A stretch of 64,000 nucleotides of DNA from Chrysoporthe austroafricana (lineage: Eukaryota; Ascomycota; Sordariomycetes; Diaporthales; Cryphonectriaceae): positions 2,294,001-2,358,000 of the forward strand of contig JYIP02000001.1 of NCBI GenBank assembly GCA_001051155.2, given 5' to 3'. The notes beneath the pieces are model-generated. The model saw only the letters and a program-made list of their open reading frames with translations, was not told the origin of the DNA and ran no database searches. Made by a program: the position numbers and the translations under genes. Below, one piece after another: positions 1-64,000 of this stretch (position 1 is its first letter; each line of letters begins with the position of its first letter).

Positions 1-746
1 ACCTGTCCCTGGCCAACCTGACTGGCAACCTCATCCTGCAGGCCAACGGTCAGGACCTGAGCGTCACTCTGGACAACCTCATCTGGGCCTCCAACTTGAC
101 GATTGCCAACGTCACCACCTTCTCCGTCGCCTCCCTGGAGGTCGTGAACGGCTCCGCCCGCTTCGACTCCAACTACTTCACCTCCTTCTCCGCCCCCAAC
201 CTGACCCAGACCACCTCTGGTGATCTGTCCTTCATCAACAACGCCGACCTGACCAGCCTGTCGCTGCCCATTCTCGACAAGGTCGGCGGTGGTCTGACTA
301 TCGTCAACAACACCGCCTTCCAGAACTTGACCCTGCCCAAGCTGGCTACCGTTCTCGGTGCTGTCGACTGCGGTGGCAACTTCACCAAGTAAGTCAAACC
401 GTCCATGCTGATCTACATGCGGAAGTGCACGGCGCTAACATGCTCGCACAGCGTCGAAATGCCCGACATCCACGACGTTGTTGGTACCTTCACGGTGACC
501 TCCACTGAGGACATTGACACCGACTGCAGCGCTCTGAGCTCGTTCGCCCCTGAGCCTACCGGCAACGGTGACATCCAGGGCAAGATGGTCTGCAACTCCA
601 AGAACGCCAACGCCAACTCTGGAAGCGCCAGCGGTGGCACCACCAGCAGCGGCTCCAGCAACTCGAGCAGCAACGCTGCCAACCTCCACGTCAACTCCGC
701 CGTCGTCGGCCTCAGCTTCGTCGGTCTGCTGGCACAGCTGCTGTAA
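1..746 (+). CDS. ecm33: ECM33-like GPI-anchored cell wall protein (3' part)
   Basis: This is the 3' part of a leucine-rich, Asn/Ser/Thr-rich extracellular protein of the ECM33/SPS2 family, which is needed for cell wall integrity. The gene runs off the left edge, so signal peptide and start are missing. Codons begin at position 3. A short intron (389-451, GTAAGT donor, CTAAC branch, CAG acceptor) joins the repeat part to the last exon at 452. Repeats of the type N-L-T-x-L-x-L-P are visible, with many N-glycosylation sequons. The end is typical of a GPI precursor: a Ser/Gly/Asn-rich stalk at about 600-690, then a hydrophobic tail (VVGLSFVGLLAQLL) up to the TAA. The family call rests on repeat pattern plus GPI tail and is strong; the exact paralogue is not determined. 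Confidence 0.85.
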
Positions 747-1480
747 AAAGTCGCTGGCTGTCTCGTGATGAAGGGTTGTGTTGGTTTTTGGTAGCATTGA
801 TGTGATACTGCTTAAGGGTCAGGGTAAACAAACCGGAGGCGTTCTTTCCTTTTACAGCAAATTCCCCAGGATGATAGGATCTTTTTTCGTGTCTGAAGGT
901 CTGGTCTGTTTAGCTCAGCAAGTCATCCGCACTCGCGCACGTGGTACATCGGAGTCGTTTCTACGTACAGGAAAACCACACTAGACTAATAATTCCTCCT
1001 TTTCCAAAAACGTCTTTGAGTGTTGGCGCGTGCGTGCTTGCGGCTTTACCTAATGTGTTAATGATGCTTGTCTATGTGCCTTCGGGGTTCCATGAGGAGG
1101 TGATCTGATATCAGGGCGGTCAAGATGGATAATGGCTGTAGCCGTCTGGTGGAGTGGTGGCGATGAAGATCTGGTAACACCCGGGAGGGACTGCCAACTG
1201 AAACCTGGATGGAGACGGACTACATGGGGTGGGTAGTCATGGTTACTTGCGCTGTGGATGATAATTCATCGGGGTTTGTACATAGCTGGACGCCTCGAGA
1301 GTCGTAATGCAGGTCAATGGTCCCTTCCAATGCCTCCTTCGATATGTTTGCACATGTCGTTGCGTCGTTCTACCTTTCGTGATATACCTCTCCACCCCGT
1401 CTAAAGCCTGTCGCCGATGCAGCGAGACAGGTACAAAACGACTAGGACCTATCCCTTATGGTCCTACTCGGCTACTACAG
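747..1480. other. Convergent intergenic region
   Basis: Tail-to-tail spacer between ECM33 and the SPF45-like gene. It should hold both 3' UTRs. No further gene, repeat or RNA gene is recognised. Confidence 0.6.
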
Positions 1481-3301
1481 TCAAGAGTACTCGCCCCTCT
1501 CAAACCTCTCGGCATCCCAGAAGCGCGCCGCGATCGCGTTCCCGTTGAACACCCTCTCCTCCAGCGCGTTGACCGCCCGCAGCGCGGACACGGCGTCGGT
1601 GAACTTGATGAACACCTGGCGGCCCGCGACGTCGATGTACAGCCGCTCCACCCGCCCGTACTTGTCGCCGCACTCCTCGCCGATCTCCTGCCCCAGCCCG
1701 TCGTTGATCTCGCCCTGCAGGTTCTCCATGCCCTCGAGCATATTCCGCAGCACGACCACCTCCGACATGGGCCCGAACCGGCCCCCATCCTCCCCCTCCT
1801 GGCCCCGCCCGCCCCGGGCCGCCGCCGCCGTCTTGCCCCCGACGATCTTGCCCCGCCCGCCCGGCTCCGCGAACCCGCCGCCCTCGGCGTCGGGCCGCTT
1901 CCGGCGCTTCTCGACCTTGACCGACAGCGGGTTGACGATCCCCGACGACGACGCCCCCAGCCCCGTCCCCGCGGTCCAGCCGTACTTGCTCATCAGCCGC
2001 TGCGCGAAGCCCTTCTGCCCGGGCCGGTTGGTGCGCGGCTGCTCCTCCTCCTCCCCGCCGCCAGCGTCGGGCGCGGGGCCGTCGGCGGGCGGCAGGTCGA
2101 CGTCGCCTATGTCATCGTCATCGTCGTCGGCGGTGTCGATCTCCATGTCGTCGTTGGGGGCGGCGTGGGGCTGGGGCGGCGCCTCGTAGCGGACTGGGCC
2201 GCGAGAGATGGTCGTGCCGTCCTCGGCCGGTTCAGGGGGCGGAGGGGGCGGTGGTGGTGTGGGTGTGTGAGCGGGCAGCGGCGGCGCTGGTGCCATGCCT
2301 GACAGTGCGAGGCGCCGCGCGTAGGCATCGTCGCCTGTCGCGTCGTCGGGCACCGGCGCCGGTGCGTCTCGGGGCGGAGGAGGCGGTGACATCGGCGGTG
2401 GTGCGAAGGAGTACTCTGCCGGCGGGGCGAACTGATCTGGTAGTGATGAAAGACATCGTGAGCATACGGGGCCAACCAGGTCCCACGTAGAGAGGAGAGG
2501 AGAGCAACTTACTGCCCAGGCCCGCCCGCCCGTCCCCGCCGTCCTCGTCCTCGCTGCTCTCCCCGTAGCTGGCCTCCCTCCTCCTGCGCCTGTGCGCGTA
2601 GAGCACGGCCTTCCACTCCTGCACCTCCCGGACCCGCTCCTCGCTCCGCAGGTACTCGTCGACGTTGGTCGGCCGCGCCGGGTCGTAGATCTCGTCCCAG
2701 TCCGTCTCGCGCTGCGCGCCGTCCCGCGCCCCGAGCCTCTTCCTCTTCTTGGCCGCCTTGCGCCCGCCCCGCTGCCGCTTCTCGCCCGCCCCGCCCCACA
2801 GGTAGTCGCCGTCCTCCGCCGCCGCCCAGTCGGCGAGTGTGCTGCGCTGCTGCGGCGCCGGGGGCTGGCCGCCGGCGGGCGGCTGGTCGGGTGGTGTCGC
2901 GGCCTCCCCGCTACCGCTGTCGCCGCCCGCGGGGGCGGCGCCGGTGCCGGGCGGCGGTGGTGGTATGGCCTTGGGGAAGCCGGGCTTAGAGGGCTTCTTC
3001 TGGTTGGCCTGCGGGCGGCGGATGATGGGCTGGAAGCGTAGGGCTGAGAGGGAGAATGGTGGTTAGCCGGAGGGAGTAGGCGAGTAGCAGCGCGGGGGCA
3101 GGGCTACAGCACAGGTGCTTAGGGCGAAGGGGGCGGTGGCATACCTGGGTTGACCTCCTTCCTGGCGGCGTCCTCCTTGTCCCCGCCGTCGTAGAGCACC
3201 GGCGCGCCGGAGATGGACGCTGGGGCGTCAGCTTTGGGGTTGAGCAGGTTCGCGTACAGCGACATGCCGCCGCCTTTGGGCGGCGGGGGCGGCGCGGCCA
3301 T
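1481..3301 (-). CDS. SPF45/RBM17-like splicing factor (G-patch + UHM)
   Basis: Three exons (3301-3145, 3043-2513, 2436-1481) give 547 residues with consistent phase. Introns are 101 nt (GTATGC donor) and 76 nt (GTAAGT donor). The protein starts with a Pro-rich segment and SLYANLL, followed by LRFQPIIRRPQ, the N-terminal block typical of SPF45 orthologues. The middle is a basic KKRKR segment and acidic/Pro-rich linkers. A G-patch lies at about 372-400 (KGFAQRLMSKYGW..GTGLG). The C-terminal RRM at about 450-540 carries an R-V-F triplet, matching the R-X-F signature of U2AF-homology motifs that bind ULM peptides of splicing factors. The family acts in the spliceosome in 3' splice-site choice. 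The very Pro-rich linker (about 285-300) is probably lineage-specific. Confidence 0.88.
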
Positions 3302-3965
3302 TGTCCTTTCTGCCGGGCTGCTGGGAAGGGGGAGGGGCGAGGTTCTTCGCGAGGTCTGTCGCGCGCCCGGGGAACCGCAGCGCGTAGGTCGGAGGTGGAT
3401 ATATCGTCTGGCGTTTCCCGCGAGGGCTTTGGGTCGTAGGTTAGCAAACAGACAGACAGCCTTGTCGCGCGGCGGCCGTCCTGGTTGGGGGTGCGGTTAA
3501 TTAAAGTGGGGCCTGCTCGCTCTTACACGACGTTCCCTGCCTGCCTTCAGAGCGGGTATAGGGAAATGCAGGGCACGATACCGAGTATACAAATCTGAGC
3601 GAAGACGTTGAGGGAACCGCCTGATGGGCGTTCCAGAGGCCCGGCAGGACTTGGGTGGTCTTTGCGATTGAGTTTGCGTCTAAAGTTCGAGGAAGCATGC
3701 GTGCAACATCACAGCTGCAGCTCTCGATGCTCAGGCCACGCCCTAGGACTCAAGCTATGCGGCCGTAAACAATGGCGTAATTGGGACTAGATAAACAGGC
3801 TCGTGACTGTATAATACACTGATGGCAAGAATCGCTCCTGGTTTCATCGATACCGGTACTTCCCTACCAGCAACGCAGCAAAACGACACTCATAGACAAA
3901 CGACGCGCAAGTCTGATCCTGATTCAACGAGATAGCCAATCTTCAGACACGGACGGGCCAGCTCC
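3302..3965. other. Promoter region of the SPF45-like gene and 3' flank of DOT5
   Basis: Head-to-tail spacer on the minus strand. It should contain the SPF45-like promoter and 5' UTR plus the DOT5-like 3' UTR. No other gene is supported. Confidence 0.5.
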
Positions 3966-4718
3966 TCACTCCTCCTCCTTCTTCTCCTCGGACTCCTCCG
4001 CCTCGGCTTTCTCAGCCGCATCGCCGTTGGGCTTCTCCTCATCCTTCTCCTCGGACTTCTCCGGGGCAGCGCTGTCGGCGGCGGCGCCCGCCTCGACCAG
4101 CTTCTTCACAGCCTGGACAGTCCCCGCCGGGCTGCCGGGCTCGGCCAGGAGCACCTTGCCCTGCTTGTCCACCGCGAAGACGCCCCTCTGGGTGCTGCTC
4201 GGGGCCTTGCTCAGGCCGATTGCGGAGATCAGGCTGGCCTTGGGGTCGCAGAGCAGGGGATAGGGCAGCTTCTGCTTCTCCTTGAAAGTGGTGTTGCTCT
4301 TAGGCGAGTCCCGAGACAAGCCATAGATGGCGAGGCCGCCGGCGGTCAGGGGCTCGTAGGAATCCCGGAACAAGCAGACCTGGTTGGTGCAGCCGGGGGT
4401 CGAGGCCTTGGGGTAAGTGAAGAGGACGACGCCAGATCCAGACTTCTCGACCAGGGAGGCCAGGGTCGTGGCGGCCCCGTCGTTGAGGGTCACCTCGCCG
4501 CCAAAGGTGGCCAGGTCGATGGTATCGCCGACCGCGACCTTCTTGGAGGCAGCCCCGTTGGTCTTGGCGGGCGCGTCGGCCTTGGCAGGGGCATCCGTCT
4601 TGCCCTTGACGGCGCCCTTGACGGCCTCCTTGACCTTGGTTGCGGCCTTGGCTGCCTTCTTCTTGGGAGGCTCGGGGGCTGGCGGGGGAGCCTTGCGCTT
4701 ACGGAGCTCAACGGGCAT
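3966..4718 (-). CDS. dot5: Nuclear thiol peroxidase, PrxQ/BCP type (DOT5-like)
   Basis: Single-exon gene of 250 residues. Residues 1-60 are basic and Lys/Ala/Pro-rich with clusters such as RKRK and PPKKKAAK, a likely nuclear localisation region. The peroxiredoxin fold follows (about 60-215). It contains the peroxidatic site TPGCTNQVC, with Cys110 and Cys115 spaced as in atypical two-Cys PrxQ/BCP enzymes, where the second Cys resolves the sulfenate. The C-terminal 35 residues are Glu/Lys-rich. Yeast Dot5 has the same order: basic nuclear N-terminus plus PrxQ domain. Inferred role: thioredoxin-dependent reduction of hydroperoxides in the nucleus. Only the charged tail is unusual. Confidence 0.9.
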   Translation of the reverse strand: MPVELRKRKAPPPAPEPPKKKAAKAATKVKEAVKGAVKGKTDAPAKADAPAKTNGAASKKVAVGDTIDLATFGGEVTLNDGAATTLASLVEKSGSGVVLFTYPKASTPGCTNQVCLFRDSYEPLTAGGLAIYGLSRDSPKSNTTFKEKQKLPYPLLCDPKASLISAIGLSKAPSSTQRGVFAVDKQGKVLLAEPGSPAGTVQAVKKLVEAGAAADSAAPEKSEEKDEEKPNGDAAEKAEAEESEEKKEEE

Positions 4719-6249
4719 CTTGAGGGCTGTGGGCGGGCCCCAGGGGGTCTGTCAGCTCAAATACGGCGTAGAAATGAACCGTGCAGCATCTAGATGCAGT
4801 TGTACGCCGAGGACATGTCATTGCGGGAGTGGAAACCTACACACTGCGGAGATGTGGTGAAACAAGCAGAGTGCCGTGAGTCTGGAGAGGAGGGGGGGAG
4901 CAGTTTGGGGGTGGAGGCCCGGGGGGTGCGACCACGAGGAGGTGAGCAGCCTGTGCCTGCGACAACGTGCAGTGGGGATACAGGGACGCAGAGCGGTGAA
5001 AAGAAGGGGAGAGACAGAGCAAACACGGAGGTGGGATGGAGGAGGTATATATGGGGGGGAGGTCGAGGTAGGGCGCGGTGGGATGGGATGTCGTCTGGGG
5101 GGCAGAGCTCGAGCCAATCAGGAGCCGGACAGGGAGCTCCTCACTGACCCCCCAAGGTGTTGAGTCTCCGGCTGCCCCAGACTCAAGACGCCCCAAGTCA
5201 GGCGCCCCAGCTCTCGATGCGCCCCCAGGTGCGCGCGCTCTTCAGGGGGGGGGTGCTTCTGGTCTCGCCGGCACTCCCATCGCGGTCTTGTCTGGTTGAG
5301 CCTGCCGCCCGGCCCCGGAGCTACCTGGCATGCTAGCTTCTTGTCCCTCTCTCGCCTAGCTGCAGTCCTGGGCTCGAGGCTCAGGGTGGCTTTGCTGGTT
5401 GCATTAAGCACGTCTGCTCCTGTAGGACCAGACGGTCTAGACAGCCAGCCCCGTCGTCCCAGGTGGGATCATCCCACCAACGAGACTGCAGAAGCCCCCC
5501 CAAAGAGACGATCGTCTCATCTGGCGCTGTCACGATGCATGAACATCCGGGTAGAGAGGATGCCATCTCGTGATGGTGGCCTCTAGAGTCCCATCCTGGG
5601 CCCGCGGCAGGGCTCATTCAAGCACCGGCCGCTGTTGTACACAGCGCGATTTGGGAGGGGAGGGGGGCAGTCTATCCTCTGCCGCTCGACAGCGCCATGC
5701 AAACCTGCAAACTGGTAGCCGTGGAGTCCGGCCAGGGCGCAAGAGCCAATTATTAATATCAATCGATCAGCACCGCCTGGCTCGATCTTTTTTAATTCTC
5801 GCAGCCGAGGCCCGCTGCCGTGAGACAGCCGGCCAGCCTCTGGAAAAAGACGCAGGGAAAGGGAAGGATGCATGCTTTGGCCACAGCCAATTAGCGGATG
5901 GGAGCCCCGACTGTGCCGCTAGAACTGGATTGAGATGAATCCAGCTGGAGATACGGATCGGGGAGGGTGGCACTGGGACGGGCAGGCCGTCAGGGAGGAA
6001 GCTCAGGCCAGCGCCGAGCGGAGGGACGAGATCCAGTAGAGGTCCAGAGGTGATGCTCGTGCCGGCCGACAAAGTCCGGCCCGGCCCGAGCTGAGTAAGC
6101 AGCCCTCTCGGCCAATCACGTCACTGCTGTTTTCCCAGAGCAGCCTCTCGCTCGACTCGGTGATGCGCTTGGAGCAGCATCCAGAGCAGGCTGCCCTCCC
6201 GACATATCTCGACCAGCGACCCCATTCCCAGCCTCCAGACGCCTGCACG
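4719..6249. other. Divergent promoter region, DOT5-like / complex I subunit
   Basis: Head-to-head spacer of about 1.5 kb. It should contain both promoters and 5' UTRs. Purine-rich G runs occur at 4880-5110. Open frames here are short, mutually overlapping and lack domain character, so no gene is called. Confidence 0.5.
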
Positions 6250-6984
6250 ATGGCCTCCAAGGCAGTAGCGACGGCTGCTGCAGGCCATGTCGTCCCCATA
6301 GCAAAGGTAAGCGCCCCTTCTCCCCGGCATAGACCACCTCAATCCACGGGCAGCCAGCTGACGTCCTCTCCCTCTCCCCCCCCCTCCAGAAACAAACCCT
6401 CCAGTCCGTCGGCATCTGGGAGCGCATCCGCCGCGCCACCGCTATCGACGCCAACCGCTCCAACGGCGTGCCCCTGAACCCCTACTTCCGCTGGCCCACC
6501 CCGGGCGGCCTGGACCCCATGGCCTACGACGACCCCGTGACCGTCCCCGCCGGCGACATCGCCGACAACCCCTACTGGAAGCGCGACGCCCGCCGCAGCT
6601 ACCCGCGTCTGAGCGTCGTGGCCCAGGCCGACGCCGCCGCCCTGCTGACCGTCGGCAGCGCCCAGAGCCCCAAGGTCGAGCTGGTCGGTGAGGAGGGCAG
6701 CAAGGCCCTCGTGGCTGCCGAGGCCGAGGGCCAGGAGAAGGGGCTCGCGAGGGTGTTCGAGGAGAAGGGCGTCGAAGTCGCCAGGGAGCTGCTCGTCGAC
6801 GGCCTGCCGCCCCTGCCGAGCGGCCAGAGCCTGAAGAACGGGGAGTGGGACGTGCATCCCTGGGAGCTGACCGAGGAGCAGAGCTACCCGAGCAAGTAAG
6901 TTCTACCACGTTGGTACCGAGACTCTTCGTTGTATGGTGTTACTAACCGTATGGATCAGATACCCATGCCGGACGTTCCAGTGA
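6250..6984 (+). CDS. nuo21.3: NADH:ubiquinone oxidoreductase 21.3 kDa subunit (complex I)
   Basis: Accessory subunit of mitochondrial complex I, like the Neurospora 21.3 kDa protein. Proposed exons are 6250-6306, 6390-6895 and 6960-6984, giving 195 residues. Intron 1 has a GTAAGC donor and CCTCCAG acceptor. The second exon opens with KQTLQS and IWERIRRA, then DPVTVPAGDIADNPYWKRD, the conserved core. The last intron (6896-6959) has GTAAGT, a perfect TACTAAC branch point at 6941 and an ATCAG acceptor. It adds YPCRTFQ after the Lys codon. Reading straight through the donor gives a TAA at 6897-6899 and a protein seven residues shorter. I prefer the spliced form because all three splice signals are near-consensus and the Lys codon is preserved either way. 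Confidence 0.85.
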
Positions 6985-8154
6985 GGGCAAAGAAGGGAGT
7001 ATAGACCGGGGCAATGGGGCATGTACAAGAGTTACAATATCGCAAAGAGAAAAAAATGGCATAGACATCGATTTACCAAGCTCCCAAGCTTCTGTCCTCT
7101 CAGGCGGGCAGAGTATTGTATCCTGAGACTACAAATGCTTTATGAAAATTGTGAAGATCTTGTCTCTATCTCACTTATCCTCCCTTCGACCCTTCAGCGG
7201 CTCCCGATAGGTAAGGCTTGGAGCCCGTCGACAAGTCGCTCCAGGTCGTCATTCTGTGCTCTCCGGGACTGCCAATTGATGACCTTCAATTCAACACCTG
7301 CGGCTCGGAAATGCCCTCATGACGAGTGCGTGCATCCTGACAGAATACGACGGCAAAACAGGTAGCAAACATCAATCTTCAAGACTTTCTCGAAAGCCCT
7401 CTTACACTACGTTCGTTGGGCAAAGATCTCCTATGTATCGCCATCTAATTTCTACAATCTAAGATATACACGCCATGACCAAGACCTGAACCCGCACGTT
7501 TGAGCTAAGCTTCTAGGAATAGACCAGGGGAAGTAGGATCCGCCTGCTTCTGTCCTTAGACTATACGGTTCGTAGAGGTTTTCCACCCCGGCTGCCGGGG
7601 ATGCAGTCGTACTGGGAAAGTCAACGCCGCCCTGTCAAGTTCACATGAGGTAGCAGCGCGTAGCGGGCCTATTCAGCACTCTTCTGACTTTGCACAGGTG
7701 AGAGTATCCCCTACCGCATATTAGTTAGCCAGTGCGTCTTGTAGCAGCTCAAAACCATACTTACATGCATCAGGAGTGTAACGTCTGGAGTCTTCCTATT
7801 TTAGCTCCACCCATTTCTCGCTTAGGGGGGTAGTCAAGGAGATGTAAGCACAGCTCCAATTCGTGAGAGCTTGGCCGGCTGGAGGTAGACACTCGGGTGA
7901 AGGTAGACATCCGGCTTGCTCTTCGACATTTATGAAGGATGCAAGCCGTACGGTCGGCATCTGTAAGCCCTTGGATCGGCCTCAGTCTCGGTGCACTGCC
8001 CGAGACGACCCAACGATCCATGACCCGCGGCGCACAGGCTCGAGTCGAGTGGTCCCCTTTGTTCCTGCATGATGCGCCTGCTTGCAGCGAGGCAGAACTC
8101 TTCCATCCCACGTGTCTTGCTGGTGTTTTCGAGGCTTTCGTGACCGTTGGTTCC
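6985..8154. other. Convergent intergenic region
   Basis: Tail-to-tail spacer between the complex I subunit and LTO1. Open frames at 7021-7365 (+) and 7770-8216 (-) show no recognisable domain; the second overlaps the LTO1 3' end. Nothing else is supported. Confidence 0.45.
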
Positions 8155-8754
8155 TCAAAATTGCATGCCTTGCCGCGGAGGTGGAGAAGCGGAAGAACGC
8201 GAAGGCTCATCGCCATCGCCGGACGCCGTCGCTTTCTCCGCCTTGTTTGAGTGGCTACTTTCCCTCTTCATGGTGTCGGCACCACCATCCTCCCCGACGT
8301 TCCTCTCAATAATCCTCGCCTTCCCCTGCGCCCTCTTCACCCGATCGTCGAAATCGTTAACCGCGTCATCCGTGTTCTCAGTGGACAACGTATCCGGCTC
8401 AACCAGCGCGTGGAGGGTGACAATGTTCTTCTCCAGCCTCGCGCCCCCCTTGTCCAAGCCCGGCAGGCTCTTCCCCCCCGTCAGGCTCTCAGACGGAGCA
8501 GCAGGAGCGGCAGAATTTGATACCTGTGCTGGCTGGGGCTGGGCCTGGGGCTGAGGGAGCCTGTTCGCCCACACGACAGACTTGCCGTAGAGCCGCCCCG
8601 CCTCGACGAACTTCTCAAAGCCCTTCTCGATGCCGAATGAGCGGCCCTCGACCCTTCCCGCGCGGGCGCCGTCGGCGACTCCTTGCTCATAGCCCTCCGA
8701 GTAGAATTTGTCCTCAAGGTTGAGGACGTCGTCGAATGGATCGCTGGATGCCAT
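8155..8754 (-). CDS. lto1: LTO1/ORAOV1-like protein (deca-GX3, Yae1 family)
   Basis: Single exon of 199 residues with its start at the ATG at 8754. That ATG is chosen because the conserved part begins DPFDDVLNLEDKFY, typical of LTO1 N-termini; the frame extends upstream only through non-conserved sequence. Residues 19-50 carry the deca-GX3 signature: Gly every four residues in YSEGYEQGVADGARAGRVEG and on through the FGIEKGFEKF block. LTO1 with YAE1 is the adaptor that hands the Rli1/ABCE1 apoprotein to the cytosolic iron-sulfur targeting complex. The C-terminal 120 residues are low-complexity, Ser/Asp/Glu-rich and not conserved. The C-terminus ends RQGMQF; the family tail usually ends in an aromatic residue used for CIA docking, so the terminal Phe is consistent. 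Confidence 0.82.
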   Translation of the reverse strand: MASSDPFDDVLNLEDKFYSEGYEQGVADGARAGRVEGRSFGIEKGFEKFVEAGRLYGKSVVWANRLPQPQAQPQPAQVSNSAAPAAPSESLTGGKSLPGLDKGGARLEKNIVTLHALVEPDTLSTENTDDAVNDFDDRVKRAQGKARIIERNVGEDGGADTMKRESSHSNKAEKATASGDGDEPSRSSASPPPRQGMQF

Positions 8755-9798
8755 GATGCCCAGAGTTTCTTCCCCCGAGAGCGTTGGAGGGGAATGAACG
8801 AGCTGCCTCTGGTGCAAATCTTGCTTTGATTTCGGCGTTCGCTTTCGATGTCGGAGAGTGGTTGATAAAATGTAAAAGCTCTTTGGGTTGTTGAGTGGAT
8901 GAATTTTGGGGCTCAAGATGACGGTCCAGCCCGCACGAGTAGCAACGCGGACCCGGGCATTCGGATCCGAGATCGGCCGGAAACTTGCCTATGACTATAC
9001 CTATGTCTAAACCTTCTCTTCGAACTTTCATAAATAGAGTATTGATACAAAGTCGAGAGATGATGCGAATTTTTATTTCTGTTTCCCTGAGGATGGCACT
9101 TCAAGTAATCATATTCCTAGTTATCCGATAAAGAAATTTGACCAATTAGCCTTCTGATTTTATTGAAACAATTCTGATCGCTTTGTATCTGAGCATTTCA
9201 GCCTCGTGGGGACAGAAGGATTCATTTATATGTGGGAACAAGGTTTTATAGGCCCGAGATCACCTGCGTAGAAACCGAAGCCCATCATTCGTGGGCAGCG
9301 TAATGCCGAAGGAGCACTCCCTAGTCAAGGCTGAAATCGTGAGGACAGAATCCTGTTGAACGTAGCCAGACGACCGTCCACGATAATGAACGTGCGGATT
9401 AGTGAGCTGGTCAGGACTGTCATATCTGATGTGGTGACAGAAGCTCCGGGATGTTGAGGAAGAGCCAATGCGGCTGGGCACCACTACGTTGTTCAAGCTA
9501 TTACTTAAGGTTTCATTGTCAACTAGGTTTGGATCTATGGGGCTCCCACACCTTTGGATTATAATATTATAAATTACATGATAGCTACAATCTGCCACGG
9601 TCGTGAATGATGCTCGCCGCCGAGAAATGAAGGGCGCCCGCAGGACGAGCTTGAGTCTGAGGGCCCATAGTGCGGGCGCAGAGTACTAGGAGGTGGTAGA
9701 AGCCAGACGATGAGGGTATTCAACGAGGAAGATTGAGAGATTTTGCTTTGTATTACGTATCCGACCTTCAGGTCCAAGGTTTTACCAACGGAGTGTGT
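8755..9798. other. AT-richer intergenic spacer, LTO1 promoter / gasdermin 3' flank
   Basis: The segment 9040-9240 is visibly AT-richer than the surrounding DNA. A minus-strand frame at 9260-9598 has no ATG start and no recognised domain; it could be a stray exon or relic. It marks the left edge of the accessory gasdermin/protease locus. Confidence 0.45.
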
Positions 9799-10668
9799 TC
9801 AACCAACAACAGCGAGGCGTACCGCGTCGCCTGAGTCGACCTCCTCGTCCTCGCTCTCAAAGCCATCAAACATAGGTATATCGTCAGACCCTGCTTCTGC
9901 CTCTGCCATCGTGAGCGGAACGTCTTTGATGTTAGCTTGCAGCTCGAACAGAGCACCATCAGTCACGTCGGTGGCCTTCTTGATGCGTTTCCTAAACCTC
10001 GAGTGCTGAAACTTCCTCACCCGGTATGCAAAAGCACACTCCTCCTGGACTTCTAACTCTGACCCTGCCGAAGCCTGACTACCACCTGAAATCCCAGCGC
10101 CGGTCTCGATCCCAGCAGGTGGGAGGCTGGCGTTGAAATCCGCGGACATGCTCTGGTCTCGGGCCCCCGAGTTTCTCACGAACAGCTTCTTACAGGTCGC
10201 CACCCCGATAATCAGGTATAAGGGCTTGGAGTATATGCCTCTTTTCACGTACTTGGACACGTCCGTGGTCCGCAATGCCTCATTGATGTATTCTCCGGCC
10301 ATACCCCGTATGATGCACCTTGCGTGGATGTCCAAGGCCTCGACGGTCGTTTCGGCGCTGTGTGACCACTTCCCTTCGACACCTCCGCCAAGGCTGGTCA
10401 TCGGGGCGATGGTAGGAAGCACAGCCTTCAGCTTCGTGCCAGCGTTCGTGGAAAGCTCGGCGTGTACCAATCTTCGAATGCTCGCCGTTTCGTCCCGTGT
10501 TCTGTCATATGGGAAGGGCTGGATCCCAACCTCGTAGTTGAGGGATGACTCAAGGTCGTCTGGCTGCGTGAGGATGCTTCCCAGTACCATGAGGGTGTTG
10601 GGCTTCTGCGGATAGCGATATACATGCCACTTCATATCGCCCGCGACGACGCCGGATGATATCGCCAT
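9799..10668 (-). CDS. Fungal gasdermin-like pore-forming cell-death protein (HET-Q1/RCD-1 type)
   Basis: Intronless 289-residue protein. The N-terminal block HVYRYPQKPNTLMVLGSIL followed by DDLESSLN, the central TTVEALDIHAR and YVKRGIYSKPLYLIIGVAT blocks, and the late CAFAYRVRKF block fit my knowledge of the fungal gasdermin family (RCD-1, HET-Q1). These are about 260-280 residues long with an N-terminal pore-forming domain and a short tail. Residues 185-205 are a Gly/Ser-rich hinge. Residues 224-231 are strongly basic (RFRKRIKK), followed by a 50-residue acidic tail. In characterised members a subtilisin-like protease removes a C-terminal piece of about 5 kDa, freeing the N-part to form plasma-membrane pores. 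Here the divergent neighbour encodes such a protease, which strongly supports the call. The start could also be the internal Met12. No Cys or secretion signature suggests an alternative. Confidence 0.8.
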   Translation of the reverse strand: MAISSGVVAGDMKWHVYRYPQKPNTLMVLGSILTQPDDLESSLNYEVGIQPFPYDRTRDETASIRRLVHAELSTNAGTKLKAVLPTIAPMTSLGGGVEGKWSHSAETTVEALDIHARCIIRGMAGEYINEALRTTDVSKYVKRGIYSKPLYLIIGVATCKKLFVRNSGARDQSMSADFNASLPPAGIETGAGISGGSQASAGSELEVQEECAFAYRVRKFQHSRFRKRIKKATDVTDGALFELQANIKDVPLTMAEAEAGSDDIPMFDGFESEDEEVDSGDAVRLAVVG

Positions 10669-11024
10669 ATCGTCTGGCTTGGAGCAAAGGGCTCGACGAG
10701 TACCAAGTGGATCTCTCGTCTGATCAGAGATGTTGATGAGTGCTCCAACGATGGTGATCGTTCAAGGTCACTGTCAGCACCAGTTACAGAGCCACATGAG
10801 GCTCTGGGTACCTGGCAAGCATGACCGGAGCCAATGGCCATCGGGTGGCTTGCAACAGCCCCCATGTAAGCGTGACCATTTGGCGTCACTGCTTGCGCCC
10901 TCAATCTCACACATCTTCCTCCTCATTCCCACTCTATCTGGGCCAAGATTTTGGCTCTTTGCTCGTACCGCCGGCTTCTCCGACGCGTTCCTGGAGGGTT
11001 TGCAGAAGTCTAATTAATCCCAAC
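10669..11024. promoter_or_regulatory. Shared divergent promoter, gasdermin / ANK-S8 protease
   Basis: The 356 bp between the two start codons must carry both promoters, so the pair is probably co-regulated. The plus-strand frame stays open upstream of ATG 11025 to 10821, but that sequence lacks domain character. No individual operator could be assigned. Confidence 0.5.
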
Positions 11025-13238
11025 ATGAGTTCTTCAGAACGCTCCCGTCCGGACTCACAGCTGCCTTGGCAACCCGCAATGGTGGACTTGAGTTATTGCA
11101 ACTTCCAGGACACGAAGCACCTGCATGAGGAACTCTGCCGCAACTCTAAATCGATGCTTCGACGTCATCTCAGGTCTAACGGTGCAACGCTTTTACACGA
11201 AATTGCAGAATGGGGGCTTCCGAATGAAGTGTTTCTGTTGATTGTTTATGGGGCATCAATCGACGCTGAGACGCGCACGCATAAAACTGCCCTTCACATC
11301 GCACTCAGACGCAGAACGTTCGCGGCCGCACTTATCTTGCGTGCCTTCGGATCGTCCTGGTGGTATGCAAACTGGAGGCCAGACAATGATGGTGATGCAT
11401 GGAGTTGGGCCAATGATGACTTTTCCACCAAGGTCAACGATAGGTTGGCGAAATGGACGCCTGACAACATGCTCGTGCCGCGAAATGGAATTAATCTCGA
11501 AAGTCTAAAGAGATTCATCTCCAAAGGTGTAGTGGACTTTTCCGGGATGCTTTTTTGGGCCGCAAGGGCTAACAAGTCCAACCTTGTCTCATTCATTCTG
11601 GAATATTCTAGGGAGACAGAAGGTGCGAATGTGCTACCCAACATGGACAGCTTAGGCTGGACAGTCCTCCACCATGCTGCTAGAAAAGGGAACTCTGAAG
11701 TGGTTGCAAAACTACTGGATGAAGGGGCCAATATTGACATTAAGACTGCAGAGTACGGTTGGACTCCTCTCCTGCTGGCAGCTGACAAAGGTCGGCCGAG
11801 GCTTGTGAGGTTTCTATTGCAGCGCGGCGCCGATATCAACGCGCAGACGGAGCAAGGGATGAATGCGTTCACATTGGCTGAAATGGGAGGCCATCCGACG
11901 ACTCTGCGGATGCTCGAAGAGTACCTTAGCGATGGCCCATATTCACCGTATATCCGCCGGACAGTAGAGAGTTATACTACTGGCGTGCGCCTATACGATC
12001 GGGTGGGACAAGACCCTCTCACAACTTAGGAGGTAGAGAACGTTGAGAGCATAACTCGGGACCTGGCTTCATCTTCTGCGCCAACAAGCAGCAACCAAGC
12101 TGACAACACTGCCGAATTGGATGTTCAAGCTGATGTTCACCTCGTCGGAGGAAGTTTTGATGGAAACACGAACTCTGTGCCGCTTGATTCGTGAGTCGCA
12201 GGGTGGTCACCAGGACTGCATTGCTCGGACGAAATAGCTGACACTTGTCTAGCCCTGAACTCAACCAACCAGGGGCTCTAGATAGACTCTTGGCAACCTT
12301 TCAAGACCAAAGGCAGAACTTTCGGTTTCATGACGACGACAGGATAGTCAAGATTGCCGTTCTCGATACGGGACTTGACCTCACGCACCGAGACTGGCGC
12401 CAGGCCCGGGTCGTGAGGTTTGGTGAAGGAGGCCCAGTCCGCGAGGAAACGGAGCCTCGCCAATGGGTCAGAATCATGGACTTCAAGAATTTCTGTGGGC
12501 CACAGACATCGGGGCATATCTGCTCAAACACGTCGGCCGGCTGGCGCAAATGATGGTCCCGACGGTCTCCGACCAGAAGCTGTGGTCCGGGCGATCGACT
12601 GGGCCATCGAAAAGGGTGTGGATCTCATCAACCTGTCCTGTGGCTTCTCGTCACTTAACCCTGCCGTCAAGGCTGCGCTCAAGAGGGCCAAGACCAACAA
12701 GATTGTCGTGTTTGCAGCCATGTCAAACGGTGGGAACAACGAGAATGCAGCGTGGCCCGCCCGAGATCCAAGCCTGGCCATCGGTATACACTCGTGCAGG
12801 GAGGGAGGGACGAAGACGTCGGACTTCACGCCGCCGCCGATTCGCAACTCTGACAACTTCATGGCAGTGGGCGAACGCATCGTCTCGCACTGGCCCGAGT
12901 CCAAAGGAGGGGGCTTCCGGCTCGCTGAGGGGACGTCCTTCGCAACGCCCGTGGCCACCGCCATGGCTGCGCTCATACTTACCTTTGTGTGGCAAAAGAG
13001 GTGCAAGAAGGACAGGACGGAGGCCGAGGGCTTGGTTAAGCTTGACGACATCCTCGAGACCGATGGCATGGCCAATATCTTGCACAAGATCAGCAACGCG
13101 ACGCCGGATGGTAGGTACTGCTACATACACCCAGGGCTCCTGTGGAAGGACTTCGATCCTAGGGTCTTAGGCGTTGAGGACACGCCGGACGCTCGGCAGA
13201 AGTGGGCATGGGGAGTTATAAGAGCTGCCCTGGCCTGA
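11025..13238 (+). pseudogene. Ankyrin-repeat / subtilisin-family (S8) protease, frame disrupted; partner of the gasdermin
   Basis: The first exon (from ATG 11025) encodes about 334 residues. Ankyrin repeats lie at about 52-105 and 208-302 (GWTVLHHAARKGNSEVVAKLL, YGWTPLLLAADKGRPRLVRFLL). A TAG at 12027 ends the frame unless a 45- or 66-nt intron ending there is removed; coding-like sequence continues in the same frame afterwards. An intron at 12191-12252 (GTGAGT..CTAG) leads to the catalytic Asp motif IAVLDTGLD (Asp codon 12365). The frame then breaks at about 12500-12560, where the His block should lie: three frames each carry a piece. Beyond it, one frame encodes AIDWAIEKGVDLINLSCG, the oxyanion Asn region (AMSNGGNN) and the Ser motif GTSFATP (Ser codon 12936). 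Ser and Asp are intact; a clean His motif is not visible in any one frame. Either the gene is decayed or the assembly has indels. In known systems the S8 protease cleaves and activates the adjacent gasdermin. Confidence 0.75.
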
Positions 13239-13481
13239 CACCTGCTTCACTGCGCATCGTCCCAGCAAGAGCGGGTTACAACGGAAATAGCTAAGCGTCG
13301 GCACTCGACTCTCATTCTTGCTGCCTCGTTGCTGCTGGGCGCATCACTCTCATCCAGACGCCCATCCAAAGACCTTAGGGCTCCTCCTCCCTTGCGGGAG
13401 GCAGGCTCTACCACAAGGACCGCCGACCGCCGACCAGATCAACGCCTCGAAGCAAAGATGGGCACAACACCTGCTTCCCGT

Positions 13482-14391
13482 CTAATGCATCAACAAGCCC
13501 CCGTTGGCGCAGACGACCTGCCCGGTACACCACGCCGCATCCGGCGTGCACAACATGCCCACGATGCCCGCAATCTCATGGGTATATGCCGGCCTCCCGC
13601 CGCCCGTCTTGGCCTCCTCGACCACCTCGTCGGCGTCCACACCCTTCCGCGCCCGCATGAGCGGGGCGTGCTCGATCCAGCCCCTGATGCCGGCCTTGAA
13701 CTCGTCGCTGTTGGCAGCGTACATGGGCCCCTCCACCGGGCCGGGGTTGACCGCGTTGACGGTGGCGCGCTCGCTCAGCTCCCTCGCCCAGACGCGCGTC
13801 ATGGCCTCCAGGGCGGCCTTCGACCCGCCGTAGACGGACTGGCCGAGGAAACCGCAGTCGGACGAGATGGACGAGAGGTTGACGACGCGCCCGGAGCGGT
13901 CCGTGGGGAGGTACGGCGCGGCGGCCTGCATGAGGAGCAGCGGGCCCAGGACGTTGACGTGGAAGGTGGCGTCGAAGTCCTCGAGCTTGATGTCCGGCAG
14001 CTTGTCGTTCCTGGCGACGCCCGCGTTGTTGACTATTATGTCGATCTGGAACTTGGCGTCCGGGCTGGGCGGCGAGGACAGGAACTGACCCTTGGTGGCG
14101 GCGACGAGGGCGGACGGCCCCTGGGGCGTCCCGAGGTCTGCCTGCACGCCGAAGGTCTGGATGCCGTACCTGCGCTCGAGCTTCTTGGAGAGCTCCTTGG
14201 TGAGCGAGGTCGAGGACTTAGATGTGTAGTTCAGCACCAAGTTGCAGCCTTTCGAGGCCAGGTTCTCTGCGATGGCTGACCCGATACCTGCAGCGTGTAA
14301 GTGGTGTGAGCGGCTCGGAGGATCTGTAGAGCATACCCCTCGAGGCACCTGTCACTATTCCCAACTTCCCTGCTAATACCCTGCCGGCCAT
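13482..14391 (-). CDS. Short-chain dehydrogenase/reductase (3-oxoacyl-ACP reductase-like)
   Basis: Two exons (14391-14337 and 14287-13482) give 286 residues. The intron of 49 nt has a GTATGC donor and GCTGCAG acceptor and splits a Gly codon inside the cofactor motif, giving TGASRGIG. Other classical SDR landmarks follow: NNAG, the Ser of NLSSIS, the active-site Tyr-Lys pair in SVYGGSKAA, and NPGPVEGPM after strand 6. The N-terminal Rossmann motif with following Arg suggests NADPH preference. The closest families are fungal FabG-like or versicolorin-reductase-like enzymes; the substrate cannot be told. It lies tail-to-tail with the ANK-S8 gene, separated by 243 bp. Confidence 0.85.
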
Positions 14392-15076
14392 CTTCGCTCT
14401 CGATCTTCCGCAAACACCGAGTGACAATGGCGATGACAGTTCACGTGTCTACGTAAGATAGACTAATAAGAAGCCGGATGTGTAAGGAGGGGAGAGGTAT
14501 TTGAAAGACAGGTCAATTTAGGCGAGCATAGATAGGTGGATTATATGTAGACTGAAGGATATCCTCAAGGGGAAAGAAAGAGAGCAAGCCGAGATGAGTC
14601 CTTGTCACGCAGCATCGTGAGCATCCCAACCCTCGCTTTTATATCGGCGTCCCGCTTAACCGAGCTGCGAGCCTGGGTAAGGAAGTGAAGCCTCTCCACA
14701 GGCGCTGACCCCGCTGTCGCTAGCAGGGCGGCAGGGCGGGCGCTGGCCTTTTAGGGGCCCCTTTCCCCACTATGCGCATTAAGCGCGTCACTGTTAGGCG
14801 CCCCAGTCGGGTCAAAGTGCGCCGGCCGCCGGCCGCCGGCACGACGCCGCCGACCTGAGCCCCTCCAACTTTCTGCGGCCGCAAGGCGAAGGCTGAGGCT
14901 GGCTGCCGCTCACGATTCTGCCCGCCGTGACTCTCCCCACGCGACCTCTACGACCACGACGGCGCCACACGACACGGGCAGCACACACGCAGGACCCGAC
15001 AGACCTGATAGCATCACACCCCGCGCCCATTCTTTCTTTCTCTTGTCGTCTCGATATACGTCCTGTCACTGTCACC
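14392..15076. other. Divergent promoter region, SDR / NAA10
   Basis: Head-to-head spacer with both promoters. A GC-rich segment with repeated GCCGGC (14819-14842) lies upstream of the NAA10 5' UTR. No gene is called. Confidence 0.5.
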
Positions 15077-15893
15077 ATGGACATCCGACTCCTCAGGCCG
15101 TCGGACCTGCCGCTCATCCAGCACGCCAACCTCGAGAACCTCCCCGAGAACTACTTCCTCAAGTACTACCTGTACCACGCGCTGTCGTGGCCCCAGCTCA
15201 GCTTCGTGGCCGTCGATGTCGCCCGCCCCAAGAAGACCCCCTACGACTACCCCAAGATCGTGGGCTATGTCCTAGCTAAGATGGAGGAGGAGCCCGCCGA
15301 CGGCGTCCAGCACGGCCACATCACCAGCCTGAGCGTCATGCGGACGCACCGGAGACTAGGCATCGCTGAGAAGCTGATGCGGCAGAGCCGTACGTCACCG
15401 CCTTCCATCCCCCCTCCCCAGGCCGTTCTGGGGCTTGAGATGCATGTGATGATGGGTGGTCAGCGCTGATATAGAAGACGGAGGGACAGAGCTGGCGATG
15501 GTCGAGACCTTTGGCGCCATGTACGTCTCCCTGCACGTGCGCGTCTCCAACCAGGCCGCCATCCACCTGTACAAGGACACGCTGGGCTTCCAGAACGAGA
15601 AGACCGAGGCCAAGTACTACGCGGACGGCGAGGACGCCTACAGCATGCGGCTGGACCTGAGCTCCATCCGCGAGCAGCTGCAGGACCAGGCCGACGCCGA
15701 AAGCGAGGACGTCGATGAGGGCGACGCCGTGGGCGACGTTGGGAGCGACCCGGCCAAGCGGAAGGCGGCGGCAGCGAAGAAGAAGAAGAAGGCCGCCGAC
15801 GGCGCCAAGGACGACAAGAGGAAGGTCAAGGTCGGGCGGGGGCTGGGCGTGGGCGAGCTCGTCGAGAGGGACGAGAGCAAGCATGCGTCGTGA
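15077..15893 (+). CDS. naa10: N-terminal acetyltransferase NatA catalytic subunit (NAA10/ARD1)
   Basis: Two exons (15077-15389, 15490-15893) give 238 residues. The 100-nt intron (GTACGT donor, GACAG acceptor) splits a Gln codon so that LMRQSQ continues into [24 protein letters not shown]-fold landmarks: [11 protein letters not shown] at the start, [13 protein letters not shown] substrate-side loop, [21 protein letters not shown] containing the acetyl-CoA R/Q-x-x-G-x-A loop, and the conserved [15 protein letters not shown]. The C-terminal 70 residues are acidic then Lys-rich (AKKKKKA), as in fungal ARD1. With NAA15 it acetylates Ser/Ala/Thr N-termini co-translationally on ribosomes. The start ATG sits in a good context (gtcaccATGg). 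Confidence 0.93.
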
Positions 15894-16370
15894 GGGCAGG
15901 GGGCCCAGGGTTAGCGCTTCGATCTACGACGGCGGAGGAGGCTTCTGCCGGTGAGCCTCGCTGGGGTGCGTGCGGCCTGGTTTCGTGCTGCTGGAGCCTG
16001 GGAGGACTCACCGCTGTGTATGCCTCCGCCCAGGGACCGGACGCCCAAGGGCAGGCGTGCGCACAGAGCATAGACTCCGGGCACGAGGTGCGTGCTTAGG
16101 ACTAAAATAGGATACAGGACCGAGGTAGACAAAAGCAAAGATGGGCAAAAATTGTGAAACGTATAACGAGGAGGGGTCGACATCGGAGTTCGAGCTTGGC
16201 CGGATGATGATGACAGGAACAGAACGTCTTTCACCAGTGACAGTTTGTTACAGACTCATAAAAGCGCAATACACGTGATCATGACTGCATTTGTGGCTAC
16301 ATAAGAGTTTAAGCATCCGCTCAGAAATCCGTCTTATTCGTGGTCCACGCGTGCGTTGCTCAGTACCCAT
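15894..16370. other. Convergent intergenic region
   Basis: Tail-to-tail spacer with the 3' UTRs of NAA10 and the following minus-strand gene. No further feature is seen. Confidence 0.5.
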
Positions 16371-18983
16371 CTACTCCTCGAGCGCCATGAGCTCCATAGC
16401 ATACCGCTCGTCAGCCTCGATACCCAGCCTCTCGACCGTGCTCTCAAGCTCTTCGATCTCGGTGAGCAGGGTGACCAGCGTCGGCGCGCCCGGCTTGTCG
16501 TTCTCATCAAACCCCTTACCGTTCTCAGCAGGGGCCTTGTCGCTATCAAACTCAGCCAAGGCGTCTCTCTTCCCCTGCAGCTCCTCCTTCTTCGCCTCAA
16601 GCGAGCGGTACAGGGCAGCCGAGGCAGCGTGCGGCCCATCGCGGGCATCGAGGCCCGCCTCCGGACCCGCGACCCCGCGGGCCCCGTCGTCCTCCTGTTT
16701 GACATCGCGGGCGTGGAGGTTGTCATCCGACGGCCACGCGCCGGGGAACTGATGGCTGCGCGCCGCCATCTCCGCCCCAAAATCCCGGCCCCACTCCGTC
16801 ATCCGCCGGCCCCAGTCCTCCATGCCGCGCTGGAAGTCAGCATGCGGCCCCTGCGGCGGGAAGCTCCCTCCCCGGCCGCCGAACGGGAACGCGCCGCCGC
16901 GCCGCGCGCCGGGGAAACAGCCCCGGCCGCGGCCGCAGCCCCCGCGGAAGGCGAACGCGCCACCGGGCTGCGGCGGCGGCCCCCCGTGGAGCCCGTGGCC
17001 GAACGGCCCCAGTCCGTAGGGCGCGTGGTGGTGGTCCTGGCCGCGGCGACTGTCGCCCCGCCGCCGCGACCCGCCGCCGCCGCGCCGCGACTCGCGGCGC
17101 GCCTCCTTCCCCTCGCGCTTGCGCTCGCGCTTGGCCTCCCTCTTGGCGCGGCGGAGCTCCCGCTTCGTCTGGCGCCGCTCGGACCGCTCGGCGCGGCGGA
17201 GGGCCTTCTTCTCGCGCCGGACCTGCCGCCGCGCCTGCTTCTGCTGGCGCTTGAGCGCCTTCCACTGGGCCGACAGCGCGCGCACCTGCTGGCGCAGGGC
17301 CCTGCGCTCCGCGTCGCTCGACGGCCCCGGGCCGTAGCCGTCGAGGGCGCCGGCGCGGGCCATCCTGATGGACGCCCGCGCCTGCGCGACGTTGTCCCTG
17401 GTGACGCCGTTCTCCGGGTGGCGGAGCCACTCCTCGAGGTAGGACCGCGCGACGGGCAGCTGGGTGTCCCGCAGGTCGTCGTAGTCTGGCAGCGAGCCGA
17501 TGTCGCTCTCGGCGTCCGAGCCGGAGCTGCTGCTGCTGCTGCTCGACGAGGAGGACGAGGAGCCCGAGCTGGAGGACCTGTGCCGCTGCGGGACGCCCTG
17601 CCTGAACCTCCCGCGGCCACGCTCGCTGGCCTCACCGTGGTGATGGTGGTGGTGCCAACGGGCCCCGCGGGACTTCTCGTCCGGGTTTTCAGGCTGGTCG
17701 CGGCCTTCGAAGGTGGGAGGAGGCGGCGGCATCGGCACATAGGGCGAAGAGGTCCCATGCGGGTAGCCTGGAGCCATCGGCGCCATCGGCGGAATTGGAG
17801 GAGGCATTGGGAACAACGGATGCATCGGATGCCCCGGAGGCGAGGGCGGCATAGCACGATCGGGCGCCTGCGCCCTCGCTCCCGGACTGGTCCGCCCTCC
17901 AAAGACCTCACGACCATGTATCCTCACCCCGGCGCTGTCGGCCACCAGGCCCCCGAGCCTCACGCCATTGGAGTCGGCCACGAATCTGTCTCCGAAGGAA
18001 ACGCCCCGGGCGTCGACGGATAGCCCTCCGATCTGGACGCCGCGGCTCGACGCCTCGAAGCGGTTCAGGGGGTTGAAGCGCCACCAGCCGCTGCTGCCCG
18101 GCTGCTGGTCGGGGGCAGCGCCGTCGGCGGCGAGCTGGTCGGGGTTCGGGCTCTGGTTGAAAGACTGGCTCCACGAGCCTGGCATCCGCGGCCCGTCTGT
18201 GCCTGGCGGCGCGTGTTCGAGGTCGATGTGCATCCCACGAGGCTCGAAGAAGCCATCGTTCCACTCGCGAACGGTATCCTCCACGTTTGGTCCTGGGTGG
18301 TCGCTCGCTGAGCGGATCCGCTCCAGCTGTGCCTCGACAGGCGTTCTGTCGCCAGCATTCCTGTCGGACTTCTCATCGCCACCCCTGGTATCCTCATTGT
18401 TCTCAATACCCTCCGCCCTGAGTTTACGGTCGATGAGGTGCTCGTTGCTCTCCGCGGCATGGTTCGGGAGCAGATAGTTCAGGAATGTCTGCCAGTCATC
18501 AGGCCTGACGTCACGATGGGCCCACGCCTGCTGGTAGGGGAAATCCTCCGGCTGGCTGCCCACCTGAAACACGATGGTATGGGTGATGTGGTCCGAGCCC
18601 TCGACGGAGGCAGGGACCGGCCGCGACTCGAAGTAGGCCTCAGCCGAGGCGCTGGTGAGGTGGTCTGACGCGACGCTGGCGGCGTTCTGCTGGTCCGGAC
18701 GGCCCGGACTGGGCAGGCCCGTGTTGCTGCCGTTGTTTGGTCCCAGGGAATGGGAGGGGGAGCTCCGCGGCGTGAGCGGAGGCGTGTAGATGACCTCGCT
18801 GTTGGACGCAGCCGAGGAGGCGTCGTCAATCACGGGGCCAGCATTGAGGCTGTGATGTGACGCTGTTCGCGGGCGGATGGGGAGGGTCTGGGAGTGCCCT
18901 AGGACAGGGGACTGACCAGAGGTCGAGTAGATGTCCGTCTCCGAGTAGGGCGGCGGAGGGGCGTCGTCTAATTGTGGAGTCAT
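16371..18983 (-). CDS. Large low-complexity protein of unknown function with PPxY motif and charged coiled coils
   Basis: Single exon of 870 residues, started at the ATG at 18983 (MTPQLDDAPPPPYSE), since the upstream extension is only 14 residues. I do not recognise a catalytic domain. Visible parts: a PPPPYSE motif near the N-terminus (possible WW-domain ligand); a better-ordered stretch FQVGSQPEDFPYQQAWAHRD at about 140-180; repeated short units R-x-GGL.VD..GV.. at about 320-370; a poly-Ser run at about 471-489; an Arg/Lys-rich alpha-helical segment at about 551-624; a Gly/Arg-rich RGG-like part at about 628-711; and a C-terminal Glu/Lys coiled coil from about 788. Similar proteins occur in other Pezizomycotina, to my knowledge without assigned function. 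The 555-residue frame on the opposite strand (16356-18023) is a GC-driven shadow. Confidence 0.7.
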   Translation of the reverse strand: MTPQLDDAPPPPYSETDIYSTSGQSPVLGHSQTLPIRPRTASHHSLNAGPVIDDASSAASNSEVIYTPPLTPRSSPSHSLGPNNGSNTGLPSPGRPDQQNAASVASDHLTSASAEAYFESRPVPASVEGSDHITHTIVFQVGSQPEDFPYQQAWAHRDVRPDDWQTFLNYLLPNHAAESNEHLIDRKLRAEGIENNEDTRGGDEKSDRNAGDRTPVEAQLERIRSASDHPGPNVEDTVREWNDGFFEPRGMHIDLEHAPPGTDGPRMPGSWSQSFNQSPNPDQLAADGAAPDQQPGSSGWWRFNPLNRFEASSRGVQIGGLSVDARGVSFGDRFVADSNGVRLGGLVADSAGVRIHGREVFGGRTSPGARAQAPDRAMPPSPPGHPMHPLFPMPPPIPPMAPMAPGYPHGTSSPYVPMPPPPPTFEGRDQPENPDEKSRGARWHHHHHHGEASERGRGRFRQGVPQRHRSSSSGSSSSSSSSSSSSSGSDAESDIGSLPDYDDLRDTQLPVARSYLEEWLRHPENGVTRDNVAQARASIRMARAGALDGYGPGPSSDAERRALRQQVRALSAQWKALKRQQKQARRQVRREKKALRRAERSERRQTKRELRRAKREAKRERKREGKEARRESRRGGGGSRRRGDSRRGQDHHHAPYGLGPFGHGLHGGPPPQPGGAFAFRGGCGRGRGCFPGARRGGAFPFGGRGGSFPPQGPHADFQRGMEDWGRRMTEWGRDFGAEMAARSHQFPGAWPSDDNLHARDVKQEDDGARGVAGPEAGLDARDGPHAASAALYRSLEAKKEELQGKRDALAEFDSDKAPAENGKGFDENDKPGAPTLVTLLTEIEELESTVERLGIEADERYAMELMALEE

Positions 18984-20199
18984 GGTGTTTGTAAATGTGT
19001 GATGAGAAGAGGCACGTTCACGCAAGGCGCGAGCAAGGCTGAACGTAGAGTCCAGACGATAGAAAGCTGGACACGGATGGACGGCGGGATGGATGATAGC
19101 TTCACCTGAAGTTCAGAAAGATGGAGGGGCAAACGGCAAGTCGACAGGAATGTAATGTATGTTTGTTTAGATATGAGACACAGCCACAGACCACAGGAAT
19201 GGGCAGTACGCTCTAGCGAGAGGCACTGGATGACGAGGGTGTCGTCACACAGCCCGGGCGCCTCAAGGGCCATCATCCTCGTAAAGATCCTCTGCGCCCA
19301 CGAGCTGCGTCTGAGGTCCGGATAAGCTCATCGGGGAACCATGCAGGCCGAGCTACGTGGGGATGGGATGGGTGGCCCCTGTAGAGCAGCGAGCACCTGT
19401 AAGACGGGCAGCATGGGGGACGCTGGCCCGAGAGGCCACCAAGGCCATTGGCCTCGCCGGCGCCTGGCTGTGCCTCACAGCACAGCGACACTTGGCAGCA
19501 GCTCGGGAGCTCGTCCCCCCCACCACGAGATGACTCTAACCTGCAGTCGTGGCGTGCGAGCTGACGTGGCCCCGCAAGGCAGCACCGCAAGAGGCACCGG
19601 CGGCTGGACGGTGGTGTGACCACCTAGAGCCGTCATTTATAAGTAATAGTGTGACAATGCAGCCGAGCCGGCAGCCTAACCGGAGAGTCCCCTAGTCGGT
19701 CTCGATAAGGTTGACAGCCCTGCCGCCGCAGCCCTGGGATGCCTGTCAATATCGACGCTCGTCAGTAGGATCGATATCGGCTTGGTTTTCGGCCTGCTCA
19801 GAACGAGCCGCGTCACTTGTAAGCTTATTCGACGCGCGATCTGCTGTGGGTGACTTCGGCGTGTCTAGACACGCAGCTCCTTTTCGAGATCTGGACTTTC
19901 GTCCTGCGCAAAATTTGATTCAAGTTCTAACAAGCACTGTCCCGAGACCGATAGAAGTCCGGGTTGGGCCTGGTGGTATCGTCAGGCGAAGGCAGCCTTA
20001 AAAGGGACCTTTACTCCGTGTCTGCCTGTAATCCTATTTGATCCAAGTGAACTCAAGAACGAACTCCTTTTTACCCGCCATGAACGCCAGATGCTGAGCC
20101 TTGCGCCAACTGCCGTAACTGAAAATGGTCGCGACGACCCGGAAGCCATCCGTACCAACTTACAGCTTCCACCGACGAGCTGCTTCGTGTCGCCCCTTC
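18984..20199. other. Intergenic spacer
   Basis: Upstream of the large low-complexity gene and downstream of eIF2B beta, about 1.2 kb. It presumably contains the former's promoter. Short frames here overlap each other on both strands and carry no domains. Confidence 0.5.
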
Positions 20200-21587
20200 T
20201 CACTGCGCGAAGAAGTCGACGTCCTCGATCTTGTAGTGGTCGCCCACAATACCTTGAAGGTGGTCTCGACAATGCGGTCCCCTGGCAGGGCTGTTAGTGA
20301 CTGCAAGGCACTTCTCAGACGTTTCGTCTGGACTCACAGGTTTGAGATGTAGATGTCGACCAGCTCCGGAGTGATGTACTCGGAGCTCATGGCTCCGACG
20401 TCAACCTCGACCATCTGCCCATGATAGCTGATGAGCTCTTGCGGGCTTCCCAGGTCGACAAGGGCGTCCAGGTCTGGCTCGTCCTCGGGGCAGAGCTTGT
20501 AGACCGCACCCAGCACGATCACGGTCTTGTTGTATTCGTGAGCAGCTCTCGCCGCGACGGCGGCCCCACCGTCCGCAATCACCGCGCCGTTCGCCGTGAT
20601 AGCCTGAGAGTTCAACACGACCGTGTTGACCTTGGGCATATATGCCATTACACCACTGCCAGCGATGACTATTGACTTGACACCGAACTTGCCCAGCTGC
20701 TTTCGCAGGGACGCATACGGTGTCTGGCTGGCGGTCTTGGGGGTCTCGGCACCGGCGATCAGGACTGTGAACTTCCGCCTCTTCGCTGCAGCGAGCAGAA
20801 ACTTCTCGACCGTCGCGTTGGGCCTGTAGACCAGCACGTGGTGGCCCGGGTGTATCTGCACCTCCGCGTAGCTGGAGATCTGCTCGTCGACCGAGACGAT
20901 CTCGTCCTTGAGCTCCTCGATGCCCTCGATGACCTCTGAACGCAGCGCCGAGATGTTCGCAACCTGCGTGTGGGACATGGGCGTCGAGGCACCCGAGCCC
21001 CTGCCGAACGGCGTCCCCATCGAGCTCCCCCCGAACCTGGGCGAGTCGTGGAGCAGGTTGAACATGGACTGCGGGACGTGGAAGGAGCCGGTGGAGGTCA
21101 GCGTCGCGAGGCGGGGGGTCGGCCGGGCCGGAGGCGAGGCGGGCGTGGAGCCCGGCGGGTGCTGCAGCTCGTCGCCGGGCAGGTTCGAGATGTCGGACAT
21201 GGAGTCGTCACCGTTCCCTGCACGGTCCTCCTCCGCCTCGTCGCGGATCAGGCCGAGGACGCGGCGCACTATGTTGCCGATGACCAGCTCCTGGGGCCGC
21301 GCGAGGACGAGCTTGCGGCCGACATTCTGGACGCGCTGGAGGAGCGAGTCGACGTTGGACCACTTGGACTTGGCGACGACGTGAAGGAGGATGTGGGCGG
21401 TTGCGATGGCGCATGGCTCGGGGCCGCTGATCTGTCTTCTCTTGAGGAGGCTGGGGCCTTCAGGTCAGGAGCGCATCCACGAGCATGGGATATCTTCGCG
21501 GTCCGTCACTACTCACGACACGAGTGACTCAATCGAGGCATCAAGTGGTTGACCCTTGAGGGACTTGAGGAATTTTTCGAGAGCCAT
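20200..21587 (-). CDS. gcd7: Translation initiation factor eIF2B subunit beta
   Basis: Three exons (21587-21517, 21450-20338, 20281-20200) give 421 residues. Exon 1 encodes MALEKFLKSLKGQPLDASIESLVS. The junction restores SLLKRRQI..PCAIATAHILLHVVAKSKW, a family hallmark. The C-terminal Rossmann-like half has FTVLIAGAETPKT, KSIVIAGSGVMAYMPKVNTVVLNSQAITANGAVIADGGA and AVYKLCPEDEPD. The last intron starts with GTGAGT exactly at the in-frame CTG-TGA, has a CTAAC branch, and leads to a final exon ending YKIEDVDFFAQ. Without splicing, the protein would stop after SNL. eIF2B recycles eIF2-GDP to eIF2-GTP; beta is part of the regulatory subcomplex that senses phosphorylated eIF2 alpha. A Ser/Pro-rich insert near residues 120-190 is typical of fungal members. 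Confidence 0.93.
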
Positions 21588-22846
21588 TAGAGTCTGTGAT
21601 CCTCGATCGTCTTTAATTGGCTGGAGACCCAGGTCTTGCCGTTGGAAGAGTTCACCGGAGGTCTGCACCGCAACGAGGGGCTTTGATACTGTACGTACAT
21701 TGTACCTGGAGTGACTCAGTTGGAGACAAAAGTTTGGTGGGGCGTTTGACTTATGACTACATTCTTCGGCGGGGGAGCTAATCCCTACCGCTGCTAAGTC
21801 AGCACGTCGGCATGTCAGCATTGTCTTCTAACTACCAGCGCACGGATCACACCAGGTCTACATGGCATTATCACGGCCAGGATCATCAACGTTTCCGGGA
21901 ACTTCTCTGAACAACTTGCCGGCATGCTCGAGAATCTCTCTCCTTTCCGGTCAACGACCGAGAGTAAACACACACCATGACACGCGCACACACGCCGTCT
22001 CTGAGCCGCTGACCGTGATCCTAGCCCCTGTTGTGAAGGAGGTGAGAGATTGGGCGCTGCTGCACGACATTGAGCCTCAGCCGAGGCGGGGCTGTGTTTT
22101 GCACCTCTGCCAATGGTCCCCCGTTCCTTTTCATGGGGTGTTGGCAGTGTTGGTCTGATTATCCCCGACGTAGGTAGTTACTGAATGCTGAGCGTGAACA
22201 GGTAGCGTCGAAGGTGGTTCTGAGCGGAGGGATTTGGACGGGAGAATGTCGCAGTGCAGTCACTAAACCCCATCTTCTGCCAATAGGTCAATGAATCACT
22301 TGCAACTTCATTGGTCCGAGGCTGCATCCAATGAATCTGTATAAGCCTGATTGCTAGGTTTTCAAAGAGATACTTTGAACCACCGTAATTGATCAGAATT
22401 GTGGCCTAGGAACAACCTGAGCTACAAGCTCTAGCCCGCCACCGGCTCGCCGACCGGTCGTTTCCCTTTTAACATCAAGGCAGCCTTCCTTTGGCCTGAT
22501 CACCGCGAGATCAACGGACTCAGCACTCTTAAGCCGTCTCTAGCGTCTATTAAACAATTGATGGTCCCGTCGATCGGTCCTCGAGAATCTCACTAAAGTC
22601 GATTTCGGAAGCGTCCGGGACGGATTTGTGTGTACAGTGTCGCATACGCCCGGCCTTCATAGTCATACTAGCATTTGGCCGTCAACACTTTTAAACTGAC
22701 CTTCGTACATAGCCCTCCATTTTTTTTCTTTTCTTTTTACTTCTTCATAACCTCATGTCTCTTCTCCACCCCCAACAACCACAAGACGCACCTACGCACT
22801 ACGAACACACGCACACACAAACACAAGACGGAAAGGAAAAAGCAAC
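21588..22846. other. Intergenic region between eIF2B beta and the Cys-repeat gene
   Basis: Contains the eIF2B beta promoter and, at 22670-22846, a T-rich then CA-rich leader just upstream of ATG 22847 (ACACACGCACACACAAACACAAG), typical of a fungal 5' UTR. No gene is called between. Confidence 0.5.
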
Positions 22847-23667
22847 ATGGAGCATCAACCGGCTGTCACTCCTGCTTCTAATGGTACCTCGTCCACCGCA
22901 AATACCCGTATACGAGCAAGAGATCTAGCCCATCCTCAGGAAGTCGCCGCTTTGTGGTAGGCATCCATGTCACGAGAAGACCAGTCCGGCCGTTGGGAAG
23001 ATGGGGCCGATGGCTCTGGGCCGATGCAGAGAGCCCAGAATCTACTTTGCCGTCGGCCACGACACAAGCCGGTACATCGGCTGAAGATACGCCACCAACA
23101 CCGGCCCCATCAACAGACAAAAGGGCTTCAGAAACTCCGCCAGAGGAGAACAAGTGCAGCAAGGCCAGGTGCAGTAAGAAAAACTGCTGCAAGGACAAGT
23201 GCTGCGAGGACAAGTGCTGCGAGGACAGGTGCTGCAAGGACAAGTGCTGTGAAGCCAGGTGCTGCAAAGCCAAGTGCTGCGAAGCCAAGGGCGGCGGCGA
23301 GGCCAAGCATGGCGAGGCCAAGCATGACAAGGCCAAGCATGACAAGGCCAAGCATGACCAGGCCAAGTACGACGAGGCCAAGTGCTCTGAGCATAAATGC
23401 TGGGTGGATAAATGTCATCGTGGGTGCCCAAAGGGGCATCACTGCTTTTGGCCCTTCGATGTGTACTTCTATTGCTGTTGCAAGAAATGCATGGAGGAGT
23501 GTGAAAGGCATCATGAGGCATATCGCGCCATGATGCGGCGCATCAAAGCCACGGAAGAATATTATGAGCGTACGATGGGGGACTGCATCTGCGAAGGCCT
23601 CGGTGCGTGCATAATTGTCCTTGCAGTAGGGATAATCGTTACGGAGAAGATGGGCAACAAGCTATAG
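22847..23667 (+). CDS. Cys/His-repeat protein with C-terminal membrane segment (novel, metal-binding-like)
   Basis: Proposed exons 22847-22883 and 22940-23667 (intron 56 nt, GTACCT donor, CCTCAG acceptor) give 254 residues; the first exon and intron are less certain than the second exon. The core (23152-23391) is a 15-nt tandem repeat coding five-residue units: about nine of the type K/R-C-C-x-x (KCCEDKCCEDRCCKD) grade into about six A-K-H-D-K-type units in which His replaces Cys. Then come CHRGCPKGHHC, a CCCKKC cluster, a charged helix (HHEAYRAMMRRIKATEEYYE), CICEGLGAC and a hydrophobic segment (IIVLAVGIIV) six residues before the end. No known domain is recognised. Such Cys/His density suggests zinc or copper binding, but this is inference. 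It sits beside other non-conserved genes. Confidence 0.6.
23152..23391 (+). repeat. 15-nt coding tandem repeat (five-residue Cys then His units)
   Basis: Units such as AAGTGCTGCGAGGAC repeat head-to-tail about fifteen times. They change in phase from Cys-Cys units to AAGCATGACAAGGCC-type units. Lengths stay multiples of 15, keeping the frame. Confidence 0.85.
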
Positions 23668-24311
23668 GCTGGTGGTCTCCATCACAGGCACCTCACCGCT
23701 ACAGCCTACCTGACCGCTCGTCGGCACCCAGAGCCTCAAATACCATAGCTGACAAATCCCAATTCACCCTGCCGAACTATGTACGTATGTACGGACTATG
23801 CTTACCGCTTTTGTCTCAGCGAGGCCCTGAGGCTCCCCGGGTTGGGGGCCAGGGTGGTGGGGTACAGTGCAGGCACGCGCATTCAATGCGACTGCGACGT
23901 TTCCAGCCTCGTCCGCCCGCTGCCCACATCCCAGATCCCGCGATGTACGACGGCGGAAACCGAAGCCAGTGCTGCTGAGCGTGAAGCCGTGCCACAAGCG
24001 CTTGAGAACCTCCCGGCTTGTACTGTTGGAGTTCCTCCTTCAACGGTACTTCTCGTTAGCGTCACGCCGGGCTGTGTATTGTCGTGATGACGAACGCTAC
24101 AAGCACCATAAGTGGGAACAGGGCCAGCGGCTCCGCAAATATGCTCAACATTAATCTTATGGTCGTGGAAGATTTTCAGGCAACGCGCAGACGTCAAGAC
24201 CCGGGTTCAGGTCAAGGTGATCAAGTACACCCTAAAGGGCGAGACGCTCAACTGGTCCACGCGGGCATCTGCTAATTTAGAGGCACAGTATTGGACTTTT
24301 TGAAGTCTTTA
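23668..24311. other. Spacer between Cys-repeat and NACHT-like genes
   Basis: Contains only short overlapping frames. One plus-strand frame (24112-24303) could be an upstream exon of the next gene, but no phase-consistent splice was found. Confidence 0.4.
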
Positions 24312-25190
24312 ATGCCAGACAATTTCATGTCGTGGCCTCCAGCCCAACAAGACGACGATAGAGACCGAACACTGCCTGGCGGCCACTATGGTCAGTCTAG
24401 CGAGAAAGCAGATTTAGAGAGCTATTGGTATCAACCTGAATGCTTGCCTGAGCTCTTCAGCCTCCGGAAGAATAGGGAAGAGCGCCTGCGCCGCCTTTAC
24501 GACCGTGGGCCATACGTCATTGAATCACTCACTGAAGGCATTCAGCGTGAGTTGGACGGCTGGATTAAATCCAGCGAATCCCAAATCTTGTTCATAGATG
24601 GATGCAAGGAGGATCGAAAGTTGTGCGAGGAGTCGACCTGGACCGCGGACTTGACACTGGAGACGATGGAGATTGTCCGTACAATGAGTTGTCCGAAGAA
24701 TACCACTGTAGTGGCTCATTTCTGTGGCGGGCGACACGTAACGCAGGGGAGACGGCCGGATATGGCGATAAAGCATCTCCTTCTCCAGCTCCTCGCGTCT
24801 CATCATGACAAGTTCGCCGACCATCAAATGTGCCGGCAGGAAGGCTTGACAAGATCCAAATTCAGAGCGATAGCTAGCCAGACCGAGGACCTCTGGGATA
24901 TGTTCAGGAAGTGCATCCGTCGTGCCAGGATAACGACGCTTGTCATCATGCTCGATGCTGTCGAGGCGATGTATCTCCCGGCGGGCGGGGAGAGCAGGGA
25001 CGCAGCCTCGGCCAAGTTCGAGGCATTCGTTCAAGGTCTCAAGTCCCTCCTGCGAGCTGCCTGGGAGAAAGACAAGACGGTGGTGAAGGTCATGGCGATC
25101 AGCAGGGAGCCAGGCGCGGCAAAGTACTTCAAAGGGGGCGTGGAAGTGAGGTGGACGGAGATTGAGCTGGACAAGAGGCCCTTCCTCTAG
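24312..25190 (+). CDS. NACHT/STAND NTPase-like protein without a recognisable P-loop
   Basis: Open frame of 292 residues from ATG 24312. The layout resembles the NTPase core of fungal NACHT/NLR proteins. QILFIDGCKEDRKLCEES stands where a Walker A (GxxxxGKS/T) is expected but lacks the GKS/T. VVAHFCGGRH...MAIKHLLLQLLASHHDKF resembles the usual 'FFFCQ..RP..LLRSLLYQLL' segment. LWDMFRKCIRR..ITTLVIMLDAVEAM resembles the Walker B 'IVLDALDEC' block. VVKVMAISREPG matches the following sensor-like 'LKILVTSRP' strand. No N-terminal effector or C-terminal repeat domain is attached. It could be a truncated NLR relic, a pseudo-NTPase, or part of a gene with unseen exons. Expression and real start are uncertain. 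Confidence 0.5.
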   Translation: MPDNFMSWPPAQQDDDRDRTLPGGHYGQSSEKADLESYWYQPECLPELFSLRKNREERLRRLYDRGPYVIESLTEGIQRELDGWIKSSESQILFIDGCKEDRKLCEESTWTADLTLETMEIVRTMSCPKNTTVVAHFCGGRHVTQGRRPDMAIKHLLLQLLASHHDKFADHQMCRQEGLTRSKFRAIASQTEDLWDMFRKCIRRARITTLVIMLDAVEAMYLPAGGESRDAASAKFEAFVQGLKSLLRAAWEKDKTVVKVMAISREPGAAKYFKGGVEVRWTEIELDKRPFL

Positions 25191-25703
25191 GGGAGCCGGA
25201 AGTCTGAGTAAGTGAGACTAGAACCTGACGGCTCGCAACATGTCCTTGTGTGGCACTGCTGCAGGTGGCTCGTACAATGCAGACCATCTGTAGACTAGCC
25301 TTTGGCGAGCAGCCTCCGCCGGGTCCCTGCTCAGGGCACGAGAACAACAAGTCAGTGGAAGGTGGGGGCAGTTCTGGCTGGATGCCGACTCTTACGCGAG
25401 GGTGGCGGCCGTGGTGGAACGGCCAGTAGAACTCTTCAGGGGAGCCCGCTCTTGCGAACAAGATTTAAATCGAGGTGACTAAAGCCTGTCTCAATTAACG
25501 GAGTGGCAAGCGGAATCACGTCCTACGCGCAGCCGCCGACGCAGGTGTAGGTGGAGCTCGACCAAAGCCGTGTACATACTGCGTGTGGAAGAGGGCAGGC
25601 CGAGAGAAGAACCACATGCTTCGGTGGTAGATAGCCAACTGGCTAGATGACATGCTCAAGTGGATCCAGAAATATTCGATCAATACAACGTTGGAAATCA
25701 CCA
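25191..25703. other. Convergent intergenic region
   Basis: Tail-to-tail spacer between the NACHT-like and AAA+ genes; no gene recognised. Confidence 0.45.
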
Positions 25704-28309
25704 CTAGATTCTACTCTGCGCACTCTCGCATCCCCTCCTTGTTTCGTCGTAACGCTCGCTCCACCCATGGTGTCTTATTGTGTAAGATTCCTTGTCTCGT
25801 GTGGCTAGGTAATCCGTGAATTCTTTCCCTAGTTTTAGCATTGTCTCGATATGGTGCGAATTGAGCCTACTGGCACGATTGGTGTTGTTGCAGTCCCCTT
25901 GGGCGTGGGCCAAGGCAGCGCTCATGCAATTCCTAATTTGCCGACCATTCATCTGGTTATAGGCCCCGTTGTCCAGCGTCTTCAGCCCATTATTAATGAA
26001 GCTTTCGAGCGAGAGTTTCTCCGCAATGTCGAGGCCTTTGAGGCTGTCGATTAAGTTGAGCCAGATAAACTTCTGAGCCTCGGGCGTGAGTTTGGGAAGG
26101 TGTAACGTTATGTGGAGGCGTGACTGGAAAGCCGGGTCAAGTTCAGTGGAGGTCATGAAGATGAGCCCCTCGGAATACTCCAGGTGGTGGAGGAAGATGG
26201 AGACGAGTGCGCTATAACTCGGGGTCCAGGCGCTGTTGCGGTTCAAGACGAATGCTTCAACTTGGTCGAGCAAGAGTATGGCCTTCCAGTTGGCGGCCCT
26301 GAGGAAGGCCTCATGGAGCCGCTGGCCGATCACGTCCGGCTCCGTTCCTAAATCCCCACAGGTGACCGTGTAGAGAGGCACGCCATAGGCCTCAGCAAGA
26401 CATTCTAGTGAAAGCATTAGATCGAGTAGCTATATATCTTGAGGCAGAGAGAAAGGTGGCTGAGGTAGAAAACACGACTTACCGACGGTCAGGGTTTTCC
26501 CTGTTCCAGTCTCGCCGTAGAGGAGGATTTTGATGCCCCGACCTTTCCCAGCGATAATATCAGGACTAGCTTGCTGACCATCCTTGCGATATGCACGCAA
26601 TAATGTCTGCAGGACCTCCTTGTGCTGCTCTTTCAGCCATAGCTTTTGCAGGACCTGCGGGTCACACACGACATCTTGAAGGCTCTTAGACTGGACCAGC
26701 CTCCAAGTCTTATACTTCAAGGAGAAAGCCCAGATTTTGGAGGAGCAAAAGAGCAGCTGATTCTCATCAATGCTCCTGTCTGTGGGCTCCACGTCCCCTA
26801 GGACGCATGTATCACGATCATGTGGGCATCCCTGGGGATGTGGGCTTAGCCCCAGCGCCTTTCCGAGACAACTGGGACAGGAGGAATAGCGAACGCGATG
26901 AACAGCTCGCTCGGTATCCCGCTCATGCTTGCTGGCGGTTGCGTAATCAATAACAACTTTCACCGGATCCTGATGAAGGTTATCAGCTTTGACAAGTGAG
27001 AATATCTTTTGCGTTTTAAGAGTTTGACGGGAAAATACTTGCATTCTGCGACGTGTGGAGCCAAGCGTCTCCTACGTATTCTTTGTAGACTGGCTGGCAT
27101 CTGTAACTCCAGTATTCGACACCCCGATCAATCAGATCCTTCTGGAGATTGGCCTTATCGCAGATAAGATGGATGTACTTGTCCGGTATGACCTCAAGAG
27201 TCACGATCGGTCGTTCAGAAAAGAATGGACGTATGCATAACACCTTGAGCTGTGGAACCAGCCACCGTCCTGTCCCATCGAAGTGAAGGTAATAGGCATG
27301 GATCCGCAAGTCGTCTGGCTCTAAGGGTGTGCGGGGCTCGATCATGGCGATCTTGTACGCTCTCCATCCGTCGTCGTTCTTCGTAAATACCGTCATTTCC
27401 GGTTCGTATAGAAATCGGAGATCATCGAAGGCGATGTCCGTACAGCTGCCTCTTTCGATCTCTTCAAGTCTACTCCAGGTGTCAGAGCATTCATTTTTTA
27501 CGAAATCCACTATGAGCTTAGCGTGTTGGCCTTTTTGTTGTTCTCCGAGGTATTGCAGCCTCTTGCGGTTGTAGATAACCGAATCGTATGACTCCTGGAC
27601 GCTCGCTGGTGTTGGAAGGAGGTCAGCTTTATCGATGGCAGATCCTCTCAATGCATTGATCAGCACGGGGCAGTAGATTCGCAAGGTCCTCTCGCGCTTA
27701 GTGATCTTTTCGAAGATTGGCTCGTCGGTTAGGCGATTTCGAACGACGCTCTCATATGGCCCAACGTCTCTGGCAAGCTGCGGAAGACTGCCAGTTAGAG
27801 AGGCATAGGACTGAGGGAAGACTCGCAGATTTCAACTTCAGAGGTCTTACCTGGTGACCCTCACCCCACAGAGTACTGCTCTGTATACGGGTTGTATCAC
27901 TCGCAACGGGGCTAGATAACGTCTCAAAGGGACTCGGTAGGCCCTTGGTGATAGACATGCGCTCGTCTCTTAAATGATTCTGCTCAGCCTTCAAGGTGCT
28001 GCTGGAGTTATGATTGTCGATCGAACAGGGGAACACGGCATCTGACTCCCCCGTAGCAGAACCCGATGCGCGTGACTCCTTCGACGCACCGCTTTGCGCT
28101 TTTGTCGCAGTAGGTAAGCCTGGCTCTTCCGTTCTGGCATCGTTACGTAGAGGTAGTCGGGCCCGAATGTTGTTCTCGCCACGGAGTGCCCGGAGGTCTT
28201 GACTGTGCCGTGTGTTAGCCATGGGTATCTGCTCGTATGGAACACTCGGGTTGTACATAGCAGGTGCCATCCCTATTCCTAGCTTTGGCTGTGACTGCCC
28301 CTGTCCCAT
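25704..28309 (-). CDS. Fungal AAA+ ATPase with natural Walker B Glu-to-Gln change
   Basis: Four exons (28309-27851, 27777-27043, 26969-26483, 26404-25704) give 793 residues with phase kept throughout. The N-terminal 150 residues are disordered. A central region (about 160-480) resembles the N-terminal domain of a large fungal AAA+ family: LRFLYEPEMTVF, HAYYLHFDG. The AAA domain has Walker A GETGTGKT just before the last intron (about 551-558) and Walker B AILLLDQVEAF at about 603-613, where the usual D-E pair is D608-Q609. The sensor-like MTSTELDPAFQSRLHITL and an R-finger region follow. Intron 2 (27042-26970) begins GCAAGT, the GC-AG class; the nearby GTATTT alternative would break the phase. 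Family members lack a settled function; Gln at the catalytic Glu predicts ATP binding with poor hydrolysis. Confidence 0.82.
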
Positions 28310-30278
28310 TGTATTGTTCTCTAGTCGCAGCCCTTTCTCTATTTTTGCTCTTTCTTTCTGCTATGAGAAGAGGCGGAGGAGTTGATGCTTGTGATGAGGG
28401 AGAGGGACAGCCTTGGGTCAAGTCAGATTCCCAAAGTCGGCTGTAGCCAAAAGAGAGGAGAACCCACCCTTCGATTTCTCTTCCAGTGAGCGAGTCGGCA
28501 TATCTTTTCCACAGAAGACCAAACGTACAGTAAGCTCCCTGTCATGTCCCTGACCTCCATTGCATCACCGTCACCGCCTCGGCTTGTCTCTAGCCCCCGT
28601 AGCAACCACACCATCCTAGGCGGCCCGGTCTTTTGCCCACGTTCAGCGCAGTATGCAGAGTGGCGCTGGACGTCGACGGCAGCCATGGTCCACTCGCTGC
28701 CCTCCATCGCCATAAATATCGCCGCCTGGGTCGGTCTCTGACCACCCGTAGCGACCACAGCACCATAAGCGGCCCGGTCTTTTGCCCACGTTCAGCGCAG
28801 TATGCAGAGTGGCGCTGGACGTCGACGGCAGCCACGGTCCACTCGTCGCCCTCCTTGCAGACAGACTATCAAGGCCGTCAGCGAGAGAAGTCCAAATGGA
28901 GCAAGTCTCAAGCCCTGTCAAGTGGAGTTACACCCTCGGGCACCGTGGCAGTGGTCGTGCTTTGGGCTGCGACTCCGTCCTTTCCGGTACACCCATCTGC
29001 AGGCTTGAGTTGCATGCAGTAGTAGCCATGTCGGTATGTTGGAGGGAGAGACACCATGATCGGCTCGTCTGTATCCCACTGGGAACATCTTGCACCCCAG
29101 GCTTTCCATATCGGCGGACACCAGCAAGCTTTTGGCGGACCGTCTCGTCCAGCCCAGTTGATGCTCCGTTCTGGCCTCACACACCCTCTCACCGCATCCG
29201 CCCCCTTTACCGTACAGCCATTTCACAACTAGGGCGTAGTCAGAGGGAACTGGACCCGCCGCTGTTGCTGCTGAGAGAGGGCAGCTACCGGCTTCTGTTG
29301 GTGCTTTGTACGTCCTTCAGCGACATTCTCCTCTAGTGGACGGTCAAACCGAATGGGCTGAAACGCTTAGCCAACAATCGGAGACCTCAAGAGAGAAGAG
29401 AATCGACGCGAGGGGGAAGGCTCCAAGGTCCAGGCCTTGATGATAACGAGAGGGATGGTCCGACGTTTGACGCTACATGGCGCTCGTGTGACTGAGCCAG
29501 CGTTGACATCATTGCCTAGTGCACACACACCATATAGAGAAGGGTATCCATTCCAGACCATCCGTGAGCAGAAAGCAGATCCGGAGCTGTACGTAGGAGA
29601 CCAAAGTGTCAGAATATGCATGGTTCGGCCGAGGCAGACATGAGGCTCTCGCAGACAACAAGGGCTCTTGAGCGCAGCCTTAGGCGTCCGTGCAGCCTGC
29701 GATCTCGATGGTCCAGCGCCCTCATTTGGGCCTGTGGCATGGAGACAAGTAAAGGATTGAACTCGAATAGGGAACTGAGAACAGACGGTCACGAGATATA
29801 ACGGAAACTTGTGTAGGGACGTATGTTTTGTTGTTCTGAGTGCCCGCATGGGGCCGCCGGATATAAGTCTGGCCGAAAACGGCCATCATCCCCAACCGTA
29901 CAGTTGTCTTTAGCAGCAAGGCTGCACAATATTCTACTGGATACGCAAATGACAACAACATTACAGCATAATGGATCTGGCAACGAATCATCTTCCCACA
30001 CAACAGCTGGCGCGCAGCATGGCTGGGGCGACGTGTCACTGCTGCTGAGAAAGCAACAGGCGTGGGGGGCGGTGGCGTCCTTTGTATGAAAATTTGCCCT
30101 CAGCTTCACCACCAGGCAGCCTGATCCCTGGGTAAATCCTATCCCATCGTCCATCTGGTTGTCAAGTCAGCTGAGCCTTCAGCTTACACGATCTATGGCA
30201 AGCTATCCCTCCTCCCACCCCCCCCCCTCCTCGATCACATGAGTCCGCCCACTGACTGACCTTATTGCGGGGGTCTAG
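28310..30278. other. 2-kb spacer with a diverged duplication
   Basis: Contains the AAA+ gene promoter and the near-tandem duplication listed separately. Frames on both strands here arise largely from that duplication and have no domains. The first exon of the downstream helical-domain gene may lie near the right end but could not be identified. Confidence 0.45.
28574..28858. repeat. Near-tandem 148-bp duplication
   Basis: Copy 1 (about 28574-28709) and copy 2 (about 28722-28858) share long identical runs, for example GGCCCGGTCTTTTGCCCACG through CGACGGCAGCCA. They differ at several positions, mostly transitions, and by small indels. The offset is 148-149 bp. Confidence 0.85.
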
Positions 30279-30968
30279 GATGTAGTCGGTTCCGCCGCGG
30301 CCATCACCCAGCTGCTCGGACAGGCCATAACCCTATGGCAGGCGATCTCGCGGGCGCGCCGGGCGGTGCGCGCGGCGCTCAAGACGCTCGCGGACACGGA
30401 GGGGCTGCTGTCCGGCCTGCTCGAGACGATGCAGCTCGTCGAGCGCGAGCCGGCCCTGCAGACCCGCGACATCGAACCCGCGCTCGAGCGCATCTACGCC
30501 GTCGCGGGCGAGCTCAAGCAGATACTGGTGGGCATGGAGGCGCGCCAGGGCAGGAGCGCGCTGCGCCAGGGCCTGCACGCGCTGGGCCACGGGGAGGCGG
30601 ACGAGGCCCACCTGGGGGCGGTCCTCGCGCGGCTCCGGGAGGCCCAGCGTGACCTGGGGGTCAGGATGGGCGTGGTCAGTGTGGGCTTGATCGGGGGGGT
30701 GGCGGACAAGGTTGAGCAGGGGATGCAGACGGCGGCCCAGGAGAGGAGGAGTAGTACGGTGGAGAAGGCCCGGCATCATCTGATGCTGGAGGGGAACGAG
30801 ACGTGGGACCACGCGGACCAGCTGAACGGCATCGTTGCGTTGGAAGCCTCGCCCGTGTCAACGACGGCAAAGGTCACAGGCAACAGAGCACTAGGGAACG
30901 GCCGCCAGAAGAATGTCATTATGAGCGAGGCCAGTTTCCTGAGCATGTTTGTACATCTGACTGGCTGA
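30279..30968 (+). CDS. Helical N-terminal domain protein of fungal NLR/cell-death type (5' exon not found)
   Basis: Open exon preceded by a TCTAG acceptor at 30274-30278, so an upstream exon with the start codon is expected. It encodes VVGSAAAITQLLGQAITLWQAISRARRAVRAALKTLADTEGLLSGLLETMQLVE and further amphipathic helices with ILVGMEARQ and RMGVVSVGLIGGVADKV. This pattern fits the all-helical N-terminal domains (HeLo-like/SesA/NACHT-N type) that start many fungal STAND proteins or stand alone. Near the C-terminus a Gly/Asn-rich stretch (TGNRALGNGRQKN) resembles short amyloid signalling motifs only loosely. The stop at 30966 may be genuine or lie in an intron. Family assignment is by pattern and is moderate at best. 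Confidence 0.5.
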   Translation, partial: DVVGSAAAITQLLGQAITLWQAISRARRAVRAALKTLADTEGLLSGLLETMQLVEREPALQTRDIEPALERIYAVAGELKQILVGMEARQGRSALRQGLHALGHGEADEAHLGAVLARLREAQRDLGVRMGVVSVGLIGGVADKVEQGMQTAAQERRSSTVEKARHHLMLEGNETWDHADQLNGIVALEASPVSTTAKVTGNRALGNGRQKNVIMSEASFLSMFVHLTG

Positions 30969-31831
30969 CATTGCTGTCTTCTAGATACGGTCAAGATTGA
31001 TAGAGGACAAGGTAGTTTGGACTTCATCTCCTTCTGTTGAGGCATACTCATCTCAATTAATCATTTTCTCTCTATCTATGGAACCTATACGCGAACTCGA
31101 TGCCGTCTACTTGTTCGTATCTGCTCAAAGGAAGTCCGTCAAAGGATGTGATCCGGCGGGGTCGCAAGCGGCCCCTCAGGTGAGGCTCTCGACGTTTACA
31201 AAGCCTGCGCCAACGGGCCCTCCGCGGAGGTATCACAGCAGCAGCAGCCGCATAGGCTGACATAGTCACCTATCTACTGCGCGGTGGATGGGGGTCGCGC
31301 AGGCTCCTCGGCGGACATGTCGGGGCTTGCAGCCTCGCCTTGTCTGCTTCGTGCCCTCTCGACACATGCCGGGCGGGATTGTGGTTGCGAGTGTTGCATG
31401 CTGTTGGCATGGCGTATAAGCCTCCGTTTCACTTTCCATCGCGCAGGCCGGCTCTGCCTCCCTCCCGCCCAATCACTCTTTAGACTGCACCACCACCACT
31501 AAATCTCGGTGTGTTCGTTCGTACGTACTAGTCGATAATTGGCAATCCGAACATTCATTGAACCAATGGCCTCTTGGAAGCACTCCCGTGTGGTGCTCGT
31601 CAGCATAAGCAGAGCCTTACCTATATGAATCCGGAAGATAGAAGAGGGGTGGTATGTCTGGGGAGGGTATGGGCTGGTGTATAAATATACGTATCTCTGC
31701 CAGTCTCGAGCAGAGAAGGCTTTCTCTGGGCTCCATCTCTGCACATTCCCTCGACAAGGCATTCTCCATCGCATTGACAGCCAATAAACACGCAGCCTTG
31801 CGACGACGACACGATCGCCAGTCATCTCATT
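30969..31831. other. Intergenic spacer
   Basis: No gene recognised. Short frames lack ATG context or domains. Confidence 0.45.
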
Positions 31832-32533
31832 ATGCCTGAAGTCCGGGCCAGAGTCTATCACTGTAAGCGCGCATCCGAGGCCTTACCGGGCTCACAGAGC
31901 CTTGCCATGTCCCACCTATCTGCCACTCCTGCTGACAGGCGGCGGAATGTGCACCTTTAGCGGGGGGGAGCTGTACCGTGACGATCAATGAGGAGGACAC
32001 CATGCCCAGCCTCAGGGAGAAGGTCAACCAGCAGATCAAATCCTCGGGCAACGTCAAGCTCAACTTTACTGGCAAGCCCGATATGAAAAATCTCGGTGAC
32101 AACGAGCGGGTGCTGTCCCAGTGCCCCTGCGGGGAGGCGATGGTGATCCACGCCGAGACGACCGACCCGGACAGCCAGCAGCAGGAGCATCAAGACGCCG
32201 CGGGGCGAGCGCCCACCGACAAGCTGCAGCACCTCTTCGTGATCTGTACGTGAGAGAAGGGCTCCCCCCCGCGGGTGTCTTAGGGAACATACATCAACTG
32301 ACCTTTGTATATAAAACCGTCCAGCAGACAATGTGGTCTCCGAAAGAGCTATCAACAACAACTTCATCACGGGGTTCGAGTCCACGCAGCGCGCGATCAA
32401 CGCGCGGATCATGAAGAACACGATCAAGGGCGAGGCGGAGCAGGAGAACTTCGTCGGGGGCAACGTCGCGTTCGAAACCTTCCTGAAAGCAGGTGGCCTC
32501 GCCAAGAGGCAGCCCGGACCAAAGGTTGAGTGA
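31832..32533 (+). CDS. Small conserved-looking protein of unknown function, three exons
   Basis: Exons 31832-31862, 31961-32245 and 32328-32533 give 173 residues. Donors are GTAAGC and GTACGT, both phase 1, and both introns have CTGAC branch points. The first acceptor is CTTTAG at 31960. The second is a CAGCAG pair allowing 32325 or 32328 as exon start, changing one residue pair. The protein begins MPEVRARVYHSGGSCTVTINEED, has a CPC motif (SQCPCGEAM) and ends in a polar C-terminal part (INNNFITGFESTQRAINARI, KQPGPKVE-like tail). I do not recognise a family. Clean splice signals and phase argue that it is a real gene. No signal peptide or membrane segment is visible. Confidence 0.62.
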
Positions 32534-32812
32534 GGCCTCGGGCGGCTCTGGGCGCCTAGGTCCGGCAGAAGTCTCCATGACGGAACTAGTTTGTATCCAG
32601 CCTCCAGTTGCTGAGATCTCGAGGGGCACATCCACCGGAGGACACGCCGACAAAAGCTGTCAAAACGCTCGTTCCTGAAATGTTATATGCTCCTCTAATT
32701 TCATCTACAAGATTCATGGAGAGTATTGTACACCTCACATGTACCCACGGGCCCGTATACTGAGACCACCATAGGCGTGTCTCTCTCTTTCCCGCCCGCC
32801 ATGGCCCACCAT

Positions 32813-34558
32813 CTATAGTTTCTCCTTGGGCATGAACTTCATGGCCTGCCTCACACCGAGATCTCCCAGGACCTCCTCGGCGCCACCCTGTCGAGATGAG
32901 TTAGCCTGGACATCCTCGGCCGGACATCGAGGTCCTGCCTGGGGGGGGGGACCTTACCAAGATGGCATCGAACTTGTAGCCCCTGTTGAAGTTCTCGATG
33001 ACGCGGCCCATGCCGGACTGCGTCAGGCCGCGGCCGCCCCAGATCTGCACGGCCTCGTCGGCGATCTCGTGCGCCATCCGCGTGCAGCTCATCTTCAGCA
33101 GGCCGATGGGCCCGCCGAGGTGCTTGGACTGCTCCGCGTACGGCATGTTGCACATCTGGTACGTTATGGTCTCGAGCCACGACTGGTGGGCCTCGACGAG
33201 GGCGATCATCTTGGCCAGCCTGCCGCGCCGTTAGCTAACGCCGGCTTCTAGACCGCGCGGCGGGGACAGCAACTCACTTCAGACGGATGACGGGCTGGTC
33301 GATCAGCCTCTTCCCGAAGACGATCCTCTGGTGGGCCCACTTTAGGCTCTCCTCGACGATGACCCGGGAGTAGCGAACGACGGCACCTGGAACTCGTCAG
33401 TCTCGATGCTTTTTTTCTTTTTTTCTTTCTTCCTCGACAGAGTGACTTACAGGACATGGTCCACCGCTCGTGGTTGAAATTGCTGAGGATCACATAGATG
33501 CCCTGGTTCTCCTTGCCCAGCAGGTTCTCCACGGGCACCTTGACGTTGTCGAAGGTGATGAAGGTGGTGCCGGCGGCGGTGGAGTAGCTCGTCTTGATGA
33601 GCTTGGTCTCGACGCCCTCGCCCCGCTCGATGAGCAGGACGGACAGGCCCTTGTCGGTCTGGACGCCGGTGACGAAGTAGTCGCAGAAGACGCCGTTGGT
33701 GATCCACTTCTTGGTGCCGTTGACGATGTAGTGCTTGCCGTCGGGGGTCTTCGTGGCGACGGTGCGCAGGCGCGCGACGTCGCTGCCGGCGAAGGCCTCG
33801 GTGATGGCGAGGCAGATCTTCTTGCGGCCGCTGAAGCACTCGTCGGCGATGCGGCGCTTGAAGGCCTCGTCGCGGGCGAAGTTGAGCACGACGGTCAGGC
33901 CGATCTTCATGCCGGCCATGTTGCCGTCCTGGAAGCCGCGGGCGGCGGCGCGCACCATCTCCTGCGACACGATGAGGTCGTGGAAGTAGTCGAACTCGTC
34001 GGGCTGGACGGCGCCGCCCAGCAGCGGCGGCGCCGTCCGCAGGTGCTTGCCCGGGCCCAGGCTCATGTGCAGGAGCCCGGCCTGGGACATGCGGTCGATC
34101 AGCTCCTGGCTGATGTAGGTGCCGTCCTTCTCCTTGGCCTGGGCCTCGGGCGTGACGTACAGGTCGGTGAACTCGCGGACGGCGCGCGCCAGGCGGCGGT
34201 GGCTGTCGTTGTAGTAGGGGCTCTTGAAGGGCGGGCTGAGCCAGAGCGGCTCGGCGTAGGGCACCTTGCTCAGCTCGCCGGGGCCCGGGTTGACGACCTG
34301 GGGGGTCTCGCCCGCGACGGTGCCGATGGCGAGCTCGGCGTACTTGCCGGTCAGGACCTCGTGCCTGTGGAGGTTGTAGAAGGCCTCGGTGGCGTCGGTG
34401 CCGGCAACCTGGCGCAGGACGGCCTCGCCGCCAGGGTGGGCGTCCAGGAAGTCCGAGACATCGTACACCTTGCTGTCGATGATGAACCAGACGCTGTCCT
34501 CGCTGTTGCCCTCCTTCTTCACCTGCTCGCGGGTGAAGGTCTTGGACGGGGTGGCCAT
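32813..34558 (-). CDS. Cytochrome b5 - acyl-CoA dehydrogenase fusion
   Basis: Four exons (34558-33451, 33386-33278, 33219-32958, 32887-32813) give 517 residues. Residues 1-80 are a cytochrome b5 domain with the heme motif DAHPGGEAVL (His41) and the second ligand in FYNLHRHEVL. From about 100 to the end is an acyl-CoA dehydrogenase: ICLAITEAFAGSDVARLRTVA (FAD-binding signature), YIVNGTKKWITNG, NFNHERWTMSC, SLKWAHQRIVFGKRLIDQPVIRLK, and AVQIWGGRGLTQSGMGRVIENFNRGYKFDAI. FAD-dependent alpha-beta dehydrogenation of an acyl-CoA is expected. This b5 fusion architecture is found across fungi; the attached b5 may pass electrons in place of ETF, which is inference. Substrate chain length is not deducible, and no peroxisomal PTS1 is present (ends KEKL). 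Confidence 0.92.
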
Positions 34559-36985
34559 GGTGAAGGGAAGTCAGGCCTAGCCTCGGTACGCAGCGTCGAG
34601 GTGCTGCTCTCTGGGGACGGAGCTCGAGGACACGCGAGGTCTCGCCGGGAAGCAGAAGAGGAGAGGAGGCGGCGGGGCGGGCTACTGCTACAGGAAGTAC
34701 AGGCCCGGGGCGAAGGCAAGCTACGACGGGGCGGAGGAGGAGAGCTGTCTGGGAGGAGGTGGACGACGACAAAGAAGCGCGGGCCGCCTCGCCCAGACCG
34801 ATATCTATCGTGGGATGAGGACCGAAACGGGTCGAGATGCCTCGGCTCGGCTCAGTAATCCCCAGAGGCTGAGCTGGTCCTTGGCCCAGCGTCGGCCGGT
34901 CCTGGTCTGGCAGGTCGCAGTCCTGGGGCCGACGTGGGCCGCTGACAACTGCAGGGCACGCTATTGGCCTGTACGCAGCAAGGCCCTCCCGCGCCCGCCC
35001 CCTGTCTTCCCCAGGTCTGGGAGGGCCCAGGGCTGGGTGCCAGGGCCCTGGCGCAGGGCCTGGCAGGGCCTGCCGCGGTACCGTGGGTACCCACCAGGAT
35101 CATCTCTGCCCGCCGCGCTGGACCCTCCGTGGCGCTCCCAGGACCCTGTCGTTGTCGTCGCGCTGGAGCGGGCATGTGAACATGGGTCCTCCGCTGTCCC
35201 GCTGGCCCATCTCCATCTGAAGGGGCCCTCTCGATCCGTGCGTGCGGCTCCAGCACTGCGTAGCCGAGATGGTGCCCTCTCCTCTTCTTCTCCTAGGGCT
35301 TGCTGGCGACAGCCTCTCGGTCCTCACAAGTAGGTATAGATGAGTGAGAGGAAGATAGAGGGCAGACGGCGCCTGCGTGCCGTCGTGTGAACTGAAAGCC
35401 GCTCAAGCTCTTCTTGGCTGCCCGCCGGTGTGGGGACATCCAGGATGAGGCCACTTCGCGAGCTAGCTGGTGACGGCCGGAAAGGCTCTTCTCACGGCCT
35501 CGCGTCGAGGAACACGAGCTGGCCGTCAACGGCATCTGCCCTTCCTTCCTGTGGGCAAGACCTCAGCAGCAACAGCAGACCGTGCTCCAGTCGGGCCCTC
35601 CCATCTCCTGCTCCATCGAGAGACGCCGGCGGTGTGTGGTGACATCGAGAAAGAAAAAAGGAAAAGGAAAAACCTCGTCTTCAGATACCATCAGTCCAGT
35701 CCAGCCTTGCCTTCCGGCGGCCAGCTCACCTAAAACCCCTCCTGTCGCTTCGTGGCCACGTTCGTCCTCACGCACGGTGACGACGGCGACCCTGCCCCAG
35801 CGGCGCTCTCCGGGCTCTCACTTCTCACAAGCGGTACGTCTGAGAGTTCCCATCTGTCCTGCCGGCTCGTGTGCCCCCCCTGCCCCTCATCTGGAGCCAT
35901 GAACACCTCAGGCCAGCGCTGGCCCCTCGCCTCTTCCCCTTCACACCTCTCGCCGCAGGCCAGTGCGGCCGCTGGAGGCGTCCACAGTGCTCAGCACCTG
36001 TGACGCCGATAGGTGGAGGGACGAGCCTGACTAGCCATCCACCAGGACCGGCTCGACGCTGGTTCTTGCGGCTGCTGTCGGCCAGAGAACACGATCGATG
36101 CCAGCTGGCGTCCGTCGTCCGTCAGCTTCATCGCAAAACCATCTTCGAGTGCAGTCTCGGCGGAACCGGAACCACCCTTTCCCCCCCTCCAGAAGCAACT
36201 CCCTCCCCCCCAAACCAATCGTATCCGCTCGGCGCGGCTTGGCTTGGCTTGCACTAGTCGCCTACCTCGCAACTACCACATCAGCCTCAAGTGAGCGTGG
36301 GACCTCAACACGTGCCCTCGTCCCTCAGCGTCGAGGCTCCTCGTTACAACCCAGCCACCTCTCCCGTGTGCGCAGCTCGACGACGTCTTCGTCGTCTCCA
36401 TCTGTAGCTCGTTTCCCCACCACGTCGTCCTCCCGCCCTTCGTCGCCCGCCTGCACCTGAACGAACTCCTCAGAACAAAGCCGCCGAGGGTCCGCGTGAG
36501 ATCGAACGGCCCTCATCAGCATCTCGTTCTACACACTACAGCACGGCACAGTACACGGTCCGACCCTGGGCATTGCGGTCTGGACAGCTGCTCGCGTCCA
36601 GCCCACGAGTCAAGATGGACGCGTATTCCATGACCTGTACCAGCCCCACCCCCCGTCACATGTCCCGGATCTACCAGGACCTGCGATCGATACACTTCCA
36701 GAGGATATCCGGCCTGGGCTCGAAACAGCCCGAGACCCCGCGGGCTGGCACGGAGGCGCAGGCGACTGTGAGTCTGGGGCTACAAACTGGGTCGTCCCGA
36801 GCGGGACAGCGTACCGACCGACCGGTTCGGCGGCGGGTGCTCCGGAGGACATGACGCCCCATGCGTGTGCAGCTCGCGCGCCGAGAGGGCTGGCCACAGC
36901 GCGCGGCCTCTTTCGGGGCATCTCGAGGGAAGGGAAGGAGGAAAGGACGCGGCTTGCACAATTTAGCTAATCGTCACCACAGGCC
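34559..36985. other. Divergent 2.4-kb spacer, acyl-CoA dehydrogenase / amine oxidase
   Basis: Head-to-head promoters. Around 35015-35075 the motif GGGCCCTGG/CAGGGCC recurs in both orientations, giving short inverted repeats. C-rich tracts lie at 35870 and 36180. Frames are short and conflicting; no gene is called. Confidence 0.5.
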
Positions 36986-38572
36986 ATGCACCACCAAGAC
37001 GGGGAAGCACCCCACGTCGGCATAATAGGCGCGGGCCTGGCGGGCCTGCGCTGCGCCGACATCCTCGCCCAGCACGGCGTCCGCGTGACCATCCTCGAGG
37101 GCCGCGCCCGGCTCGGCGGGCGCGTGCACCAGGACCGCCTCGGGAACGGGCACGTCGTCGACGTGGGGCCGAACTGGATCCACGGCACCACAAACAACCC
37201 CATCCTGGACATCGCCAAGGCGACCGGCACGGCGGTGGGCAGCTGGCCCCCGGGCTCGTACGTCTTCGACGAGGAGGGCCGGCTGTACGGCCCCGAGGAA
37301 GGGGAGAGGTACCACACCATGATGTGGGACATCGTGCAGGCGGCCTTCCGGTACTCCAACAAGCACACGGCCGAGATCGACCCCGCCGAGAGCCTGCTCG
37401 ACTTCTTCCACGCCGAGCTGCGCGAGCGGGCGCCCGAGACGGCTGACGGCTGGCGGCGCACGCGCGAGGTCGTGCTGCACATGGCCACCCTGTGGGGCGC
37501 CTTCGTCGGCAGCCCCGTCGAGCGCCAGAGCCTCAAGTTCTTCTGGCTCGAGGAGTGCATCGAGGGCGAGAACCTCTACTGCGCCAGCACCTATACCAAA
37601 ATCCTCGAGCACATCTCCGCGCCGGCCCTCCGGAGCGCTACTATCGAGTACAACACGGTCGTGACCGGGATCCACGCCCGCGCCGCGCCGGGCGAGCCCG
37701 TCCGCGTCACCCTCGCGGGCGGCGCGCAGCGCGCCTTCGACGAGCTCGTGGTGACGTGCCCGCTCGGCTGGCTGAAGAAGCACCACGCGCAGGCCTTCGA
37801 CCCGCCGCTGCCGGCCCGCCTCACCAGCGCCATCGAGAGCATCGGCTACGGCTGCCTCGAGAAGGTCTACATCTCGTTCCCGGAGGCCTTCTGGCTGGCG
37901 CCGGACCCGCGCGCGGGCGGCCGCAGCCTGGCGGGCTTCGCGCAGTGGCTCGCGCCCGCCTTCGCGCCCGACACGAACCCGGCGCGCTGGACCGTCGAGG
38001 TCGTCGAGCTGGCCTCGCTCGCGCCGCCCGCCCCCGCGCACCCGACGCTGCTCTTCTACCTGTACGGCGCGCAGTCGGCGCACGTGGCGGCCGCGCTGGC
38101 CGCCGCTCGCCCGGACGACAGCGACGACCCGGTCGCCGCCCGCACCGCCGTCCTCACGGCGCTCTTCGAGCCCTACTACGCCCGCCTCCCGAACTACGAC
38201 CCCACACGCCCGGCCTGCCAGCCCGCGTGCGCCTACGCCACGGCCTGGCTGGCCGACGACCTCGCCGGCAACGGCAGCTACGCCAACTTCCCGGTGGGGC
38301 TGGCGCGCGGCGACCAGGACGTGCGCGCGCTGCGCGAGGGCTGGCCCGCCGCGGGCGTGTGGCTCGCCGGCGAGCACACGGCGCCGTTCGTCGCGCTCGG
38401 CACCGCCACCGGCGCGTACTGGAGCGGCGAGAGCGTCGGCCGCCGCGTCGCGGAGGCGTACGGGCGGAAGGGGCCCGGGGCCGGGGCCGGAGCTGGGGCC
38501 GGCGACGGCGCCAGTGGCGCGGCTGGCCCGGCGGCTGAGGAGGAGGGCGGCGAGAAGGTCCTCACCGGCTGA
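36986..38572 (+). CDS. Flavin-containing amine oxidase (polyamine oxidase-like)
   Basis: Single-exon gene of 528 residues from ATG 36986, just after a CACCACAG that could also be an acceptor. The FAD-binding motif VGIIGAGLAGLRCA (residues 11-24) and EGRARLGGRVH follow the start, with VDVGPNWIHG next, as in polyamine and lysine-specific oxidases. The C-terminal FAD/substrate block is VWLAGEHTAPFVALGTATGAYWSGE. Middle landmarks: VTCPLGWLKKHHAQAFDPPLP, and a conserved Lys in GCLEKVYISFP, where flavin oxidases usually have the water-bridging Lys. It should oxidise an amine with O2 to aldehyde, ammonia or amine, and H2O2; which amine is unknown. The tail is Gly/Ala-rich (GAGAGAGAG). A 596-residue antisense frame across the gene is a GC shadow. 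Confidence 0.9.
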   Translation: MHHQDGEAPHVGIIGAGLAGLRCADILAQHGVRVTILEGRARLGGRVHQDRLGNGHVVDVGPNWIHGTTNNPILDIAKATGTAVGSWPPGSYVFDEEGRLYGPEEGERYHTMMWDIVQAAFRYSNKHTAEIDPAESLLDFFHAELRERAPETADGWRRTREVVLHMATLWGAFVGSPVERQSLKFFWLEECIEGENLYCASTYTKILEHISAPALRSATIEYNTVVTGIHARAAPGEPVRVTLAGGAQRAFDELVVTCPLGWLKKHHAQAFDPPLPARLTSAIESIGYGCLEKVYISFPEAFWLAPDPRAGGRSLAGFAQWLAPAFAPDTNPARWTVEVVELASLAPPAPAHPTLLFYLYGAQSAHVAAALAAARPDDSDDPVAARTAVLTALFEPYYARLPNYDPTRPACQPACAYATAWLADDLAGNGSYANFPVGLARGDQDVRALREGWPAAGVWLAGEHTAPFVALGTATGAYWSGESVGRRVAEAYGRKGPGAGAGAGAGDGASGAAGPAAEEEGGEKVLTG

Positions 38573-39647
38573 TGATGCGGCGGGCCCGGCGGGCGCTGCT
38601 GCTTGGCACGGGGCCTGAGCACCCGATTTGGGGGGGTGGGGGTGGGGGCGGGAATGGGATATATAGAGGGAGGGAGGGGTTGGTTTCTTTTTGCATATTT
38701 CGGTATCGGCGGGACAGGTCTTTTTTTTTCTTGTTACTAGACGTCCACCGTATCTGCTTCGCACGCTCGGGCCTGGTGTTCGTTAGAAAAAGAAAAAGAG
38801 ACTAGATCAATAAAGACGGCCCTTATCGTCTCACCTCATCTCACCTCACCTCGGAGGGCAGCCTCCGGCAGGCAGGTAGGTGAGCCGCAATCACGTCGAG
38901 GAGAGCCGAGCTTCGAATAAAAAGGCACCCGCCTCGGCAATAAAAAGGCGCCTACCAGGATGAGTATATATCATCATGTCCGCAGGCCCCTTGCATGTCA
39001 CGAAATGGGTCCGAGAGGTCTGGGGGCTGGCTTGTCATGCAAATGACTATATTTTCCCTCGCTGTCACTTTTGTCCTCTATGGAGATCCCCATCTTGCGA
39101 GGTCCTCCCAACTAGAGCGCAGATTCCATTTTCGTCCATGTGTTCCCTGCCGTGAAAGAACAAGTCATTTTGCCGTGAATTTTTTTTTTTCCCCCCCGAG
39201 AGTCCGTCGAAACCGAAATGTCTTGGTGTGTGCCCGAGTCATGCTTAAACCGTTCCGGCAGGGCGGTGGCCATCCCTAGACTCAGCCGCAGGCGACATCC
39301 ACCTCGCGATGTCGCGGTCCCGACATCTGTCGAGAAAGAGAAAAAAAAGGAACAAGAGAAGATCATATCCGAATGGTTGCGAAAAAAGGAAAAATTGAGA
39401 AAAATGGAGAAAAAGCCATGAATCATGATCCGGGGTATCCAGACGACCATCATCACCACAGGTCCCAAGTATCGGCCCCCACTCAAAGAGCCGCAACTTC
39501 GCATCCCATCGCGCGCGCATCAACAGCCTCCCTCCGATTGATCAAGTGCCGGCGGGTCATCGTTGCTCGATCGGCAGCACCACCACCACGTCGACGTGTC
39601 AAGGTCGGTTGCAAAGGTAGAAGAGTCGTCTGTAGGCCGCAGCTCAC
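38573..39647. other. Convergent intergenic region
   Basis: Tail-to-tail spacer with homopolymer tracts (T run at 38720, T/C run at 39180) and A-rich DNA at 39335-39415. No gene. Confidence 0.5.
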
Positions 39648-40481
39648 TTAGGCCGAGGGGCACTCGGACTGGATGTGGCCGACCTGCTGGCACTTGTAGC
39701 ACATCTTCTCGCCGGGCTGGGTGCCCTTGGGGCAGTCACGGGAGAAGTGGCCGGCCTCGCCGCAGTTGTAGCACTTGGAGCCGTTGTTGCAGTCGCCTAG
39801 AGGAGCCGGGGTCAGGACAGCGCAGGCCGGGAATAATCACAACTACTAGGAGGGGCAACTCACGAGACATGTGGCCGTAGCCACCGCAGGAGTAGCAGGT
39901 CTTCTGGCCCTGGCCGCCGCCGTAGCCACCACGGCCGCCACCGTAGCCGCGGCTGTAGCCGCCGCCGCCGTAGGAGTCGCCGCCCTGGGGGCAGTTGCGG
40001 GCGATGTGACCGAACTGGCCGCACTGTGGTGCCGTGTGTGTGAGCCGAGGACGCGGTCTGGAGGATGGGGAGGGAGAGGGGGGAGGAAGAGGGGGGAGGA
40101 AGAGGACCACCAGGATTTCTGTCCGTGACGCACCTTGTAGCAGTCCTGACCACCGCCGGTGTTACCGCCGGATTGAGGGCACTCGCGCGAGATGTGACCA
40201 GCAGCACCGCAGCGGTAGCAGGTCTTGGTGGAGTTGTAGTCACCGCCGCCGGCGCGGGGCTGGGTGCACTCACGGCCTGGGAGAGTCACGGTCAGTTGTG
40301 CTGTTGCCGTGGGAGGGAGGACGGCCCGAATTGGCGCAATACTCACTGATGTGGCCAGGCTCTGTTTGCGGGTGATGGTCAGCGCACGGTCTGGGAGCAG
40401 GATGAAGGACGAGAGAAGGAACTCACGACCGCAGTTGTAGCAGTTGCCGGCGCCGGTGTTGGTAGTCTGAGGGGCATCCAT
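39648..40481 (-). CDS. gis2: CCHC zinc-knuckle RNA/ssDNA-binding protein (GIS2/CNBP/Byr3-like)
   Basis: Five exons (40481-40427, 40361-40347, 40276-40134, 40023-39864, 39796-39648) give 173 residues. Six knuckles of the form CX2CX4HX4C are present: [85 protein letters not shown] Gly/Arg/Tyr-rich RGG-like linker ([16 protein letters not shown]) sits between knuckles 3 and 4. Exon 2 is only 15 nt and completes knuckle 1; without it the frame and the knuckle are lost. Three of four introns are phase 1. Yeast Gis2 and human CNBP bind G-rich mRNAs and act in cap-independent translation and stress granules; the same role is likely. Confidence 0.92.
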
Positions 40482-40786
40482 GATGGCGACGAGGGTGGTG
40501 TGTAGTCGGGTCGATTGGTTGCTGGGGGAGGTTCTGGAGACGACGAGAAGGGGATGCTGTCAGCAGGCGGCGGTCGAGATTCGGGTCGGGAGGGCACGAG
40601 TTGAGGTTGCGACAGTGTGGGTTGCGAGCGCGCAGGAACGAACACAGGAAAAGATAAAAAGTCTAGATAGGTGGGGTGGGGAGTGGGGCGAACTTGCCCT
40701 TGGCTGCTCTGTGGGTGTGGGGCGGACGAGCCGAGTTTTCCTCCGCCTTTGGGCTCGGAAATACGGCCTTTCTCTGTTCTGCTGGA

Positions 40787-40789
<3 letters not shown>

Positions 40790-40829
<40 letters not shown>
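40790..40829. repeat. (GA)20 microsatellite
   Basis: Uninterrupted AG/GA dinucleotide run of about 40 nt, about 310 bp upstream of the gis2 ATG; on the gis2 strand it is a CT tract. Confidence 0.95.
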
Positions 40830-40834
<5 letters not shown>

Positions 40835-42024
40835 GATCGAGAGGCGAGGGGCGGGCAGGGGAGGGGGCGAGGAGGAGGAGGACGCACTCTGTCAAGCTGG
40901 TGCCCTGGTGGGGGTTGTGAGGCTGGTGGGTGTGGTGTTGGTGAAGAGAGGGCTGGGACGTTTTTTTTTTCCCTCTTGACGGCGGGAGAGGGCGGCACTG
41001 GTGGGTAATTTGAGTGAGGGGGAGGCAGGTCTAGAAGTGAGACACACAGACCAGGCAGATTAGATTTGTTGTGCAACGCAAACAGGTGAGTTGTGAGGGC
41101 GTCGGGGGTCACACACGCACGCACACACAGACACACGCCCACGGGTCGGGTCAGGGTCAAGGGAGGATGGAACGGGGAACGGGGACAGGAACGGGGGCAG
41201 GGCAGGGCACGACGGGGGCCACCTGGGGCCTGCTAGGGCTGCTTGGCTCACCTGGATGGGATATGGACAAGGTGACTTATCGTGTCTCAGCCAGCCAGTC
41301 GGTGGGTGGGTGGATAGGTCACAGAGAGAGGTCGGCGGCTGTGTGCCTGTCTGTTTTGGTTTGTTTGTTTGGGGAGAGAAGAACGGAGGCGGGCAGGATC
41401 CAGGAGAGGGCAGGCAGGGTGGAGAGAGAGAAAGAGAGGTGATGACGGCTAGTCGAGACGCCAGCACGGGTTCGACTTCAACTGGCGATCGACCTGGGGC
41501 TTGGGTTGGGGTTTTTTGCAGGTGACGACAGATGACAAACGAGCCGCGCGAACACGGGCCCAGGACAGCTCGAACGGCCTGCGGGCGACGGGGCAGGAAA
41601 CGGCTGATGATCGGCAGGTTCAAGGCCGGCCCCAACCCAAAGCCCACTGAAATTTTTCGTCGGTCCATGGGCAAAGATGGGAGTGAGAAACGGGGCTAGC
41701 CTCAACAGCCAGCAGCAAGCAGGGTCCGGTCGGGTGCCGGGGCAAGGGGCCGCGGTGCGTGGCTGCGTGCTGCGTGCTTCTTTTCGTCCTGCTGCTGTGC
41801 GTGTGTGCAGTGCAGGGCAGCGCGCCGGGTGGATGGGGAGATGTGCCCCGGGCTGCGAGCTGCAGCAGCAGCAGCGCAGCAACCTCGCCTGCAGGGGTCG
41901 GTGAACTAAGCCTGGCGGGCCCCCGGCGGTGGTGATAAGACACCGTCCCAGGCCCGCGGCGGAGGGGGAGGGAGAGGCTGAGAGAGAGATGCCATCCAGG
42001 CCTGTCTGCCCGCCAGCGCATCAC

Positions 42025-42056
<32 letters not shown>

Positions 42057-42060
42057 GCTG

Positions 42061-42096
<36 letters not shown>
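42025..42096. repeat. CTG/CAG trinucleotide repeat with two CTA interruptions
   Basis: About 24 triplets, CTG with CTA interruptions. No supported gene covers it. Confidence 0.95.
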
Positions 42097-42099
<3 letters not shown>

Positions 42100-42734
42100 C
42101 CGCTGCTGCCTCCCGCGCCGCCCTCCTCCCTCCTTCCTGCCTTCCGCCGTACCTACCCAGCAGCAGCCCCGCACCTGCAGCAGGCAGGCGAGACCCGCGG
42201 ACGGCCGTTGTCGCCAGACGGGAATTTCGACTTTGCCATCTTCCTGGATGGGGAAGGTGGGGCATCTGCCCCCTGCATCACTGCATCGGCCGCTGCACCA
42301 GGCCCCCTCCCCCCGCCGTACCCAGGGCCCGGGGGCGCACATACACCGCGCTCTCCGTACATCGCTCGCAACCATGCACGGCGATACAGCAGCACGCGCA
42401 GGGCGGTCGGTGCACTGGACTGCTGAGTCCCTGCTTGTGTTGAGAATTCTCGTGGCCCGTGGGCAACCGCCCGCCCAGGCTGTTTCAGCAGCGTTCCTTG
42501 CAGCTGCTGCCGCACGTGAGGTGCAGGCCCCCCCATGGCATGCCATGCCATGCCACCCCTCCCTCCCTCCCTCTCTCTGACATTACATCTCGGTTCCAGA
42601 GGACATTGTATGTGGGTGTGGGTGTGTGTTCTTGGTTGGGAGCAGCCCTGGCCGGCTCTCGCGCCGGACTGGAGGCCATCCGAGGTTTACTTCGATACTA
42701 TTTATAACGCGCCGCAGACGTTACACTGCAAACC

Positions 42735-42784
42735 CCCTCCTCCTCTCCTCCTCCTCCTCCTCCTCCTCCTCCGCCGCCGCCGCC
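42735..42784. repeat. CTC then CCG trinucleotide repeat
   Basis: Run of (CTC)n passing into (CGC)n; not in a supported gene. Confidence 0.9.
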
Positions 42785-43374
42785 GTACCAAAGCAGCCAC
42801 GTGCTGGTGGGGGTCACCGCTACCACGGTGCGCACATCTGCCGACATGACACTCTAGATGCTGCTCTCGCCTCCCCCTCCTCCCTGGCCGCCTCGTCTCC
42901 CTCGCACAGCGCGCGTGCGCCCCCCTTCGTCGGGCTTCCGGGCTGCCGCCGCGATGCACGTCCCGACCAGCTGACGAGGTCTCGTGAGCGCCCTCGAGCT
43001 GTCGTGCTACCGGGGCCCGCCGGCCGGTGCGCCGTGTCCTTGGCGGGCAGGAGGCCTTTCCCGACCTGCCGGTGAGCGAGGGCTGTGTGAGAGATCCTTT
43101 CCAGATGTCTCATCCCTCGGGACGGCTCTGATGTTCCCGGTAGCAGGCAGACGCTCTCTACAGGGCGCATCGCGATGGCTTGCTGCTCGGGCACGACATC
43201 GCCGCTCCCGGTGGGTTGGCGTAGACATACCTGAGCCGTGGCGCTCGATCATGATCCAGGTGAGGACATCCACCACTGTGGCCCGATACGTCAGTCAGTG
43301 AGGGCGTATTCTATCATCACGACATGCTACCTGCCCCGTCGACCTGGTCCTCCATCAAGCTATACCCGACTACC

Positions 43375-44250
43375 ACAAGAACAGCTTGACCTGCTCCTCC
43401 AGCCACTCCCAGAACCTCTCCGCGCCCCCAGGGGACTACTACACCGGCGGGCGACACCAGCTCGGCCGCGAGCTTCCTCTCACACGGGACGCCCTCAGGG
43501 CAGCATTGGGAGGGTGGGGAGACAGCCCGGCGACTCACCCCACTCGTCCGACCTCTCGACCGTCACCTCCGGCGAGAGGCCCGCGAACAGCTCCGTGTAC
43601 GCCCCGTACACGGGCGGGTGCGGCACCAGCCACCGCAGGAGCGCCGCCACCGCCCGCGGAGGTACCCGCGCCACAGCTCCGAGTCCAGGTTGCCCGCGTT
43701 CAGCGGCACAGCACGCTGACCACACCGTCCCCGCGGTGCCGCCGCGCGAACGCCGCGCCCTGGAGGTGGTTCCCGGCCTTGGAGACGGCGTACCTGTCGG
43801 GCGCCCCCCGGCCGGCGCGGTGGTAGTCCAGGTTGGCCAGGTCCACGCCGCCCGTTGGGACGACGGGGGACTCGGCGGCCGACGACGCCACCCAGACGGC
43901 CCGCACCGAACCGAGCGTGAGCAGCCTCGTGAGCAGGAACGCCCCGACGTTGTTCACGCCCAGCTGCAGCTCGTAGCCCTGCGCGGTCGCGACCCCCCAG
44001 CGGCGGGTTCATGACGCCCGTGTTGTTGAAGAGGACGTCCAGCCTGTCCTCGTGCCGCTGACGATGTAGAGAGAGACCTGCGGTCCGCGGCCAGCCCTCC
44101 GGGCGCCCGACCTTGCCGTCGAGGTCGCCGGTGTCCGCCTCCGTGAAGATCGGCTTCCCCGGGAACGCCTGCGAGAGGAAGCTCGCCGGGAACGTGAGCG
44201 GGTTGTCGCCTCGGAACACCGTCGGGGTAGTCTTGCGCAGGTGCACGCTC
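43375..44250 (-). pseudogene. Decayed short-chain dehydrogenase (retinol dehydrogenase/WWOX-like) pseudogene
   Basis: Pieces of one SDR in several minus-strand frames. KPIFTEADTGDLDGKV lies near 44130; the Rossmann TGxxxGxG is missing. DRLDVLFNNTGVMNPP (NNAG-equivalent) lies near 44030. NNVGAFLLTRLLTLG, VWVASSAAESPVV and NLDYHRAG..DRYAVSKAGNHLQG (active-site YxxxK) run from 43960 down to 43770. GNLDSELWRG follows near 43680, PHPPVYGAYTELFAGLSPEV near 43600, and FWEW with EEQVKLF near 43400. At least three frame changes and two internal deletions separate them. This is a relic of a fungal NAD(P)-dependent reductase. Confidence 0.75.
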
Positions 44251-46776
44251 GTCAGGTGCGAGTTTCGCTGAGCCCCTTTCTGAGATGGTGAGTCTGCCAG
44301 AGCTTGGTACGTCGGTTGATGGGGGGAAGGGGACCGGAAGCGCTGCGTGCCCACCGGGCATGAGCAGCCGTCGCCCGCCATTTTATATACTAGATAGAAC
44401 CGCCACCACGGCTGGGAACTACCCATCTCGGACTCGCGGCCACAGACGAGGACTCGTCTTCTCTGCCCCGTAGGGCCATCGGGCGCTGGCGTCCATCCGG
44501 GCAGCTCTGTCGTACCCCTCCTGCCGGCGCCGGGTGGTGCTGCGTCGTGCCCAAAAGCCCGGATCGCCAAACTTCATCCCTACCTGGGCCCTCGCGCTAC
44601 TAGTAGGCGGATGAGATCATCGAGAGGGAACGGTGGAATGTCCGGCGGACGGGCAACAAAGGACGTCCGGGGAAGGAAAGGCGAGCGAGTGATGGGTCTT
44701 GCCTTGAGAGTGGACAGCCTGACAGTCCCGGTACGAGACTTCCTGCATGAACCCCTGCCGGGGGGTTTGTTGGGGAGGGGGGGACGAATCCTTGACTAGT
44801 AGCCGCCCTATACTCTTTCACAACCCTAGCTCCCAAGCTCTATCCTGCCAGCCATCCCCGAGGAATAGGAACCGATCTTGAAAAGCAGCAAAAACGGTTC
44901 GGACATCATGTGATCCCAATTTTCTTCCATTCAATGCCCGTACGTTGAATTGGTGCGTGCCACTGTCCACAAAGTGTCCATCTGCCAGCTCCCCAATAAA
45001 CAGTCCACCAGAGGGTTGTCCTCGTCTTGGCTCCAAAGCAGACAACTCCATGCCCTCCTTAATGAACATGTCGACGTGCTGGTGGGACCCAGGTCCACGC
45101 CATCCTGCAAAAGTAACTTTGCTGCGCAATCCGAACTCCGAGCACATCTCTTGCGCCGTGCCGTGACAGCCGATCCTCTTTCAAAGGAGAAAGGAAAAGA
45201 AAAGAAAAGAGATTAAGGGGGAAGAAAGAAAAAAAAAAAAAAAGGAAAGAAAAGCTGCACACCTGTTGCTTCTTTTGCCTAATTCGTACTTGCGCCAAGA
45301 TACAGAAGATACTTTGATTGTAGAAGCGTCTGAAGGCCTGTTCGGGTTTTCTTTTTCCTAATTTCTCCTTTGCCTTTTTTGGCTCGTCTAGAGGGCCACA
45401 TACGCAAACCTCTTTTCCAGAGAGTCCCAGTGAACTGAAGGAGAACGCGAGAACTGCCGTAAAGAAGTCTAGATCATATTAAAATTAATTGACGTACGAC
45501 TTGTCGGCAAATCGGCAGTTAGGCCACGTAACTTATCATTTTGTGACCCTGCTCAAGCCAATTTGTCAGCTACAACAGCCAACAGCTCAACACTTCAAGC
45601 TCAACGCTTACAGAGCGGTCGTGCGGCGATACTACATGTCATGGTGCCATGATTGGGGATCTCTACTTACAACGAGTCGTCTAGCCCACTATGTGACTCT
45701 TCCGGCGCCTCCGCTGCAATATCAGCTTCTGCCACTCGAGGGAACTCGCTTGGGACATGAAACACAAGGTTGGGTGGGACGCATCGATCCCGTCATTGAA
45801 GATTGCAGTCCCGATGCCCCATCCCCTCCGCGCGAAGTTGGTCTATACCAGTTATGGCATGGGAATCTGTCAAAGGTGGACGAACTGTGCTGGCCATACA
45901 TCAGGCCTAGCCTGCTGCGGCGTCTTCAGACAGCGCGACCGCATGCCACGAGGCGTGGAGCCAATTTCGCTTCCATGCAGGGCTGAATCTGCTTCATGTC
46001 TTGAGAAACTACCTAGGTACCCTCCTCAGTAACCTGCTGTACGTGATAAATCGGAGACACGAGTTAGAAGCAGAGGTACTGAGGCGGAGGGGCTCTGTCG
46101 GAGCAAGGCGTTGCTGATGCAGGGAGAAATACAACTTCGGCCTGTGTCACACCGGTTGCCTATCTTTGTTTAAAAAAGAAAAAAAAGTTCCCGGCTCGGT
46201 CTGTATAGTACCTCTCTGCGGCTCTGGCTGAGTTCGGAGATCGCGTCGAGGCTTAGCCCTGGCCTCTTTTCCCCGGAACTCCTCGAGCAGGGCGTATATC
46301 CCCGATTCTTCCAAGCGACGTAGGACGAAGGCCACCAGGTCCGACATACAGGACGCCTTCGGGCAGATGAAAGTCTTCCGGAGAGCAATCGCATATCGAT
46401 ACACACCTCGTATAGGCCCCGGACGAGGGCAAAATCGACATGAAGGGCCTAGGCACCGTCGAGAAGTCACAACACCTCCTTTCTCAGGGCCTCGTCGAGA
46501 AGCCGGAGGACCCGAAGTCGTCGTTCGTCACGGCATTGTTTGCGGCGTCGGCGGCTGTGGGCTTGTGGCGGCGGCGGCGGCGGCGGGTCTTCCTGCAGGA
46601 TTGCAGGAGCAAAAGGTCGAGATCGGCCGCGACATCAACGACGGGCACACGCGCGTTTTTGGGATCCTTTGTGCTCTCACGAAAGGTGAGCACGCCCCTG
46701 CGGTTGCGGGGCGGGCGGACCGTGTGCCCCTCCACGAACCTGCCCCCCTTGTGAGGTCCGGATCTGTCGCCGCATC
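44251..46776. other. Gene-poor region, unassigned frames
   Basis: A minus-strand frame at 44818-45147 (109 residues, ATG start, GGLFIGELADGHFVDSGTHQF) has protein-like composition but no family I know; it may be a fragment of a lost or unannotated gene. A-rich DNA lies at 45185-45255. A plus-strand frame at 45489-45986 is unsupported. Confidence 0.35.
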
Positions 46777-47650
46777 ATGGACAAGGGAGAGTGGGCAGCC
46801 AACACTATCTTCAGACCCAAACCCAGCGGCAAACTGAGGACCGTCCACGACTTTCGACCTATCAACAGTGCCTCAATCAGAAATCAATATCCAGTACACT
46901 CAATAGACGAAGACCTCGATGGGATCATGTGTGGAAACCCGAAGGTATGCTCAAAGACCGACGCCGCCAATGGATACTGGGGTTTGCCTATCCGTCCAGG
47001 TCATGAGGAAAGGACTAGTTTCATTGCTCCCCATGGATTCTGGTCCTATCTGATTACTGCCCAAGGACTTGCCTGTTCCATGTAATCCTACTGTCGGTTT
47101 ATCGATATCTGCCTGGGATAGCTTCCATTACATAATCCTTCCGACCCGTCCCCAGGTTAAGAATCAATCTTGGGATATAACCCTCTGACGGGAAATACTT
47201 GTTCAGCATACGTGGATGACTTGGCGGTGATATCGCAAGCTTTCGATACGCACTATCGATTTCTGAGAGACAACTTTCTACCCCGCGTCGCTTTTGGGCC
47301 CATCCCACTTTCTGGACCCAAGATACTGCTATTCTCGAGTGATCTCGACGTGGTGGGATACTATATCAAAGACGGCAAGATTTCCTTTCTGAAGAAGTAT
47401 CGCAATCGGTTTGCAGACTAGGCAGAGAAATTTGAGAAGATACTGCCGACGCGGTGGGAAGACATCCAAGACATCATGTGGCTCACCCCCTTCGTGAGAC
47501 GCTTCATCCCAGGACGAGCTGACCTTGAACGAATACTGAGAGACGCGTTGGACGATCGAGTGCCACCACGACCGCGAGGTGGGCTTTTGTTGAAGCCAGG
47601 TGATCAATACACTGGGCTGCTATTTGTACGACCGGCCGACCTACACTGAC
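46777..47650 (+). mobile_element. Ty3/gypsy-type retrotransposon relic (reverse transcriptase part)
   Basis: One plus-strand frame encodes reverse-transcriptase blocks in order: GKLRTVHDFRPINSASIRNQYP, KTDAANGYWGLPIRPGHEERTSF, the YVDDLAV catalytic box near 47210, and the connection segment ending FVRRFIPGRADL near 47500. The frame is broken by stops near 47083, 47118 and 47419. Gag, protease, RNase H, integrase and LTRs were not recognised. It is an inactive fragment. Whether 46440-46776 also belongs to it is unclear. Confidence 0.8.
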
Positions 47651-48244
47651 AGGGAGAGACAACTACTCCACGGTTCATTAGATAGACATACAAAAAGCCG
47701 GAAAAGTTTTAGACACTCAGCATTCGTTTCATTAAACCTTCCGGAACCAAATGTTGACGACCACCATGGATTAATGCCGAAAAGAATGATACATGAGCAC
47801 TGCTGGCTTGCAATGAGAGCTGTGTCTTGCTCGTCTCCCATTTTCAGTCTGTCTGATCCTTGGAGTAGACCTGCAATGTGATTCAGCCATCCACGGTGCC
47901 GGCGCTTCATCACCAGACTACTTCTTCTTGCCAACCCTTATATCACCTCCGGTGTCCTTTATGATATCCACTGTATAGTATAGGCTCATCCCCAGGCAGC
48001 GCCTGTTTGAATATTAACCTACTCCTTGTCATCTGCTCATGTCGCCAACCAGTCAAAGTCAACCCGAGGGTGCTTGCTCGGGGTAGTAAAGCTTCGGGCC
48101 ATCATGGCCGACGGGCTGAGGTCGTCGTTCTTAGGTGTGACAACCCTTTGGGGCCCCGACGCGGGCCAGAACGGGCCGGATCGACTTGACGGTATTCCGC
48201 CACGCCTAGAGAGTGTTTTTTCCCATCCTCCTCGCGAGTATGCT
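47651..48244. other. Spacer right of the retrotransposon relic
   Basis: No gene or LTR recognised. Confidence 0.45.
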
Positions 48245-48988
48245 TTAAACAACCTCGGCCATGTTGGCGGCGTGACGGATAGCCTCCAGCTCCACAGACG
48301 TCAGCTTCATAGTGGTACTATTGAAAGGGCGGCGGGCGCTCGTACACCGGCCTTGGTTATCGCGGGGCTTCTCAGCAGTCTTGAGCGCCATGGTCGCGAG
48401 AGGACTCGTCTGGTCGTGGAGATGGAGTGCCGGGGGCAGAGGCTGGTCCGTGAAGTAAGGTAAATCCAGACCCGAGCTTGGTGAGTCCGCCCTAGATTCG
48501 TCACTACTTATCTCGGTATCGTCATTGTCGTTGTCCTTGTCGCTGTCCTCATCGCTATCCTCGTCGCCGTCCCCGTCGCCGTCCTTGTCGCTGTCCTCGT
48601 CACTGTTCTGGTCACCGTCCTCGTTGCTGTCCTCGTCTCTGTCCTCGTCAAGTCCCATGAACGTGTCAGGGTGGAGTTCCCACCCCTCATACAGAGGGCT
48701 CGTCCAGTCTATCCAGGAAAGGATGGGATATTCGCTGGTCAGGTCCTTGGCCTCCTCTATTGTCAGCGGATGGCTAATGCAGGAGGTTACAGACTGGACT
48801 TGGACAGTGCGCACGACGCACGAGGGCTGGTGGCTCGATGGGAAGAGGAAAGGACGGTCGGGCATGCCCAGGGCAGTGGCGTGTTCATCTTGCGCGTCGA
48901 TACAGATGAATCCAGGAAGGTGCGTCCTCTGCTCATAACATCTCCTGCCTCCTTCACAAACACCCGTCATAGTTATGTCGTCATTCAC
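48245..48988 (-). CDS. Hypothetical protein with Asp/Ser/Glu-rich repeat
   Basis: Single frame of 247 residues from ATG 48988. The middle (about 48520-48660) is an acidic repeat built of DED/DGD/DSD units, derived from a hexanucleotide-like GTCCTC/GTCGCT repeat. Flanking parts look more protein-like (LTIEEAKDLTSEYPILSWIDWTSPLYEGWELHPDTF; MKLTSVELEAIRHAANM). There is no recognised domain. It lies in the gene-poor region near a transposon relic, so it could be an orphan gene or a non-coding frame. Confidence 0.4.
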   Translation of the reverse strand: MNDDITMTGVCEGGRRCYEQRTHLPGFICIDAQDEHATALGMPDRPFLFPSSHQPSCVVRTVQVQSVTSCISHPLTIEEAKDLTSEYPILSWIDWTSPLYEGWELHPDTFMGLDEDRDEDSNEDGDQNSDEDSDKDGDGDGDEDSDEDSDKDNDNDDTEISSDESRADSPSSGLDLPYFTDQPLPPALHLHDQTSPLATMALKTAEKPRDNQGRCTSARRPFNSTTMKLTSVELEAIRHAANMAEVV

Positions 48989-50374
48989 GGACCGCCATCA
49001 CCTGCCGGGCCGTTGAAATCCTTCGTCGTCTCTATCACCCGGCGAAACTTTTCTACGGAAGTCTGTGTAACACTTTAGTCTCCAGATGTCGAGTGTCTTG
49101 TCGTCCTAGCTACTCGGCGAAGTTTGTTATACGACATCTTTCCAAAGATTTATTTTGTCATTTTAACACCCCCCGAAGACCCAAGAGTGCCTTCACTACG
49201 AACCCTACCACTATGATGAGCAGAAGCCAGGCGTCCATGTGAGTCTTTCCGCACATGCTTTGGCACTTTACTACGAGACACCGTTGTTGACACACAGTGA
49301 TCAGCTGCCTACAGATGTTGTCCTAGTCAAACTCGTCAACTAAGGTAAGCGTCTCTGCGCCGTCGGATACAAGCTTGTGAAGATCAAGAACAAGGTTGAG
49401 TGAACACCGCCATGCAGGAATCCGAGTATGAGCCCAGCATCAAAGAGCACGCAGACGACTTCGATGCCGTGGGTCAAGTCAAGATGGTATGACCACTATT
49501 GAGGCTCACAACGCTGACGGTTAAGGGTTTGCAGGCCAACTCGAGCCCTAGGACAGTCAGTTCGCCGCAATTGCACTGAACAGCAAGGAAGGCTACGAAG
49601 GCTATATATCCAACCTGTGGCAGGGTTTTTGGCGTTCTTCGCGGACTGCCTTGGCGGGCTGATTAGGGACCTTACCAAAACGAGAGCTTGAAATCAGCCT
49701 AATAATGAATAATATATTCAATCTCACTCTTCGTGGCCGTGCCCCCCCCCTGCAAGACCCTCTTATATTTGAGGATAGATGACCTCGAGCTTTACTTGTT
49801 GTGCCCATCCAACGGTCGAGTGACTCGGATTCTCTTCTCTGTGCGCCTATTTATCCCTCCTCCAATATTGAAATAGCGGGAGCATTAGAGCGGCCGAAAG
49901 TCAGCCGCCGGTCGAGTGCAGCCAGTGCAATAAGGTGCACGGGTAGTGGGAGTAATGTGACGTCTTCGAGCTTGCGGAAGAAACGAATCCATCTGATATG
50001 CCATGTATGATCAGAGGCCCACCATATGTCCCACAGTGGGCAAGGCTGCCACGCGCAGAGTGGTGATGGCTCCGGCATGAGCATGAGATGTCGTTGAATG
50101 TGCGGTCAGACCCGGTCGGGATGAAAACGAATCCACACCCGTCAATCCAGGCCGCGCTCGGGCTGCGCAGACCCGGGCTGGGTGGAACCTCGCGCACATC
50201 CAGACGACGCGGCGTTCATCACACAAACCTCGGGCACAGTGAGACACGGGGAGCGATACACAGCCTATAGGGAACTTCGGCTGAAACCTAATCCAGCTCA
50301 CACCATACACGACCAGGCCCAGCAGCATCTCGCCATCCGCCCACCAACCTAGTTCCGGAGGCCAACCCGCCGTC
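48989..50374. other. Intergenic region
   Basis: About 1.4 kb upstream of the methyltransferase. No supported gene; contains a C9 run near 49741. Confidence 0.45.
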
Positions 50375-51400
50375 ATGCCCGACCTCGCAAACCTCAGGGA
50401 GGTCTTCCTCTTCCTCATCGACCCGTGGCTCTTCATGCTGCAAGCCCTGGCTCACCTACCCGGCACCGTCCTCGCCTTCCTCCTCGCGTGCGAGCCCTCC
50501 GCCCTCCTCTCCCCGGCCCGCCTGCAGTCCGCCTGGTTCGCCCGCTTCTGGGCCACCGCGGGCCCCGGCGTGCGCGAGACGGGCGAGGCGCGGGTGATCC
50601 CACTCCTCGAGGGCCGCGTGGCGTCCGGGCGCGTCCTCCCCGCTGCCGGCGGGGAGAAGGGCGTCAGCGGCGTCGTGCTCGAGGTCGGCCCGGGCACGGG
50701 CATGTGGGCGTCCGTGTTCGCGCACCCGTCGCTCCGCCCGCGCATATCGCGCATCTACGGCGTCGAGCCCAACACCGCGCACCACCCGGAGCTGCGGCGG
50801 CGCGCCGCGGCCGCGGGGCTGTTGGGGGTGTACGAGATCGTGCCGGTCGGGATCGAGGACCTGGCCGCGAGCGGGCGCGTGGCCAAGGGGAGCGTCGACT
50901 GCATCGTGTCCGTGCTGTGCCTGTGCAGCATCCCGGACCCGGAGGAGCACGTGCGGCGGCTGTACGGATACCTGAAGGACGGGGGCCGGTGGTTCGTGTA
51001 CGAGCACGTGCGGTGTGAGAGCGAGAAGATGAGGGAGAGCGGGCTGCCCATGCGGGTGTATCAGGGTGAGTCTTATTCTCCTTTCTCGCGGCCGTCCTTT
51101 GCAGGTCTGGTGGCGCCAGGGGCACGCATCCGTGGACGGCGTCGGCGTCTGCTGGGCGGTTGCCCTCTTGCCGTGTAGATCTCTCGGTATATATGTGCTG
51201 AAACACAGTGCTGAGTCCCTCCACAAACAGCCTTCGTCAACCTCTTCTGGCCACACATCATCGGCGGCTGCCAGCTCTGCCGCAACACGCCCAAGACGCT
51301 CGTGGAGGCCGGCCCCTGGACGAAGATCGACCTGGCCCAGCCCGAGGGCGAGCCGTGGTACCACCCACTGCCGCACATCCTCGGGACATTGACAAAATGA
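50375..51400 (+). CDS. SAM-dependent methyltransferase (METTL7-like class I)
   Basis: Two exons (50375-51065, 51231-51400) give 286 residues. The intron is 165 nt, longer than most here, with GTGAGT and ACAAACAG. The N-terminus has hydrophobic helices (VFLFLIDPWLFMLQALAHLPGTVLAFLL), suggesting membrane association. Motif I is VLEVGPGTGMWA, with the acidic end of strand 2 in IYGVEPN and motif IV-like VDCIVSVLCLCSIPDPEEHVRRLYGYLKDGGRWFVYEHV. The end has the family-typical HIIGGCQLCRNT and KIDLAQPEGEPWYHPLPHILGTL. Related animal METTL7 enzymes methylate thiols or lipids on the ER or lipid droplets; the fungal substrate is unknown. The second exon frame is supported by the joined FVNLFWPHIIGG. 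Confidence 0.87.
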
Positions 51401-52009
51401 GCCCCAAAAGCCTCCTCAGCTGTAGCCACCTCCTCTGAAATTATCATATTTGGGCTGGAGACGCTGTCAAGTAGCTGCCTTGTGGCTGCTCCTTGCGCTC
51501 GATAACGACCCTGTGAGACCGACGCTGCTGAGCCAATTGAAAGACGTCTGGCATAACGAAGCGTAAAGGTGGAATGACGGTTGGGGGAACACATCTCCTA
51601 AATGCTCAACATACGGCCACTTATCGTCCCCAGTCAAGGAGCATAATTCACAGTACTGTGATGGAAACCTAGACTTTGCTGCAGGCTAGGCCACGAGAGA
51701 AACATCAACACCACCATGGATAGACTTCATCGGAAGCTTCCACAGGTATCTGCCACTGGTGAAGGGACATGATTAATATGAAAAGCTCTGTCAATTTGAA
51801 GACTATCGGTGTGGTTCAAAGCTGGTCGTTTCTGTTCTCAAGGTCCTCGCACCAAAATTTTGTGAAGTCTCCCCTACAAGACCAAGGGAAATTGACCAGA
51901 AATCGATCCACCACAACAACCAATAAACCAATCTTCATGCTGGAAATCAGAGGTAGAGGTAAGGGCCCGAAGTTTTCGCCGAGCTAGGTCGGACGATGCG
52001 AGCCAGCAT
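51401..52009. other. Convergent intergenic region
   Basis: Tail-to-tail spacer with AT-rich segment 51770-51930; no gene. Confidence 0.5.
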
Positions 52010-53890
52010 TTACCAACCGCTGCCGCCACCGAAATCAGCGTTGTTGCCGCCACCGAAAGTAGCGTTGTTGCCGCCACCAAAGGAGCCACCTCCAGCACCA
52101 GTATCACCACCGAAGCCAGCATCGCCGCCAGCATCGCCACCAGCATCCTGGATGCTATCCTCATCGACGTGGGGGTTGGTGCACTTAAACTTGAAGTGAC
52201 CCATCTGCTGGCAGTTTAGACACTTGACACGAGACACTGGAGCAAGTCAGTACATTTGTCACTTCCTATAATCCAGAGGCTGATCCGCTTACTGTCGCGA
52301 GGCTTGGGACAGTCCTTGCCGGTGTGGCCCATCTCATCACAGTTGCGGCACTGGACGTTGGCCATGTTGCGGGGCTCGGTACACTCCTTGGCCATGTGGC
52401 CCTCCTGACCACAGTTGCGGCAGCCACGGGGGCCAGCCGTAGGACAGTCCTTGGAGAAGTGACCCATCTCGTTACACTTGCGGCACTCGACATTCTCAGC
52501 CGACCGTGGCTCGGTGCCTGTCACTGTTAGTCGATCATCAAGCACCGAGATAGGAGGACATAACACCCACAGTCGGCAACCATGTGACCACTCTTACCAC
52601 AGTTCTTGCAGGCGAACTTGTCAACACGAGGAATGGGGCCTGAAGATGTCAGTGATCATGTTTCAACGTGGATCATCACCTAACCTACAGTCACGAATAC
52701 GGTGACCCTCCTCATCGCAATTGTAACACTTGACAACGGCACGCTCGGCAGGCTCGGTCTTCTCCTGCTGGCAGTTCTTCGAAATGTGACCGAGCTCGCT
52801 GCAGTTGGAGCACTTGGGAATACCCAAGGGGACAACATCACCAGCATCGGCCAGACGAACGAGGACCTCGTCATGATCCTTGGGCCAACCTTCCTTCTCG
52901 GTCGGGCGGCGGGGCTTGTCGGAGAAGCGGTAGTTGACAGTATACTTCTTACCGAGGTTTCCCTGCAGGTCCATGTTGCATAGGGTAATCGACAGGTTGG
53001 CCTTGACCAAGGGGATGAGGTAGAGGCCATAGCCCTGAGAGCGAAGAGCCTGCTCGAGCTCGACGAAGGTAATGGTGGGCTGGGCCTTGACGTAGACTTG
53101 GATCTTCTCCTTCACCTCATCCAAATCCTTCTCGTTGATGGCCTGCTCAAGGAGCTTCCAGGCTTCCTCACCGCTCATGTCCGGAAGGTTGCTACGATCA
53201 ACTACGCGAGCGTTGGTGCACTCACTAGCCGTGTGGTCTGAGAAAGATATCCGTCAGCACAATGAAAGGAATGCGAGCAGGACGGACTTGGGTTCTGTGA
53301 GCTTACTCTCCTGGCCACAGTTGTTGCACTTGGGGACGTAAGTTGGGCAGTCCTTAGCCATGTGCTCACCCTCGCAGTGGCGGCACTTCATGGGCTCAGG
53401 ACAGTCTCGCACCTTGTGGCCACCGCTGCAGCGGGGGCAGACGAGGGGCGAGGGGCAGTCATCGATGAAATGGCCCTCCTTCCTGCAGTTGCCACAACGG
53501 GGAGGCGGGGCAGTCGGGCAATCCTTGATCTGGTGGCCCTCCTTGTTGCAGTGACGACAGGTGCCAGTGAAGACCTGAGGGTTGGGACACTCAGACTTGT
53601 TGTGCCTAGGTGGATCTTTCAGCCGCCTGTCGATGAAGTCGTATGAGGGAAGTAGGGACAATAACATACCCGGCCTCGCCACAGTTGAAGCAGCCGTCGC
53701 CGCTAGCCTCACCCTCACCGGAGCCACCGGCAACATTGTTGTCGCCGCCATCATCACCAAAGGGCGGAGCGGCTTCGAAGCCACCGCCAAAATCACCACC
53801 CTTGTTGCCACCACCGAAGGCAGAGACGGTGGTGTTGCTGTCACCACCACCACCCCAGCCGTTGTCAGCACCGGGGGCGTTCCAAGACAT
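52010..53890 (-). CDS. Large CCHC zinc-knuckle protein with thirteen knuckles
   Basis: Six exons (53890-53670, 53605-53307, 53237-52689, 52639-52571, 52517-52293, 52236-52010) give 529 residues. The N-terminal 65 residues are Gly/Asn-rich (GGGGDSN, GGGNKGGDFGGG). Six knuckles follow, two of them a shortened CX2CX3HX4C form (CPRCSGGHKVRDC, CRHCEGEHMAKDC). A helical domain of about 110 residues (EEAWKLLEQAINEKDLDEVKEKIQVYVKAQ...VEKEG-type) comes next, then seven more knuckles, and a Gly/Asn/Asp-rich tail. Every intron falls inside or next to a knuckle; four of five are phase 1. The domain order is known from fungal zinc-knuckle proteins annotated as Byr3/GIS2-like or Vasa-like. It likely binds single-stranded nucleic acid; no helicase motifs are present. 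Confidence 0.88.
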
Positions 53891-56800
53891 GACGAAGGTA
53901 ACTTTGCTTGCTGTCAGAAAGATCTGGGTACAAATTGGTCAGAATTGCAAATGGGCGAGGTACGATGTGATCTGACCGATGCAGAAGAGTTTGAGCAACG
54001 ATGAGTTGATAAAGACGAAGACTGAAGACGGGGAGCAACCACCTTGAAGTTTCCAGTGATGGTACTACCAATAACAGGGGCCGTTTCAATGAGGTTGCGA
54101 AAGATAGAATGGGAAAGGGCCCTTCGATGAGACAAGGTGGTAAGAAGGGAGGGAAGGTTGGCACGGGGAAGATGCTTGTGCAAGAGGGTGTCCAAAGCCT
54201 GCAAGGAGCTTACCAGTCTTAACAAAGAAATCTGATTGTCTTAGACTGCTGTTAAAGGAATTCGTCACGTTGTTGTTGTGGTGACGGTGGGGAGGGAGGA
54301 GTGACAGATCTTGTACTGTGCGAGGGGAGATTCGATTTGATGGGGAGTATAGGCAGAACTTTCTGCCCACCTTGACACCGAGTATAGGAGAAAATCATCA
54401 GGAACAGCTTAGGAGGAGGGAGACTTACTGAGGACGAAATTCGTACTTAGTAGTGCGAAGGAAGAGGACGCGAGGATGCTGATGCTATGTGTGAACTAAA
54501 GAGGTTAGCAACTCAAAGTAGCTACGCGTAGATGAAACCACGGTCGAAACTGATCAAAGAACAGAGGGTGTACTCAACCGAGACCACATGGATGACTTGA
54601 GTGGTTGGGGATGGGGGGAAAGACGGTGGCGGGAACGAGGACGAGGAGAAGCAGGAGGCAAGACGAGAAAGACTTACCCCTTTGCCTCGTGGAGGGAGTC
54701 AAGTGATGGATGACACCCTTTGCGGAACCCTTCCGAGAGTGGTCGCGTCTAGAGAGGACGCGGATGTTGATGTGGATGGAAGAGGAAGGGTTTGGAGTGG
54801 ACAGAGCTGCAGCCTGCAACTCGCAGACTGCCTTTTCGTGTTGGAAAGGAGCTCGCGCTAACGCTCCTTCCCAGTACGTCAGCTACGAGCCTGAGGCCGT
54901 TGTCTACTCCCCCAGGGTTGCTCAGGGTTGCCCACGGCGGCGGGCAGGACTCCAGCGGTTGGGTAGTTGTGAGGGAAAGTGTCTCCCTTCTCTAGAGCAG
55001 GAAGAGGAGTCAGTCTTCTTGGGCGTCTCGTGGTCCGGTCTCATCCTGGTCAAACGGACGAGACGATACGGAGGCTCTCGAGAGGAGAACGACTACTGTT
55101 CTGCTACAGACAATTTTCACTGGGGACTTGACAACCGCAAGATAGGGTACATGGGCGAGAACTTGGGAGTAGGAGACATCTGCCATCCGGGAGTCCACCT
55201 AGATGTCGATCGTCCTCAAAGTCGGCGACGGGGGAGCAGCAACGTGGATGAGATATTCAGCAGACGGCCTGCCCGAGGTTCCGAAGACTGCCGCTCCGGC
55301 ATATTGAAGCATTAAGTCAGTCAAGATGTACTAATTATAGACCACACAGAGGCTCAGGGATCTGTGTACGCAGTCCACTGGGCTTCACGGGTTTGGGAGG
55401 CCTATGGGAAAGCGGGCGGTGCGCCACACGGTGTCTGATCTAGGAGCAAGGACTGGTGGCTTCAAGGGATTGCAGTGCAGAGGAGAGGGACCAGATAGCG
55501 CAAGCGACGACTCTCCGTATACCCTGAGCTAAACCAAAATGCTATGCGTACACTCTGCTGGCTCTGCTCGAGCGATGGGCAGAGAATGGCTTGCCAGGCA
55601 CAATCACCAGCTGACATTGCTTATACCGTTCCCAGACATTCCCGGCGCACTTATTGAGCCGTGGTCTTAGTGTTGTAAGTGTGGCTTTTTCTTCTAAGTA
55701 TGAACATACTGTCCTGTTTTGTGGGATTATAGGTCCTATCGAGAAAGCTAAAGCCGCTATAGAGTTGAGCGGAACCACTAGAAAGTGCCTAGGGCTCTGA
55801 ACATTTCTAAGGTCCTTCTAAGTCTGCTAGTTCCAGTGTTAACCAAGCCTTCGAAGTTGGTAGTATGAGGTTCAAGATCAGCACAGCAGTATAATGGACA
55901 GTCCTGTGTCGGATAAGTATAGGGGGTATGTGAAGGTAGAACCCTGTAGCCTGACGATCTCAATAGCCTCTCGGCGACCATCCTACGGTAGAGCCTCGCC
56001 AGGCTGCTGCAGACCAACAGCTTAGCAACCCGTATCGTCAATGCATCTCATTGCATATCCAAGACATCTCTTGCAAAGCCGTGTCCCGAAGAGCCAGGTG
56101 ACTTGGGTGCTTCCGGGACACGTAGTGCCACAAAGACACGACGACGTTGGAGGTAGAACAACGACGAGCCGCATGTAAACAAGGTACCGTAACCTGTCAG
56201 ACCCAGGCTTCCCATCGAAGCAGGCTTCTGGAAGCGAATTGGTGCTCTCGTGGCACCCACCATCGCTATGCTCGAGGCAGGTGGGTGACACCCGCGTCTC
56301 AGCCTGCTCAATGGACTGCACTGCAACCCAGACTCACCGTTCCCAAGCTCCCGCCGCGGCAACCCCTGAAAATTGCCATGTGGCACAGGGGGTGGATTGA
56401 TTGGCCCGACCTCCAGGCTAGCTGTTAGGGGTCCTGGTACTGTGGTACTCAGTATGTATCTTCTCGAAGGGTGCCCCGCGCAAGGGAGGATCGGTCTGTC
56501 TATCAGAAGCTCAGGAGGGCAACCAATTCGATACCGCTGCGGAGGGTGTACGACGAATGCTCCATCGCCCATCACGCTTTCTTGTTTGCGAACTGGCAGA
56601 CACCGTCTCCTCTCTACATAGACCCAGTCGTCCCTCTTTCGACTTGTTCTCATTGGGCTGCGCGGATCGAGAAAAAACGGAGCAATTGGGTCGGTCCTCT
56701 TTTTTTCCCTGGGGCTGTGTCTGTGTGCTGCTCGATCTGTTGGGAACCTGATCGACCACCCGCCGCCCATCTTGGCGTCCGACTCGTCCAAGGTCGCCCC

Positions 56801-56956
56801 CGAATCGCATGATCTGGAACGCATCCTTCCCGAGTGTCAGACCACAGCTAGCCTAGCTCCTCCCCAGGGACAGCACAAGCTCGAGAGGCAAAACCCAGCC
56901 AGCTCGGTCGTCCCCCTCCAGCGACCACCTCCAACCGCACGCACCACAGCGCACCA
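53891..56956. other. 3-kb region: multi-intron leader of the zinc-knuckle gene and desaturase promoter
   Basis: On the minus strand, a TCTGACAG acceptor lies 20 nt upstream of the zinc-knuckle ATG, and strong donors lie at 54213 (GTAAGC), 54428 and 54677 (both GTAAGT). A spliced 5' UTR is therefore likely. A plus-strand frame at 54710-55315 (201 residues) is unsupported. Minus frames at 55542-56041 and 56048-56824 show no domain. The desaturase promoter lies at the right end. Confidence 0.5.
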
Positions 56957-58314
56957 ATGGCTAACTCATCGACGACCACGACGAGCGCCAGCGCGGGGAG
57001 GCGCAAGGCCGCGGCCGGTGGCAAGGCTGCCGATGACGGAGAGATCAGGCTGAGCGGTGCGGCGGCGGCGGGCCAGGCACAGGACGAGGTCGACAAGAAG
57101 ATGCACGACTTCTTCTGGACGTACACGGAGGAGCCGCACAGGACCAGGCGGCTGGCTATCATCAAGGCGCATCCCGAGGTTTGCCACCCCCCCCTTTCCC
57201 CCTCCCCAAGACGGAGCTTCTTGGAGCCTCGCGCATGCTGACGAGCTGGGCCTCTCCCCTCTGCCAGGTCACGAAGCTCTGCGGCCCGGAGCCGTTGACT
57301 AAATACGTCGTCGCCTTCGTCGTCGCCCTCCAGATCTTCTGCGGCTATGTCCTCCGGGACACCCCCTTCTGGTCGTGGAAGTTCTGGGCGCTGGGGTATG
57401 TCGTCGGCGCGACCGCAAACCAGAACCTCTTCCTCGCGATCCACGAGATCTCGCACAACCTCGCCTTCCGGTCTCCGCTGGCCAACAGGCTGTTTGCCAT
57501 CTTCGCGAACCTGCCCATCGGGCTGCCGTACAGCGCTTCCTTCAGAGTATGCCTGGCTGTGTCCCCCACCACTTACCCACATAGACCGTCGCGGGAAGCA
57601 AGGTACTGACACGAGAGCACACACATATAGCCATACCATCTAACCCACCACAAGTCCCTCGGCGTCGACGGCCTCGACACGGACCTGCCCACCGCCCTGG
57701 AGGCCATCGTCTTCGACTCGATCCTCGGCAAGGCCTTCTTCTGCACCTTCCAGATCTTCTTCTATGCCATCCGGCCCATGTGCGTCTTCCAGGTGACCTT
57801 CACCTGGGTGCACCTCATCAACCTCGCCGTGCAGGCCGCCTTCGACTACGCCCTTGTGGCCGCCACCGGCTCCTACCAGCCCCTCCTCTACCTCCTCCTG
57901 TCGTCCTTCCTCGCCGGCTCCCTGCACCCCACCGCCGGCCACTTCATCGCCGAGCACTACGTCTACGAGACCGTCACGCCCGAGGCCCGCGACCCGGAGA
58001 ACAACGTGCCCATCCCCGAGACCTACAGCTACTACGGCCCGCTGAACGCCGTCACCTACAACGTCGGCTACCACAACGAGCACCACGACTTCCCCGCCGT
58101 GCCGTGGACTCGCCTGCCCCGCCTCCGCGCGATCGCCGACGAGTTCTACGCCCCGCTGCCGCGCCACGACTCCTGGGTCCTCGTCCTCTGGCGCTTCGTC
58201 TGGGACGCCAACGTCGGCGTCACGAGCCGCGTCAAGAGGAAGAACGGCGGCCGGAAGGTCGGCGGGCAGCGCGCCAAGGTGGCCGCCTGGACGCCGCAGG
58301 AGATCGAGGCGTGA
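56957..58314 (+). CDS. Sphingolipid delta(4)-desaturase (dihydroceramide desaturase, DES1 type)
   Basis: Three exons (56957-57178, 57268-57546, 57631-58314), all phase 0, give 394 residues. The N-terminal Lipid_DES segment MHDFFWTYTEEPHRTRRLAIIKAHPEV follows a Ser/Ala/Gly-rich leader. Di-iron histidine boxes are HEISHN, HLTHHK and HNEHHD, spaced by predicted transmembrane segments (YVVAFVVALQIFCGYVL, FCTFQIFFYAIRP, LLYLLLSSFLAGSLH). SYYGPLNAVTYNVGYHNEHHD is diagnostic of the family. It inserts the 4,5 trans double bond in dihydroceramide in the ER, using cytochrome b5. In filamentous fungi this feeds glucosylceramide synthesis. Start chosen by ATG context (caccaATGg). Confidence 0.94.
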
Positions 58315-59183
58315 GGGTGGTTCTCCGATGGGAGAAAAAGGAAATGGGATGGATGATTGTAGAGGCGTTCATGATGTCGGAAGACTGTACATGTCAAAAA
58401 ACGAAGAAAGTGTTTCAGCACATATGGGCGGTGTGATTGATTTTCTCGGCGTTTGCGAAGTGCTAGACCTATGAAGGAGAGAGTCCAGATGGTGCTGGGG
58501 TCATCATGCTCTGGGAGCTCATGAGATCTCACGCGATACAAAAATAGAAAGCCATGTCTGTCCTGCTCTCCCGTCTCCCGTTGTCGTGACCTCGGCCCTC
58601 GGCCTCTCAGTACCAGCAGTAAGTGCGGAAGTGCCGCTGCGAGGTCGGCTGGCAAGGAAGCCCACACGCCGCGAAGGTAGTCCTTAACCCAGGTGGCGCC
58701 ATTGTATGCGGGATTCAGGTCTGTGTTTTAACATAAGGGAAAGGCATATCATTAAGAGGCAAAGAAAACCACACCGCCGCCTCATGGAAAGCAGTTGAGG
58801 CCGCCAACGCGAGACAAAATGAGCAGAAATACAAAGTAAGCTACAAAAGCGGAGGCCGAGCCGGAAACGACCGGTCCAGTCCATTTTCCCCTCCCACATC
58901 ATGATGACAGGCAGAGGGTGTCCTTCTGCGCCTTAGATCTCGGACCGGCGTCTTCGAACTGTGAACAGCAGAGGCCATGTCTGGGACTCGATCGTAGTCT
59001 CTCTCCTCCGCGTGGTATCTGGCCCTAGGTCAGGCCAGCGGACCCGTCTTCCCGTCTTGCCATGCCGGCCCGGTTCATTCTCTGTACAAGTGCCGCCTGG
59101 CCCGCCGGACTACTCCTCCTCCTCCCGACAATGTCGTACGCTCGTCCTCCGCAGTCTCCAGACCCAGTTGTGTGTCCTCATCG
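58315..59183. other. Convergent intergenic region
   Basis: Tail-to-tail spacer with both 3' UTRs; no gene seen. Confidence 0.5.
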
Positions 59184-60378
59184 CTAGAACAAGAAATACG
59201 CCAAGAGGAAGCTGACGAGACACAATATCGCGACGAGCTGGATCGGCACGCCCTCCGTGCCCTGTGGCCTGGCGGCAGTCGCAACGGGCGCGGCACCCGG
59301 CTTCTCAGCCGCGGGGGCAACGTTCTTACGCTGGCGCGGACCCTCGGCCTCGACCTGGGCGGCGCCCACGTCCCGCTTGATCTCGCTGGTCGAAACCGGC
59401 TGAGGCGTTTGGGGAGATTGTGCAATGGGCGCAGTGACCTCTCGGTCCTCCCGGGGCTCGCTGATCGCTTCGGACGGCGGGGCGTTGCTGCTTGTCGGCC
59501 TCTGCTCGTCGGGCGAGGCGTAGGCGGCTGCAGGGGTCTCCTCGACCTGTGGATAATCCGTTAGCATGTGATCGGCAGCTGGGTGTCACAGGGCACGAGC
59601 TTACGCCGTTGGTGAGGTGCGGTTGCTTGACGGGGGTAGCGGCAGCAACAGCAGGCTTCGAGGCGCCAGGAGGCAGGAAGAAGACTCTTATCTTCTTCTC
59701 CTGAACGCTAGACTTCTCGACGGAGTCCCACTAGTCATCGGATGCAGAGTTAGCGTGTGCGCGTGACCTGCCGATGATAACTCTGGGCGTGGAGGAGACA
59801 TACGATCGTCTGTACATTGCTGAATTCGAGATCGCTGGAGATTATGACGGACTGGACCAGGAACTTGTCGCGGCACTTTTCGTCCAGGGGAGGGTCCTGC
59901 TTCATGGCCTGGAGGAGGACTGCGGAGAAGAACCGGTAAGCTTCGCGGGCCAAGACTGATGTCCGGTATGGGGATACCAACCAGTGACCTCGACCTCATG
60001 GCCCGGCTCGATGCGGCCGGAGTTCGGTCGCACGCAGTACCTAGACAGATGTCTTGTGTGAGCCTCCTCTCCTGCTAGACACACATCTCGGGCTTCGGGA
60101 ACCGTACTGCTTGGGGGCGGTGGTTTTGACCTGGTTCCGTTAGCCAAACGCCTGACAGAGTGCCACACGGTGCCGGGGCGACGGCGTACCTTGAACGCGA
60201 CAGGCTGCTTGTTCGGGTTCTTGAGCTTCAGGATCTGGGAGACCTCGACGGTGAAGGGCCCTGTGATGCAGGCGGATCAGCTGCCGATCCTCGGTGCAGG
60301 AGGAAGAGGAGAGAGAGCCGTGGGGAGGTGCGACGTACGGCGGAAGCCGAGCTCGAAGGGGTCGATCTCAACAGACAT
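59184..60378 (-). CDS. scs2: VAP family ER membrane contact-site protein (SCS2-like)
   Basis: Seven exons (60378-60339, 60260-60190, 60130-60108, 60040-59982, 59919-59804, 59730-59605, 59546-59184) give 265 residues. An MSP domain fills residues 1-125: [44 protein letters not shown] is the FFAT-binding signature, followed by CRDKFLVQSV and WDSVEKSSVQEKKIRVFFLPP. A Pro/Ser-rich linker precedes a C-terminal tail anchor (VPIQLVAILCLVSFLLAYFLF). Exon 3 is only 23 nt. SCS2 recruits FFAT-motif lipid-transfer and regulatory proteins (such as Opi1 and OSBP relatives) to the ER and tethers ER to plasma membrane. All junctions keep frame, so the model is reliable. Confidence 0.93.
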
Positions 60379-61795
60379 TGTCGCGATGGTGGGGGGGTCA
60401 ATCAGGCAGTCTTGTGTCCAGAGGGCAGATGCGCGAGGTCGTTCGTGGGACGTCGAGATGGCTGGGCTGAGTCGTGTCGAGCGTGCGAGCGAAGAGATAG
60501 AGCTTGACACGCCTGGCTGCAGCGTGGACCCGTTCCTCGTCTCTGGACGCGGGCACCAGACCTAATGACAGTCTGGGTTCGGGTGACGAGCGATCGTGTA
60601 TGACTGTCGACTATCGGCTGTGGAGCGTTGTGTGGCCGTCGGGAGCAGGACTGTCACGAGAAGGTAGGGCAGCGAGGTGGTTTGCAGGTGGGAGGAAAAC
60701 GGAAGTGCAGGCCGGCCAGATCCAGATGACGGCACAAGGTCTTACGACATTGACAGTGCCTGGGGTTATCGGGTCGGGTTTAGTTGGCAGAGCGCGGCAG
60801 GGCAGGGCGCTGGTCTAGGTAAGTCTGGAAACTTGCTGTGGCTGCCTCTGGGCGTCGAAACGGCCTCCCCAAAACCTGCCCTGCGGTCCAATCTCCATCG
60901 CAATCCAGGGTCCCGGCCAACAGGCCAGGTTTCAAGATTCTCCTTCATCCGAACTGTACCTGCCCAGCAGTCGCGAACAGAAGCGCCTGTGATTGATTTA
61001 TTCCAGCCCCATCTCGGCAATCTTGAGCGCGCCCCACCGCATCATCCCCTGAGGCCATCGCCAGCCTTCTTACTAATTGTGCATGAGCACGAATTATTGA
61101 GCAACGGCTTGAGCGTACCATGTAATCTCGGCGCCCCTACCGGTCTCACCCTAGCTCTCGACGGTCCAGATGCTATCGTAGAGGGCAGAACACAACGGTC
61201 TGCTAGCACCCAGTAGGATCGCTAGCGGTTTAGGACAGCTAGGTGACATGTCACACATGCATGTGTGGTACCTCAGACAGCCCCCAGCCCGAGGGGACAG
61301 ACCTCTGCTGGGCCAGGAGGCTGTCCTGTAGAGAACCTGTCGGGTGGTTGGTTATCTTGTCGGCAGATCGTCCCACAGGTAATGTTCACAATGTGCTACT
61401 CACTTCCGCTCATGCAAGGTTGTCTGGACAGTACGGGCGTATAGTGAGTACTGAGTACTAAGCAAGCGCCTGTGCCTGGCTAGACCCTGCACTGGCCCGT
61501 GCTATGCTCCACAGTAGCGACCTACCCAGTAGAGCTGCCCCTCCACCCTCCATCACAGCAGGTAAACCGCCGTTACCGAGTACGTCCCTCACTACAGTGC
61601 CCCTCGCCAAACTTCCACGCTGTTTAATCCTGCCCGGCAGACCACACAGACCCAATCATTCCTCGTCCTGCTAGAAAGTCAAAGCAGAAAGCAGGGCTGG
61701 AGATTGACTGATCAGTCCCGCCGTCCCTTACGTCACCCACCTCACCTCCCACCACACCTTCTTCTCCTCCCGATACATCCGTCCGTACCGCCACC
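60379..61795. other. Divergent promoter region, SCS2-like / UBX protein
   Basis: Head-to-head spacer of 1.4 kb. Pyrimidine-rich leader with TCCGTCCGTACCGCCACC directly upstream of the UBX gene ATG. No gene is called. Confidence 0.5.
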
Positions 61796-62731
61796 ATGGC
61801 CTCCGACTTAGAGACCCTGCTCGAGATGGGCTTCGACAAGCCCCGCGCCGAGATGGCCGTCAAGAAGTCCGGCGGCCTCCAGGGCGCCCTCGAGTGGCTG
61901 GAGAAGAACCAGGACGTCCCGCTCGAGGAGCTCGACGCGCCCGACGACGACGACGAGGAGGCCACCGCGGCCGCCATCAAGGGCCTGGAGGCGGGCCAGC
62001 TGGCCAAGTCCCTCGTCTGCGACGACTGCGGCAAGCAGTTCCGCACCACGGCCATGGCCGAGTTCCACGCGAGCAAGTCCGGCCACGAGAACTTCTCCGA
62101 GTCGACCGAGGAGGTGAAGCCCCTCACCGAGGAGGAGAAGAAGCAGAAGCTCGCCGAGATGCGCGCCGCGCTGGCCGAGAAGCGCTCGCGGCAGTCCGAG
62201 CTGGACAAGGAGGACAACAAGCGCAACGAGGCCATCAAGCGCAAGGCGACCAAGGAGACGCAGGACATGAAGGAGGAGCTCCAGCGCAAGGAGCAGATCA
62301 AGGAGGCCGCGCGCAAGAAGCAGGAGAAGCTCGCCGACCAGGAGGCCAAGCGGCGCATCAAGGCCAAGATCGAGGCCGACAAGGAGGAGCGCCGCCGCAA
62401 GGCCGAGGAGGCCAAGGCCGCCCGGGAGGGCAAGGCCCCGCCCACCGCCGCCGCCGAGGCTGCCGCCGCGCCCGCTGCCCCCTCGCAGCCCAAGTCGAGC
62501 GCGTCCTACACCGACGCGCGGCTGCGCTTCCAGACGCCCGGCGGTACGGTGCAGAAGAGCTTCCCCGCGGAGACGACCCTGTTCGAGGTGGCCGAGGCGC
62601 TGAGGGCGGAGGGCACGAGCGTGCAGAACTTCACCATGACGTTCCCGCGGAAGGTCTTCGAGGCCAGCGAGTTTGGCCAGACGCTTCGGGAGGTGGGACT
62701 TGTTCCTAGCGGTGTCCTGATCGTCAAATAG
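61796..62731 (+). CDS. UBA-UBX protein (UBXN1/SAKS1-like p97/Cdc48 cofactor)
   Basis: Single exon of 311 residues. A UBA domain at 1-40 (LETLLEMGFDKPRAEMAVKKSGGLQGALEWL) binds ubiquitin. A C2H2-like finger follows at about 72-98 (LVCDDCGKQF..FHASKSGHENF), then a long Lys/Glu-rich coiled coil at about 105-215, an Ala/Pro linker and a C-terminal UBX domain at 232-311 (ARLRFQTPGGTVQKSFPAETTLFEVAEAL, TMTFPRKVF). In the UBX loop the FPR motif that docks into Cdc48/p97 is present (TFPRK). Role: adaptor bringing ubiquitylated clients to Cdc48. This domain order is that of human UBXN1. The ATG lies in a strong context (ccaccATGg). Confidence 0.93.
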   Translation: MASDLETLLEMGFDKPRAEMAVKKSGGLQGALEWLEKNQDVPLEELDAPDDDDEEATAAAIKGLEAGQLAKSLVCDDCGKQFRTTAMAEFHASKSGHENFSESTEEVKPLTEEEKKQKLAEMRAALAEKRSRQSELDKEDNKRNEAIKRKATKETQDMKEELQRKEQIKEAARKKQEKLADQEAKRRIKAKIEADKEERRRKAEEAKAAREGKAPPTAAAEAAAAPAAPSQPKSSASYTDARLRFQTPGGTVQKSFPAETTLFEVAEALRAEGTSVQNFTMTFPRKVFEASEFGQTLREVGLVPSGVLIVK

Positions 62732-63653
62732 ACAACCAGGCCCGAAACGAGGAGACTCGAGTGGAACATGGGATCTGCAGTGGAAAGGACTTGAGCCGCT
62801 GCAGGCCAGAATTCTCCCAAAAAATGGCGTTCTAAAAAGGGATTGCGGGCCACCATTTGGGCCTCGGATACATCGCTGAGCATCGGCTAACATATTCGCC
62901 AGCCTGCTGTCGACTTTGGCAGAGGCTGAGAGAGGGTTGCATCTTCATGGTGGACCTGACGCCGTCATAGAGCAGGCGCCAAAGATCTGGGTGCATCTTG
63001 ACCAATTGACGAATTAATGAAGAATACCCCACCCAAGTCTACCGCCTTGACTTACATATTGTAGTTCCTAGACTCCCATGACAAGTGACGATGGGCGGCA
63101 CTCTATGGGTGCATGTTCCTCTACAAGACAGTTCACAGGCATCATCCGTACGCCGATCCGGGCGGATGCCAGAGGCTGAGGTTCTTCGGAGATTGGCATT
63201 TAAGGCGTTGACCATCATGGCATTTGTGAGGCAAGGATTGAAGATTCGGATATGATGAGGCATACAGCCAGACGGCATTCCATTCCCAAACATGTCACTC
63301 ACGTCAAGGTACCTCCATTCAGGAGCAACTGGGCGCAAATTGTTTTTTCCTTTCAATTTGCCAAGGTCATCAAATTCCGGATCCCTCTACTCCATCCCTG
63401 CGACCAGATACCAAAGGAGAAGAAGCCTTCCTCCCCATCCCGTTTTCGTAGATGACTGGTATTTGCTAGACTAGAAGCAGCGTAGCATTGTGTGAGAAAA
63501 AAAATGACCCGCAACCCAATGCATGATCGAAGGAAGTACAGCAGAGCGGGAGAGAGATGTCGTCGTGAGGATGGTGTCGGGTCGGTCGGATTGCTCGTAG
63601 GTTTTTTTGTTGCTCGTTTTGACGGCGGCAGTTGGCAGTGAGGGGAAAACCGT
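62732..63653. other. Convergent intergenic region
   Basis: Tail-to-tail spacer; 3' UTRs expected. No gene recognised. Confidence 0.5.
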
Positions 63654-63921
63654 TTAGTCGAACAGACCGAAGCCCATGTCCTCGTCGGACTCCTCCTTCT
63701 CTGTAGACGATGTCAGCCAGCCAGTCCTGGTCCGGGCGCACCACAGCCCACGCGGGCCTGTGGTGGTTTGGGGCACACGTACCCTCTTCCTTTGCCTCCT
63801 CCTTGGCCTCCTCAGCAGCGGCGGCACCGCCGGCGGCAGCACCACCGGCGGCAGGGGCAGCGGCACCACCACCGGAGCCGACGTTGGTCAGGAGGTCCTT
63901 GACATCCTTGCCCTCGAGAGC
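63654..63921 (-). CDS. rpp1: 60S acidic ribosomal protein P1 (3' part, 5' exons outside the window)
   Basis: Two visible exons (63921-63783, 63700-63654). The first starts [27 protein letters not shown], the end of the dimerisation domain and start of the Ala/Gly hinge, distinguishing P1 from P2. The intron (GTACGT donor) splits a Glu codon in the acidic stretch. The last exon encodes [15 protein letters not shown], the universal P-stalk C-terminus that recruits elongation factors and ribosome-inactivating proteins. Upstream, an ACAG acceptor with CTGAC branch (63940) shows that the window edge lies in an intron, so start and first exons are missing. Confidence 0.92.
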
Positions 63922-64000
63922 CTGTTTGATCGTGATCCTTGTCAGCGTCCATGTTCCCCAGTCGGGTATCAAATCCTATTGAGCCCCCCGGTCCAGATTT

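Follow-up and report, generated by a model that had tools for sequence, protein, structure and literature searches.

An intact HET-Q1-type gasdermin gene beside a broken ankyrin–S8 protease gene in Chrysoporthe austroafricana

Genes and features at the locus

The locus lies within a 64,000-nucleotide stretch of the Chrysoporthe austroafricana genome (hereafter the window) and comprises two divergently oriented units. On the minus strand is a single-exon open reading frame of 289 codons (9799–10668), with 356 bp between its ATG and a second, divergent one at 11025. From the latter, a plus-strand region (11025–13238) matches Ank_2 (ankyrin repeats, E = 7.4e-41) and Peptidase_S8 (an S8 peptidase segment, E = 1.2e-13). 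The features recognized are as follows:

9799–10668, minus strand: intact HET-Q1-type fungal gasdermin of 289 amino acids, from sequence search, alignment and structure comparison
9802–9945, minus strand: acidic C-terminal tail of 48 residues (5.08 kDa, net charge −12 by sequence), the putative inhibitory segment
9946–9948, minus strand: codon of Phe241, the presumed cleavage point, aligned with the residue that ends the HET-Q1 pore chain of PDB 9uv9
10669–11024, no strand: divergent intergenic region of 356 bp (from the coordinates), presumably a shared promoter
11025–12029, plus strand: ankyrin-repeat open reading frame of 334 codons up to an in-frame TAG (12027–12029), forming the start of the protease relic
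12030–12190, plus strand: linker containing GGSFDG, homologous and in frame beyond the TAG by alignment
12191–12252, plus strand: canonical 62-nt GT-AG intron (GTGAGT ... CTGAC ... TAG) from spliced alignment
12353–12373, plus strand: S8 catalytic-Asp motif IAVLDTG, from a motif scan
12497–12590, plus strand: eroded stretch of 94 nt with a frame shift and no HGT, by comparison with relatives
12591–13238, plus strand: C-terminal half of the S8 domain, beginning with AIDWA and, by alignment, in a different frame from the Asp half
12930–12950, plus strand: S8 Ser motif GTSFATP, from a motif scan

The E-values exclude chance as the source of the gasdermin, ankyrin and S8 sequence matches. The flanking genes look ordinary, coding for a Yae1_N protein (8155–8904, minus strand), a short-chain dehydrogenase (13482–14348, minus strand) and a GNAT acetyltransferase (14897–15466, plus strand); a G-patch domain protein is encoded at 1484–3103 on the minus strand.

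The gasdermin

Sequence comparison identifies the 289-residue protein as a HET-Q1-type fungal gasdermin, in agreement with the first-pass annotation, which had recognized a fungal gasdermin from its pattern of blocks. As a single query, it matched PDB 9uv9 (“fGSDM/HET-Q1 pores”) with E = 1.3e-30 over residues 8–241, which establishes that its pore-forming part is homologous to HET-Q1, and the family profile (27 rows) reached the same structure with E = 2.9e-48. RCD-1-2 was reached by that profile at E = 0.0096; by sequence the protein is thus far nearer HET-Q1 than RCD-1-2. Its β-sheet core, the lack of which would have spoken against the identification, appears to be present: in a structure comparison with a low-confidence model of the protein, the seven top-ranked structures were all gasdermins, with the RCD-1 pore first, as would be predicted for the gasdermin N-terminal fold. 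Neither Pfam nor PADLOC assigned the window protein to a family, and the Pfam Gasdermin model touched just 1 of its 27 relatives, at E = 0.016.

In passages of PMC10989679 and PMC12881547, the S8 protease HET-Q2 is described as removing a short C-terminal inhibitory piece from HET-Q1, upon which the gasdermin forms pores; the cut is placed at F238 (PMC10989679). The corresponding Phe241 of the window protein is a Phe in 27 of the 27 rows of alignment A1, across which the net charge of the tail ranges from −9 to −19. These features bear out the earlier suggestion that cleavage at the C-terminus is the likely activation step, with a short tail following the Phe that a protease would cut; the cleavage and the pore formation are what we infer for the window protein. 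The Podospora anserina HET-Q1 (9uv9) is alike in length (278 amino acids according to part of PMC10989679, against 289), in the Phe at the cleavage point and in a tail of about 5 kDa. It differs in that the window gasdermin adjoins a broken ankyrin–S8 gene, whereas het-Q1 and het-Q2 are, in passages of PMC12881547, idiomorphs, i.e., alternative genes at one locus.

We then asked how well the gasdermin has been kept. In a leave-one-out comparison of 26 rows (one partial row was dropped), the window protein (P0001) departs from the alignment at 1 of 31 invariant positions (Y222H), and the other rows do so at 0–2 of 30–32. As this is within the range of the other rows, the gasdermin displays no decay at invariant sites. 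Its terminal branch is long (0.55 against a median of 0.12), which could reflect either relaxed constraint or sparse sampling.

The ankyrin–S8 protease relic

The S8-domain gene lies less than 10 kb from the gasdermin gene, the distance asked of a HET-Q2-like (Q2L) protease gene, and the clustering of the gasdermin with an S8 protease gene that had been proposed is upheld. Ankyrin repeats adjoin the protease domain both in the DNA pieces of the window and in the relatives, ankyrin, TPR and WD40 being the repeats sought beside a Q2L domain. The first-pass annotation had described the divergent neighbour as a gene with ankyrin repeats and the Asp and Ser motifs of the S8 family. All of these pieces are indeed there, but they do not form one readable gene, owing to the TAG and a frame-shifted stretch; together with the loss of HGT, this breakage had been overlooked.

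Spliced alignments with each of three relatives cross the in-frame TAG, with homology resuming in frame beyond it. The intron at 12191–12252 was chosen with P0190 and P0062 in one run and with all three relatives in another; with P0182 as the query, the first run instead placed a stop and an additional frameshift there, the P0182 model itself seemingly retaining the intron. The second lesion lies between the end of the NFC block (12496) and AIDWA (12591), where the window has 94 nt as against 171–213 nt in 23 of 24 relatives (P0063, in which the anchor was not found, was skipped). As 94 is not divisible by three, this shifts the frame. HGT, the motif of the catalytic His, is found in 36 of 36 relatives and is absent from all three frames of 12431–12640, and no single reading frame holds a complete Asp–His–Ser triad.

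The linker around the TAG is poorly conserved, so the stop codon could be spliced out with an unusual intron; the His lesion is independent of the TAG. From the Asp motif to AIDWA we enumerated 42 GT-AG pairs; nine restore the frame without a stop and none contains HGT, by which a rescue of the His motif through splicing is rejected. On the sequence, an active enzyme cannot be made from the window protease, which is presumably inactive today. Upstream of 11181, alignment with three relatives found no counterpart of their first ~120–147 residues; this missing ankyrin start may be repeat-number variation and was not counted as a lesion.

Despite the lesions, the remnant is well conserved in places. 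A leave-one-out comparison of the serine half, from which 12 divergent relatives had been excluded beforehand, found 4 of 49 invariant positions changed, one of them at the alignment edge, and 0–4 in the other 24 rows. As most invariant residues are kept, either the decay set in recently or constraint still acts on the remnant.

Controls from the same genome

As controls, ten S8 loci were fetched from the same genome. Eight of these have the D, H and S motifs, and two (L054 and L055) showed none of them. Five of the loci were aligned with the same three relatives, and each gave at least one alignment free of frameshifts and stops, as against the window stretch, which required a frameshift with all three. 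The control is imperfect: L050 needed two and three frameshifts with two of the three queries, and with one query each L046 needed one frameshift, L048 one frameshift and a stop, and L047 two stops, all in alignments of 31–40% identity. Spliced alignment places one intron in the S8 genes of L046, L047, L048 and L052; in the first three it falls between the His block and the AIDWA-like block, a position at which the window has no intron.

Repeat-induced point mutation was considered as a cause of the lesions. The indices of the protease stretch (TpA/ApT 0.54; (CpA+TpG)/(ApC+GpT) 1.29) compare with 0.69 and 1.18 for the window, and the DNA of 11000–13300 is single-copy in the genome. With no signature and no second copy, this cause is rejected.

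Relatives and co-occurrence with gasdermins

According to parts of PMC10197012 and PMC12881547, roughly 80% of the gasdermin genes of fungi occur in clusters with proteases, whose catalytic domain is often flanked by ankyrin, TPR or WD40 repeats (passages of PMC10989679, PMC10197012 and PMC12881547). Our search with the serine half listed 34 relatives, 24 of which combine Pfam ankyrin and S8 domains. These ankyrin–S8 relatives are mostly from Hypoxylon, Annulohypoxylon, Xylaria, Nemania and Diaporthe, i.e., mainly Xylariales and Diaporthe. The closest ankyrin-bearing ones (Diaporthe and Xylariales; matches down to P0203) are 49–56% identical over the serine half. The earlier view that ankyrin–S8 is an uncommon choice of sensor is weakened by both these counts and the usual repeats of the reviews.

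At least 4 of the 17 gasdermins named by NCBI apparently share a contig with an ankyrin–S8 relative, the placement being deduced from equal contig sizes and organism names; as the protease search was limited, the other 13 are not counted as negatives. In Xylariales sp. 14919 (contig size 1905093), the consecutive tags ANO14919_007260 and ANO14919_007270 are a gasdermin and an ankyrin–S8 protease. In Diaporthe batatas (613949), the two tags are 45 apart and not adjacent, and in Nemania sp. FL0031 (465717) and Nemania abortiva (164412) the two genes probably lie on the same contig. Homologues of the window gasdermin thus do have protease neighbours, as the first-pass reading had required, with consecutive tags in one genome and apparent same-contig placement in three more.

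Like the ankyrin-type Q2L proteases, the window gene has its S8 domain after ankyrin repeats and a gasdermin gene adjacent; unlike them, it has a broken frame and no HGT, and the first ~120–147 residues of its relatives lack a counterpart. The architecture is known, in that gasdermin–protease pairs with ankyrin repeats have been published, and the window holds a degenerate member. A literature search that included parts of PMC10989679, PMC10197012, PMC12881547 and PMC11138114 found no description of a broken Q2L protease beside an intact gasdermin, which does not prove that there is none.

A disarmed module and its possible fates

Taken together, the locus is very probably a two-gene gasdermin/Q2L module of the ankyrin–S8 type, with an intact effector and an activating protease that has become a pseudogene. 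Judging from the relatives and from HET-Q1/HET-Q2, the ankyrin–S8 protein would ancestrally have sensed a cue and cut the gasdermin after Phe241; release of the 5-kDa acidic tail would then have let the N-terminal part oligomerize in the plasma membrane, killing the cell. In the present strain, the protease neighbour would yield at most a 334-residue ankyrin fragment, leaving the gasdermin without a neighbouring activator, so that it might fire only through a protease acting in trans, supplied by another locus or by another strain after hyphal fusion. This copy of the two-gene death switch looks disarmed, and the proposal of a working switch with ankyrin repeats as sensor and the S8 domain as trigger fails here on the broken protease frame and the missing catalytic-His motif.

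Why the gasdermin persists admits several answers. It is plausible, at somewhat short of an even chance, that the module has lost its purpose and is on its way out, with the protease having broken first and the gasdermin having no lesions yet. The protease lesions, the still well-conserved serine half as a sign of young decay and the long terminal branch of the gasdermin all fit such a course, whereas a gasdermin that has kept its frame, its Phe241 and its acidic tail, and in which invariant sites have not changed to excess, argues against it.

A more tentative alternative is that protease decay has produced a het-Q1-like, target-only allele, with the gasdermin kept by selection for allorecognition because strains of the species with an active protease would kill the fusion cells. 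An intact gasdermin beside a broken protease speaks for this reading, which agrees with the published model in which rearrangement and pseudogenization of a gasdermin–protease pair gave rise to het-Q1/het-Q2 (part of PMC10197012) as well as with the idiomorphic het-Q1/het-Q2 locus (part of PMC12881547). Yet plain loss is simpler, the comparison covers one strain, and most fungal gasdermins are not considered allorecognition genes in passages of PMC12881547.

It is unlikely, if conceivable, that another S8 protease of the genome now cuts the window gasdermin. HET-Q1 and Pestalotiopsis gasdermin queries each gave a second, weak match on contig C2 (E = 0.022 and 0.059), and the gasdermin profile, run against the open reading frames of the ten S8 loci, scored at L046 (E = 3.4e-11) and L048 (E = 1.3e-7), values that refer to this small set; the next two scores (0.18 and 0.65) were not significant. 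The gasdermin-like protein of L046 matches RCD-1-1 in the PDB with E = 1.5e-6. The two pairs are:

L046, 3852–5058 and 5428–6261, same strand (C2, ~647.35–649.76 kb): S8 protease with a gasdermin-like gene directly downstream
L048, 3235–3759 (plus) and 5481–4364 (minus) (C16, ~4,266.7–4,269.0 kb): gasdermin-like open reading frame converging on an S8 gene

Both proteases keep all three catalytic motifs (D, H and S), and these two further pairs therefore make activation in trans possible. Against it, the proteases are just 36–43% identical to the query relatives, and their gasdermin-like neighbours are far diverged.

That the window protein is an RCD-1-type gasdermin, switched on by another gasdermin allele and not by cleavage, is improbable. 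Neurospora crassa RCD-1 resembles it in the gasdermin fold, as modelled, and in weak profile similarity; activation by the pairing of two alleles needs no cleavage or protease (part of PMC12881547), and the low-confidence model did rank the RCD-1 pore first. The distant sequence, with the profile far closer to HET-Q1 (2.9e-48 against 0.0096), and the retained HET-Q1-type tail speak against it. Assembly errors in an otherwise intact switch are the most improbable source of the lesions, for at least 77 nt would have to be missing from ordinary, GC-balanced DNA in addition to a separate nonsense codon.

The window thus looks like the effector-keeping side of a pseudogenization event, or like simple decay. 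We offer, as a speculation that we consider unlikely on present evidence, that the pseudogenization route to allorecognition has here been caught in the act: of a self-contained pair of sensor–protease and gasdermin, one haplotype would have lost the protease to decay and retained the gasdermin alone, as a target allele that would be killed on fusion with strains carrying an active ankyrin–S8 protease. The tempting reading as a working, ankyrin-triggered death switch is corrected, and the locus becomes a test case. If other strains carry an intact protease, it would show a pathogen- or damage-sensing death module turning into a self/non-self locus; if none does, it would provide a dated case of the death of such a module, with the effector going last.
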